Positions 1-64,000 of a DNA stretch of 64,000 bases are shown here, in pieces. The stretch comes from Notamacropus eugenii. Taxonomy: Eukaryota; Chordata; Mammalia; Diprotodontia; Macropodidae. The notes below the pieces were generated by a model. That model worked only from the letters and a program-made list of their open reading frames with translations, was not told the DNA's origin and searched no databases. Position 1 is the first letter of the stretch. Each line of letters begins with the position of its first letter. The DNA lies in the NCBI RefSeq assembly GCF_028372415.1, contig NC_092874.1:336368651-336432650 (forward strand), given 5' to 3'. The position numbers and the translations under genes are program-made.

Positions 1-229
1 GGATAAGGGCTGCTAGGTGGTACTGTGCATAGAGTGCCAGGCCTGGAGTCAGGAAGACCTGAGTTCAAATCCAACTTCAGATACTTACTAGCTGTGTGAC
101 TCTGGGCAAGTCATTTAACTCTGCTTGCCTCAGTTTCCTCATCTGTAAAATGAGCTACAAAAGGAATTTCCAAGAAAGCCCCAAAGGAGTCACAGAATGA
201 GACATGACTGAAAATGACTAAACAACAAG
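1..229 (+). repeat. tRNA-derived marsupial SINE
   Basis: Head with a tRNA-like B-box region (GAGTTCAAATCC), then the CORE/MIR-like segment (CTGTGTGACTCTGGGCAAGTCA, TCCTCATCTGTAAAATGAG) and a tail ending in GACTAAACAACAA. The same family recurs at least seven more times in this window on both strands. The 5' end may be cut by the window edge. Confidence 0.85.
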
Positions 230-1204
230 GGAACAAGGAATTTGAGAGTAGAGGAGTTTTTTCAAGTCACCACTTAAGTGCCAACTTCTACATGTAGCTT
301 TTCCTACTCACCATAAATGAATACTATGATCTCTTATCAACTGCAACAAATTACCTTGTATTTATTTTGTATATGCCCCACTTTGTTTCTGTCTCTGTCT
401 CTCTTTCTGTTTGTCCTCTAAAAATAGAACTGCCAATAATTTTGTGACTTAACTTGGTGATAATTCCATCCCTCAAAAAGGGAAGGAAAAAATAAGGAGA
501 AATTCGCATATAAATCTGATTCTTACTAACAAACAGAGCTTGCTGGAGTGAAAATGATGGGGATTCTGAGAGGAAGAAATCATTCCCTCTTACAGTTTGT
601 GATAGAACAGAAGAGGAAATCTGAACATAGTCCTACTCTGACAGTAATCCTAGACTTTGGGAAAACATTTCAAATGATTCAGAGGTAAGATGGGTAGGAT
701 CCCATGGGATGACTTGCTTACAGGGGAAGTGAGTCTAGGAAGAATGGGGATGCTTAGGAATGAAATTCTGAAAACACAAGGAAAACAATTCCAATGAGAA
801 GAAAAAATGAGATTTGTCTGAAGAGATTGATATGAATGCACCGGAAACTTATCAGCTAATTTGCATTTTAAAAAGAATCATCCAGTAACCAAGGATGAAT
901 GAGCATGACCCAGTTTTGTTAAAATGTTGTCAAGAGTGTAAATTTCAGAATAAGCTAAAAGAGGATTTTTAAAAAATTATATTGGGGGGAAAAGGAGGGT
1001 CCAAGGAGAAATAGCATCTTTGCTTGGGGTGGTGGTGATGGTAATAGCTGAACAAAGCAAAAAGAGGAGTTGCTCAATTCTGATTTCATTTCTGTTTTCT
1101 CTGCCACAGAGGAGGATGTTTGCACCAGAAACAACTGATGAAAAATGACTAGTAGAGAGTAAGGTAAGTAAAGAGGGAGTAAAGTAAGGAGGTAAGTAAA
1201 GATG
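230..1204. other. Intergenic, no gene recognised
   Basis: No host exon is recognisable. The stretch at about 560-860 may be further diverged CR1/L3-type LINE sequence leading into the relic that follows, but I could not support this by a clear motif. Confidence 0.4.
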
Positions 1205-2250
1205 TAGAAATAGAGCTGCCTTCGATGAATTCCAGGCACCTGGCCCAGATGAACTACATTTGTCAGGCCTAAAAGATCTGGCAGGTGTGATCAATAAACC
1301 CACTGTAGCTAGTATTTGAAAGATCAAGGAAAACAAAAGAGGTAACACAAGATAGGAGAAGGGCAAATGTTGTTCCAATTTTGTTTAAAAAAAAAAGTTG
1401 GCATGGGGAGACTAGAGCTACAACATAGACCAGTTAACTTGACTTTGATTCCTGGGGAAACTTTCAAATGAGTAATTGAAGAGATGCATGGTGAACTTCC
1501 AAAAAAAGAAATGGTGATATTTAAGAAGCGATTTCACCAGACGAGCCTCATTTCCATTTTTGATTGGATTACTAAACATGAATATGAAAAGACTATGATG
1601 GATATGGTTTACCTAGATTTTAGCAAAGTTTTTAATGAAGTATTTCACACTGTTCTTGTGGAGAAGATGGCTAGATATGGATTACATAATAGTAGTATAA
1701 CATGGATTCAGAGAGGGTTGGCTAGCTAGTAGTCTCAAAGGGTAATTGTTAATGATTCAATGTCAATACGGCATGAGGTATCCCGGGGACCATTCCAGAG
1801 CATTGTATTTGGCCTTGTGCTGGTTCACATGGAACATATCCACTCAGTGACCTGGATAAAAGTATGGATGGCATACTCATCGGGTAGCTAACGTAATAGA
1901 TGAAAGTTAGAATCCAAAAATATCTCAACAGGCCAGAACATTGGGCTGAATCTAATAAGATGAAATTTGATAGAGATAAAAGTAACTTTGGGGGGGGGAA
2001 GGTAAATACAAGATGGCTGATCACCATGTTGTGGCCAAAAAAATTAATGCGATTTTTGGTTCAATGAAGGAACAAAAAGCTTTTAGGAATAGGGAGGTGG
2101 TAATCTTACTGTTTTCTGCCCTTGTCAGACTTCTGCTAGAATATCATGTTCATTCCTGGATGCTGGAGAGTATCGAAGGGAGGGCATCCAGCATGTTGAC
2201 GAGCATTGCAGGTATGTCACATGGGTACTTGAAGGAATTGAGGGTATGAG
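1205..2250 (+). repeat. CR1/L3-type LINE reverse-transcriptase relic
   Basis: Decayed + strand pieces translate to typical CR1/L3 reverse-transcriptase blocks: APGPDELHLSGLKDL near 1230-1280, a degraded NYRPVSLT-like block near 1425, and VYLDFSKVFNEVFH followed by LVEKMARYGL near 1605-1690. Frameshifts and stops separate the blocks, so it is a dead fossil. The short open stretches at 1484-1729 and 2013-2249 are parts of this relic, not genes. Confidence 0.75.
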
Positions 2251-2339
2251 GATATATCCTGGAGAAGAGGGCGGGGAGAGGGAGGGATGATAATTGTCTA
2301 ATGGAGGAGGGATTATATTAAACTTCTTGTTTCATTTGG

Positions 2340-2906
2340 CCAGTCAATAAATATTTATTAAACACTTACTATATGCCAGATGCTGTACTAAGCACAAGGG
2401 ATATTAAAAAAAAAAAGTCAGAAGACAGTCCTTGCCCTCAGGGAGCTCACAAACTAATGGGAGAGGGGAAGAAAACAAGCACACAAATATGTACAAGCAA
2501 GCTACATACTGTATAAATGGGAAATAAGATAGGGAAGTCATTAGAATTAAGAGGGATTGGTAAGAAAAGATTTCCTGTAGCAGATGGGACTTTAGTTGGG
2601 ACTTGAAGAAAGCCAAGCAATCCAGTAGGCAGAGATGAGGAGGGAGAGAGCTCTAGGCATGAGGGACAGTCGGACAAAATGCCTGAAACCAAGAGTTGGA
2701 GTGTCTTCTTTGTGGAATGGCAAAGACAATGCTGTTACTGGATGGATGTAAGAAGTGTAAGAAGGCTGAAAAGGTGAGAGGGTAGGATTGCTAGGTTTTA
2801 AAGGGCTTTGAATACCAAACAGGAGATTATATTTGATTCTGGAAATGATAGGGAATTTCCTGAGTAGGGGGTAGGAAAACTACTTTCATGGTTGAACGGA
2901 GGATGG
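2340..2906 (-). repeat. L2 LINE, 3' portion (interrupted copy, part 1)
   Basis: Reads on the minus strand as the L2 3' end: the terminal TTTATTGACTGG-like block, the 'gagctccctgagggcaaggactgt' type region and the CAGCTAAAATCCCA-like segment are recognisable in reverse complement. The copy breaks off at GAGGATGG near 2906 and resumes at 4614 with ATTGGAGTGGGC, so a later insertion split it. Confidence 0.75.
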
Positions 2907-3302
2907 CTTTGTTGGGGTTTCATGATGTGATGTGGTGGAACTGTCTCAAAAAATTCAGAGTCAGACCACCTCTGATCCAAGTATAGGTATTTGTTGAGAT
3001 TGACGCCTCTCAGGAAGTGGGCTAAGTTCCAAGAGGGACCAGCAGCTTCAGAGAAAGCAAGATAGATTTTTATAGGGTAAAGATGCAATTATATAACAGA
3101 AATTATGGATATTAAAAAAGTGACAGGGGTTTGTTAAGGGATTAGGTAATAGGGGATGGGTCCCAGCTACAGTGGAACTGTGCATGCGATTACCTACAAT
3201 GCATACAGAAAAACACTTTTGGGGGGGTATGCATGTATGATAATGATATTATAATAAGCCTCTCTACAATATATGTTCACTCTAGGTCAGTTCTTTACTA
3301 TT

Positions 3303-3535
3303 ACTGTGCAGGTCTGTCTGTGTTCATCCTTCATTTTCAAAGAAGACCATGCCATCAGAGAAATGATGACATGACTTGCACTTGACTTTGTTTTGAGTGA
3401 GGGAGGACTGTGCAGGTCACCAGCCTCACTTCTCCTCCAGAGCCATCTGAATCCAGTGACCAGATATTCATCAGGATGACTGGAGATGGCCCAGGATGCA
3501 ATGGGAGTCTCTGGCCTTCTCAGTTACTCACTTAA
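3303..3535 (-). repeat. RTE-tailed SINE
   Basis: Shares long blocks (GACCATGCCATCAGAGAAAT, CACTTGACTTTGTTTTGAGT, CATCAGGATGACTGGAGATG) with copies at 44512-44690 and 54513-54718, and in reverse complement with 33805, 40985 and 45177. It is the 3' module that elsewhere in this window is fused to a tRNA-like head. Confidence 0.7.
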
Positions 3536-3724
3536 AGGGAGGTAATGCCCATTGAGTAAGTAGGCCTCTTAAAGAAGCAGTCAGGGAATGTTCCTTTTGA
3601 TGAACAAAAGAAAAATTAATAAATCAACAGAAACTGTTAGTAGTGATAATCACTGTAAGGCAGCCATGAAGTGGAGCTTGGGCAGGGATCTATGGTTGTC
3701 CAGCCCATGGGTTTAAGGTTTTGG

Positions 3725-3979
3725 GGGAAGGAAGGAAGGAAGGAAAGAAGGAAGGAAGGAAGGAAGGAAGGAAGGAAGGAAGGAAGGAAGGAAGGAAGGA
3801 AGGAAGGAGGGAAGGAGGGAGGAAAGGAAGGAAGGAAGGAAGGAGGGAAGGAGGGAGGGAAGGAGGGAGGAAAGGAAGGAAGGAAGGAAGGAGGGAAGGA
3901 GGGAGGAAAGGAAGGAAGGAAGAAAGGAAGGAAGGAAGGAAGGAAGGAAGGAAGGAAGGAAGGAAGGAAGGAAGGAAGG
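3725..3979. repeat. (GGAA)n microsatellite
   Basis: About 255 bp of near-perfect GGAA with GGGA interruptions. The runs of Lys-Glu-Gly-Arg or Leu-Pro-Ser codons open on both strands here are low-complexity artefacts. Confidence 0.95.
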
Positions 3980-4049
3980 GGAAAGGGAGACAGAAGGGAG
4001 AGGATGAGCTGGGTTACTCAGCTTGAGAAGTTCCCTCAGGCAGCTTGGT

Positions 4050-4162
4050 CTATACACATTGAGACTTGCTATCACAGGTTCTTTGATCTGCTCCTCTAAA
4101 AGGAAAGGCAACTTTTGAGGAGTAAACAATCACTTCAATCAAGCACATGTTTCATGGTGAGT
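4050..4162. repeat. Fragment of a recurrent ~600-bp repeat (see 5740)
   Basis: Matches the beginning of the repeats at 5740 and 28705 (ATCACAGGTTCTTTGATCTG, AAAAGGAAAGGCA, TTTTGAGGAGT). Truncated after about 110 bp. Confidence 0.65.
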
Positions 4163-4613
4163 AGACTGTGCAGGTGCCTACTTAGGGAAAGTCCCTTCTA
4201 TTGTTTTGGGGTCCACATCCTGCTTGGGCATCCTGATGGTGCTGCTTTCTGACTGGCTGACTATTGTGATCCTGCTTAGGACTAGATGGATGTGGTTGTG
4301 GTTGATGGCAGGGACACATCTGCTGTTTCTGTGGGAAATATGAGAAATGGGTCTGGGGACGGTGGCTAGCTAGAGGCAATGTCTGGAATCCTATACATGG
4401 ACATGTCTGCTCTTCTGTGAGAAAAATGAGTTCATGGACACACCTGTTGTTCTAGTGAACAGTGAGGTATATATGGAGAAATTAGGATATTGAGTGTATG
4501 TCTGTGTGTGGCAGGATGAGTGGCTAGGTAGGGGCAGTGGGCCTGCAGTTCAGTGGGGCCTATGAAGAAGTTAGAATACTGGGGCTGGGGGTAGCTTTAT
4601 TAGAATTCCATCA

Positions 4614-5045
4614 GATTGGAGTGGGCAGGGACTTGAAGCAGCCAGACCCACCAGCGGGCTACTGCAATAGTCCAGGCATGAGGTGATGGCCTATACCTGG
4701 GTGGTGGCAGTGTCAGAGAAGAGAACTGGCTGGATATTCAAGGGATGTTGTGAGTATTGGCAACAGATTGGATACAGGGAGTGAGAGATAGTGAGGAGTT
4801 GAAGATAACATCTAGGGCACAAGCCTGAGGTACTGGGAAGATAGGGGTGCCTTTGTTGGGAGCTGATGAGATAACCAAGTTAAGTAGTATAGAGGGAGCA
4901 GAAAAGAGGACCCAGGGGAGAGGCCTATGGGACATACCTATGATTAGCCAGTGTGACCTGGATAAGGATCAGGTAAAGGAGACTGATAAGGAATGGTCAT
5001 ATGAGTAGTTAGAGAACCAGGAGAGAGTTGTATCCTGAAAACCTA
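4614..5045 (-). repeat. L2 LINE (interrupted copy, part 2)
   Basis: Continues the L2 that stops at 2906: the reverse complement contains L2 ORF2 codons around 'ctattgcaatagcc' and 'ggagtcatcttcaactc'-type blocks, here as GGCTACTGCAATAGTCCAGG and the TGAGGAGTTGAAGATAACAT segment. Heavily mutated, no open frame. Confidence 0.7.
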
Positions 5046-5050
5046 GATGA

Positions 5051-5285
5051 AGGGGTGGGAGACTATGGCCTTGAGGCCGCATGTGACCCACTAGGTCCTC
5101 AAGTGAGGTCCTTTGACTGAATCCAAGCTTCACAAAACAAATCCTTTCATTAAAGAGAATCCTTATTAAGGAAAATCTTTTTATTAAGGAGATTTGTTCT
5201 GTGAAATTTAGATTTAGTCAAAGGGTCTAATTTGAGGACCTAGAGGGTCACATGTGGCCTTAAGGCCACAGGTTCCCTACCCCTG
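5051..5285. mobile_element. Palindromic hAT-like MITE
   Basis: The two arms are inverted copies of one another: AGGGGTGGGAGACTATGGCC and GGACCTAGAGGGTCACATGT... at one side against GGTCACATGTGGCCTTAAGG and TTCCCTACCCCTG at the other. The CAGGGGTGGGGAAC-like terminus is typical of hAT (Charlie-type) non-autonomous elements. A second copy lies at 30449-30643. A clean 8-bp duplication was not found. Confidence 0.6.
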
Positions 5286-5499
5286 AAGAGAAAAGAGTAT
5301 CAAGGAGGAGTGATCTATGTGTCAAAGACTGCAGAGAAGTCAAGGACAATGAGGATTGAGAAAACGTCACAAGGTTTGGCAACTATGAGATCATTGGGAA
5401 CTCTGGAGAGAGCAGTTTCAGTGAAAAAATTTTCTCTCAGAGAGATAGAATTGGAAGCAATGGATAAAAGCTGCAAAAAGATGGATTTAGGTTTGTTCT

Positions 5500-5695
5500 C
5501 AGGAAAAGCTTCCTAACAGCTTAAGTGATCCAAAAGTAGAATGAGATGCTGGATTCCACCTCTTCAAACAGAGGCTAGACAACTACTTGTCAGGTATTTC
5601 GTAGTGGAGATTCCTTTCATGTTTGGGTCAGAGTAGGTGACCATTTGAGGTTTCTTCTCACTCTTAAATTCTGTGATTCTGTAAAACCTGACTCA
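5500..5695 (+). repeat. CR1/L3 LINE 3' end
   Basis: Carries the conserved CR1/L3 3' blocks AAAGCTTCCTAACAG, AACAGAGGCTAGACAACTAC, TTGTCAGGTATT and the terminal ATTCTGTGATTCTGT octamer-like repeat. Confidence 0.75.
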
Positions 5696-5739
5696 ATATG
5701 ACAGTTAAAAACTTGAAATCCAAATGAGGAGGTAACAAT

Positions 5740-6330
5740 AAGCACCCCGACATACACATTGGGGTCTGCCATCACAGGTTCTTTGATCTGCATTCATAAA
5801 AGGAAAGGCACCTTTTGAGGGGTTAACACATGTATCATTCAGTTAGTTCAGAGGAAAAAGTCACCATCCTGAACTTTAGAAAAAATACAGAGAAATTTAA
5901 ATCAGAAGACAGAGCTTCCAAACTGTCTAACAGCAAGTAATACATACATCACAATTCAACAGACAGGTCCAACTGTCTGACCATAGTTACCAGAGAGGGA
6001 AGCACCAACATCTGGGTTTTCAAAGCCAGGGGGCTGCTTAGCAGCTTCCCAGAGTCTCATCTGGCACACAAACCTTCTTCCAAAAACTAAGGTCCAAAGT
6101 AAAATTGCACCTCAGAGTCTTTATATACTTTAAGAGCTGGAGGGCATCACATCTCTTTTGAACCAGTGCCTCATTAACAAAAGGTGTGGACCTTCCTACA
6201 AATCTTCCCAGGCCCAAGAATGGGTGGGAAAGCTCCTCCTTAATCACATTATTCGGAGGCATTATACTTCTTTGTATAAACAAAAACAGCAAAAGATCCT
6301 ACTTTGCTTACCCTCACAAAAAGTAATCCC
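5740..6330. repeat. Recurrent ~600-bp LTR-like repeat, copy 1
   Basis: Aligns by eye over its whole length with 28705-29325 and, for its first 110 bp, with 4050-4162. It starts ATAAGCACCCCGACATACAC and ends TTGCTTACCCTCACA. In reverse complement it would begin TGTGAGGGTAAGC, which suggests an LTR lying on the minus strand, but the other end is not a clear CA. The short open frames inside are not conserved between copies. Confidence 0.5.
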
Positions 6331-6758
6331 TCTCACTATAAAATGGTATCCTTAAATTGGGCAGAACCAGTGTGTGTTCTAGAGTCTGAAAAGAGGGGTT
6401 TTTTTTGAGTGATCCTCATAATTTTAAAGTGATTAAAAAAACTAATTGCTATTGTATTTTTTTGTAAATTTACAACACATTGTCCTCATTTGCATTAAAA
6501 TTTTGTCATTCATTATGTATCTTGGGAAGAGAAGGTATCTGAATCTTCCAAAGCTTTCTACCCTCCAATATGAAAACATGGGAAACATAACAATCTGGTA
6601 TTTTGATTTGTAAGAAACAAAACAAAAGATTGATTAAGAGGAACTGATTCTCATCTGAACAACTGAGGCATAACTAAATGTGTGGGCAGATATTTGAATC
6701 ACTTTTCAAGTTTCCATTGAGGGTTAGGTTCTGCCCAGCCAGGGACACCAAAAACTGT
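6331..6758. other. Intergenic, AT-rich, nothing recognised
   Basis: No exon, RNA gene or repeat that I recognise. Confidence 0.4.
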
Positions 6759-7335
6759 TGCAGTTTCACCATGTGTTTTGGTGGAACCATCTCAAGTAAG
6801 TCAGTCAGACCCCCTCTAATCCAAGTAGAGGCATTTATTGAGATTGACGCCTCTCATGAAGCAGGCTAAGTTACAAGGGGAACCAGCAACGTTAGAGAAA
6901 GCAAAATGGATTTTTATAGGATAAAGATGCAATTACATGACAGAAATTATGAATATTAAAAGGACTGGAAGGGTTTGTTCAGGGATTAGGTAATAGGGAA
7001 AGGTCTCTTAGATGGTTTGATGGTTAAGCATTCTGGTCATATTGCCCTCTAGTTGGCTAGCTGTTGTGGTCCTGTCTAGTCAAGATGAATAGTTAGGTAT
7101 TGTGATCCCGTCTTGGGCTAAATGGATTATGTGTAATTATGGTTGAGTACAAGAACACACCTGCTCAAATATGTGAATTGGATCTGAGGGCAGTGCTTAG
7201 CTAGGGGTAGTGACTATATTGAGTCTGGGGGCCTGAAGGATTGTGCGGTTAAATCAGGACTTGCCTGCTGTTCAGTGGGGCCCATAAGGAAGTTAGAACA
7301 TTGGGGTTAGGGGCAGCCTTATTAGGATTCCATCA
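6759..7335. mobile_element. Solo LTR-like element (copy B)
   Basis: A 577-bp unit that begins TGCAGTTTCACCATG and ends TAGGATTCCATCA. It matches copies A (2913-4613) and C (47554-48686) along its length, for example AGATTGACGCCTCTCATGAA, GGATTTTTATAGG and GTTAGGTATTGTG. It lacks the internal insertions seen in A and C, so it gives the cleanest view of the unit. Confidence 0.6.
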
Positions 7336-7504
7336 GTTTCTATTTCAGAATTTTTCCTTAAGGTGAACTCCAGGACTGATTTTCTGTTTTCTTCTGTTTG
7401 TAAAGGTTATCCTCCTCATTCCAACTGCACTATTCAGCCCTTTTAGAAAATAGCTTCCTGTTTAAGGAATGGAAGAGTATATCACAAAAAATTTTTTTGC
7501 CTAC

Positions 7505-7705
7505 CATTGGGGAACAAGGGGTCAAAGGTTTATTGTCAGAGGAGTTCAATTCAAATTTCAGTCTAGTATTTCATATCAATGTGACTTTAAGCAAGTCACT
7601 TTATTACTCTGGGCCTCCATTTCCTCATGTGAAAAATAAAGGAGGTGGATTTGATGATTTTTTAATTCCCTCTCCAGTTCTAATGCTATGATTCTATGGT
7701 GCTAT
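7505..7705 (+). repeat. MIR-like SINE
   Basis: Contains the MIR core AATGTGACTTTAAGCAAGTCAC, then GGGCCTCCATTTCCTCATGTG and the terminal CCAGTTCTAATGCTATGATTCTATG. Confidence 0.75.
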
Positions 7706-8192
7706 GACCTTTCAGATGCTTTCAAAGTGAAGATGAGGGGTCTATACCAGGGCTATGCTGGAGCCAGCTGAACCATTGATTGTTAAATTTTCAGTGTGAG
7801 CACATACATCTTGAAAATGCAAATATTGCAAATCGGGGCTTGGTTTTATTGTTTTGATTGCCTTGATTTAAAAAGTGATGGAGAAAATATTAATGCAAAT
7901 TAAATTTAAAGTATATATTGGTTAAATTTCTTTTCTCTGAGAGTGGGTTGTTAAACATTTATCAATACACATCTGCTTCTCCTCATCCCCCCAACATCTC
8001 AGAAATAAAGATTTTTATGTTACTTGAAACAGTAGTTTGGGGCTTCTGACATAATCTGGAAGAATACATGAAGTGGTCCATTATTGGGACTGAAAATGGA
8101 AGTCTGAAGAAAGATAAGACCAGCCATTTAATGCTGAAAGCACTTATTTGCTGTATTTAAGGGAGAGCTATGTAGCCTAACTAGAAATTCTC
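7706..8192. other. Intergenic, nothing recognised
   Basis: No coding or RNA feature seen. Confidence 0.4.
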
Positions 8193-8199
8193 AAGGTTG

Positions 8200-8488
8200 T
8201 TGGTTGTGGTGGTGGTGCCTACCTATAGTCCTTGCTATTGCGATGACTGAGGTTAGAGGTTCTGTTGAGCTCAGGAGTTCTGAGTTTCAGTGGGTTAAAC
8301 CAACTGAGTGGCTGCACTAAATTTGGCATTAATAGAGTTAACCCCTGGGAATGAGGGGACAATAAGTTGCCTAAGGGGACAGGGGATGAACTGTCCTAGG
8401 TGGAAAAACAGAGCAGGTCAAAGCTCCAATGTTGGGTCATACTGGGTCTGTGACTTTCCAGCCAGGGAATAATTAGGTGAATCAGTTT
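8200..8488 (+). pseudogene. 7SL (SRP) RNA pseudogene
   Basis: Full-length-looking, diverged copy of the signal-recognition-particle RNA. It starts GGTTGTGGTGGTGGTGCCTA (Alu-domain head), has GAGCTCAGGAGTTCTGAG, then the S-domain landmarks GCACTAAATTTGGCATTAAT, GGTTGCC-like AAGTTGCCTAAGG and the strongly conserved AACAGAGCAGGTCAAAGCTC. It ends in an A-rich tail (AAAACAAAATAAAAC), as expected of a retrocopy. Many substitutions in paired regions argue against a working SRP RNA. Confidence 0.85.
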
Positions 8489-9229
8489 CCAAAACAAAAT
8501 AAAACTAAAAACAAACAACACCGTTCCCCGCCCCCCCCCTCCCCCAATCAAGAACCTAGGATTAGGTGAACCAAGGTAGGTAGGGTCAACAAAACAAGTA
8601 TAGGAAGGTAACACTAGCCTCCCACCCCTAACCTTTCCCTCAATTAGGATAGTAGTTTATACTTTGATACTAGGGCAGCAGCAGCAGATACTTCCAAAAT
8701 AGAATAGGACAGGGAAAGGATACAACTAGGGATGTCTTCAGGGTCTTAGGTTCAATGGTCTTTAGGCCATGGCAGAAGGAGGAGGAAGAGGACCATGATG
8801 GTCTAAACCTTTTAGGATCTGAACAGGTTATGCCAAACTCTTGTGATGCCTGTCACTGCTACCTTCATTGAGGTAACTCAGAGGTGCTAAAGAGAGTCAG
8901 GTGTTTTAGAAGGTGAGACAGGGTCTTGCTCAGGTAGTCTGATCAGCTTCCCTCTTCTAATATCTCAGGCAGGAAGGCACAAATCATTGAGATTGCATGG
9001 AAAGTCAACGCTTCCAGCATGGAAGCTTCTTACCAGATTCCAGGAAAAGGAGACTCTAGACCAGTATATTGTAAGAAAGAGTGGACACTCACTCCATCCC
9101 CAAAACACAAAGAACTAGAGGTTTTTCTGGACTTGAATATTAGAGCACTTCAAGGTTACAAAAAGTAACGCAGACACAGAATGTTATAAAATATTAAAAC
9201 TAGAAGGGATCTTCCAAAATGCCCATTCA
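8489..9229. other. Intergenic, nothing recognised
   Basis: A C-rich run at about 8529-8545 is a local homopolymer. No other feature supported. Confidence 0.4.
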
Positions 9230-9345
9230 CATAGGGGTAGTGTGGTTTAGTGAACAGTTCTCTGGACTCAGAGTAAGGAAAGTTGGGGGTTAGAATCCTG
9301 CCTCTGATACTTTCTGTGGGACCCTGAATCATTGAATCTCCCTGT
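9230..9345 (+). repeat. MIR-like SINE fragment
   Basis: GTGTGGTTTAGTGAACAGTTCTCTGGACTC followed by GGTTAGAATCCTGCCTCTGA is the MIR left half; the core is truncated. Confidence 0.65.
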
Positions 9346-9354
9346 TCTTCAAAT

Positions 9355-9510
9355 ACAACACTCCAAGCATTTTCCCTGGCTGTCCCTGAGTCCGGGGCTC
9401 TCTCCCTCCTTTTCTCTGTCTCCTGGCTTCCTTGGCTTCCTTCAAGTCTTCCCTCTGTTGATTATTAGTGTCTTCCCTCTGTTGATTATTTTCAATTTAT
9501 CCTATATATA
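9355..9510 (+). repeat. L2 LINE fragment
   Basis: Contains the L2 3' region CATTTTCCCTGGCTGTCCCT, CTCCTGGCTTCCTTGGCTTC and TTCCCTCTGTTGATTATT. The TTCCCTCTGTTGATTATT block occurs twice in tandem. Confidence 0.7.
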
Positions 9511-9634
9511 CGATAAATTAAAACTTCCCAGGCGAGGAATGGGTGGACAAGAAGAGTTTGTTCCAATGACCATGAAGTCTGAAGAAAGTGCTATGGGATG
9601 AGTAAAGCCTGGTCAGACATCCAAGATACCAAGG

Positions 9635-9758
9635 TCATCCACTGCATTCCGAGTCATCTCCAGTTGTCTTGATTTCTGTCTTGCCACTAGACTTTGATGA
9701 CTCTGAAAGAGACAATAAGGTTGACAACTTTTTGCAACTCTGCCTCACATCCAATTCA
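9635..9758 (+). repeat. RTE-tailed SINE fragment
   Basis: Diverged copy of the module at 45177-45355: GAGTCATCTCCAGTTGTCTTGAT, GACTTTGATGACTCTG and GGTTGACAACTTTTTGCA. Confidence 0.55.
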
Positions 9759-9884
9759 TGTCCAAGGATTTAAAAAAAAAAACAAACCCAGACCAAAAAA
9801 CCAAGGATAAAAAAAAAAATTCATGTGCAAATTGTCACCCTGTGATGTCAAAATGAAGGAGAAGTGTTTGTGCATAGTTATATG

Positions 9885-10003
9885 CATTTTGTCTATGAGC
9901 TCCTTGAGAGCAAGTACTGACGTTTGCATTTCTTTTGTGTCCCTTGTGCTTAACATGTGCCTGGGGCATAGTAGGCACTTAAGAAATGCTACTTGATTGA
10001 CTG
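9885..10003 (+). repeat. L2 LINE 3' terminus
   Basis: Typical L2 end: GAGCTCCTTGAGAGCAAGTA, CTTGTGCTTAACATGTGCCTG, GCATAGTAGGCACTTAAGAA and TTGATTGACTGAC. Confidence 0.8.
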
Positions 10004-11085
10004 ACAAACTACATGACCCTTTTCCTTATTTCTAAAGAACATAATGACCTCTATGATCCTTTTCTAAGTCAATGTTCCAATGATCTTCTCCAGATAAAAA
10101 ACCAAAACCAGAGAAAAAGTGAGTTGTCCAAGACAACACATTTAGGATCTAGATGGCACTTTCTCTTATTTAATAATATAATAGAATTATCATCTAGACT
10201 AGATGGTCTCTAAGTTTCTTTCTAACTCTAAAATGATCTTAAGAAACAATCTGCTTTCCTTCCATATTGGGGATGAGTATTTACTATCTACATAGCATAT
10301 ATTAGATTTGAGGAACTTGAATTAAGAGAGTGTTTTCAACAGGGTGTACAATGTAGGTACTATCCTCATTTTTGAGGGCTTTCCCTTTTCATTAGAAGTC
10401 TGGGCTAGATCAACCCTGTCTACAACCCCAGGAACGGTATGGAAGGTGGTGATCATTTCATGTTATGAGGAAGCATTGTCCAATACAGATGATTTAAAGC
10501 AATAGCATCAAACATATTGAATTGCAGCCAAAGGAAATGTTTCTATCTCCTATTGGTTCAGGGTATCGGTCTTGAAGTTCTCTAACTATAAGTTGAAGAT
10601 GTCATCCTGCTTTCCAATTCTACAGTCCTTTGTTCTACATAGATTAAAAGCGTATGAGAAGACAATTGTGCTAATGCTAATGCTAAAAGACAAATATGTT
10701 GTTCTTCTTCTTGGAAACTGGTGTCTGAACTCTCTGATCAATTATTAGACGTTACAAATGTCTCAGTTTTGTTCATAAAGTAGTAATTATAGGCCCTGTG
10801 GAAAGGATGTTGGCTCTCACCTCAGTTTGCCAATATAAATGCAATCTCTAGTATGGTTAGCATCCCAAGCGAAGCTATCATTTTAACCTGAAGTAACAAT
10901 GCATCTCTGTTTCTCAGAAAAAGTACAGAATGTACATACTTTGATCTTCCCTCAGTGGGAGAGGTGTGCATCCCAGGAATCTCTCTGTCTTCCCCCAATA
11001 TTATTAAGCTGATTTTGTACATGAATATTTTACATTCATAGGTAACCAAGGAGAAGACTATACTCTTTTTTTATATTTTGATATA
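10004..11085. other. Intergenic, nothing recognised
   Basis: AT-rich with short unsupported open frames only. Confidence 0.4.
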
Positions 11086-11089
11086 GGAC

Positions 11090-11995
11090 CAGGGGCCATT
11101 ATGGTCACATAATTTAAAACAATTCTCAGAAGAAACATAAACTATTAACAACCATATGAAAGATTGCTACAGAGTTCTAATAATAAGAGAAATTCAAGTT
11201 AAAACACCTCTGAGATTTGTCTCATCAGTAAATTGGTAAAGATGACAAATGATGGTATCTGTCTGTATCTGTCTGTCTGTCTACCAATAAAGCAATTTGT
11301 TTAGTCACTCTGATAGGAAACTATTTCATAAACGCAAACTAAATGCAAGGTAAATACAAAGTAAAATGACTAAGATTTCACCTCATCCATGAAAGTTAGT
11401 AAAAGAGATAGGAGCGGTCAGTTTGGGAAGACAGAAAATAAACAGCTAATGTAAGTATGAATTGGTCTCACCATTCTTAAAGTAATTTATTAAATTATAT
11501 TTTTAAAAAGTGACTAAAATGTTCATACTCTTCAACCCCACTACTATGCAGATGTCTCTAGGAAGTCCAAGGTAGAAAGGTCCAATAATATTTATTACAG
11601 CACTTCTTGTGGTTGCAAAGACTTCCTTGGGGGAGTATGCCTAGTAGTGGGATTGCTAGGAGAAAGGATATAGAAAAGTGGAGTCATTTTTCTTACATGA
11701 TTTCAACTAGCAATCCAGAATGCTCAGGCCATTTCTCAGCTCCAAAAACAGTGCATCAATGTGCCTGCTTTTACACAGCTCCTCCAACATTGATTGCTAC
11801 TGTATTTTCCATCGCTGTCAATTTGCATGGAGAAAGGTAAAATTTCAGTGGTTTTAATTTGCATTTACCTTACATATAATTTGCATTTACAAAGATGAAT
11901 GTGGAGGAATGACTAAACAAATTTTAGTATATAAATATAATAGAATAGTACTCTGCAATAAGAAACCAAGAATATGAAAAATTCAGAGAAAAAGA
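11090..11995. repeat. Old L1 relics, mixed orientation
   Basis: About 11105-11210 reads on the + strand like the L1 ORF2 segment around CAATTCTCAGAAGAAAC...GAGATTTGTCTCA (compare 15575-15680 in the intact copy). About 11690-11880 resembles the same part of L1 on the minus strand (GCTCCTCCAACATTGATTGC, TTAATTTGCATTTACC). About 11895-11995 again looks + strand (GGAATGACTAAACAAATTTTAGTAT). Rearranged and strongly decayed. Confidence 0.55.
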
Positions 11996-12214
11996 TATAA
12001 CAGATGTTTTGCTGGGTTCAAATGCATTCTCCCCATAGATGGGGAAAGTAATTATACATTCACTAAGAATTCTGGGACTTTTGGTTCACTTTCCTCTTCT
12101 TAGCCCTGGAGCAAATGGAAATGTCTTAGTCATGGGACCCTTTAAACTCATCTAGGGGAAAGAGAGAGATGGAGCTGAGCTGCTATGGGACTGAGTTGCT
12201 GCTGGAAGACACAG

Positions 12215-12500
12215 CAGCAATTATTCAATTCATGACCCCAGTTGGGGCTTTGTTGGCAAAGATGCTGGAGTTTGCCATTTCCTCCTTTTTTTTTTAATTT
12301 TTTTTTTTACAGATGGTCATTTTCCACCCTTGTAACAAAGGGAAGGGGGTGCATTTTACAAATGAAGAAATTGAGGCAAACAGGGTTAAGTGACTTGTTT
12401 AAGGGGACACACAACTAATAAGTGCCTGATATCGGATTTGAACTAAAATCTTCCTCATTCCAGGCACAGCTGTCTATTCACTATACCACCTAGCTGTCTC
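12215..12500 (-). repeat. tRNA-derived SINE with internal T-rich insertion
   Basis: Reverse-oriented copy of the SINE at 1-229: CCCAGTTGGGGCTTTGTTGG, TTGAGGCAAACAGGGTTAAG, GATTTGAACTAAAATCTTCC and CACTATACCACCTAGCTG. It is interrupted near 12283-12350 by a poly-T run and unrelated bases. Confidence 0.75.
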
Positions 12501-12719
12501 TAAAAATAGCATCAATGCTATTCATCAAATAATTCAGATATCCTGTTGAGTGACCACTCTTTTAAGAAATGCAGAAAATCTGTAAAAAGTTTTCTCTCTC
12601 CACCTCCTACTCTCTTCTCCTCTACAAGTACTACCTGGCATCTGCTTCTGATTTGTGTCTTCACTATGATCCTTTTATGCTGACTTGTGAAAGATGAAAT
12701 AAAGAGAGAGAAGGAAAGA

Positions 12720-12845
12720 GAGAAAGAGAAAGAGAAAAGGAAGGAAGGGAAGGAGGGAAGAAAGGAAGGAAGGAAGGAAGGAAGGAAGGAAGGAAGGAAG
12801 GAAGGAAGGAAGGAAGGAAGGAAGGAAGGAAGGAAGGAAGGAAGA
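12720..12845. repeat. (GGAA)n microsatellite
   Basis: Starts as GAAAGA and becomes perfect GGAA for about 80 bp. It ends about 50 bp upstream of the L1 insertion site. Confidence 0.95.
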
Positions 12846-12873
12846 GAAATCTAGTCAGTAAACCCCAAGTTAA

Positions 12874-15800
12874 TTGAACAGCTTCTGGCCATCAAGATTT
12901 ACCTTTCTTGAATATACCTTTTTCTCAGCGGTACATGGAACATTTACAAAAATTGACCATGTACTAGGACATAAAAATCTCACAATCCAGTGCAGAAAGG
13001 TAGAGATAATCAATGCATCCTTTTCAGATCATAATGCATTAAAAATTACATGTAATAAAAGGCCATGGAAAGAGAAACCAAAAATCAATTGGAAACTAAA
13101 TAATCTAATTCTAAAGAAGGATTGGGTTAAAGAAGAAATCATAGAAACAATCAACAACTTCATTCAAGAGAATGACAATAGTGAGACAACGTACCAAAAC
13201 TTATGGGACACTGCAAAAGCAGTTATTAGGGGAAGTTTTATATCTCTGAATGCTTACATAAATAAAATAGAGAAAGAGGAGATCAATGACTTAGGCTTGC
13301 AGTTGAAAAAGCTAGAAAAAGAACAAATTGAAAATCCCCAAGTAAATACCAAATTAGAAATACTGAAAACCAAAGGAGAGATTAATAAAATTGAAATAAA
13401 GAAAACTATTGAATTAATAAATAAAACCAATAGTTGGTTTTATGAAAAAACTAATAAAATTGATAAACCTTTGGTTAATCTGATCAAAAAAAAGAAAGAA
13501 GAAAACCAAATTACTAACATTAAAAATGAAAGGGGTGAACTCACCTCCAATGAGGAGGAAATTAAAACAATAAATAGAAACTACTTTGCCCAACTTTATG
13601 CCCACAAATTCGACAATCTAAACGAGATGGATGAATATTTTAAAAAATACAAATTGCCCAGATTAACAGAAGAGGAAGTTGAATACTTAAACAACCCCAT
13701 CTCAGAAAAAGAAATTGAACAAGCCATCAATGAACTCCCTAGGAAAAAATCTCCAGGGCCAGATGGATTCACAAGTGAATTCTATCAAACATTTAAAGAA
13801 CAGTTAATTCCAATACTACATACACTATTCTTGAAAATTGGGGAAGAAGGAGTCCTCCCAAATTCTTTCTATGATACAAATATGGTTTTGATACCCAAAC
13901 CAGGAAGAGACAAAACAGAGAAAGAAAATTATAGACCAATTTCCCTAATGAATATAGATGCAAAAATTTTAAATAAGATTTTAGCAAAACGAATACAGCA
14001 TCTTATCACGAGATTAATACATTATGATCAGGTAGGATTCATACCAGGACTACAGGGCTGGTTCAATATTAGGAAAACTATTAGCATTATCGACCACATC
14101 AACAACAAAGCTAACAAAAACCACATGATTATCTCAATAGATGCAGAAAAAGCTTTTGACAAAATACAACATCCATTCCTACTAAAAACATTGGAGAACG
14201 TAGGAATAAAGGGAACTTTCCATAAAATAATAAGCAGTATCTATCTAAAACCTTCAGCAAGCATTATATGCAATGGGGATAAGCTAGATGCATTCCCAAT
14301 AAGATCAGGGGTGAAACAAGGTTGTCCATTATCACCACTATTATTCAATATGGTACTAGAAATGTTAGCTGTAGCAATTAGACAAGATAAAGATATTCAA
14401 GGAATTAGAATAGCCAAAGAAGAAACTAAGTTATCACTCTTTGCAGATGATATGATGATTTACCTAGAGAATCCCAGAGATTCAAGTAAAAAATTACTTG
14501 AATTAATAAACAACTTTGGCAAAGTTGCAGGGTACAAAATAAACCCACACAAATCCTCTGCATTCCTATATATTAGCAACAAAGTTCAACAGCAAGAGAT
14601 AGAAAGAGAAATCCCATTTAAAGTTAGGGCAGACAGTATAAAATACTTAGGAGTCTACCTGCCAAAACAAACCCAGGGACTATATGAACACAATTACAAG
14701 ACACTTTTTGCACAAATAAACTCAGATTTAAGTAAGTGGAAAAACATTAGTTGCTCATGGGTAGGCCCTGCTAATATAATAAAAATGACAATTCTACCCA
14801 AATTAATATACTTATTTAGTGCCATACCAATTAAACTATCAGACAATTACTTTCTAGAGCTGGATAAAATAATATCAAAATTCATTTGGAAAAACAAAAG
14901 GTCCAGAATATCAAAGGGACTAATGAAAAGAAATGCTTGGGAAGGTGGCCTAGCGCTACCAGACCTTAAACTGTACTATAAAGCAGCAATTATCAAAACC
15001 ACTTGGTATTGGCTAAGAAACAGAGAGGTAGACAAGTGGAATAGACTTGGCACTCAAGATGCAGTAGGCAAGGAATATAGCAACCTTCTGTTTGATAAAC
15101 CCAAGGACCCCAGCTTCTGGGATAAGAACCCATTGTTTGACAAAAATTGCTGGGAAAACTGGATAACAGTGTGGCGGAAATTAGGCATAGACCCATACCT
15201 GACACCGTACACAAGAATAAAGTCCAAATGGGTACATGATTTAGGTATAAAGATTGATACCATGAACAAACTGGAGAAGCAAGGAATAGTGTATTTATCA
15301 GATCTATGGAGAAGGGAAGAATTCTTTACTAAAGGAGAGATAGAATGCATTATGAAATGCAAAATGGATAACTTTGATTACATTAAACTGAGAAGTTTTT
15401 GCACAACCAAACCCAATGCAACCAAAATCCGGAGGGATGTAGTAAATTGGGAAAAAATTTTTACAGCTAAGCTCGGGGATAAAGGCCTCATTTCTAGAAT
15501 ATATAGAGAACTGACCCAAATGTATAATCATACAAGTCATTCCCCAATTGATAAATGGTCAAAGGATATGAACAGGCAATTTTCAGAGGAAGAAATTAAA
15601 GCTATCTATAATCATATGAAAAAATGCTCTAAATCACTATTGGTTAGAGAGATGCAAATCAAAACAACTCTGAGGTACCACATCACACCTATAAGATTGG
15701 CAAACATGACAGAACAAGAAAATGATAAATGCTGGAGAGGATGTGGGAGAGTTGGAACACTAATTCATTGTTGGTGGAGCTGTGAGCGCATCCAACCATT

Positions 15801-16182
15801 CTGGAGAGCAATTTGGAACTATGCCCAAAGGGCTACAAAAATGTGCATACCCTTTGACCCAGCAATATCACTACTAGGACTATATCCCCAAGAGATCATA
15901 AAAATGGGAAAGGGTCCCACATGTACAAAAATATTTATAGCAGCACTCTATGTAGTTGCCAAAAACTGGAAGTCAAGGGGATGTCCATCAATTGGGGAAT
16001 GGCTGAATAAATTATGGTATATGAATGTAATGGAGTACTATTGTGCCATAAGAAATGATGAACAAGAAGACTTCAGAGAGGCCTGGAAGGACTTATATGA
16101 TCTGATGCTGAGTGAAAGGAGCAGAACCAGGAGAACTTTATGCACAGCAACAACCACAGTGTGTGAGAGTTTTTTCTGGTAG
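12874..16182 (+). CDS. L1 ORF2p, N-terminally truncated but open to its stop
   Basis: The frame is open for 1102 codons. The first 12 codons are host flank (the ATG at 12874 is fortuitous); L1 sequence begins at residue 13 ([12 protein letters not shown]), within the endonuclease, and keeps the C-terminal endonuclease block with SDHNAL. Reverse-transcriptase blocks follow in order: [39 protein letters not shown] (D423), [18 protein letters not shown] at 523-526 and YLGVYL. Catalytic aspartates D423, D525 and D526 are present. The C-terminal motif C953-X3-C957-X7-H965-X4-C970 is intact. In a complete element this protein nicks DNA and copies its own RNA at the target; here the missing N-terminus should abolish nicking. 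No host function is implied. Confidence 0.9.
12894..12909 (+). repeat. Left target-site duplication of the L1
   Basis: AAGATTTACCTTTCTT is repeated exactly at 16572-16587, immediately after the L1 poly-A. The first L1 bases follow at 12910. Confidence 0.9.
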
Positions 16183-16571
16183 ACTTAGATTTTTGTAATA
16201 ACACAAGAACTTCTGAAAAAAAAAAAAATCCCAATGGTGGACCTCAAGGCAAAATGCCTTCCACACTCAGAGAGAGAAATATGGAAGTCACTCACATAAT
16301 GTAGCAGATCATGTTTGTGTATGTGTATCTGTTTGTGTATCATGTTCTGATTTGTTATACGGATTCTTTCATTTATCTTAGTCTGACTACACAGCATGAC
16401 TATAGTGAAAATATACTCAATAGGAAAGTATATGTAGAATCTATACAGAATTGTATGCAGTCGTGGGGAGGGAGGGAGGTAGTGGGGGGTGGGTGGGGAG
16501 GGATAAAATCGCAATTGTATGGCAGTGATTGTTAAACATTAAAAAAATAAAAAAATTAATTAAAAAAAAAA
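12910..16571 (+). mobile_element. 5'-truncated L1 retrotransposon
   Basis: About 3.66 kb of L1 that starts inside the ORF2 endonuclease coding sequence and runs through ORF2, a G-rich 3' UTR (GGGAGGGAGGTAGTGGGGGG near 16466) and an A-rich tail ending at the 16-bp duplication. The 5' UTR, ORF1 and the first part of ORF2 are missing, which is the usual result of incomplete target-primed reverse transcription. The uninterrupted ORF and exact duplication indicate a fairly recent insertion. It cannot move by itself, as it lacks ORF1, most of the endonuclease and the promoter. Confidence 0.93.
16183..16571 (+). repeat. L1 3' UTR and A-rich tail
   Basis: Begins after the TAG at 16180-16182, includes an A13 run near 16217, the G-rich polypurine tract and AATAAAAAAATTAATT ahead of the poly-A. 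Confidence 0.85.
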
Positions 16572-16587
16572 AAGATTTACCTTTCTT
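16572..16587 (+). repeat. Right target-site duplication of the L1
   Basis: Exact second copy of the 16 bp at 12894-12909. Confidence 0.9.
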
Positions 16588-16629
16588 TCTTTCTTTTCCA
16601 ATTCCTTCCTTCCTTCCTTCCTTTCTTTT

Positions 16630-16700
<71 letters not shown>

Positions 16701-16803
16701 GCCTTCCTTCCCTCCCTCCTTCCTTCCTTCCTTCCTTCCTTCCTTCCTTCCTTCCTTCCTTCCTTCCTTCCTTCCTTCCTTCCTTTCCTTTCTTTCTTTC
16801 TTC
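16588..16803. repeat. (TTTC)n and (TTCC)n microsatellite
   Basis: About 215 bp of pyrimidine repeats on the + strand. With the GGAA run at 12720-12845 it forms an inverted pair of simple repeats around the L1. Confidence 0.95.
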
Positions 16804-17261
16804 CCACCTTGAGGTCTAGAGCCTGCCTAGGGGTTTAATAAGTGGGTATGATTTTATTAATAATTCCTACATTTCTATTAACTTCATGGTAGGTGAAATT
16901 CCAAAGTGGACCTTGGAATTCTTCTTTCCTTCTAGAATAATTAATAATCAATTGTGTAGCAAAGGGTGGCCTATTAAATCTCCAATCCCAATGTAAGCAA
17001 GAGAGAGGAGGGACTGAGAAGGAGAGGATGGCACTCAGTCTTCTTATTTATCAAAAGGTATTAGAAAGGAAAATATTACCTCTTAGGACAGCGGAAAGGG
17101 ATAGGTATGTCTTGGGAGGATCCAATTCTTTCCCTTCCAGAAAGGAGACAAGAGAATAAGGAAAGGATAATTGGCTAGTCAATTTTTCTCTCGACAGTGA
17201 CACCTGCAGGTTACATGGGAAAACACATGAATTGAAGTCAGTAGAAGGGGAGGGGATTCTC

Positions 17262-17290
17262 ACACACACACATACACACACATATATAAA
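17262..17290. repeat. Short (CA)n / TA tract
   Basis: CACACACACACATACACACACATATATAA. Confidence 0.8.
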
Positions 17291-17514
17291 TGCATGTAAC
17301 TAGAACAATGTATATTGGTAGAAGAATAAAAGAAAATTGTAATACTGACCTGGAGAAGAGGTGCAAAAATGCACCCCTTTCTCTTTGTTACAAAGAAAAA
17401 AAATGACCGGATGCATTTGATGTGTTGGTTGGTTTTGCTTAATTTCCCCATTTCTTTTCTAAATTGTTTTCTTTCTATGTTTTTAATTCCATTTTTCGAG
17501 TGCTTTTATTTCTT

Positions 17515-17858
17515 AATTTTTGTTACAAGGAGAGGCTTTCTGGGTAGGGCAGGATATATTCTCCATCTCTTGCCTCCCGGCATTTTCCCTGGCCATTCCT
17601 CATGCCTGGAGAACTCTCCCTCCTCATCTTTGCTTACTGCCTTTTCTGGCTTCTTCTCAATCCCAACTAAACTCCCATCTTCCAATACTTCTCAATTCTA
17701 GTGCCTTCCCTCTCTTTGGACATATTTGCTTGTTGTCTACCCCATTAGACTGTTCTCTCCTTGAAAGCAGAGACTATTTTGTCCCTCCTTTTGCATCCCC
17801 AGTGCTTATCACAGTGCCTAATGCATAACTGGTGCTTAATAAATGTTGATTGACTTCA
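17515..17858 (+). repeat. L2 LINE 3' end
   Basis: Contains CCCTGGCCATTCCTCATGCCTGG, CTGGCTTCTTCTCAATCCC, CATTAGACTGTTCTCTCCTTG, CATCCCCAGTGCTTATCACAGTG and the end GGTGCTTAATAAATGTTGATTGAC, in the order expected of L2. Confidence 0.85.
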
Positions 17859-17939
17859 GAAATAAAAGGTATAAATAAAACATTAAAAGAAAATGAAAAT
17901 AAATACCATTTAATATTGATATGACTAAATTGAGTTATT

Positions 17940-18035
17940 ACTGGGATTCATTTTCTTCATCTATAAAATTAAAGTATTGAACTAGAAGCGCTCTGAGGTC
18001 TCTTGTAGCTCTAACTCTAGGTCCCTTAATCCTAC
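17940..18035 (+). repeat. MIR-like SINE tail
   Basis: CATTTTCTTCATCTATAAAATTAAAG then CTCTGAGGTCTCTTGTAGCTCTAA. The next L1 inserted directly into its 3' end. Confidence 0.6.
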
Positions 18036-18051
18036 AATACTCTCATCTTCC

Positions 18052-18845
18052 ATGTGGAACACTAATTCACTGTGGGTGGAGCTATGAGCTGATCCAACCA
18101 TTCTGGGAGAGCAATTTGGAACTATGCCCAAAGTGCTATAAAAATGTGCATAACCTTAGATCCAGCAATATCACTTCTAGGACTGTATCTCAAAGAGATC
18201 AAAGAAATGGGAAAGGGACCCACAGGTACAAAAATATTTATAGCAGCTCTCTTTGTGGTGGCCAAAAACTGAAAATTAAGGGGATGCCCATCAATTGGGG
18301 AATGGCCGAACAAGTTGTGGTATATGAATGTAATGGAATACTATTGTGCTATAAGAAACAATGAACAGGAAGACTTCAGAGAAGCCTGGAAAGATTTATA
18401 TGATCTGATGCTGAGTGAAAGGAGCAGAACCAGCTCAACCACAGTGTTCGAGAAATTTTTCTGGTAGACTTTGTCCTTCATAGCAATGCAAGGACCTAAA
18501 AAATTCCCAGTGGACTCTTGAGACAAAATGCCTTCAACATTCAGAGAAAGAACTATGGAATTGGATCGTAGAATGAAGCAGACCATTTTCTTTTGTATTA
18601 TGTTTTTTGTTGTTGTTGTTGTTGTTGTTGTATGGTTTCTCTCATTCATTTTAATTCTTCTGTGCAACAAGACTAAGGTGAAAATATATTTAATAGGAAT
18701 GTATGTGTAGAACCTATATAAGATTGTACACCGTCTTGGGGAGAGAGTAGTGAGGGAGGGGGGAAGGAGAAGGAAGGAGAGGAAAAGATCTAAGATATAT
18801 GGAAGTGATTGTAGAACACTGAAAGCAAATAAAATAATTTTTAAA
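18052..18845 (+). mobile_element. 5'-truncated L1, 3' end only
   Basis: About 0.8 kb: the last part of ORF2 (CACTAATTCACTGTGGGTGGAG is the Cys/His-motif region, matching 15750-15780), then the 3' UTR with a (GTT)n run at 18604-18630 and an A-rich end. It is flanked by AATACTCTCATCTTCC at 18036-18051 and again at 18846-18861. ORF2 here is broken by stops and frameshifts, so it is older than the copy at 12910. Confidence 0.92.
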
Positions 18846-18861
18846 AATACTCTCATCTTCC

Positions 18862-19520
18862 TCAAATTATTATTCTGCCTCAGGAATTGGGATGGTGGTG
18901 GTTTGAACAATAGTTAGAGAATAATAGATAATTACTATCATGTCTTACTCCTCTCCCTCATCAAGGAAAAGACCCAAGATTGGGTTAAAATCATCAAGAA
19001 AGACAAAACTGTGGGATAGGAGAGAAACAAGACCTTCAGTTCTTTTGCGCTAATCAGAGAATTCAGGTTGAGCCATTTTGTGTAGGGAGCAGGAGAGACA
19101 TATTAGCAGCCATTTTGCCCCTCCCTCATCCACTTTTCTTCCCCCCCTGAGACTGAGAACATTGAGCTGGGTGGAGAAGACAGATGTGACCAGGAGTTAA
19201 GGTCCAGAAAAATAGCCAGTGAGATGAATCTGGATTAGTTAGCTGAGCTAGAAAGCTTCTAAAAGCCTCGTTGACTGGTTAAAAGACCAGAAAAATGAAT
19301 CCACTGTCCCACCCTTCCTCTGCTGCTTTCACTGTTCAGGACCCAGGGTGGTGCCCTGGACCCCAGTGCTTATTCCCATATGCCCTTTCCATAACCTATG
19401 ATCCTAGGAGGAGGATCTGAGATGTGGTCATGTGGGGTGCCCATACAGGAGCTGAATCTCTTCCCTTTGCATTTTTGTGATGTTAAATAAACTCTATGTC
19501 CTTAGAAAGTTTATTGCTGG
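18862..19520. other. Intergenic, nothing recognised
   Basis: No supported gene or repeat. Confidence 0.4.
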
Positions 19521-19524
19521 TATG

Positions 19525-19625
19525 ATACATATATATATATAATATATTTATAATATATTTTGTATATTATATATTTAAATAAATATATAATATACATATA
19601 TAAATATATAATATAAAATAAATAA
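19525..19625. repeat. AT-rich (TATAT/AATAT) tract
   Basis: Low-complexity alternation of A and T for about 100 bp. Confidence 0.9.
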
Positions 19626-22330
19626 ATACAAAGGGTCAAGAATGGACTGGGAAATTTCTAAGCTATTGGGTAGTGGATTTAGATTTTCCTATTTTAATAA
19701 TTCTGAGCATATTTTTATATCAACCCCTCCAGGAACAGGGAAGCAAACAATGTTTGAATTATTAAGGAGCTGTCTGAGGTACACAGACAGTAAGTGACCG
19801 CTCACTTAGCTACGAAGTATGAGAAGAAAATTGACCTATGTCTTAACTTCAAACCTAGTACACTTTTAGGCTCTACCTTAATACCAAACCAAACATCTCC
19901 AAGTCCCAGATGCCATTTTGTGACATATGTTGCTCACCTGAAGGTAGGACCAAAAATTCAAAAGGATTTCGGTTTTTTCTCCATCAGTTCAAAGAGTCCC
20001 AAGGCTGGCATAATCCGACCTCCTAGCCGATCCAAATCCTGAGATATTTTTATCCCCTCCAGGGCCAAGATAAAGAAAAAGCTAAAAGCCATAGAGTTTT
20101 TAGTGAGATAGCAACTGCTTGTATTCATGGGATGGATTCATCTGAACTCATGAAAATATGTGTTATATTTGTTTCTCTGAATTTTTCACATTCTTAGTTT
20201 CTTATAGTACAATAGTGTTGCATTATATTTATGTATCACAGTTTGTTTAGTCATTCTTCAATCAATGGGTACTGACTTTATAAATGCAAATCAAATACAA
20301 GGTGTAAACTATGGACAGTAATGTTACCATCTATGAATGACGATAGAGATAAGGGGAATTCGATTCAACTCAGTTTGCTTCAACACATATTTGCAACTAC
20401 TACTCTGTTCAGAGGATTGGGCTAGACACTGGGCAAAAGACGAAATTTTAAATTGACCCTTGTCCTCATAGACATACATTAATAACCATGATTTGTAGAA
20501 AGATATGGGCAATACTGCCATATGAAAAAGTGTGCGTGACTGAGATATATAATGATCGAGGAGACACCCATATCAATGAAATCACAGGTCTATAAGAATT
20601 ATGTGAAATCATAGGTACAAATGGTCATTGTCTCCTGGGAAAATCAGGGAAAACTTCCTGGAGGAGCTGAGTTGTACTTTAAATAATTGAGAGAAATTCA
20701 ACAGGTTGGGGGCATAGGAACAAAGCCTAAGGAAATGGAAGAAGACGAAAGAAAAATGTCAGTTTTCTCTTCATTTTTCTTAGAGTTACTGCTTTTTTAA
20801 ATAGGGAATCTCACCTCAGAGAATAAAGGAACTTTAACTTTTCCCCTACCTCCCACTAGCTTCCTTGGCAAAATATACCTGGAAATAAACCAGTTGTCTC
20901 TCCTGCCTATAAGTATTTCATATGAATTTAAGAAAAAAAAAAACTAAAAAGAGTGCTTAACATTACTAGGAATGCTTGGGGATGCCGGGTAGCAATTAAT
21001 CTTAAGTCTTCCTAAGATGTGAAAATGAGGGTAGACAAGAAAAGAGTACTTTCCATCTTTTGAATGTTATAGAGGAAAAAAGCCTTGAGGAGGAGAGGTC
21101 ACTTTCTTCAAGAACCTCTTTCTGTGGCTCATCTGAGTTCAGTCATTGGGAAAAACTACCTCCCTCTCTTGTGAAAAGTAGCTCACCAGCACTGAGTGCC
21201 TTCTGGGGCAGAAAGTACATCTGGGGAGAATTCCAAATCCACAGAAGGGTCCCAGATTTGTAATTTTACCTGGACTTCTTCTGCATTATGCTAAGAATAA
21301 ATGTTTTCTTGGTCCATTTCAGAGATGTTTGATTTCTATGATTTTTTTATAATGAGCTTATTTCAGCAAGTAAAGCAAATGCCTTTATATTTCACTTTGG
21401 AATTCATTATGTAAATTACCTTATATATATGTGTATATACACCTATCTATATCTAATCATCTATCTCCACCTACATATATATGCATCATACACACATACA
21501 GACACACATGTATATAATGAGAGTACCCCCAAGATTAGTATGTCTGTTTTCTATGAGTAACCTTACCAGGCAGGTGCACTGGACAAAGAGTAAGCCTGTT
21601 TGCCAAAAGGAGCCATTAGGGAGCTTGTAATGAGCCAACATCTTGCTCACTCCCAGATGCCTTTGCTGGTGGCTGATCTTGCGGAGCTGTGCACCTCAAA
21701 CTGGCCTAAACTAGCCTTGTCATCAACTGTTCCTACAAACCAGTCTGCTTCTGTGTGCCACCTGTTCCCGAAAAGGACTGTCCACTCTAATCCTTCCCAG
21801 AACCTCCACTTCTTGGTTTTCAAGCATAAATTACCCCTGCCTCTCCTAGGCTACAGGCTTTCTTGTACCTTGTCCTTAGGTGCCTCACCACTATTGTCTA
21901 CTTTTTCTTCTAAGAGAACCTTTCTGCTTTCAACTCAACTTGTATTTCTGGGCATGTGAGGGATGAGCTTCACCTGGTTGACAATCTATCTATGTAGTAG
22001 CCATAAGCTTAACATGGACATTATGTCATTGGTTGTAATAGCATGCAGTGGCATTATAATGATGGGCATTTACATATTGTGTTAAAGTTTGCCAAGAGTT
22101 TTACACAGTTTATTTTATTTGGATGATTATGGTCCATGATACTGTTTTGAGCTTATACTTGGTGAAAAATTCACTCTTATACTCTTGAAGTCATGGCCTA
22201 AATGACAAAAGGGCCTTTTTTATTAGCAACTATGGAGAAGGAAAAAAAACCCACTGATATTCTAGCAGAACTGGATTAAATTTATGTCAATTTTTGATTG
22301 GGTTAATAAAAGGAAAGTAAGGCTTCTGGA
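19626..22330. other. Intergenic; possible old LINE relics, no gene
   Basis: About 20345-20720 resembles decayed L2 on the minus strand (GGCTAGACACTGGGCAAAAGAC; CTTCCTGGAGGAGCTGAGTT). A TA/CA-rich simple tract lies at 21420-21515. The open frame at 21600-21959 has no homology, splice context or codon pattern that I can defend. Confidence 0.35.
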
Positions 22331-22334
22331 AAGG

Positions 22335-22690
22335 GAACTGAGTCCACAGAGTATCTCTAGTTTCAATTCAATCACTTATTGAATCACTGAATCCCTCATT
22401 TAAAAAAGTTACCTCTCTTCTCTGTGCCTTAATTTCTCTACCTGTGAAATGGGTTTAAGGGATATGATAACTGTCTTCAAGTATTTTCAAATATTTGAAG
22501 GGTGGTCCTGTGAAAGGGGGACTAAACTTGCTTGGCTCCGGGGAGCAAGGGGCATAGGTTGCAGAGCTGCAAATTTAGGATAAACTTATGGAAAAACTTC
22601 CTAACAATTAAGAACTGCCCAAATGTTCCCCTCACTAGAGGTTCTCAAGCAAAGGCATCACAGATAAGCTGGACAGCTTTTAAAATTACA
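22335..22690 (+). repeat. MIR-like piece followed by CR1/L3 3' end
   Basis: 22335-22475 has a MIR-like core (CTGTGCCTTAATTTCTCTACCTGTGAAATGGG). 22476-22690 shows the CR1/L3 3' blocks: CAAATATTTGAAGGGTGGTCCTGTG, GGATAAACTTATGGAAAAACTTCCTAACAATTA and TCTCAAGCAAAGGCATCACAG. Confidence 0.7.
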
Positions 22691-24917
22691 TGTTGAATTT
22701 ACTTTATATAACTAAGGAAAGCAGATTCTACCTAGTGGAGTTTTACAGTCTTATATTACAGTCCTCTCTCATTCTAAATGCATATAAAATGCTCATGTAG
22801 TTTGTATTTGTTAAGTTCAAGATAAAAACAAAATGAAACCTGAGTCCTCTTTTATATTTGTGCAGTTTGATGGTTCAAACGAGGCAGAAAAATAACTTTT
22901 ACTTATTGAAAACTCATACAATATAAGAATAAAGATACAGTTGTCTGAGACACAGATTCTTAAACTGGATCACTTTTCAGATTAGGAAGTGGTTGGGGCT
23001 AAAGAGCATTCCGGTTCTTCATCTTATTTGCATATAACTATTTTGAGGCTTACGAAGTTAAAACTCACAAAATGAAAAACTGTATGACTGTTTATAGACT
23101 ATCAGATGATTAAATAAGCACTCTTGATTTCCTAGGGGAGATTTGATGAGTTTTTGCATCATACATGAAAGTTGAATCTTTGATTACAAAGACGCTTTAA
23201 TTTAAGCCACTAGAAATAGCATTGGAGAATTTGGCAGATGAAGATGAAGATTTAAGAAAGAGAAGGGCTTAAAAAGGCCAGAATTGCCTGATCTCTGTGA
23301 AGAAGACACAGGTGGAGCAGTGAACTGAGGAAGGCTTCCCCTAGGAGAGTCCCGATTGGCTGAAGAGAGGCTGGAACTCATTGGATGAGAACTTCTGTTT
23401 AGCTATCACCCTTTGGCACCATTTGGAACTCGAGAGAGGTAAAGAATCAGATGTACATGTTGCTCTGTTTCCACTTCTAGTTTGAAGGGGAAAAGCAGAG
23501 GGGAAACACAGGCTTTGCATTTGATTTGCTGAGAAGTTTATTTGCTACAGACCAATAGTTCGATGTTCATCACATTCTGACGATTGAAGAGTTGGATGGG
23601 TTTGTCTGCCTTGCTCAGAGACTTAACCTAAGCTACTTTGCTATGAGCTGCTTTCTAGAAACTAATTGTCTGACTCAACATGTTGGTGAGTAAATAATTA
23701 TCTGGGATTTTCTATATTTCCCAGAGAGAGTCAGACTGATGAATGTACTTCTCTAACTTAAAAGGAACCACTAGATAAATTAACATTTTTCAACACATTT
23801 TTGCCGATGATTATCAGTTAAAAGAGTTTGTAAATGCTTTGTCAGTTTGAGACTGACAAAAGTAGATTTGCCTAGTTGGAGAGTAGTGAGGTTCAAAGAA
23901 GGAGCGGTTAGCAGTTTGCTTTGTGTGGACAGTCATTCTTAAATAGACAAAGCACAGCAAGGTCTGTAATCCAGAATTGTGAATTGCTAGGAGCACGTGG
24001 GTTTTTCTCATTCATATATTTCCCTGGCAGACTTCTTTTAAGTGTGTACCCACTCACTCTCACAGGTGCTAAGTGGGAGGTTGTGACCTAAATTTCTATG
24101 CAATGAGCATTAGGAGTATGTTAATGCTGTCACAAGTGTGAGTGTAACCACATGGTGATGGTCCTTTTTTGAGGATGGACACCTGCCAGTGTGAGGGCAG
24201 ATTGGAGTGAGTCAACACAGAGTATATGTACACATGCCCCATGTGAGAGGTATGAGGTGCTACAGTATGGGTGGACAACCCCCTACACACATGTTATACT
24301 AGTATTAATGATGCTATAGATTTACCTAGAACACTACTGTTCCTTGTAAAGTTTGGAAACTCTTTTGAGCATGTCATGGAGCATGGAGTAGAGGAGTAAG
24401 GACATATATTCAACCATAATGAGACATCTGTACAAAGATAAGATGAAGTTACACTTATGTAATGTAACTTTTTAATATATGTAGTAGAAAGAGAACTAGT
24501 CTTATGTCCTAATCTGTATTCTATTTTAATAAACTCTGGGCAAATCATGTGATTTATCTTTTAATCGCCCATTTTCCTCATTGGTCAAAAGGGGATAACA
24601 ATGCCTGTCCTACCTACTTCATAAGTAGTTAGATCATAATGACTCAATGAAATAATACATAAAGGTTCTCTGAAAAACACAAAGGATTATGCAAGTACTA
24701 GATATTGTTTTTATTAGTAATAATGCTTTTATATCTCTCATTTAATCTGTACTAGTAAGGCTTATGAAAATTATATTTAGTAAAAATAATTCTGCAAGTC
24801 TTTATCCCTTAATCTTAGGCTATTGTAAAATGGTAGTGGTCATTTTTGTCAAGCTTAAGGGGAAAAAGGGTTTTTTAAACAAATTTAAAAAATAAGTTTA
24901 AAAAAACCCCCAAATAC
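22691..24917. other. Intergenic, nothing recognised
   Basis: About 2.2 kb of AT-rich sequence with only short unsupported open frames on the minus strand. No splice-supported exon. Confidence 0.4.
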
Positions 24918-24961
24918 AGGCGAGGTGTGGTAGAACATGCCTGTAATCCCTGCTACAGGAG

Positions 24962-25209
24962 AAGCTAGGTGGTACAATGGGGAGAACATTGGGCCCGGAT
25001 TTAGGAAGAGCTGAGCTAAAACCTGAGCTCAGATACTTACTGGCTGTATGAACCAGGGCAAGTCACTTAACCCCTATTTGCCTCAGCTCTGTATGAGGAC
25101 ACCGGAGAAGGAAATGGCAAAGTACTCCAGTATCTTTGCCAAGAAAAATCCCATGGAAATAATCCATGGTGTCATGGAGAGTGGAACCTGAATGACCAAA
25201 TAGCAACAA
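24962..25209 (+). repeat. tRNA-derived SINE inside the 7SL pseudogene
   Basis: AAGCTAGGTGGTACAATGG to CCAAATAGCAACAA, same family as 1-229. It sits at the junction of the 'gctactcgggag' and 'gctgaggctggaggatc' parts of 7SL. Confidence 0.85.
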
Positions 25210-25230
25210 GACTAGTGGATCATTTATCTA

Positions 25231-25333
25231 TTTTAATATAATATAATATGATATGATACAACAACATAATGTAACATAATATATAATATAGTATAATATA
25301 ACATAATATAATTAATATAATATAATATACCTA
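25231..25333. repeat. (AATAT)n-like tract
   Basis: Imperfect AATAT/ATAATAT repetition, about 100 bp, inside the 7SL pseudogene. Confidence 0.9.
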
Positions 25334-25744
25334 TTTAGAGCCAATTGTGCGTCCACACTAAGTTTAGCATGAATATGGTGAGTCTTTGGCTACCTGAGGA
25401 AGCTCAAACCAGAACATTTCAAAAACATATCAAGTCCAGACTCCTGTGCTGATCAATACTGGGACTGGGTTTCTGAGTGACTGCTGTTCTCCCAGGCTGC
25501 AAGTGTCTAGGCTTAATTCTGATTCTGTGACCTTTCAAAACCCATCAAAAGATTAAAAAGGCCTTAGACAAGAAAGAAATGACAACCTTGGAATGAACAT
25601 CTCTTACTCATTTTATCCAGGCCTAGGAAATTCAGAATCAGACCAGGATACCTGTAAACTGCAGGGGTGGGAGAATGGGGAAGACAGCAGAGTCTTATGT
25701 GTCATCTCACCTCAAGTTTCTTAAAGGTATAGAGTAGATTTCTT

Positions 25745-25985
25745 TGTGGAGCAGCTAGGCAGTCAGTGGACCTGGAGTCAGGAAGACTTATCTTCATAAA
25801 TTCAAATTTGGTCTCAGATACTTACTAGCTGTGTGACTCTGGGCAAAGTTACTTCACCCTGTTTGCCTCAGTTTCCTCATCTGTAAAATGAGCTGGAGAA
25901 GGAAATGGCAAACCACTCCAGTATCTTTGCTAAAAAACACCAAATGAAGTCACAGAGAGTCAGAAACAATTCAAAAACAACAAAC
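25745..25985 (+). repeat. tRNA-derived SINE
   Basis: GAGCAGCTAGGCAGTCAGTGGACCTGGAGTCAGGAAGACT through ACTAGCTGTGTGACTCTGGG to AACAACAAACAA. Confidence 0.88.
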
Positions 25986-26264
25986 AAGATTTCTTTGTAT
26001 CCCTCTATAAGCACCTACTGTTCTGCTGTGTACTTTGTAGTAAAAGGACAGAATTTGTGTATGAGTTGAAAGGTATACTCTGGCCATATTTCTCTCACTT
26101 TTTCTTGCTCTAACATTTACTTTAGCTAGGAATATATTTTCATCATTTTCCACACACTAGTATAAAGAGATCTCATTATGCCTGAGAACACCAAACTTTC
26201 TATCCAAAGTAAATGATAAAATTACTTTTAGAAAAAAAGGGAATACCCAATAAAAGAAGGTATC

Positions 26265-26460
26265 TGATTGTACAGGAAGCAGCATGTTACTGTGGGGAAA
26301 AAAGTTCTGAAGGTAAAAGACGAATTCAAATCTTGCCTCTGACACTTAATATTGGCATGGGTAAGTTATTTAGCTTCAGTTTCCTTATCTCTACAAGAAG
26401 GGGACTAGAGTAGATGACCTTGGACATCTCTTCTAGTTCCAAATCTATAGCTTATGATCC
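26265..26460 (+). repeat. MIR-like SINE
   Basis: CAGCATGTTACTGTGGGGAA, AATTCAAATCTTGCCTCTGACAC, CAGTTTCCTTATCTCTACAAG and the end TTCCAAATCTATAGCTTATGATCC. Confidence 0.72.
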
Positions 26461-27439
26461 TATTTGCTCAATTCTGCCAGTAACCCAATCAACCTATTTG
26501 CCAGAATTCTCCCTGTCACATCTCTTTCCCCCTAAAAGAATAACACATCATGCCAAGCACAATTGTAGGTACTTGGACTCTACATGGTTATTCTGGTCTC
26601 AGAGAGTCTCCCATTTCCTCTTTTTAGCTTCTCCAGGTTGCATTTGTGACCATTTATGCTGGTTTAAGTCAATGATTTAGGAAAATTATAGAGACTGTTG
26701 CTAGATTTGAAAAGAAAAACTAGTTTAAGTTCTTTCTGGTCTTCTACATCTTTGTGGACGGATTGCTCATTAAATTACCGTAGAACATTTGTGTGAACTA
26801 TCTGAAAGGAGAGCTGTCAGGAAATGGTTTGGTAATGAGGTTAATTTGTGGGATGGAATGTATTGGGAGGAAGAGTACTATTTCCTATTCTTTAGGAATC
26901 CAACAGGGTTCTAGTTTTTCTAGAGCGGTGTGAATGTGCCATTGTGCCTTTGAACTGCCTCAGGAGAGACTTCTCACTGAAAATGTTCAGTTCAAAAGTG
27001 AAAATCTCTCCAATTTTTTGTTTTCTGTCAGTGACAGATTCTTAAATGCCCACTTTTGGGGACTACTATGAACATTCAAGTCTTTTTGTCTAAAAGGAAC
27101 ACCTCCTTCTTCCTCAAGAAATTTCCTGTCCAGGAAAGTCTGGAGGGTCAACAGGAGGGGGTCTATCACTTTGGGCTGGAAGTGGAGCACAGTTGCATAT
27201 GAGCAGTACCAGCACAGATGGAGCTGGAGCAGGCCTTACAGGACTGAATCTCTGGAGGTTGTGGTGGTTTCCAGATATCTCAACCCACAAATGCCAAAGA
27301 CAGATTCAAAGGTCAGTGGGAAGGGTCTCTCACCTGGCTTAGAGGGGAGCATGGACCAGCTCTGGCCCCAGTCTCAGCCCCAGGGTGGAAGCTATTTTTG
27401 AAGCCCTCCACTTAACAAAGGGCTCAAAAGTCAAGTAAT
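26461..27439. other. Intergenic, nothing recognised
   Basis: No supported feature. Confidence 0.4.
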
Positions 27440-27745
27440 AGGCTGGGAAAATGACCAAATTAGGGGAAAAACAGACTATAGATTCTTACTTCCTCTATGA
27501 AAAGGCATTTGTTTATAACATTGGTGATGAGGAAGATCCAAACATACAGACAGAAGAAGACAATAAAGTCAAAGCTCCTGTATCCAAAGCCTCCAAGAAA
27601 AGTATGAATTGGTCTCAGGCCATGGAATAACTCAAAAAGGATTTTGAAAATCAAGAAATAGAAGTAGAGGAAAAATTGGGAAGAAAAATGAGAGTGATGC
27701 AAGAAAATCATGAAGATCATAAAGAAATCTTTACACAAAACCTTC
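27440..27745 (+). repeat. L1 ORF1 relic
   Basis: Translates in part to DEEDPNIQTEEDNKVKAPVS, NWSQAME and KKDFENQ, colinear with the N-terminal part of the ORF1 on the minus strand at 60986-62075. An in-frame TAA follows AME, so it is dead. What follows (27746-28200) is not recognised. Confidence 0.7.
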
Positions 27746-28199
27746 CTATGAAATGGCACTGTCACAAACATTATTTAATGTTCCATCTGTTGGTTCCTCT
27801 TCCTCTACTCAACTCCCAATTCCTCCCCCTATACCCAGACACCAAGCCCTACAACCAGCCAGAGGAACTGAGCTGCCAAATAGCCAACAGATGGAAGAAA
27901 TGCCAAAGACCACTGCATGTAATAACTACCCTTGAAACTACTTTTTGCTTGTGGGTTTACTGGTAGGAATACTGACCAATTGTTATCTTTTCTTCCAGGT
28001 TTGCAAATAGGTTGTTGGAAAAACAAGTCACCTTTACCCAAGCTGGGGTGGGGGCAAGTGCTGGGGTGTGTTTTTGAGTGGGCCAAGTACAGGGCCCTAA
28101 AGGACTGGGTCATACTTCTGACATGGAGAAGGTCTATGTCTAGCAGTTTCTCTACTGCCTATTTCCCCTTCACTAAAAGACCAGAGCAAAGATGAGGAT

Positions 28200-28704
28200 T
28201 TGGGGAAACTTTTCTCTTGGTCATCTCACAATTGCCTGATAATGCCTGCTTTGACATGATGGAGGAAATGTACAAAACCTGTATGCTCAAAACCTGTATG
28301 CTTTGAGTCTAGTGGAAAACATCTCTCTAAAAATAGTAGCCTTAGAGGTCAAAGAAACATAGCCTGTAGGGTCCATATTGATTTTGTAGGATCCCAATTC
28401 AGTCTGAGGATAGACTGAATTATGCCAACCACACAAATGAAATTGTTTGTTTCTTCTGGACTAAATGGTCAAAATTTATTCTCAGCCCCTCCAAATCATT
28501 TAAAGTCTGTCTCTAAAGCTCTTCATATTCTTATGTCACATATGGAATGGATAGACTAAGGAAAATCCTAGTAAGCAATGGTTAGATAAAAGAGTTTTAA
28601 TCTTGACAAATTAATCTATTTAAAAGGGTTCCCATTTTAAACAGGACAATTGGCATCTTTGGGAGGAAAAAAAGCAAAAAAAGCACTGGTACCTTAAGTA
28701 TTTG
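28200..28704. other. Unrecognised; possible LTR/ERV debris
   Basis: GATGGAGGAAATGTACAAAACCTG at 28258 recurs with changes at 32476 (GATGGAGGAAGTGGACAAAACCTG), with related bases after it. Shared origin is likely; class unknown. Confidence 0.3.
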
Positions 28705-29325
28705 TATCAGTAAGTACCCCAACATACACAGGGGGGCATGCTGTCACGGGTTCTTTGATCTGCATTCGTAAAAGGAAAGGCACCTTTTGAGGGGTTAACA
28801 ATCACTTTAATCAAGCATATGGATCATTCACTTAGTTCAGGGAAAAAAGTCAGCATCCTGAACTTCAGAGAAAATACAGAGAAATTTAAAGCAGAAGACA
28901 GAGCTTCCAAACTGTCTAACAGTAAGCAATACATACACCACAATTCAACAGACAGGTCCAACTGTCTGACCATAGTTACCACAGAAGGAAGCACCAACAT
29001 CTGGTTTTCAAAGCTGGGGAAGGCTAGTTAGCAGCTTCCCAGAGTCTCATTTGGCACACAAACCTTCTTCCAAAAGCTAAGCCCCAAAATAAAACTACAC
29101 CTCAGAGTCTTTATAAACTTTTTAGAGCCAGAGGACATCACATCCCTGGAGAACCAGTGCCTCCTTAACAAAAGGTGTGGGCCTTCCTACAAATCTTCTC
29201 AGGCTCAAGAATGCATAGGGAAACTCCTCCTTAATCACACTAACATTATTCAGAGGCATTATACCTCTTAGTATAAACAAAACCAGCCAAAGATCCTACT
29301 TTGCTTGCCCTTACAGTATTTTATG
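28705..29325. repeat. Recurrent ~600-bp LTR-like repeat, copy 2
   Basis: Colinear with 5740-6330: TAAGTACCCCAACATACACA, CACCTTTTGAGGGGTTAACA, AATTCAACAGACAGGTCCAA, TTAACAAAAGGTGTGGGCC and the end CTTTGCTTGCCCTTACA. The two copies differ by scattered substitutions, and this one has a few extra bases. Confidence 0.55.
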
Positions 29326-29509
29326 TAATACAGAGTGTTAGCATTGTCTGTGTTCTGTGTCTAAAACCAGCTGACTTTTTCCTATGGTCTGATCAGTGAA
29401 AGGAGAAAAGTTGTGGGTTTTTTTAAAGACTGAAAACTTTTCTACTCATGTATCAAAATTCAAAAGATAGTCTCCTCTCTGTGTCCCTAATTTCAGCCAA
29501 ATTGGGACT

Positions 29510-29672
<163 letters not shown>

Positions 29673-30440
29673 GGAGATTCTTTCTCCATTTGAAGAAATT
29701 TATGGTAAAATATGGCAGTTGGCAATATGGCAAACCAGTTAGAAATTTGTGATTGAAATGTAATCTGTTTAGAATATATTTGAAAATTGTAATGGGGGTG
29801 TGGTTGAATGCTTTATATATATTGAAATTTTGAGGTTTTTTAGGGATGCAGGTACAGGTCTTTAGAACTTAAAAATAAAGTCTTTGTGGAATTTGGATTC
29901 AAACAGCACCAGCCATATCATGCTCTCTCTCTTCCCTGTAGAGTGAATTTGTTTTTGTTTTACTGGAACGGAAGAAGTTAATTTCACCAGAGAATGTTCA
30001 TTCCTAAAGTAAACTGAAGCCATTCTAAAGGTTTTCTCTCTAGTTATTCCAAAAGTAAAGGGAAAAACAGTGTTAGAATTTGATGTTTTAGGTCTATATT
30101 TGGTGTTTGAGAACTGTCTAACATAGGTATTGTCACCTCTCTAACTTGTTTTGGTCAAAGGCAAGTTAAGAGAAACATAAAATATTTTGAAAATGGACAA
30201 TTGTGATCTTCTGTAAACTATTTGATAGAATTTAATTGCCCAGGAAAAGCACTTTGTGACTAAAAAAAAATTAAAATAGATCCTTCATTTGCAAGCTCTT
30301 AAGGAAGAAAGCAAATTGGAAGCATTTTCCTTGGGAAAATGAGAAATAGTCCCTAAACTGTTTCACTTTTGATCAAGGAAAGAGTAAAAGTTTTGCAACA
30401 AATTCCAACAAAATTGAGTTGAGAGATAATTGGAAAATAA
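29673..30440. other. Intergenic, nothing recognised
   Basis: No supported feature. Confidence 0.4.
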
Positions 30441-30448
30441 AGATCTAA

Positions 30449-30643
30449 GGCAGGGGTGGGGAACCTGAGGCTTTGAGGCCACATGTGGTCAGTCCTCTAG
30501 GTCCTCCACTGAGGTCCTATGACTGAATCCAAACTTCACAGAACAAATCCTCTTAATAGAAGAATCTGCTCCATCAAAAAGTCAAACCTGAGGACCTAGA
30601 AGGCCACATGTGGCCTGGATGCAAAGGTTCCCCACCCTAAGGA
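30449..30643. mobile_element. Palindromic hAT-like MITE, copy 2
   Basis: CAGGGGTGGGGAACCTGAGG at the left is answered by ATGCAAAGGTTCCCCACCCT at the right. Inner arms GAGGCCACATGTGG and AGGCCACATGTGGCCT also pair. About 195 bp; shares TATGACTGAATCCAAACTTC with the copy at 5051-5285. Confidence 0.65.
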
Positions 30644-31920
30644 ATCAAGCAAGTAGAAGTCAAGGAAAATGTAGTATGGAATCAGTGTAAAAAGTCCACA
30701 GGAATAAAGAGAAAGAAAATTTAAAAAGATGGAAACCCATCTACATTGACACAAGTATGAAAAACTTCAATTAGAGGGTGATATGAAGAGCTTTGGTTTC
30801 CCCAAAAGGGCAGGAATATAGAACTGTGATTTTCACCCAGATTGGGACAATAGAAAGTTCTCATCTTTGTCAGCTATCAAAATACCCAGAGGAGGCCAAA
30901 AGAAAAGGCAGAGATTTAATAAAGTATTATAGAAAGTTTAAGAGAATTTTAGATGTCAGTAAGATATGACAGAAGTGATTGGCTTCCAAATATTTTCTTC
31001 CAGTGTGTAAGAGAATATACTTAAAAGCGTCATGACAGCCATAATTGATCAAGTGGCCTTAGAACCTTTGCTGTTATTCCAATGAAAGCAATGACAAAAG
31101 GCCAAATGAAGGTAGTCAATCTAAAACAACTTTATATTTAGTTCTGTAGGTAATAGAAAACCTGACCGAAAGAGTTTAAAACAAAGCTCTGAACCTCTTT
31201 CAATTCCATAAATGCCTATTTTTTATAAATGTCCGAATATATAAACTTCGATTATATGCTAGTAATTGTATATACATTCTCAAGTTGGCTTGAGTCTTTT
31301 ACATCGAGATTGCCTGAACAGTTATCAAGAAACATTATAATTTTCCTCCTTGAGAGCTCTTTCTGATAATATCAACGAACAGGTCAGAAACTCTTTGTCT
31401 AACCTATAGACAGAAATCCATATCATCTACAGAGATTAGGCAATATGGAAAGAACTTGGTCTGTGAATGTTGAAACCCAAAACTTGTCAATTGTAGGTAC
31501 CTAGTTGGATTTTCCTATGGATTTGGTATTTATAAGGTTAACTCCATAAGGTTTGCACTGGCTTTTACCCTGTAAACTAATTACTAGTAGGCCAATGTAA
31601 ATAGGTTTTGTCAGGCATTGCTAAGTTATACTAAGCCCTATTACTGGTGGGCTTGAATAGCATCAAACAGGGAATATCCACAAGTGCCACTGCATGACTT
31701 GGAACCTGGAAAGTGGATTTATTAGGAAAAATGTACCCTAGAAACAAGATGCAAATGCTATCCCTTTGGTCTATGACCAGACCAAGATGGAAAATGTGGG
31801 AAAGTGGTCTAGATTGTGACCCCTTTTCACTTAGAATTTCCAGGGAAAATGTATTTCTGAAGTAAATGACTTCGATGAACTAAAGAACTAAACCCAAGAT
31901 GGAACAAGAAACTTGTCCAT
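30644..31920. other. Intergenic, nothing recognised
   Basis: No supported feature. Confidence 0.4.
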
Positions 31921-31924
31921 CTGG

Positions 31925-32165
31925 TTATTTGTTATTGTTAAGTAATTTTTCAGTCATGTCTGACTCTGTGACGCCAGTTAGGATTTTCTTGGCTGAGATA
32001 CTATGGTAGTTAGCCATTTCCTTCTCCAGCTCATTTTATAGATGAGGAACTGAGGCAAACAGGGTTAGGTGACTTGCTTAGGGTCATACAACCAGTAAGT
32101 GTCCAAAGCTGAACACAGCAAGATGAGTCTTCCTGCTCCATCCACTGCACCACCTAATTGTCCCC
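31925..32165 (-). repeat. tRNA-derived SINE
   Basis: Reverse orientation: TTCAGTCATGTCTGACTCTGTGACG, CCATTTCCTTCTCCAGCTCATTTTA, TAGGTGACTTGCTTAGGGTCA, CATCCACTGCACCACCTAATTG. Confidence 0.88.
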
Positions 32166-33230
32166 AAATGTCTGACTATACACATTTATTGTCCATTATC
32201 TTTTAGAGCATCTTAACCTTTTTGAATGGTTAACATCTAGGTTGCTTAAATTGTTTATTCCTTTCCAGATGTGTTGCAGTATAATTGATCTATTAATATT
32301 TGTTAGAGATAATATTCTGGATTTTGTATGATTTGTTCTCTACATTTTTGTTTCATCACCACCATAACTCTTTGGATTCTAAGCTTCCTATGTTGCTGAC
32401 TTACTGTATTATGAACCTATAAATTGGGTAGTCCCGATTTGATGATACTTCTAATGGAGTATCAAAGAAGGGAATGATGGAGGAAGTGGACAAAACCTGC
32501 TTGTTGTGAGTTTTGGGGAAAATATTTCCACAGAACCAGCACCCTCAGAAGTAAAAGAATGCTGTGCTGATTTTATCTCAAACTGTAATCCATGCCTCCA
32601 AAGCATTTTGATGAGATTAACTACAGACCTCCTACCCTCCTAAAATAGTCTCATGAGATTAACTACAGGGAAACACCCCTACCAGAACAAACCAGATCTT
32701 GGTTTACTCCAAGGTTATTCCAAAGTTAAGACATTCTCTCCAAAATTGCCTAACATCCTATCTTGTTTACTCAACCTTCCAAATAAGTGGCTGAGTAGCC
32801 TTACTTTCTTGAAAGATTTCCGCTGCCACCTGTCGTAAAACAGTGTAAAATACTGAGAATGCCCCTCTGTATTTTTGCAGAATTGTTAGCCACATGGCAA
32901 CTGCCCATCCCCTGATGTGAATTCAACTTTCTATCTTCTAGCTTTGCATCTTGATATATTCACTTCATTTATTTTGAGAGGAATTATTGTCCAGGAAGAT
33001 CTCAGGACCTCGGAGCTGAGGAATTCCTCAACAAGATCAAAGCCGACTGTTTTTTTGACTGGGGAGCTCAGGGAAGAGACCAGATTCCGGCAGGTCTTTA
33101 TGTGCGAGGCGTTTCTCTTACTTGCTTTTACCAAACAGGGCAGCTTTAAATGTTACCAGGACACCATCTGCCGCCCAAAACTTTTATTCCGCTTTGTCTC
33201 ATTTCTCCACTTCACTGCCTATATTTCATC
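32166..33230. other. Intergenic upstream of LVRN, nothing recognised
   Basis: A 14-bp motif (GAGATTAACTACAG) occurs twice, near 32612 and 32654, as a local duplication. No gene supported. Confidence 0.35.
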
Positions 33231-33232
33231 CT

Positions 33233-33234
<2 letters not shown>

Positions 33235-33274
<40 letters not shown>
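33235..33274. repeat. (CA)n microsatellite
   Basis: About 20 CA units. Confidence 0.95.
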
Positions 33275-33276
<2 letters not shown>

Positions 33277-33799
33277 ACTCGTTGTGTGACTTTGGTCAGG
33301 TCAATTTCTCAATCCTTCTAGGTAACTCTCTACCAGAAGAAGGTTAGTAGGTACCGGAGAGTTCCCTGTATCAGTGAAATCACAGTTTCCAGTTCACTAT
33401 CTCTATATATTCCCATAGAACTTTAGGATTTAGTTTTGCGTGGTGACACACTCGACTTTCCGAATTATTAATGGTGAGAAAAAAAAAAGTCTCTTTCAGC
33501 TCTAATCCTGAAATACTTGAACGCTACCGAACCTCCTCTTCTAGGAAAAACACCCCCCCTAACGCAGAAAGAAAACAGGCTTCTGAAAGAAGTTGAAGAT
33601 TGAACTCAGCTGCTGGGCGTGTTTGACTAATATATTTTCTTGGATTTCTCATCTCCGTATATCCCTAGGCTCACTGCATAGAAGACACAGCAGTCCCTAA
33701 ACACCAGCTTGAAAAAAGTCTGCGGAGGTCCAGGAAAAGGGAGGTTACATCCCTTCCCGCAGGAATGCACGCCCTCTCTTCTGAACCCTAAAAACTAGG

Positions 33800-33957
33800 G
33801 TGGGGGTCATCTCTAGTTGTTCTGATCTATATCTTTGCCAGTGGACCCTGATAGCTCTGGGGCAGAAAGTGAGACTGGCGACTTTGCACAGCCCTCCCTC
33901 ACTTTAAATCCAAGTCACTTGCATGTCATGGCCTCTTCCGGAAGGACAGACAACAAC
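33800..33957 (+). repeat. RTE-tailed SINE fragment
   Basis: GTGGACCCTGATAGCTCTGG, GACTTTGCACAGCCCTCCCTCACTTTAAATC and GGACAGACAACAACAAG match the module at 45177-45355. Confidence 0.7.
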
Positions 33958-34249
33958 AAGAAACTGGTGACCAGATGTCTCCCCACCCAACTAGGAGCTG
34001 GGAAAAATCTCAGGTCTGGTTAGAGACAACCAGGAAAACCTACGCATCTCAGCACACCTCTGTACTACAGCGTCTGAAGCCAGTGTTGGCTTAAAGAAGA
34101 TCCATACCCCACACTATAAGATTTCACTCCCCTTGCGCTCCTAGGCGCTCCCTTCCATTACTTCCCCTCCCCTCCCTGCCCCCTCTTTCCCCCAACAACT
34201 AAACACCCTCATATTTCTCTTTTCTTTTTAAATTGGGCTAGGACAGAGG

Positions 34250-34684
34250 AGGTAGAACTCAGCCCCGCCTCCGGTGCTTCTCGCCTGCCTCCTCCTCCCT
34301 GGAAGGAGGTCAGAGATGGGAGAGGTAGGCAAGAACTTGGATCCAGCCACTGGGCAAGCAGCTGCTTTCCGCCTGCCCCGTTCCCTTTCGCTAGTCTGAG
34401 GGGCTAAATTAGCATTTCATTCCCTCTTCATCTCTTGTACCTTCCTTGGAGGTGGGAAGGGAGAATGGGGGAAATAAAAAGAGAAAGAGAGAGGGAGAGA
34501 GGGAGGGAGGGAGAGGGAGGGAGGGGGAGGGGGAGAGAGGGAGAGAGAAGGGTGTGGATTAGAAAGGATGAGTGGGAGGGGCGGGGGGGACCGCCCAGAC
34601 TGGGGTGGGGCGGTGGGCGTTTAGGGGTTTCCCCAGGTTTTAGGTTCTGCTCGTCTCACCACTCTGGACAATACCGTCAGTGAC
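34250..34684 (+). promoter_or_regulatory. LVRN: GC-rich promoter and 5' leader of LVRN
   Basis: Base composition changes sharply to GC-rich and CpG-containing here and stays so through exon 1. GC boxes are visible: CCCCGCCTCC near 34264, GGGGCGGGGG near 34578 and GGGGCGGTGGGCG near 34606. A purine tract of GAGAGGGAGGG repeats runs from about 34470 to 34555. No convincing TATA box was seen, as is common for CpG-island promoters. The transcription start is not determinable from sequence alone. Confidence 0.6.
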
Positions 34685-35922
34685 ATGGGGGTCACTGGCT
34701 ACTCAGTCAACACCACGAGAATCAAGTCCAACTCCGGCTTCTACCTGAGCCGCAAGGTGGTCGTCCTTAATATGGTGGTAATGGGTGCGCTACTGCTGGC
34801 GGTGGCGGTGCTTGGTTCCTCCTACGCCCGCTGCAGTCAGACATCTTCGCAGCCGTCGGAGAAGTCCAGGACGGTGACTAGAGCCGCACCGGCTTTCCAG
34901 GTGGCGGGCCTCCAACAGCAAGCCGAGGAAGAGAAAAAGGCGAGTAAGATTAGCATCCTCCACGCCCCTGGGACCCGGCCGAGCTCCACGAGACCCTCCT
35001 GGTCCTGGGACCACCCGAGCCCGTCCACCGCCGGGCCCCTGGACCACTCGACCCCGTCCACCTCCGCGCCCCTGGACCACCCGAGCCCGTCCACCGCCGG
35101 GCCCCTGGACCACTCGACCCCGTCCACCTCCGCGCCCCTGGACCACCCGAGCCCGTCCACCGCCGGGCCCCTGGACCACCCGAGCCCGTCCACCGCCGGG
35201 CCCCTGGACCACCCGAGCCCGTCCACCGCCGGGCCCCTGGACCACCCGAGCCCGTCCACCGCCGGGCCCCTGGACCACCCGACCCCGTCCACCGCCGGGC
35301 CCCTGGACCACCCGAGCCCGTCCACCGCCGGGCCCCTGGACCACCCGAGCCCGTCCACCGCCGGGCCCCTGGACCACCCGAGCCCGTCCACCGCCGGGCC
35401 CCTGGACCACCCGAGCCTGTCCACCGCCGGGCCTCTGGACCACTCGACCCCGTCCACCTTCGAGCCCCAGCTGCAGCCCTCCTCCGAACCCTGGAAGCAT
35501 CCGCGCCTGCCCTCCGACGTGGTGCCACTGCACTATGACCTGGAGCTCTGGGTTCACCTGCAGCCGAACCAGGTCCAACAGTCCTCGAAGGTTTTCTGCG
35601 GGCAGGTCAACATCACTGTGAAATGCGTCTCCCCGACCACCCGGGTGCTGATCCACAGCGTCAGCCTAAACTACAAGGGCGCCAAGGTTCTGGGTCCCTT
35701 GCCCGAAGGCCTCGGGGCTGACCGGGAGCAAGGGCCAGTGGGCCAGGTGGCGGTGAACAACTTGTGGAAGTTCCCGGAGATGGAGTACCTGGTGATGGAA
35801 CTGAAGGAAACTTTGAAGCCCGGCCGCCACTACGTACTGCAGTTGAACTTCTCCGGCTTCGTGAACCAGACCCACAGGGATGGGTTGTTCCGCAATTTGT
35901 ATTCCGACCAGGGAAGGCTTAG
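34685..35922 (+). CDS. LVRN: Laeverin (aminopeptidase Q), exon 1: anchor, stalk, start of M1 domain
   Basis: First coding exon of an M1-family zinc aminopeptidase of the plasma membrane that removes N-terminal residues from peptides; in humans it marks extravillous trophoblasts. The ATG has G at -3 and +4. Residues 1-24 are a basic cytoplasmic tail (SNSGFYLSRK, the laeverin-type signature), 25-48 a hydrophobic signal anchor and 49-270 a Pro/Ser/Thr-rich stalk with an 11-residue tandem repeat at 109-262. The M1 N-terminal domain starts near 274 (RLPSDVVPLHYDLELW). N-glycosylation sequons NIT, NFS and NQT follow. The exon ends AG|GTAAGC after two bases of a codon completed in exon 2. Choice of LVRN over ENPEP, ANPEP or TRHDE rests on the tail and VPLHYDLELW; the rest of the family shares the fold. 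Confidence 0.92.
35009..35470 (+). repeat. LVRN: 33-bp coding minisatellite in the LVRN stalk
   Basis: Thirteen in-frame units of 33 bp (35009-35437) plus a degenerate fourteenth (35438-35470). The consensus encodes DHPSPSTAGPL. Units 2 and 4 encode DHSTPSTSAPL, unit 9 has Thr for Ser, unit 13 has Leu for Pro, and unit 14 is DHSTPSTFEPQ. The alternation of units 1-4 shows a duplicated 66-bp pair. High GC and no stop codon in several frames keep false open frames on both strands. The repeat lengthens a mucin-like, probably O-glycosylated stalk. Confidence 0.97.
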
Positions 35923-37011
35923 GTAAGCGATAGTATCCTCATCCTCAGAGTTACCGATCCTCATCCTCTTCGCTGCTCCTCCTGGTTCCTTTCTATGTCC
36001 ACTTTGTTTTTCTCCCTTTTCCAATACCCCTTCCCTACCTATCTTCACTCTCACCATGCAAGATTTTCCCTTCACTTCTGACATCTTAAGTATTCAGTAT
36101 TCAGGACTACCCCCTCTGGTCCTCTTCGCCAGCCTTTCTTTCCCCATCTCTCCAATCCAAGAGCTGAAGTTCTTTTCTTTCAGAGGAGTCTTCTCATCTC
36201 TCCCAATCCCTCTCGAGCAGGATTGCCATTCTCACCTTTGATAAATCTGACTTCATTCCTTCCCATTTTCCAAAAGGATACAGTTTATCTTGTTCCTTCC
36301 TCTTCGTTCCCCCTAATTGTCCTTAGTTCAATCCTGGGCAGCAGTTTGTCCTCCCTTTTCGAGGTTCCATCTCAGTTAAATCTGTTCCTTTTTACATCAG
36401 TTTCTTTCTGCTCTTCATAGGGCACAGGACTCTCTAAAGCATTGCAGATTTGTCTTAGTTTGTCATACCTAGTCATCTAAGGGCACTCAGTTTCTACTTT
36501 CACCCCATAGCTGCACTTTACTTCCCTCTCTAACTTTCTGACCCAACAGGCTTTTTCCTTTAGAAATGGAAAGTAATAGCAAGAGTATGTATTCTGAGTT
36601 CGTGTGTGTGCGTGTATAAAATCAACTTTTCTTTGTATTCCATTTGGGAAAGCTCAATTATGGCATCTTCTTAATTTAGACAGGAGGAATTCCTATCCAT
36701 TTATTTCTTGTTGAGCTTTCTGACTGCATCAATTAATTATACAAAGCACTTGGGGATGCAGTTTATATATGTAAAATGCCAAATAAATATTCCCCCTTTC
36801 ACACATGCCCTCCAATTCCGTTTCTTCCTGTCTGTTAGGCTTCTATTCTCTAAACTCAAGACATTTCTAATTAAATCTGATCTTTTGTGGGTTCACAAGT
36901 CACACCCTTTTGTTTTATAGCAGGTGTGTATTTTCCTTCTATATGGTATTATTGGTATTAAGGTTTTCAAAAAAATTTCTTGTACAAGTTTCTGGATCTG
37001 AATGAATTCTT

Positions 37012-37224
37012 TTTTAAAAAATTAGTCCTTGCATTGCAATGAAGTTCCAAGTCTATCAGAAAAAACTCTGGTATGCTGTGGTCGTTGCTGTGCACAAAGT
37101 TTTTCTGGTTCTGCTCCTTTCGCTCAGCATCAGATCATATAAGTCTTTCAAGGATTCTCTGAAGTCTTCCTGTTTCTTATAGCACCTGTTTATTATTTCT
37201 TATAGCACCATCATATTCCATTAC
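37012..37224 (-). mobile_element. Short 3'-end L1 insertion with target-site duplication
   Basis: Minus-strand end of L1 ORF2 (TGCTCCTTTCGCTCAGCATCAGATCATATAAG is the reverse of 16080-16130 in the intact copy). Flanked by exact 16-bp copies of ATCTGAATGAATTCTT at 36996-37011 and 37225-37240, with a poly-T start. A small tandem duplication (TTTCTTATAGCACC) is present near 37170-37210. No L1 3' UTR is included beyond the tail, so the RNA or the copy was rearranged. Confidence 0.88.
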
Positions 37225-37574
37225 ATCTGAATGAATTCTTGATGAATTTTTGGGCATGAGACTCTCACTAAAATTGTGATTAGCGTGGACTACAGCCTCT
37301 TTAGTGCAAAAAAAAAAGCCTTTCTCTTCACACTTAATTTCTATCACTCTTTTTTACTATGCCCTTTTCTTTCATCTATCTGAATCTGAAGTTTTGAGTT
37401 AGAAGGGACTTTTGAGATCATCTAATCAAACTTTCTCATTTTACAGGTGAGAAAAACAAGAACCAGAGAAATAAATTAATAAATTCCCTTTCAGAAAGGG
37501 AATCTTAAGTTCAGGTTCTCTGACTCCAAATCTAGTATTCATTGCGTTATAACATCTCCTTTCAGAAAAATGAC

Positions 37575-37760
37575 AATCTGAGATTCAACTCCTATACGTA
37601 GTTTACATTGTATATGTTTGTCTGCATATTGTCTCTCCACTAAGATCGTAAAATCCTTAAGGGTAGAAACATCTTTTGAAACTTTTTGTGTCCTCAGCGC
37701 TTTGCACAGTATCTGGCACAGAAAAGGAGATATTAAGTGTTTGTTGATTGATTGATTTTG
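37575..37760 (+). repeat. L2 LINE 3' end
   Basis: TTGTCTCTCCACTAAGATCGTAAAATCC, GTGTCCTCAGCGCTTTGCACAG and TTAAGTGTTTGTTGATTGATTGA. Confidence 0.75.
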
Positions 37761-38957
37761 AGAGGTGAAGTAATTTCCAATTAGGTGTCTGAGCACAGAT
37801 TCTATCTTATTTCCAGATTGCAAAGTAAATAGGCAGTCTATTGTACCTGTTTTCTTACTTAGTTTTGTATAGCCTAAAAATATTGTACAACAATGTGAAG
37901 AGAAATACTCAGTACTTTTGTACTGAGTACTCAGTACCTTTTAGTTTCAAGGATTCTACATAGTGAGGCTTAAAGTCAGTCACTTCACTTCTTCAAATAT
38001 TGAGTTTCCTCATTTCTAAGATGAGGAGCTTGGACTAAAGTTCCTTTCTGTTCCAAAATTTATACTTCAGGGAATGTTTGCAAATTAATAGGTCCCCAAG
38101 GGAACAAACTTGGAAATCTGAGTACAAATCATATATTAAGAGTAAGATGAGACTTTCAATTACCTCTACTCTCCTTTCATTTTATTGAAGAAGAAGAAAA
38201 AAACCTAGAGATTTACTGCAAACTGATTGACTTTGGCAAGTAGTAAAAAGAGTCAGAATCTGAGCCTGTCTTCTGGCTTCAAATCCAGATTTCTTAGTAG
38301 CCATCCACCCATTCTTAAAAAGTTCTGCTAAACCTGGAAGTGTTATTAACAACATTATTGTCAAGGATTGCAAAAACTCTAAGCACTGTATATGCACAGT
38401 GATCTCAATAACTTCACCTTCTAAATTTGTAGGAAGTGTTCACTTAAGCACTCAATAGTTATCAAAAGTAACTCCCTGAAGTCCGGCTTCTGTCCTTGCC
38501 ACTCTAAACAACTCCCTCTAAGTTCACTAATAATCTTATTCATTGCTAAATATCATTCTTTTTGAACTCTCAGTAGCATTTGACAATGTCCAACACCTCC
38601 TCCTTCTGGGTATTACCTCTTCCCAGTGTTTTTGAGACATTTCCATATAGTAATTCTCTTCCAGTCTGATAGATGTGTTTTTACTTTTTTACAGGCTCAC
38701 CAACCTCATCCATATCTTGCTCCATATATATGAGTGTATCCCAAGGCTCTATCTTGGCCTCTTTTCTCTTTTCTTTCTGTGTGTTCTTGGTGATTTCATC
38801 AGCTTCTCTGAATTCTAGGTATTCTATACGGATGACTCCAAAATCTATAATCTCGCCTTTATCTTTCCGTTTGCTGGACACCTCCAGCTGAATATTCCCT
38901 TGGCATCTGTAACTCAACAGGCCAAATGAGAATTCATCTTTCTCTATTAACCTCCCC

Positions 38958-38958
38958 C

Positions 38959-39009
<51 letters not shown>
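38958..39009. repeat. (AG)n microsatellite
   Basis: About 25 AG units. Confidence 0.95.
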
Positions 39010-39012
<3 letters not shown>

Positions 39013-39204
39013 ATAAACCTTTTAACAACCCCATTTCTATCTTTCTTCCAGTCACTCAGGTTAAAGACTTAGGAATCATCTTCAACTCTTCTTCTTCACC
39101 ACCACTACCCATTCCATCCAATCAATAGCTAAGTCTTTGTGGGTCAGTCTCCTCCCAGATTTATCCTCTTCTCTTTACTCATACTGAACTGACACTGGTT
39201 TAAG

Positions 39205-39415
39205 GAGAAGGCACTTACGTTAGTAGGAACCACACTGACCTTGAAGTGGAAAGTGCTCCATTCAAATGTCACCTGATGCTTATTATTTGTGACATTGGAA
39301 GAATCACTTTACTTCCCTGAGCCTCAATTTCCTCTTCTGTAAAATGAGGGGTTTGGACAAAATGGTCTCTGAGGTTGATTCCAGTTCTAATTCTGTGGTC
39401 TATGGTCCTATGGTT
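39205..39415 (+). repeat. MIR-like SINE in the L2 relic
   Basis: GAGCCTCAATTTCCTCTTCTGTAAAATGAGG and TTGATTCCAGTTCTAATTCTGTGGTC; L2 sequence continues after it. Confidence 0.78.
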
Positions 39416-40857
39416 CTTATCATACACATCTTTACTAGACTACTGCAAGTTTCCTAATTGGCCCCTCCCCTCCCAGATCCATTTTCATAGGCTGCCAAGT
39501 TGCAATTCCCAAAGCACAGGTGTGACCATGTCATTCTCTTTCTCAAGGAGATTCAGTGATTACCAATTACCTCTAGGATTAAAATACAGTCTCCTCTGTG
39601 AGGAAATTGAGACCCTGTGACTTACTTAAGTAGGACTAGACTCCAGGTCTTCAAACTCTCTGATCCAGTAATCTTTCCAGTTTTGCAAAAGACAGAAGAT
39701 AAGGGGAGCCTTTCCTGAAAATGTTTCCTAGGAGCCTAAAATGTCAAGGCTAGTTGGGATTACAGTGCCTAGAACAGTGATTGACCATACTGCTACAGTA
39801 TACCTAGCATGTGGAATGTGAGTGACTTTTCATCTGTGCATGATGTACACAAGGAAAGAGAGACACTGTGGATCTCTTTCATTGTCTGCCACATGGCATT
39901 GTTACTTGATAAGGAAGCAGATCAAACCTTAGGTTCCAGGTTCAGTAATTAATATTTATCAAGATCGTGATTAGAAAAGTAATCAATCTCCTGTAACAGT
40001 TGCATATGTTCAAATTTGTACTCTTTGAAGTTATAATTATGTCTAATATGGTGATTAACTCCAGCCTGATGAAAATATTTCATATGAATTCAAATAGCAT
40101 GACTATTTCAGGGAGATTATTTACATTAATTGGGACCTAGTCATATAGGGAGAAATTCAAAATGCTGAAGAATTAATAACGATTAGTAAAATTAATAAGG
40201 ATTAGCAAGTAGGACTACTCCCTTTCTTTGTATGCTACATGGATGAAAGAGTTTGGAGATGGAAACCTTCAAGCTCCCCAATGAAAGTAACTTACCTTCC
40301 TTTATTTTGGAAAATCTGAATTGTAGTTACATCCCTCCCTAGACGAAATAACTCCATTACTTGTAAATGAATGTTTTTACTGTTCAGATATTTTGTCTTA
40401 AACTATTTTTAGTATTTATTTTATATTCAAATAAACATAATTTATTTATAAATTGTATTTCTGAATCTAAAAATAATAAAAACAGCTTTATAGTATTTAA
40501 ACCTAACTACAGGATTTATTGATAACATGCAAGCCCTTATATCCATGGTATACTCAAAGTATGCAAAGATAGATGTATCTGTGAACTCCACCAGCAATCC
40601 CGTGCTACTCTGGTTCTTAAAGGCATAGCAGCATATGTGGTAATGTGATCTTATACAGAAATAGAGGCTAGGACCCGTGGGCAACTGCCACCAAGTAGAA
40701 CGATCATTGGCATCATTTGACTTAGGTAAGGATACACATGGGGATTGGGAAAGTTCCTCTGAAGAATGTGTATGTAGAGGGGGAGGACAATAGTGTGTAT
40801 CTGTTAGTCATTCTAGCTGTTTCTAGATACCTGTTCCTCCTTTCCTTTGTGGGTAGG

Positions 40858-41170
40858 GGAGGGCAACTAGGTGATGCAGTGGACTCCTGCATCAGTGCAG
40901 GAGTCAGGAGGATCTGAGTTCAAATCTCACCTCAGACACTTGACACTCACTCGCTGTGTGACCTTGGGCAAGTCACCTAACCCCAACTGTCTTATCCTTG
41001 GTCATCTCCAGTCATCTTGATGAATATCTGGTCACTGGATTCAGATGGCTCTGGAGGAGAAGTTAGGCTGGTGACCTTGCACAGCCCTCCCTCACTCAAA
41101 ACAAAGTCAAGTGTAAGTCATGTCATTATTTCTCTGATGGCATGGTCTTTTGGCAACAAAGGATGAACAT
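40858..41170 (+). repeat. Composite SINE: tRNA-like head plus RTE-type tail
   Basis: The head (GGGCAACTAGGTGATGCAGTGGACTCC ... CTGTGTGACCTTGGGCAAGTCACCTAACCCC) runs without a break into the RTE-like module (GGTCATCTCCAGTCATCTTGATG ... GTCACTGGATTCAGATGGCTCTGGAGGAG ... GACCTTGCACAGCCCTCCC) and ends ACAAAGGATGAACA. A full copy in the other direction is at 44512-44827. Confidence 0.85.
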
Positions 41171-41242
41171 ACAATATGAGTGGAGGCACAGGCTAGGCAG
41201 GCTGAATTAATTAACTTCAAATTTTATGAAGTCATTAAGAAG

Positions 41243-41350
41243 CTATGATCAATCAACTAGCATTATTAAATACCTATTATGTACCAGGCAGTGTGTTAGG
41301 TGCTGGGGATACAAAGGGTGAAAAAAATCACAAAAGAGTTTACATTCCAA
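41243..41350 (-). repeat. L2 LINE 3' end
   Basis: CAATCAACTAGCATTATTAAATACCTATTATGTACCAGGC...GTGCTGGGGATACAAAGGG, the L2 terminus in reverse. Confidence 0.75.
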
Positions 41351-41397
41351 TGAAGGAAAATTTTATATTTATTTGGTGTTTGCACACACATATTGTA

Positions 41398-41455
41398 TTT
41401 AAGATATATAGATATATATATATATTTACACAGATATGTACATGTATATGTGTGT
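41398..41455. repeat. TA-rich simple tract
   Basis: TATAGATATATATATATATTTACACAG and TGTACATGTATATGTGTGTG. Confidence 0.85.
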
Positions 41456-42504
41456 GAGGTTCAATTAGCCTCAGTGAAGCTTATTACCATAGAGGGAGAA
41501 CAGTGGAGCTGATGAACTTTGTTCTGTATTCCAGCCGCAATAGCAAAACTCACCTCCATTATAACATTATAACTAGCTGGCAGCTAGTGTTAGTCTTTGA
41601 AAGCCCAAGACATAATCACAGAAAAAGGGACCAGTAAAGAGGCACTAAACAAACTGTAAAAAATATGGCCACACCAGGTGATCCCTTTTTGAGGGACAAA
41701 CAAGTCTCTTGAGTAAATTAGAAAGGAAGCAATTGATGGAAGCAATGATAAACTATACCCATTGTGAACAAGGCTCCTGGAGCTGGAATTACAGGCAAAG
41801 GCAGCCATCTTTAAGAAAGAGGGGTTCTGTATTGAAGTCATAGCTATTTGAACTGATTAGATATGAGGAATATTGGGATATATGTTGTATAGCTCAAACC
41901 CTCCTGGCCTACTAAGCCCTAAGTGGTAATCTTATATCACCTTTCCTGCCTTGAGTTATCTCAGAAAATCCCTCTGGACATGAGGAAAGTGTTTTAACTT
42001 TGTTTTAGAATAAAATCAGAAAATATATTTTTATCTATAATAAATCATATAATATAAATTTTATCTTTATAAATAGCACTAGCCACAAGCTTTTACTAGT
42101 CTAGATATACTTAAAAGAAATGCAGTTGGGAAGAGGCTTTTGAGGGAAGCAGAGAGATAACTCTTAACACTGAAGTGTTTTTCCAGAGCATCTAACTGGG
42201 GTCCTGGAGCTTAAAGGAGAAGAGGAGGAGAGAGAAAGGAAGAGAGAGATTCTTTGCTACAACTTCCTAGAGCAGGGGAGTGTTTATACTAAGAAACCCA
42301 TCTAGGCAAGAATCAGTGAAAGGGGTAGTAGGGCAAGTACAAAAAGGGGTGGTTAAACAATTCTCACAACATTATCCTACTACTATTATGCTAATGATGA
42401 AAGACTAAGAAAATAGGGATTCTTTTTGGAAACAAGAAAAATTGAGAAAGTTATGATTATAATCTGAGGTTAGTAAAGGTATAAATAGAGTGAGCATGGA
42501 TATA

Positions 42505-42625
42505 GAATCCCTGAATCACTGAATGTCAGAAATGGAAGAAATCTCAGAGATCATATAGTCTAACCCTCTTATTTTAGATATTAGGAAACTGAAGGCAAGA
42601 AGTGATGATTCCAAGGTCACATAAT
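42505..42625 (+). repeat. MIR-related fragment
   Basis: AATGGAAGAAATCTCAGAGATCATATAGTCTAACCC and GGAAACTGAAGGCAAGAAG with TCCAAGGTCACATAA. Confidence 0.55.
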
Positions 42626-42794
42626 CTGTATCAGAGGTTCTTTTGATGTATTTAAGATTTTAGTTTGGCCTACCAATTTGGATGTGCTCTTAGAGGAAGA
42701 CTGGAAATATTAAGGACAAATTTGGAACCATCGAGATGAAATCAATGAACTCCGCTGAAGTACTTGTCCATAGTCCTATCACCAGACTGTGACC

Positions 42795-43045
42795 ATGGTG
42801 GTAATCAATATAGAGCCATTATTTGTGTGATGCTTTGAAGTTGGCAGAATGCTTTACATACATTTGAGCCTCTCAATAATGCTATGAAATAGTTACTGCT
42901 AGTATCATTATCACTATTTTTCAGCTGAGGGAATGGAGGGTCACGTGACTTGACCATTAGCTTAATGATAGTAAATGTGTGAGATTGAAAGTGAAGTCAT
43001 CCTGAGTACTATCCAATATGCCATGTTGCCTCTTAGTAGACTGTA
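42795..43045 (-). repeat. MIR-like SINE
   Basis: GAATGCTTTACATACATTTGAGCC, CTGAGGGAATGGAGGGTCACGTGACTTG and GAGATTGAAAGTGAAGTC. Confidence 0.6.
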
Positions 43046-43069
43046 TACATTTTGAGTGGTTGAGAAAAT

Positions 43070-43520
43070 TAAGTGGCATGGAGGGGAGTGTGTTGCACTT
43101 GGAGTCAAGCTGCCTCAGATATCTATTGTAGCTATATGTAAGGGCAACTAGATGGCAGTGGATAGACTCGACCTGGAATCAGGAAGACTCATTTTCCCAA
43201 GTTCAAATCTGGCCTCAGACATTTATTAGCTATGTGACCCTGGGCAAATCATTTAACCCTCCTTGCCTCAGTTTCTCATCTGTAAAATCAGGTGGAGAAG
43301 GAAATGGCAAACCACACCACTGTCTTTGCTGAGAAAACCCCAAATGGGGTCGCAAAGGGTCAGACTGAAAAAATGACTGAACAACCAAGCCATATGTAAA
43401 TTTGACCTTCATTGCCATTGTAAAATGAAAATAATAGAGCCTGTGTCTCAGCATGATTGTCAGGATTAAATGCTATATGTAAAGAACTTTGCAAACCTTT
43501 AGAAAAGCTATATAAATATT
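43070..43520 (+). repeat. MIR-like SINE split by a younger SINE
   Basis: Left half 43070-43140 and right half 43389-43520 (ATGAAAATAATAGAGCC, TTAAATGCTATATGTAAAG, GAACTTTGCAAACCTTT). The intervening tRNA-type SINE is flanked by ATATGTAA on both sides. Confidence 0.65.
43140..43388 (+). repeat. tRNA-derived SINE
   Basis: GGGCAACTAGATGGCAGTGGATAGAC ... TATGTGACCCTGGGCAAATCA ... CCCCAAATGGGGTCGCAAAGGGTCAGACTG ... GACTGAACAACCAA. Short duplication ATATGTAA at both ends. Confidence 0.9.
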
Positions 43521-44194
43521 AGCTGTTATTCTCTGAAACATGATTTGTTCAACAAAGGATCAGGTCCAGAATCTTTTGAAAACAAATGACAAACAAACAT
43601 GACTCATCATTGGGTGAAACATCTGGCTATATTAAGCATTTTGATTTTGGAGTGTATTGGAATTTTTTTTGACAACTTACTGAAAAGTCTTATTTACTCC
43701 TTTGCCAACAATGTTGTTTAGACCTTGCTAGACAAGATCTTTAGGTAACTGAGTTCATAACATATTTGAACTCATACTTTAATTTGTACTCATTTTCATG
43801 GGGTGGGAGAATGATCCCTAAGGCTTTCTTGTTATTGGATCAGATGAGCCCTGTGATTCTTTCCAACTCTGACAGTCTATGATTTTATCATTTTCTGGCT
43901 TCCATCGCAAGGAGGGGAGACCATAATGAGAGAACTTGACAATGTAGCACTAAACTTATGGGGGAGAGCTCTTTCTGCATTAAGTTATCCAGATTTCATA
44001 GGACTGAGATCTAGAAAGGACCTGAGAGACTACTAATTGGAATCTAGGCTGTCTCATTTATAAAGGAGGAAATTGAGGCCTCTCTATGGAAGTGAAATGA
44101 GATGCTTAAAAAGTTCCATAGGTAATATGTAGCCAACCCCAAATTCAAATTCAGATTCTAAATCCTATTGATAATTATAGCTCTATATTCACTG

Positions 44195-44450
44195 TTTTTG
44201 TTGTTCAGTCATATGAGTCATGTCCAACTCTTTGTGACCCCATTTGGGGCTTTCTTGACAAAGGTACTGAAATGGTTTGCCATTTCCATCTCCAGCTCAT
44301 TTTACAGATAAGGAAATTGAGGCAAACAGGGTAAAGTGCCTTGCCCAGGATAACACAGCTATTAAGTATCTGAGGGCTGATTTGAACTCAGATTTTCCCG
44401 ATTCCAGTCCTGGCACTCTCCATTGCCTATATTCGTCTGCTCAGGTCAGA
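44195..44450 (-). repeat. tRNA-derived SINE
   Basis: TTGTTGTTCAGTCATATGAGTCATGTCC, GACCCCATTTGGGGCTTTCTTGAC, AGGAAATTGAGGCAAACAGGG, GATTCCAGTCCTGGCACTCTCC. Confidence 0.9.
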
Positions 44451-44511
44451 CCTAATGCAGGTTGGTCTGGTGCTTTAAGTTCAGAATTGAAATGAGACAC
44501 TCATAAACCAT

Positions 44512-44827
44512 CTGTGTGTTCATCCTTCATTGCTGAAGAAGACCATGCCATCAGAGAAATAATGACATGACTTGCACTTGACTTTGTTTTGAGTGAGGGA
44601 GGGCTGTGCAGGTCAGCAGCCTCACTTCTCCTCCAGAGTCATCTGAATCCAGTGACCAGATATTCATCAGGATGACTGGAGATGACCCAGGATGAGGCAG
44701 TTGGGGTTAAGTGACTTGCCCAAGGTCATACAGCTAGTGAGTGTCAACTGTCTGAGGTGAGATTTGAATTCAGGTCCTCTTGACTCCTGCACTGGTGCTG
44801 TATCCACTGCACCACCTAGCTGCCCCT
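44512..44827 (-). repeat. Composite SINE: RTE-type tail plus tRNA-like head, reversed
   Basis: Mirror image of the copy at 40858-41170: TGTGTTCATCCTTCATTGC ... GAAGACCATGCCATCAGAG ... CATCAGGATGACTGGAGATGACC ... GTTAAGTGACTTGCCCAAGGTCA ... CCACTGCACCACCTAGCTGCCCC. Confidence 0.88.
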
Positions 44828-45176
44828 GCAAACCATCTAATTGTTAAGAAAGGGAGGTTTGTTTAGTCATAAAATGGAAGGGATGCTCACTAAGGTATAA
44901 CACTGATTCATTTGAGCACAGTTTCCCTATCTGCTTTGGCCAGCTGTGACAGTGTATTGGTCAGAAGGCTGAGGGAACTGCTGTGTAGTGGATTTTTGTA
45001 CTTATGCCACCTGGCAGCTATGTTAGTGGTTCAAGTCTTAGTCTAGTCCACCTAAAACAAGAACTGTGGCTGGTTTTTACAGATTATGTAACTACAAAGG
45101 GTGTAACATACTTATTACATGTAACAAATATTACATTCTATGTATTTTATAGTTTGTTTCTTCTTTAGGTTTTGTT

Positions 45177-45355
45177 TCATCTGGAGCCATCTCCAGTTTT
45201 CCTGATCTAGATGTGGCCTCTGGACCCAGATGGCTCTGGAGGAAAGAATGATGCTGGTGACTTTGCACAGCCCTCCCCTGCTTAAATCCAATGCCATGGC
45301 ATTACCTCTCTGATGTCATGGTCCTTTTCAAGAATGATGGACAAACAACAGGTTT
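45177..45355 (+). repeat. RTE-tailed SINE fragment (tail module only)
   Basis: GAGCCATCTCCAGTTTTCCTGAT, GGACCCAGATGGCTCTGGAGG, GACTTTGCACAGCCCTCCCCTG, TCTCTGATGTCATGGTCC and AATGATGGACAAACAACAG. Confidence 0.8.
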
Positions 45356-45454
45356 CATTTACAGGAACATTATATAAAATTCAGGATGGTCAGCCTTGAA
45401 GTATGTTTGCATAGATGTGTGTCTTGGCATTCCCAACCCTTGACTGCAAAATGA

Positions 45455-45705
45455 CAATAATGTCTTATATTTGAATAGCACTTTAGAATTTATAGGACAC
45501 TCACACATATTATCCAGTTTCATCCTATTACCCTAAATATTTTTAGTCCCAGTTTTACAAATAAGGGGATTTAGGCTCTAAGAGATTTTTATGGCTTCCC
45601 CAAAGATATATGAGTATTAAATGCTGGACACGGGACTAGAATCTGAGGCTTCTAACTCTTAAGCCCGTACTTCCTATTCTGCTAAGGCCACTCCTAAGAA
45701 AGATA
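45455..45705 (-). repeat. MIR/THER-like SINE
   Basis: AATAGCACTTTAGAATTTATAGGACACTCACACAT, CAGTTTTACAAATAAGGGGATTTAGGC and TGGACACGGGACTAGAATCTGAGG. Confidence 0.6.
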
Positions 45706-45829
45706 AATATCTTCTAAATATAGTATCTCTCCAATATATTTGCTTATAATAATGATAATTTTAGCTAATAACAATTAGCTTGATAATATATAATAGTAAT
45801 GATAGATTATACTGATTTAGAATTTTAAG

Positions 45830-46020
45830 TTTTACAAAAACCTTTGTATCCATCCTCCCCTTTCATCCTCATAACAACCCTTCAAGATAGGCACATTGGC
45901 TATTAATATCCTCATTTATGCATAAGGAAACTGAGGCTCAGAAGGCACAACTTGTCCAGTGTCCCAAGCTAGTAAGTATCTGTTTTAAGCCAAGTCTCTT
46001 CTAACTCCAAGATAGCAGAA
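45830..46020 (-). repeat. MIR/THER-like SINE just upstream of exon 2
   Basis: TTTCATCCTCATAACAACCCTTCAAGATAGGCAC, GGAAACTGAGGCTCAGAAGGC and AGCTAGTAAGTATCTG. It ends about 35 bp before the exon 2 acceptor, so it may supply branch-point-region sequence. Confidence 0.7.
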
Positions 46021-46054
46021 GATAAATATTTCCTACCAATATGTTTTAATCCAG

Positions 46055-46197
46055 GGCTCTGATTGCTTCTCAACTGGAACCAACATTTGCCAGGAGAATT
46101 TTCCCCTGTTTTGATGAGCCAGCTATGAAGGCAACCTTCAGTATCACAATTGTGCATCATCCTGCTTATGTGGCTCTTTCCAACATGCCAGTCCTAG
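46055..46197 (+). CDS. LVRN: Laeverin exon 2
   Basis: 143 bp, residues 413-460. The acceptor TTTTAATCCAG and donor GTAAGG are both good matches. It encodes [20 protein letters not shown] and then [20 protein letters not shown], the M1 N-terminal-domain signature (PCFDEPxxKAxF). The first base completes Arg413 begun in exon 1; the exon ends with one base of codon 461. Its frame fits both neighbours. Confidence 0.93.
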
Positions 46198-47147
46198 GTA
46201 AGGAATGCTTCTTTATGATTTGGGTTTTTTATTTTGTAAGAACATTTATGATCATTTCCCTGGAGAGTGTACATTTCTAATAATTCACCATGGCCTCATA
46301 ACCAGTGAGCTACTAAACAAAACTTCAATGAATCCAAAGATGGATTAACAAACACTAGCATAAAGTGATGGGTAAGTAAATGTACATGTATGAAAGTTTT
46401 AAAATGATTCAGTTGTGCAACTCAATTGTTGCCTACTTTTTGTAGATATCCATCAGGTGGACCTAGGAAATGTAGGTAACCACATAGTGGGTATCCCTTA
46501 GCACAGTCTTCATTGATGCCATATTTATGGTCAGAGTTTAGTTCTAGGTTTACCTAAAACTGGGAAAAGGTATACTGTACTGTCCATATCCCTTTCTGCC
46601 ATGAAATGGACCTTGGTTTGGGTCTTTCACTAGATTTCCACTAAGACAGAAGCAGCTGAGCCACACCAATGGTGGAGCTGTTCCTTAACTATATCTTTTA
46701 GGCACTGACAATATTTCAAACACCATTAGAAAGTGGCTAGTCTAGAAACCAGCAGAGTTGTATGTGTATCTGAAGATCATAGATTGAGAGCAACTATGAA
46801 CCTTAAAACCTCTAGTTCAACCCCTGTTTGTTTTAATTTTAGTTTCCAGAGACCTGAGAAAGTTAAGTGACTTGCCTAAAGAGGCTCTGACCCAAGCCTT
46901 GAATCCAGCGTCAGCACTCATTTCACTGTACCATGTTATTCTAATTTTTAGCTTTTGTTGGTCTATGATTAACATCTGTCAACCCATACTGGTGAAGAGG
47001 GAAACTTGATGAACCATTGAGATAGATTGAGAAGTGGTCAGGTAAATATTAGCATGGGCAAGTGAGAAAGGTGAAATTACATCTCATGGCTGATATATAT
47101 TTTATGATTTGTGTTGTCAGTGTGCTAAAATCAATGACTTTCTTTAG
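46198..47147 (+). other. LVRN: LVRN intron 2
   Basis: 950 bp, GTAAGG to TTTCTTTAG. No repeat or other feature is clearly recognised. Confidence 0.85.
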
Positions 47148-47284
47148 TGATGTCTGAAAGAGATGCAAAGGGAAGCAAATGGACGGTTACCGCCTTTGAA
47201 ACAACTCCCCTAATGTCAACATATATAACTGCATTCGTTGTGTGTGACTACAGTTATGTCAACGGAACTGAAAGGGGCAAAGAG
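47148..47284 (+). CDS. LVRN: Laeverin exon 3
   Basis: 137 bp, completing residue 461 and coding 462-506. Reads MSERDAKGSKWTVTAFETTP, then LMSTYITAFVVCDYSYV and the sequon NGTE, all typical of the M1 N-terminal beta domain. Acceptor TTTCTTTAG, donor GTAAAT, phase 0 at its end. Confidence 0.93.
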
Positions 47285-47553
47285 GTAAATAAGTTTTTCA
47301 AGAAATAGTAACAATGCATATTGACTGTAGGTATGTCAAGTCATTCTTGGTGCTCAGGGCAGCCAACATACCCTGAGTGTATTTCTAATACCCTCTTCCC
47401 TTGTGTATTTCCTAGTTCTTGTCAGATATAGAATCCAGGGTTGGTCTTCCTCTTTGGTTTGGGAGTGGGCGGAGTGGTAAGGAAAGGATTAAGGGCATTA
47501 AAGAGTTGGCTACTCACCTTTTAACTTCAGGTCAGCACTGACAGTAGTAGTAT

Positions 47554-48686
47554 TGCAGTTTCATGATGTGTTATGGTGGAACTATCTCAGAGAATTCAGT
47601 CAGACCACTTCTAATCCAAGCATTTATTGAGATTGAGGTGCCAGGCCTAGAGGCCTGTGTGGGCTACCCGAGTCTTCTTACCTCACCTCCGAGGTCTTCG
47701 GCTGGCCAAAACCGGATGCTTATATGAGAGAAAGGACGTTCCAGAGTCGAACAAGGGTTGAGCTTTATTTCAGGGTCTAGTTACAAGTGCAGGGTGGTCT
47801 TCCTTAGGAGGAAGAGGGAGAGATTTCCTAAGGAGGCTAAGATCTTAAGGGATTGGAAGTAGAAGTACAAGCGGGGAGAGAGGGGGAGGGGAGAGAGGAA
47901 AGAAGAGAAGCGGAGCCTACTGTCCTCCTGTCCTCTTGGCTCCTCACGTGCTAAGAGAGCTTTCAGGCTTCCTCAATCCTACTTAACCTTCAGCCACACA
48001 GTTTGCATCTAAATACCGTGCTGTTAGATAACAATAGTGTGCCCAGATCCAGGATGACCTCGAGGGCAGGGAGACTCCACCCATCACGTATCTCCAGGGG
48101 AGAGGCGGAAATACCCGAGCTAGCCGAGCTAGCTCAGTCTGACCTTCTCGAATCCCTGCTGTTCATGGAGGGCCTCGTAAGACTCTAAGATTTAGAAGTC
48201 CCACTTTTACCCGCCCGAGACCGTCCACACGGAATTGAGCTTCCAATCCTCACATTGAGGCCTCTCTTGAAGCAAGCTAAGTTCCAAGAGGAATCAGCAG
48301 TTTTAGAGAAAGCAGGAAGGATTTTTATAGGGTAAAGATGCAATTACGTAACAAAAATTATGAATATTAAAAAAGCAGGAGAGGTTTGTTAAGGGATTAG
48401 GTAATGGGGAGGGGTCCCTTCTATGGTTCGGTGGTTAAACATTCTTGTCATGCTGCCCTCCAGTTGGCTAGCCATTGTGGTCCTGTCTGGTCAAGTTGGA
48501 TAGTTAGGTATTGTGGTCCTGTCTTGGGCTAAATGGATGATGTGATCATGTTGAGGTGAGTTCAGAAATGTGTTGAATCTGAGGACAGTGGTTAGCTAGG
48601 GTTAGTTAGTTAGATCTGCTGTTCAATGAGACCTATAAGGAGGTTAGAATGTAGGGGCTGAGGGCAGCTTTATTAGGATTCCATCA
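47554..48686. mobile_element. LTR-like element (copy C) containing a nested solo LTR
   Basis: Begins TGCAGTTTCATGATGTG and ends TAGGATTCCATCA, matching copies A and B. Its body is split after GATTGAGG by the element at 47639-48254; without it the unit is about 510 bp. Confidence 0.65.
47639..48254 (-). mobile_element. Solo LTR (endogenous retrovirus), nested
   Basis: 616 bp, TGCCAGGCCTAG to ATCCTCACA, flanked on both sides by the 6-bp duplication TTGAGG (47633-47638; 48255-48260). On the minus strand it has a poly-A signal AATAAAGC (TTTATT at 47764-47769 on the + strand) about 75% along, as expected of U3-R-U5. It is richer in CpG than its surroundings, which suggests it is young. No retroviral gene accompanies it; recombination between two LTRs normally leaves such a remnant. 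Confidence 0.82.
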
Positions 48687-49142
48687 TTTCCCCCCCTCAA
48701 AGAGCTGGGGCCCAAATTCACTTGGGAAAAGGGATGAAAGCCTCAACTTCGGTAGCTTCTTTAGGCTGAAAAGGACCCTCAAAGAGTCTTGGGCAGGAGG
48801 TTGACTATAATGGAGGATAGTCACATCCAGGGAAAGATGGGTGAGTATGAACTGGAATCCACTGTTTGCTGCCAACTGTAGGTAAATTTGCCTATATTCT
48901 GGGAGATACAAATCTGATAAAGAAGTTCAATATGCAGGGCACCAGATAAAAACAAGAAAGACAGATATATCTAGTAACAGGGAGTTGACTAGGCCAAGCA
49001 CCCATTTAGGGGAGGGGTCCCTGACTCAGTGAAACTGCACATGTGATTACCCACAGTGAGGGGCAGTGGACCTGCTGTTCAATGAGACCTATAAGGAAGT
49101 TAGACTACTGAGGCTGGGGGCAGCTTTATTACAATTCCAACA
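48687..49142. mobile_element. Possible internal remnant and second LTR fragment of copy C
   Basis: Starts TTTCCCCCCCTCAAAGAGC directly after the LTR end. From about 49010 it again resembles the LTR unit (GGGTCCCTGACTCAGTGAAACTG, as in copy A at 3150) and ends TGGGGGCAGCTTTATTACAATTCCAACA. It could be a deleted provirus; no gag, pol or env coding is recognisable. Confidence 0.4.
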
Positions 49143-50190
49143 TACTAAGGTACTTTTAAAATGTACCATACAAGAATTTTCAAGTGAGCCGCTAGAAATG
49201 CAGTTACAAATTTAGGGGCTAGTTAGTCCAAATGAAAAACGAGATCAAGGACTTAAGTTTAATCTCATGCAATGGAATTGTTGGGGAGAAGGAATGGAAG
49301 GAGATGTGCTGGTGACCTTTCCCTAGCTTCCAATGAACATAAATTGGTTTACTAAATTTGCTAATTGTCACCTTGGGGTAAAGCAGAGAGCCTGGACTTG
49401 CATAATGACATTCAAGATAGTTAAGTGTCAGTGGTTGAGGTGACCTAAAAGAATCAGGAAATGAGTATGGCAATGACAAGCCCAAGACAGCTAGGGATCA
49501 GAAGGAGGGTCCCAAGCCAAGGTTTGGCAGACAAGAAACGATGACCTGCCCAGATTGGGGAGGTCTAGCATTAGCTAGAAAGAGAATGGTTAAAAGACCG
49601 GGCCACCAAAGACAAACAGTCTGTCACAATTTTGCCTAGAATTAGCCTTTACTCTAGGAATAGATTTTCTTAAGGAGATTAATACAATTATAAGAATAAG
49701 ACTTTCATAAAATAAGAGGAAGCCTGGTAGAAAGGATAAGTTCAGAGGCAGGAAGAACCTAGGTTCAAGTCCTGACTGATACATGCTTGGCTTTTTTACT
49801 GGACAAATTACTGAAGCTGTCAATGCTTTAGGCAGGTTTATAAAGCTTGTATTTCCAAGGAAGATGCCAACGTGAATTGGTAGAAGGAGTTTTCTTGCTC
49901 TGGAATTCTCTCTACCAATGAAACCACAGGTCTATTCCTTAATCTCCTTTCTCTGGCATGGAAAGAGAGATCACATACATGTATAGGTGCTCTTGGATTT
50001 TATGCATATATTTAAATGCATCTATTTAAGTATTTTGCTATTTTTTTTCCTTAAGAAAGGGAGTAATGATATTCTCTCAAAGCAGTATCACAGAAAACAA
50101 GTTGTCATATCAAATCCAAACAGGTCCTTTGTCTTAATTTCTGCTTTTGATGGATCTTTTTTTTGGTTTGGTTTGGTTTGGTTTTTTTAG

Positions 50191-50317
50191 GTACGGGTTT
50201 GGGCTCGGAAAGATGCAGTTGCTCAAGGTGGAGTAGACTTTGCTTTATCTATTGCAGGCCCTATCTTCTCAAGGCTGGAAGATTTACTTAATGTCAGTTA
50301 TCCTCTTTCAAAAACAG
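50191..50317 (+). CDS. LVRN: Laeverin exon 4
   Basis: 127 bp, residues 507-548 plus one base. Encodes VRVWARKDAVAQGGVDFALS, then IAGPIFSRLEDLLNVSYPLSKT, the end of the N-terminal domain and its junction to the catalytic domain, with sequon NVS. Acceptor GTTTTTTTAG, donor GTGAGC. Confidence 0.93.
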
Positions 50318-50507
50318 GTGAGCGAATCTTTCTCTTCTAAGTTGTTTTTGGAGTACTGATACACATTGGTCAAAGGCCAAAGAGTAGTACCAAGGAATCT
50401 TCTGTGGCTCATTACCACAGTTTCCCATTTATTTCAGTGCTGATCTCCATGGAGCTCCCACCCTCAGAACCTTCAGAAAACCGCTCAATCGTAGGGATCA
50501 CATATAT

Positions 50508-50710
50508 AATTGTTGGAGGCATCATGGTTTAGTGGAAAGGGCCCTGCAAAGGGAGTCAGAAGCCCGGAATTCCACTCTTGTCTCTCCATGTGGCCTTGGG
50601 CAAGTCATTTTATAGATCTGTAGGGGCCTTGACTTTCCTATCTGTAAATTGAAGTTAGATTTTATGATCTCTAAAGTTCATACCGGTTTAAAAACTCTGT
50701 GTTCTATGAT
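50508..50710 (+). repeat. MIR-like SINE
   Basis: GCATCATGGTTTAGTGGAAAGGGCCC, CATGTGGCCTTGGGCAAGTCATTT and ATTTTATGATCTCTAAAGTTCATACC. Confidence 0.8.
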
Positions 50711-50711
50711 T

Positions 50712-51002
50712 GTCAATCAGTAAGTAAACATTTCTTAAACACCTAGCATGTGGGAAGTACTGTTCTAAGTGCTAGAGACACAATGAAAGGCAAAAGGCAA
50801 TCCCTTCTCTTGAGCTCACAGACTAACGGGGAGATATTGCAAAACAACTAAGTAGAAATAAAATATATACAGGGTAACTTGGAGGTGATTAGTGGAGAGA
50901 AGGCATTAGCATTGAGATACCAGGAAAGACTTCCTGTAGAAGGTGGGATTTTTGTTGTGACTTGAAGGAAGCCAAGGAGGCCAGGAGGTAGAGATGAGGA
51001 GG
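50712..51002 (-). repeat. L2 LINE 3' end
   Basis: TCAGTAAGTAAACATTTCTTAAACACC, TTGAGCTCACAGACTAACGGGGAG, CTTGAAGGAAGCCAAGGAGG: the reverse of the L2 terminus. Confidence 0.82.
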
Positions 51003-51194
51003 CCTAGTAAAACTTCCTACTTTCTATAAATACTCATTTCTTAGACCTTCTCTCACATTCTTAATTGTCAGCCTGACTTATTACATTAGCTTTTCCCTGT
51101 CTCATTCTAATAACCTTCTTTCCAACTGTTTTTTCCATGGTGCTCAGGCTAGATGCTAATGTTCCAGTTTTGGGTAGAGCATAGAATTTAAAGC

Positions 51195-51325
51195 AAGATC
51201 TAACCCTTCTTTCGTGGATCAGGATGCTGATGCCTAGAGAAGTGACCTGCCCAGTCACACAAATAGTATTAGAGCCAGATTTGAATCCAGATCTTAAGAC
51301 TCCAAATTCAGATCTATTTCCTTCT
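51195..51325 (-). repeat. MIR-like fragment
   Basis: GATGCCTAGAGAAGTGACCTGCCCAGTCACACAAATAG and AGAGCCAGATTTGAATCCAGATC. Confidence 0.65.
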
Positions 51326-51765
51326 ACAGTGTGAAAGTAGAATCATGTGTTTCCATTAATTTCTACAAAAATTTTTATGGAATATTTTCAGGTTGTATGG
51401 CACAGGATTAGAAATTACAGGGTCCATTTCTCTGTTCTCATGATTTAAAAGAAAAGTAAAGATGGTAAATATTTCATGTTCCACATAATATTTGAATAAA
51501 GCCATAATTAAACATTTTTTTCTTCCACAGGATGTTACACTTTTGAAATTGTGCTTGAAATATAGTTTGTTAAATTCATTGTAATGCATTTCAGAGGCAA
51601 TTGGGAGACTTTGAATAGGGAAACATTTCCCAAATTAATTGATTTGCATGGTACAATAGGGAACAAATAAGAAAATTGTATCTTGTTATTTTATTAGGTA
51701 AAAATAATGAACATTAAACAAACAAAATGATGAACATGAAATTCTTATAATGTATGTGCAAGAAC

Positions 51766-51783
51766 AAAATTTTGTATTTTTTT
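51766..51783 (+). repeat. Left target-site duplication of intron-4 L1
   Basis: AAAATTTTGTATTTTTTT, repeated at 52684-52701. Confidence 0.85.
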
Positions 51784-52683
51784 TGTTAATTTTATTTATT
51801 TTCAGTACTCCACAATCACTACCATATAACTTAGATTTCTTTTTCCCTCCCTCCCCGCTACCTTCTCCCTCCTTCCCCGAGACGGCATACAATTTTACAT
51901 AGCTTCTACACGTACATTCCTATTAAATACATTTTCACCACAGTATAGAAGAATTGAAATGAATGGAAGAAATCATATAACAAACTAAAGCGTAATGCAA
52001 AAGAAAATAATCTGCTACATTCTGCAATTGAATTCCATAGTTGTGGAAAGCATTTTGCCTTAAAAAACCGTTGGGAATTTTTTTTTTATTGTTAGTTTTT
52101 ATTAAATCAAGGGCTCATGCAAGCTCCTTAGAGACAGTAGAGATATGATCACAGATATAGAGAACTTGTAAATGAAACATAAATAAAAATATATAAAGGT
52201 AAAGGGGTACTTTCTGACTGATGGTCATGAAACTCCTTTTCTCCCTTTGTGGAGTCTTCTGAAGTTTCTCTTCTGGTCCAAACTCTCGGTCATTCAGTGC
52301 TGGGCCAGGCCTCTCAGATGTTGGATCATTTCACATAGCTGCTACTAACAGGGAATTTTTTTTTTTTTTAAGTCCTTGCATTACAGTGAAGTTCCAAGTC
52401 TACCAGAAAAAACTCTCGCATACTGTGGTCGTGGCTGTGCACAAAGTTCTCCTGGTTGTGCTCCTTTCGCTCAGCATCAGTTCATATAAGTCCTTCCAGG
52501 CCTCTCTGAAGTCTTCCTGTTCATCATTTCTTATAGCACAATAGTATTCCATTACATTCATATACTACAATTTATTCAGCCATTCCCCAATTGATGAGCA
52601 TCCCCTTGATTTCCAGTTCTTGGCCACCACAAAGAGGGCTGCTATAAATATTTTTGTACATGTGTCCCATTTTTGTGATCCCT
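51784..52683 (-). mobile_element. 5'-truncated L1 3' end in intron 4
   Basis: Antisense to LVRN. In reverse complement it gives the end of ORF2 (GGATGCTCATCAATTGGGGAATGG; GATGCTGAGCGAAAGGAGCA), the 3' UTR and a poly-A tail against the left duplication. Flanked by 18-bp copies of AAAATTTTGTATTTTTTT. It is split internally by a retrocopy at about 52088-52350. Confidence 0.92.
52088..52350 (-). pseudogene. Retrocopy of a polyadenylated RNA 3' end, nested in the L1
   Basis: Inserted in the A-run of the L1 3' UTR, with GGGAATTTTTTTTT on both sides (52073 and 52351). In reverse complement it ends GATTTAATAAAAACTAACAAT and then poly-A: a poly-A signal (TTTATT, 52098-52103 on the + strand) about a dozen bases before the tail. 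It is about 265 bp. The source gene is not recognised; one frame ends CEMIQHLRGLAQH followed by a stop, but this is weak evidence of coding. Confidence 0.7.
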
Positions 52684-52701
52684 AAAATTTTGTATTTTTT
52701 T
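52684..52701 (+). repeat. Right target-site duplication of intron-4 L1
   Basis: Second copy of the 18-bp sequence at 51766-51783, ending 44 bp before exon 5. Confidence 0.85.
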
Positions 52702-52745
52702 AAGAGGCAATGCTTTAATTTTTCCTTCAATGTAAATCCATTTAG

Positions 52746-52897
52746 ATCTCATCGGGTTTCCTATTTTTAACACACAAGCAATGGAAAATTGGGGACTAAT
52801 AACTTTTGATGATTTTGTGTTGATACAAGAGGAGGATGACTACCCAGAGAGAAAAACCATCATTTTGTCCACTGTCACACATGAAATTGCCCATCAG
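52746..52897 (+). CDS. LVRN: Laeverin exon 5: exopeptidase motif and HEIAH
   Basis: 152 bp, completing D549 and coding 550-599. Carries the exopeptidase motif as QAMENWG (559-565), where most M1 enzymes have GAMEN and human laeverin has His at the first position. The zinc-binding HEIAH lies at 594-598 with catalytic E595; the exon ends after HQ, so the next intron splits the HEIAHQ/WFGN block. Acceptor ATCCATTTAG, donor GTATGT. The change at Q559 should affect recognition of the substrate N-terminus, given what is known for the human residue. Confidence 0.94.
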
Positions 52898-53657
52898 GTA
52901 TGTGATAAAATGCTCCTTTAAAATGTAATCTGAAAGTGTTCTAAAGCTGCTTTACAAAGAAAAAAGTTGCTATGTATGTAACAGTTAAAGATGTTGGAAT
53001 ATAATCAGTGCTTTTATTTGAAAGTGAATAAGGCAATGCCATTGACAGGACCTTATAATCCAATTAAATGTATATTTATTTCTGAACTCCCAACTGACCC
53101 CACAAATTTTGGTTAAGGAAATATAACTTAGTAACTTAAGCAAAAAATATGTTTATTCTTTTAAACTCTATTTTTATAAGAAAGTACATTCAGGATGGCT
53201 ATTGACATGGTGAAAGATGAGGAGAATCTTGTCATGCCTCGTGGTGGTTTTAGAAATTTAGTCGTTTCTCTTTTTTATTTTTTGGTGGTGGGGGGTGTAC
53301 CAGCTCAGATTTCCACCTACACCTTTGCTCAGAGAGCATTAAGAACAGTCCAATTATGAACTCCTTAAGAGGGTGTAAAAAGTAGTATGTGAATGAAATT
53401 CCAGATGACACAACTTTCAATAAGGTGGCAATATGAAGTCTAATCAATATCCCCAAATTGTCACGGATGTGGTTATGGAACCCAGACTGCCAGATATTAG
53501 TACATCACATCTGTTTTAGGAATTTGATTGTATGTCACAAGATGAACTGGCAGGTTGGAAAAACTGTTTTATTCTCTCCCTAGTTCTATCATCTGTTGAC
53601 ATTTTCTTTTTGTTAAGTGCAAGAAGAAAATAATTATAGGTAAGCCCCTAATATTGA

Positions 53658-53903
53658 TAATGGATGGCTAGGTGTTGGCAGTGGGTAGAGCACTAGGCCT
53701 CGAGTCAGGAAGATCTGAGTTCACATCTGGCCTCAGACACTTACTAGCTGTGTGACCCTGGGCAAGTCACTCAACCCTTATTTACCTCAGTTCCTCATCT
53801 GTAAAATGACGACACACTGGAGAAGAAAATGATAAGCCACTCCAGTATCTTTGCCAAGAAAATCCATGGGGTCTCATAGAGTCAGACATGACTGAACAAC
53901 ACG
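53658..53903 (+). repeat. tRNA-derived SINE
   Basis: GGATGGCTAGGTGTTGGCAGTGGGTAGAGCACTAGGCC ... CTAGCTGTGTGACCCTGGGC ... AGAGTCAGACATGACTGAACAAC. Confidence 0.9.
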
Positions 53904-54084
53904 GGTTATACAAGTTTGCATATCAACTTATGTCTCTTGAAACATAATACATACAATAAAATGGCCTGATTTATATCATAAAGTTTGTATGGTTCCCCAA
54001 CATCAGTTGTATAAAGGGATTCCATTGTACTTAACTTAAAGAATTGCTCTTAAATACAATGGAGCGATATCTTGGTATAGAGAA

Positions 54085-54225
54085 GAAAAGGCTGACCCAA
54101 GAGTGAGCAAGAGCTGGGTTCAATACCTGCTTTTGACACATACTGTCCATGTGACTACGGGCAGGCATTTAACCTCAGTGCCTCAGACAACTCTCTAACT
54201 TGTCTGCAAATTATAGATGAGTTGC
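54085..54225 (+). repeat. MIR-like fragment
   Basis: GGGTTCAATACCTGCTTTTGACAC then ATGTGACTACGGGCAGGCATTTAACC. Confidence 0.55.
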
Positions 54226-54512
54226 TGATATTCACCAGTGAAGGAAGTCTCTGTAGCAGAAGATCTCTACATCTAGGAAATCAGATTCGAACAAAGAAAA
54301 GTTTAAAAGACAGAGATGGAGGGGAGAGAGAGGGGAGTAGATAACTGAGAAAGGATGTACTTCAAGAATATTTGATTTAAAATTGATCATTTTTAGATAA
54401 AAGTAAATGTCATTGGACATGCTTTTAAAAATGTCCAGATCTCAAGGGAGTCTTTTTTTTTTTTTTAAGAAATAATCGCTACAAAGTTGCTCATTGCTGG
54501 CATCCTTGTGTA

Positions 54513-54718
54513 GTTGTTGTGTTTGTCCTTTCTCAATGAGGACCATGACATCAAGATGATGACATGACTTGCGGTTGACTTTGATTTGAGTGAGGGAGGG
54601 CTGTGCAAGGTCACCAACCTCACCTTCTTCTCCTGAGCCATCTGGATCTAGTGGCCTGATATTCATCATGACCTGGAGATGGCCCCGAATGCAGTGGGAG
54701 ACCTTTGCCCTTTCAGGC
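54513..54718 (-). repeat. RTE-tailed SINE
   Basis: TTGTGTTTGTCCTTTCTCAATGAGGACCATGACATC, GGTTGACTTTGATTTGAGTGAGGGAGGGCTGTGCAAGG and GCCATCTGGATCTAGTGGCC. Confidence 0.8.
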
Positions 54719-55161
54719 TAACGTCTTATAGCATTCTCACTTTGAGTGAGATACAGCCATTCAATGAACAGGCTTCTAGTTGATCAAGGGATAGCCCATT
54801 TAATAAAAAAAAAAAAAAAAAATCAAACTCGGAGAAGACCCTCAGGGTTCCTGGGTAAAAGAGAAACGATTAGTATTTAAATCTACCTGTGCTAGGTGGA
54901 TGGGGACTTATTGTCCAGTCTATGAGCTCCAGAGTGAATTGGGATTGAGGCTTTGATCTTTGAGCAAGAGATGCAGGCTGGCATCTTTAAAACACTGAAA
55001 ACATAAGAGGATTTTAAATTGCAGTTTTAGGTTCTTTGTACATACCAACTAAAGCAAAAATATTTCTTAATGTTATATACATATTGAATGTAAGAAAATA
55101 CAAAGAGACTTGAATATGAATGACATGTAAAAGTCCTTTTTCTTTGTCTCTGTATCTGAAG

Positions 55162-55275
55162 TGGTTTGGAAACTTAGTTACCGCGAAGTGGTGGAATGAT
55201 ATTTGGCTCAATGAAGGATTTGCAAGTTATTTTGAATATTATATTTCTAAAGACTTTGATCCTCAAATATTCAAA
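55162..55275 (+). CDS. LVRN: Laeverin exon 6: third zinc ligand
   Basis: 114 bp, residues 600-637. Begins [21 protein letters not shown]617 lies exactly 18 residues after H598 and completes the HEXXH-X18-E zinc site. It continues [18 protein letters not shown]. Phase 0 at both ends; donor GTAAGT. Confidence 0.95.
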
Positions 55276-55489
55276 GTAAGTATTCAATTGAATTTCTGTT
55301 TGTTGAAGTTACCAATCTATGTTTATTAAAATCTTGACTTTTTGTCACATCTATATTACTTGAGTATATATGAATAGCCAATAATACTACATAAATTTTG
55401 AAATTTACCATATTGATTAAATGAAGAAATTCTCTTGATGATCTAAATCTAATTTGTTCAACATAGCTAACGTTTACATTACATTTTAA

Positions 55490-55690
55490 TGTTTACAAAA
55501 TGCTTTGCAAATATTATCTCAAATTCTCACAACAACCTGGGGAGGTAGGTGTTATTATTATCTCTTTTACAGAGGGAGAAACTGAGGTAGACAGAGGATA
55601 AGGAACTTTCCCAGGGTCACGTAGCTAATAAGTGTCTGAGGTCAAATCTGGCCTGGTAATGTATCCATTGTATTACCTAGCTACTTCAGT
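55490..55690 (-). repeat. MIR-like SINE
   Basis: ATTATCTCAAATTCTCACAACAACC, GAGGGAGAAACTGAGGTAGACAGAGG, CCCAGGGTCACGTAGCTAATAAGTG. Confidence 0.8.
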
Positions 55691-56449
55691 CCTACCTCTG
55701 ACACACACTAGCTGTCACTTAACCTCTCATGGCTTGTAGGGAGCCTCTAAGAGAATAAGTGGTAGAAAAAGCCCCAACCTATAGGGAGAGTTCCACAAAG
55801 GAGCTCTCATTCTCAAGTCATAGGTTCATTAAAAAAAAAGAAAAACAAAATATTTTTTATATATCATTGTTGTATCTTAATATGAAATGGTTTTAGTGTA
55901 TATGATGAAGCCAAATTGATTTATTTGAATTTCACTTGTAGAAAATATTATACTACACTAATATATTGTGAAACAGGATTAATGCCCTAATCTACAGCCT
56001 CTTCTCAGTTGTTGTCCTCAACCCTCTTGGACTTTTTTTTTTTTTGCCTCATTCCACTCCTCTTTTGGGCTGGGCCTAATTTAAGCCACTCACTCTCCTG
56101 ATAGGTTAGCTACAGGAACAAATGAGACACTTATGGGTCATTCAACAATTAACAAAAGATTTACTTATCTGTGGCAGGAAAAGGATATTCATCATGAATA
56201 GGCATTGAGGGCACCTCCAGCTGATTCAGCTGAGAGAAGGACCTGGGCTGCCCATTTTCCTCTGGCCAAACACCAGAGAAAGCCCCTGGAGCTCCTCATG
56301 GATGTTTTGTATTCTAGTGACCAGGAAATGATGTCAACATCCTGAGCCTTTAGGCACTTGAGTCAACCAAGTTTTGAGGATTTCAGTACCCTTTAAGGAA
56401 AAACCAGCCTAACTTGCATGGAGGCAGGAGTTAGGATATTGCTCCTACT

Positions 56450-56645
56450 GTACCCTCCTTCCTTAGCTTCTTCAGCACTAACCACTCTGAATCTCTTACA
56501 CTGACTTAAACTCTTTTTCTCTCTCCTTTTCTGGATCCTCTTCTGCCTCCTGCCTTCTTACTGTGGGAGCCTTCCAAGATTCAGTACTCGGCCCTCTGTT
56601 CTTTCCCTTTGCTGGATCCTCTTCCTTCTCTTCCTTGAAGATCTT
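56450..56645 (+). repeat. L2 LINE ORF2 fragment
   Basis: CTGGATCCTCTTCTGCCTCCTGCCTTCTTACTGTGGGAG and GATTCAGTACTCGGCCCTCTGTTC match the L2 region before GVPQGSVLGP. Confidence 0.6.
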
Positions 56646-57399
56646 TGGTAAGTTGCCTTGTCTTCTCCAGGTTACATAGTAATCCCGGGGGGAAAGATAA
56701 TGAGGCCCTCAACTCACATGGTTGCTGTGTGAGTAGTTAAGAAAGGAATAGATATGAGATGTAGAGATAAAAGCAACAAGATTTGACAACAGAATGGGGT
56801 GAAAGAGAGTAAACAATCAAAGATATAATGCTTAGGTATGAAAAGTGGGAGACTTGTAAGAATAGTGGTGCCTTGAACTGAAATAAGAAAGCTGTAAAAA
56901 GTGGGGGAAGATAAATAAATTCTCTTTGGGATTGTTGAATCTAGAGACCAAGCTTGAAGTGTCCAATAGATAATTATGGTAAGGTGGGACTGGAACTCAA
57001 GATAGAAACTGGAGTTTGACATAAGATATGGGAATCATTTGCATAGAGATGATTTTTAGTGTTAGACCCAAATCATATTTTCCCATCCTTATTTGAGCCC
57101 ACCTTAGCATCATCACAATTTCATCTACCCTAAGCCTATTTTCTGATTGGCAGGTCAGACTGCTCAAAGTTTATTAAAAAGTTCAGAAATTCCCTGCCCC
57201 CACATCTCACCCCTTAGAAAATGTGTGTGTTCATAGTACTTTAGTCAAAAAGAAAAAAAAATAGGAATATTCTGATCAGAGGGAAGGATGCTTGTGTTCC
57301 CTTTCCCCACCCACCTTAACTTCTATATACATAAGGTGGAACATCTTTACAGTTACTGAGATAAGGTAGACCAAAAAAAACGAACAAGTGTTAGCCTCT

Positions 57400-58110
57400 G
57401 CTCTCATGGTTGGTTATTACTGTGATCAGAGTTCTTGAGTCAAAGTTTTTATTTACAATGTCATTGTTATATGTTCTCCTGGTTCTGTCCACTTCATTCG
57501 GCATTATTTCATAGAAATCTCCTCGAGTTTTTCTTAAACTGACCCTTTCTTACAACATAAGAATGTTCCATTTCATTTATATGCCATAATTTGTTCATTT
57601 TCCATTTGATGAATATCCCCTTAGAGTCTGTCTCTTTGCTAAACAAAAGTGTTGGCTATAAATATCTTTGTACAGAAGGGACCCAATCTTTTTTTTTTAT
57701 CTTCATGAGTAGTGGTATTACTGGTCAAAGGATATACACATTTTAGTAACTTTGGGGGCATGGTTCCAAATTTCTGGATTTCAGAATTGTTGGATCAGTC
57801 CACAGCTCTAACAACAGAGCATTAATGTGCCTATTTTCCTGCAGCTACTCCACCTTTTTTATCAACTTGACCAATCTGATAGGTGTGAGGCAGAACCTTT
57901 AATTTGGATTTCTCGAATTATTAGTGTTTTGGAGTAGTTTTACATGACTATTGATCACTTTTATTTTTTCCTTAGAAAACTGCCTGGTTATAGCCATGTA
58001 CCATTTATCAGCTGGAGAATGGTTTTTATTCTTGTAAATTTGAAACAGTTTTTTATATATTTTGGGAATGAGACCCTTATCAGAGAAACTTTCTTGAAGA
58101 GAGTGCATTA
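57400..58110 (-). repeat. Old L1 3' part
   Basis: Diverged minus-strand L1 ORF2: the frame at 58108-57899 reads SFSDKGLIPKIYKKLFQIYK and SPADKWYMAITRQFSKEKIK, matching [15 protein letters not shown] and [20 protein letters not shown] of the intact copy. The ORF2 end lies near 57480. Much older than the L1s with clear duplications. Confidence 0.82.
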
Positions 58111-58354
58111 GTGGGTATCCAGATAGTTAAAATTCCTTATCATTCTCCTACCATGCTTCTATGGCATATTTTTTTTTCTAAATTTTCTGTGTCCTGTCTC
58201 CTAAATTTTTCATCTATTTCCTCTTTTTGCCTAGGGAGTCTGAGGTATATCCCCCTGAAACCTATTGCTTCTTTTCTACCTGTTAATCCTTACACAAATG
58301 CTGTCCTTCATATTTCTCACCCTAAGGGAGAAGATACACTTAATGAGCATGTGA

Positions 58355-58565
58355 TCTTAGTGTATGAAAGGCAGCATAGTAGGGGTTTTGAGTCAGAAGA
58401 CCTGGTGTCTGAAACCTGCCTGATGACACCCAGCTAGCTTGTGTGATCATAGCACTTCACTTAATCATTCAAAGTCTCGGTTTCTTCCTCTGAAGGAGCA
58501 TGATAATCTTCACATTTTCTCAAGATTGTTGTGAGGAAAAGTCTTTGCAAATCTTAAAGTACTAT
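58355..58565 (+). repeat. MIR/THER-like SINE
   Basis: GTGTATGAAAGGCAGCATAGTAGGGG, GAGTCAGAAGACCTGGTGTCTGAAACCTGCC, CGGTTTCTTCCTCTGAAGG and GATTGTTGTGAGGAAAAGTCTTTGCAAATC. Confidence 0.72.
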
Positions 58566-59667
58566 GTAAATTGAGCTAATAACAACAACGCACATTAACA
58601 ATCCACACCTCCTTCTATCTGTCTTGTTCTTTTTATATTATATCCAGATCGAGACTCAAATTACAGTCCTGAGTCCTATCCTACCATATGTATCTTGAGG
58701 ATATTTTTTGAGATCAGATTGGCATCCTTGTATAAAGATCTGCGGTTCCACATAATTTATTACCTCCCTCCAACTCCCACTCCCCACTTTGTGCATTTCT
58801 ATGTAGACACCTGAGGTCATAAATTTTATTCACTTCTTTGATATTTTCTCTTATGAATCACTGGTTCATTCATTAGCTCTTTTTTCTATATTGTATCTAG
58901 TGATCTCTTTGTCTAGGTCTATATCTATATGCCTTCTATATATACATACATGTAGACGTGAGGCATGAACTTGGATGGGAAAAATTATTTTTTAAGTTTT
59001 GCTCTCTAACTGAAACTTAGCATTTCCTTCAATTATTGTATCCATAAACTTCACTAGACTGCTTTAAAGGGGGCCCATGACACAAAAAAGGTTAAGAACT
59101 CCTGTTTTAATGATATCATTTCTTCCTGTTCCCTCCCCTTCTTTCCCCTCTCCCCCTGATCACCAGAGGTGGATAGTGAGTTTGACAGGTCTTGGAAGAG
59201 TCTATCCCGTCTTGGATATATCACCCAAGTATACTGTTGACATCCTTGTTTATATTACAAATGGTTAATGAATAGTTGCCTCAATATCCCTTAGCATGGA
59301 TTCATCAATCACTACTAAGCTCCAGTTGAAATATTATTGCATAATCTTTCACTTGATAGTACCTGTGGGTCCACGTCCTGTTTTGTCTAGAGATGATACA
59401 AAAGATTCATCTCTTTGCTATGGCTTCCAATGTTCAATGGCATCTTCCCCTTCTTTCTTGTTTCACATACTTTCTGAGAAAGGAATTCCTCCCTGCCTTT
59501 TTTCTCCTTTGTTTCCTGCTTGAAATACTTCATCTCTTGTTTCAGGGAATACTTCATTCTTCCTGATAATCTGAAACATAGAGAAGGCATTCTTCTCTCC
59601 CTTTTGCCTTCTCCTAGTATAGAGATCATTTCACATACATAACTTTTAGATGCTATTGCCAAAACAG

Positions 59668-59935
59668 TCAATCAGTAAGGGCTTACTATGTACCAGCATT
59701 GTGCTAAGTGCTAGAGTTGCAAAGAAAGACCAAAAATGACTGTCCCTGTTTTCAAGGAGCTCACAGTCTTAATGGGGGCAGGGGAGACAATATGAAAACA
59801 ACTATGTAAAACAAAATATATATGGAATAAATTAGAGAAAATCATCAGAGGGAAGGCACTAAATAATAAGCTGGTTCGAGAAAGACTTCTCATACAAGTT
59901 GGGATTTTAGCTGGGACTTGAAGGAAGCCAGGCAT
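59668..59935 (-). repeat. L2 LINE 3' end
   Basis: AATCAGTAAGGGCTTACTATGTACCAGC, CAAGGAGCTCACAGTCTTAATGGGG, GGGATTTTAGCTGGGACTTGAAGGAAGCC. Confidence 0.85.
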
Positions 59936-59978
59936 ACTCTTTGCCAGTCACAGCCCTCTATATTTTCCAGAAGTAAGT

Positions 59979-60150
<172 letters not shown>

Positions 60151-60985
60151 TTTATTTAACTTTTAACATTCATTTTCACAAAATTTTGGGTTCCAAATTT
60201 TCTCCCCTTTTGTCCCCTCCCCCCACCCCCAAACACCGAGCGTTCTAATTGCCCCTGTCTGCCAGTCTGCCCTCCCTCCCTCCCCACCCCTTCCCTTTGG
60301 AAGGCAAGCAATTCAATATAGGCCAAATCTGTGTAGTTTTGCAAATGACTTCCATAATAGTAATGTTGTGTAAGAACTAATTATATTTCCCTCCATCCTA
60401 TCCTGTCCCCCATTACTTCTGTTCTCTCTTTTGATCCTGTCCCTCCCCATGAGTGTTGACCTCAAATTGCTCCCTCCTCCCCATGTTCTCCCTTCCATCA
60501 TCCCCCCCACCCTGCTTATCCCCTTATCCCCCACTTTCCTGTATTGTAAAATAGGTTTTCATACCAAAATGAGTGTGCGTTTTATTCCTTCCTTTAGTGG
60601 AATGTGATGAGAGTAAACTTCATGTTTTTCTCTCACCTCCCCTCTTTATCCCTCCACTAATGAGTCTTTTGCTTGCCTCTTTTATGAGAGATAATTTGCC
60701 CCATTCCATTTCTCCCTTTCTCCTCCCAATATATTTCTCTCTCAGTGCTTGATTTCGTTTTTTTAAGATATGATCCCATCCTCTTCAATTCACTCTGTGC
60801 ACTCTGTCTCTATGTGTGTGTGCATGTGCGTGTGCATGTGTGTATGTGTAATCCCACCCAGTACCCAGATACTGAATAGTTTCAAGAGTTACAAATATTG
60901 TCTTTCCATGTAGGAATGTAAACAGCTCAACTTTAGTAAAGTCCCTTATGACTTCTCTTTGCTATTTACTTTTTCATGCTTCTCT

Positions 60986-62029
60986 TCATTCTTGTGTTTG
61001 AAAGTCAAATTTTCTTTTCAGCTCTGGTCTTTTCATCAAGAATGCTTGAAAGTCCTCTATTTCATTGAAAGACCAATTTTTCCCCTGAAGTATTATACTC
61101 AGTTTTGCTGGGTAGGTGATTCTTGGTTTTAGTCCTAGTTCCTTTGACTTCTGGAATATCCTATTCCATGCCCTTTGATCCCTTAATGTGGAAGCTGCTA
61201 GATCTTGTGTTATCCTGATTGTATTTCCACAATACTTGAATTGTTTCTTTCTAGCTGCTTGCAATATTTTCTCCTTGACCTGGGAACTCTGGAATTTGGC
61301 CACAATGTTCCTAGGAGTTTCTCTTTTTGGATCTCTTTCAGGAGGTGTTCTGTGGATTCCTTGAATATTTATTTTGCCCTCTGGTTCTAGAATCTCAGGG
61401 CAGTTTTCCTTGATAATTTCATGAAAGATGATGTCTAGGCTCTTTTTTTGATCATGGCTTTCAGGTAGGCCCATAATTTTTAAATTGTCTCTCCTGGATC
61501 TATTTTCCAGATCAGTTGTTTTTCCAGTGAGATATTTCACATGATCTTCCATTTTTTCATTCTTTTGGTTTTGTTTTGTGATTTCTTGGTTTCTTATAAA
61601 GTCATTAGCCTCCATCTGTTCCATTCTAATTTTGAAAGAACTATTTTCTTCAGTGAGCTTTTGAATCTCCTTTTCCATTTGGCTAATTCTGCTTTTGAAA
61701 GCATTCTTCTCCTCATTGGCTTCTTGAACCTCCTTTGCCAGTTGAGTTAGCCTATTTTTCAAGGTGCTATTTTCTTCAGCATTTTTGGGGGTCTCCTTTA
61801 GCAGGGTGTTTACTTGTTTTTCATGCTTTGCTTGCATGTCACTCAATTCTCTTCCCAGTTTTTCCTTCACCTCTCTAACTTGATTTTCAAAATCCTTTTT
61901 GAGCTCTTCCATGGCCTGAGCCCATTGGGTGGGCTGGGATACAGAAGCCTTGACTTCTGCGTTTTTTTCCTGATGGTAAGCATTGTTCTTCCTCATCAGA
62001 AAGGAAGGGAGGAAATACCTGTTCACCAA
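60986..62029 (-). CDS. Half-L1 ORF1p (nucleic-acid-binding protein), frameshifted near its N-terminus
   Basis: Open for 347 codons. Domains follow L1 ORF1p: a long heptad-rich coiled coil (about residues 40-165; QAMEELKKDFENQVREVKEK, NSTLKNRLTQLAKEVQEANE), the RRM (about 178-270; RSRRDNLKIMGLPE) and the C-terminal domain (about 235-340; PRNIVAKFQSSQVKEKILQA, RITQDLAASTLRDQRAWN). The true start is probably the ATG at 62073-62075 in the other frame (MPRKGEKTKTIEGYFLGEQ), which parts from this frame at a T7/A7 run at 61962-61968. A single-base indel there separates the two. The product, if whole, would coat element RNA as a trimer. Confidence 0.85.
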   Translation of the reverse strand: MVNRYFLPSFLMRKNNAYHQEKNAEVKASVSQPTQWAQAMEELKKDFENQVREVKEKLGRELSDMQAKHEKQVNTLLKETPKNAEENSTLKNRLTQLAKEVQEANEEKNAFKSRISQMEKEIQKLTEENSSFKIRMEQMEANDFIRNQEITKQNQKNEKMEDHVKYLTGKTTDLENRSRRDNLKIMGLPESHDQKKSLDIIFHEIIKENCPEILEPEGKINIQGIHRTPPERDPKRETPRNIVAKFQSSQVKEKILQAARKKQFKYCGNTIRITQDLAASTLRDQRAWNRIFQKSKELGLKPRITYPAKLSIILQGKNWSFNEIEDFQAFLMKRPELKRKFDFQTQE

Positions 62030-62075
62030 GAAAGTAACCCTCTATAGTCTTGGTTTTTTCCCCTTTTCTGGGCAT

Positions 62076-62749
62076 TTTCCCCGCCAGTGACTTGACTTCT
62101 GAGTGTCCTCTCCACCCCCACCTCGCCTCCAGATCCTCCCAGCCAGCACTTGGGGTCTGAGATTCAAATGCTGCTTCCCAGCCTCAGGGCTTTGGGCGGG
62201 GGCAGGGCTGCTGTTCAGTGTGAGATTAAGTTCAGGTGCTCAGGTCAGGGCAGGGCTGCCTCACGGGCTCTGTTCCCTCAGGGGATTTATGCAGAGACCT
62301 TCAACAATGTATCCAGGGTCCTGCCTGCTTGGGAAGCCCTGGTCTGCTCCTACCTCCGCTGCTGCCTCCCGAGGGGGCCTGAGTTATGGGGGCACCCCAC
62401 TCCCCTCTCGACCTGCCAAACAGACCCTCTCACCGACCCTTGTCACCTGTGGGTGGAGGGACCCGCACGGCTGCTGGAGATTCTGTCCCTGAAGCCTGCT
62501 CGGATCTGCTCCTTTCGGCCCTGCGCCGCTGAGGCTGGGTTGGGCTCTGCTCCAGATCCGGGGCACGAGGGACCTTTTGCGAGAGGTTTTCAGGCTCTCT
62601 GGAGCAGAAATCTCGTCCGCTCCGTTCTGTGGCTTCTGCTGCTCCAGAATTCACCGGTGGTTCTTTTTTTTTTACAGGTATTTTATGGGCAGTGGGTTTG
62701 GAGGTAGTGTATGTGCGTCTTTCTACTCCGCCATCTTGGCTCCGCCCCC
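62076..62749 (-). promoter_or_regulatory. Half-L1 5' UTR / internal promoter
   Basis: GC-rich leader between the element's first base (GGGGGCGGAGCC) and the ORF1 start. L1-type 5' UTRs carry an internal RNA polymerase II promoter; GCCAAGATGGC is a YY1-like site at the extreme 5' end. Open frames on the + strand across this leader are chance. Confidence 0.6.
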
Positions 62750-62760
62750 TCCATGGTTCT
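62750..62760 (+). repeat. Right target-site duplication of the half-L1
   Basis: Second copy of TCCATGGTTCT. Confidence 0.85.
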
Positions 62761-63237
62761 TACATTACTTTTTTGGCTACCTACTGTGCAAAACTACCTA
62801 TTTACTAGATATAAGATGTAAAGACGATGAGGTCCATTTGCCTTGTTTCACTTTGCTCATTGTTTCTAGGTATTTCTTGGCCCTGTTGGGGCATCACCCT
62901 TAATTTATGTAGGTGATAGATGCATAGAAGACATAAGGACCCATGATAAAATTGAATTACTTAATGAGATCTATGAACCGTTGTTCACTTTGCTACTGCT
63001 CTTTAGAACCTTCCTTTTCCTTCCTTTGATGTTGATATTTCTGGCCCATTTAGGAAGAGAGGAGATTATATTTAAGTGGTTTACTAGAATTTATGTCAGA
63101 AACATTTATATATAATACTCTTACTTAACATGTGGAGTATTATTCCCCTCCAATGATCTCACTTTAAGGCTATACTTCAGAAACTTTGACTCTCATGTTT
63201 CTTGGAACTAACTCGTTTTTTACTTTTCAAGTTTCAG

Positions 63238-63381
63238 AATGAGTTCTTTTATTATTATTTCATGAAAGATGTTTTCAGTGATGACCATGCAAAGAAACAC
63301 CGAACTGTATCCACAGAAGTCAAAAATTACACAGCAACAAGAGAAATAAATAACCTTTTTGACCCATATATTTATAAAAAG
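63238..63381 (+). CDS. LVRN: Laeverin exon 7
   Basis: 144 bp, residues 638-685, phase 0 at both ends. Reads NEFFYYYFMKDVFSDDHAKK, then HRTVSTEVKNYTATREINNL and FDPYIYKK, the segment after the zinc helix in M1 enzymes. The acceptor GTTTCAG was preferred over the CAAG six bases upstream because the upstream site has a weaker pyrimidine context and would add two residues. Donor GTAAAT. Sequon NYT is present. The remaining exons (rest of the catalytic domain and the C-terminal ERAP1-like domain) lie downstream of the window. Confidence 0.92.
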
Positions 63382-64000
63382 GTAAATGAAATCATTTATC
63401 TCATTTTGTGATGTACCTTTTAAGAAGACCAGTTAAAGGATGGCTTTGATAGTTTATAGAACAAATTGGTTATTGTAAAATTTTCATTACAGAGGATGTA
63501 CCTCATGTTATGCAATAGATGACCTTGACAAAGTTAGGAACAAACTGATTTTTTTTTGCAAATATAATCAAGAATAAAAACTAGTATTTTATAGTGCTTT
63601 AAAAGATAAAAAGCCCTTTATGTGTGATATCTCATTGGATCCTTACAACAACAGTGTGTGAGATAGGTGCTGTCTTTATCCTTTTTTTTACATATTAGGG
63701 AAAGGGGTTAAAAGTAGTTAGGGGACTGGTCCATGTGCACACAGCTAATAACTGTTTTAAGCAGCATTTGAACTCATCATCTGAACTCCAAGTTCAATTC
63801 TTTGTGCACTGTACCATATAGCCCTCTTACAGAGCACCTACTCAATATGTACCCAGCACTAATTGTAAATTCTAAAGCAGCAAGGAAATGTATGAGGAAT
63901 CTTTTTGTAAGGTAGAGAATCTCTTTATCATGTAAACAGTTAGCTACTACTTTGCCACTTAAACTTCTTTTGTGCTAGGATTTTTTAAAGTATAGGATAC
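63382..64000 (+). other. LVRN: LVRN intron 7 (start)
   Basis: Runs off the window. Contains a MIR-like SINE at 63585-63830; otherwise nothing recognised. Confidence 0.8.
63585..63830 (-). repeat. MIR/THER-like SINE
   Basis: TATCTCATTGGATCCTTACAACAACAG, GTGCACACAGCTAATAACTG, CATTTGAACTCATCATCTGAACTCC. Confidence 0.7.

Follow-up and report, generated by a model that had tools for sequence, protein, structure and literature searches.

The window, a 64,000-nt stretch of DNA that was analysed as a whole, carries on its forward strand exons 1–6 of a gene that is most likely laeverin (LVRN), whose first coding exon contains an in-frame array of 33-bp units in the stretch that encodes the stalk of an M1 aminopeptidase. 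The features of the locus are as follows.

34685..35922, plus strand: coding part of LVRN exon 1, encoding the cytoplasmic tail, the membrane helix, the array-bearing stalk and the start of the M1 N-terminal domain; donor GT after 35922
34757..34819, plus strand: membrane anchor, residues 25–45, the 21-residue window with the highest Kyte-Doolittle value (mean 2.5)
35009..35470, plus strand: in-frame tandem array of 14 x 33 bp, residues 109–262, with units in the order A B A B A A A A A' A A A A'' B'
35471..35521, plus strand: 17-residue link from the array to the M1 domain, LQPSSEPWKHPRLPSDV (from the translation; the M1_N profile begins at residue 280)
35522..35922, plus strand: start of the Peptidase_M1_N domain in exon 1 (PF17900, 2.2e-12 with exon 1 alone)
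46055..46197, plus strand: LVRN exon 2, AG/GT borders, frame kept
47148..47284, plus strand: LVRN exon 3, AG/GT borders, frame kept
50191..50317, plus strand: LVRN exon 4, AG/GT borders, frame kept
52746..52897, plus strand: LVRN exon 5, AG/GT borders, frame kept, with QAMEN (residue 559) and HEIAH (residue 594)
55162..55275, plus strand: LVRN exon 6, AG acceptor and GT donor, frame kept, with WFGN (residue 600) and NEGFA (residue 616)

Joined together, exons 1–6 encode 637 residues without a stop codon (acceptors AG in 5/5, donors GT in 6/6), and the reading frame has not closed where exon 6 ends, the gene continuing beyond it. The joined product matches the full Pfam profile of Peptidase_M1_N (PF17900, 4.1e-44) and 112 of the 218 positions of Peptidase_M1 (PF01433, 6.7e-36). 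An open frame of 413 codons (34685–35926), with an in-frame stop 5' of it at 34622, crosses the array into the M1 N-terminal domain, and a single-sequence AlphaFold2 model places the membrane helix at residues 23–48. The zinc motif HEXXH-X18-E is intact, consisting of HEIAH at residue 594 and, after 18 residues, the Glu carried by NEGFA in exon 6. The Pfam domains, the membrane helix and HEIAH-X18-E together support the view, put forward in an earlier note on this DNA, that the gene encodes an M1 aminopeptidase with laeverin-like architecture; the name laeverin for the array-bearing gene is presumptive, and comes from that note and from likeness to the human protein. Two other Pfam candidates, CD34_antigen on residues 17–85 (E 0.22) and DUF1570 on the joined exons (E 0.017), were below the Pfam cut-off and were rejected.

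Laeverin of placental mammals is a type II membrane M1 aminopeptidase (PMC6584185) in which HEXXH-X18-E is conserved (PMC8488692). Its exopeptidase motif is HXMEN in human, while rodents lack the His and have Gly instead (PMC6584185). The corresponding residues in exon 5 read QAMEN and thus depart from the human motif and from the rodent Gly alike; as the rodent proteins are laeverins without this His, HXMEN marks the family in some species only. The change may alter substrate choice.

The array proper (35009–35470, plus strand), when cut in register from 35009, consists of 14 head-to-tail units of 33 bp without any indel, encoding 154 residues, in agreement with the 13 clear and one degenerate 11-residue units and the roughly 150 added residues reported from first inspection. 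Its placement between the membrane anchor and the M1 domain is likewise supported by the order of the anchor (residues 25–45), the array (109–262) and the M1_N profile (from 280). Tandem Repeats Finder reports it as a row at 35008–35458 (period 33, 13.7 copies, 94% matches, 0% indels), with a score of 811 that is the highest among 32 rows in the 64,000-nt window. Its units are tandem, in frame and a multiple of three in length (14 x 33 bp, 0% indels), as in a coding VNTR. The type A unit, DHPSPSTAGPL, accounts for nine of the 14 units, all identical at the DNA level, and the type B unit, DHSTPSTSAPL, occurs as units 2 and 4, which are identical to one another. Unit 9 (A') is one base and unit 13 (A'') two bases off type A, and unit 14 (B') is a degenerate, B-like DHSTPSTFEPQ. 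A search of the window for the type A unit with at most three mismatches gave 11 matches, every one within the array (0 in 100 shuffles), the remaining three of the 14 units being at least four bases away from type A. These counts rest on one assembled sequence. A literature search among open-licence papers found no report of this LVRN array.

Several other features were seen in the window. A pyrimidine-rich arm and a purine-rich arm (34154–34191 and 34505–34542), 313 nt apart and 71% complementary, lie just 5' of the LVRN start. On the minus strand, a 236-codon open frame (34790–35500) spans the array; since the array is stop-free in all six frames, it is no evidence of a gene. Open frames at 37018 and 52263 share KFQVYQKK and further residues, and are probably copies of one interspersed repeat. 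At 62096–62704, where the GC content is 0.60, overlapping open frames of 203, 129 and 136 codons occur, with no Pfam match at E 0.1. A scan of the 64,000-nt window with Rfam returned no family at the gathering score. SINE-tail patterns occur in small number and do not identify the source as marsupial.

Counted from residue 50, 59 residues precede the array, and the 17-residue link separates it from the M1 domain. Human laeverin has a much shorter stalk that is not known to contain such an array. The first zinc-binding His (of HEIAH) is residue 594 here and would be residue 440 once the array is subtracted, whereas the tiger orthologue, with a coding sequence of 3,093 bp, has the first HEXXH His at position 454 (PMC8488692), a number taken from one predicted protein record. 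The 154-residue array therefore explains why the zinc His lies 140 residues further along than in tiger and, judged from these sequences, the N-terminal region without it would be about as long as that of this one placental orthologue. The peptide used for an antibody against the C-terminus of mouse laeverin is numbered 972–991 (PMC6584185), which by itself is uninformative about the stalk.

In composition, Ser+Thr make up 30.5% of the array and Pro 24.7%, and Asn and Cys are absent; it is thus a Ser/Thr/Pro-rich tandem repeat, as in mucin-type domains. Mucin domains may also be defined more strictly, by at least 40% Ser+Thr over 100 residues, and the best 100-residue stretch here stays below that value at 34%. 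Ser6, Thr7 and Pro10 are invariant in 14/14 units, and position 4 is Ser in 10 units and Thr in four. Of the three forward frames, the one used is the richest in Ser+Thr (30.5%, the others having 19.6% and 0.7%). Pro stands at +3 of 14 of the 18 array Thr residues; Pro at +1, +3, and -1 or -3 is preferred around mucin-type O-glycosylation sites (PMC9950641). From this composition and proline placement, it is plausible that the array is mucin-type O-glycosylated. In the AlphaFold2 model, residues 49–288 form neither helix nor strand, and block-mean pLDDT over residues 101–260 is 36–41; as confidence is low over the whole model (mean pLDDT 42.9), this is weak evidence for a disordered stalk. Asp-His also occupies positions 1–2 of all 14 units, amounting to 14 pairs in 154 residues, and it is conceivable that these pairs make the stalk responsive to pH or metal.

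Among known systems, the VNTR of carboxyl ester lipase (CEL/BSSL) appears closest in build and the stalk of platelet GPIb-alpha closest in role. The CEL VNTR likewise consists of 33-bp units of 11 residues in an enzyme gene, is present in 3–23 copies (most often 16) and is O-glycosylated on Thr (PMC8692231), the likeness being one of build. It differs in forming the C-terminal tail of a secreted lipase, encoded in the last exon, whereas the LVRN array forms a stalk encoded in the first coding exon. GPIb-alpha has a mucin-like stalk over 30 nm long that holds its working domain off the membrane (PMC5021522), and a coding VNTR of 1–4 repeats of a 13-residue unit (PMC6322330). Unlike LVRN, it is a receptor and not an enzyme, and its macroglycopeptide has a longer unit and fewer repeats. 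A similar route to such sequences is the mucinization described by Pajic and Gokcumen, in which segments rich in Pro acquire Ser/Thr and lengthen as in-frame VNTRs (PMC12776774); as treated there, the process concerns whole mucins, chiefly of saliva, in contrast to the stalk of a single M1 peptidase considered here, and the words LVRN and laeverin are absent from the main text of that paper. Within the M1 family, the best match of exon 1 among solved sequences is aminopeptidase N chain 8yzi_B (E 1.3e-12), aligned from chain residue 9, where a short SPVS-type repeat precedes the PW..RLP junction that LVRN also has. The aminopeptidase N stalk has a few four-residue repeats instead of an 11-residue minisatellite, and the parallel is no more than a hint that repeats grow readily in this stalk. 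The LVRN array is probably a generally familiar type of spacer in an unusual place.

As to how the array arose, its near-identical A units point to recent copying. A rough clock (assumed rate 2.2e-9 per site per year, star model) puts the A/B split at ~28 My and the A units at ~4 My, values that hold to an order of magnitude only. The earlier note had described two alternating types in units 1–4 and read them as a 66-bp duplication step. The alternation stands, units 1–2 being identical to units 3–4 as a perfect 66-bp repeat; the duplication behind this ABAB start is likely but not proven, because two type B units among 13 intact ones fall two apart in 11 of the 78 possible placements. For a proto-unit in the flanks, the best local matches had shuffle P values of 0.059 (5') and 0.056 (3'), which does not establish one. 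An exact 29-base part of the unit had no match in IMG/VR viral contigs, and a human recombination motif has eight matches in the window and none within the array. Array length may be polymorphic among individuals. In a human survey, many tandem repeats seemingly had one length, while 35,638 variable minisatellite loci were counted, of which the common ones overlap 254 exons (PMC8096271).

We consider it probable, with reasonable though not high confidence, that the array is a young, expanding coding minisatellite that has expanded in frame and makes an O-glycosylated spacer holding the enzyme off the membrane. By this mechanism, unequal exchange or slippage would have enlarged a GC-rich minisatellite within the coding part of LVRN exon 1, the gene itself apparently remaining intact; with the frame kept, 154 residues would have been added to the juxtamembrane stalk. 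The PSPSTAGP segments would gain mucin-type O-glycans in the secretory pathway, and the glycosylated stalk would be a stiff, protease-resistant spacer. An extended mucin-like stalk measures 0.25–0.30 nm per residue, on which basis the array would span ~38–46 nm. The zinc aminopeptidase domain would thus be held away from the membrane, with its reach and sugar load set by copy number.

The main competing explanation, possible but in our judgement unlikely, is that an expanded minisatellite has been tolerated as a neutral passenger in an already disordered stalk, where it may be glycosylated and the enzyme works alike whatever the array's length. The nine identical units are consistent with recent homogenisation, and neither test of selection among the 14 units gave a significant sign. 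Across the units there are nine distinct base changes relative to type A, of which one is silent, against 28–43% expected, depending on the mutation model, a deficit that is borderline at best (binomial P 0.05–0.23); none of the eight amino-acid changes removes Ser or Thr (P 0.10–0.35). What speaks against neutrality is the exact frame and the constancy of Ser6, Thr7 and Pro10, although recent copying by itself would keep the units alike and these residues constant.

We regard it as very unlikely that the array acts chiefly at the DNA level, as a CpG-rich, G-quadruplex-prone repeat that affects LVRN transcription or its own instability and has only a secondary effect on the protein. Its GC content of 0.797 and CpG observed/expected ratio of 0.853 do stand far above those of the window (0.394 and 0.172), and G4Hunter (25-base windows, cut-off -1.2, the minus strand being G-rich) passes 87 of 437 array windows (20%) against 564 elsewhere (0.9%), a 22-fold enrichment. 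However, this score rises with high GC alone, and whereas G-run motifs whose loops reach 15 run throughout the array, a G4 motif with loops of 1–7 is absent from it; moreover, the 33-bp period is divisible by three, and all 14 units stay in frame. The G-rich features could aid instability of the array while the protein reading stays. Least probable of the explanations considered is an assembly error, with a real array that is longer, shorter or absent: nine identical units out of 14 would be poorly placed by short reads, but the 33-bp register throughout, the ordered variants, the degenerate last unit and the open frame on both sides argue otherwise. A miscount of units would change their number, and hardly the existence of the array.

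Research on laeverin has dealt with human trophoblast, with preeclampsia and, under the name Taqpep, with felid coat pattern. The felid orthologue controls that pattern, and pseudomelanism cosegregates with a replacement of the first zinc-binding His (PMC8488692). In the dunnart uterus, LVRN is at 190.7 TPM in pregnant and 1.0 TPM in non-pregnant animals (adjusted P 2.43e-5) (PMC5799185). Placentation in mice does not require Lvrn (PMC6584185), a finding that argues against presuming that laeverin acts in the placenta of every species. A more speculative and quite improbable idea is that LVRN repeat number is a fast-changing dial for how far the aminopeptidase reaches from the cell surface, making the protein a tethered enzyme-mucin hybrid; if the species is a marsupial, the dial might operate in the pregnant uterus, or else in skin, where the felid orthologue acts on coat pattern. 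The repeat-extended stalk of laeverin would offer a natural length series for asking whether membrane distance and sugar load alter a membrane aminopeptidase, and with LVRN, the proteins that may become mucin-like through minisatellite expansion come to include the stalk of an enzyme.
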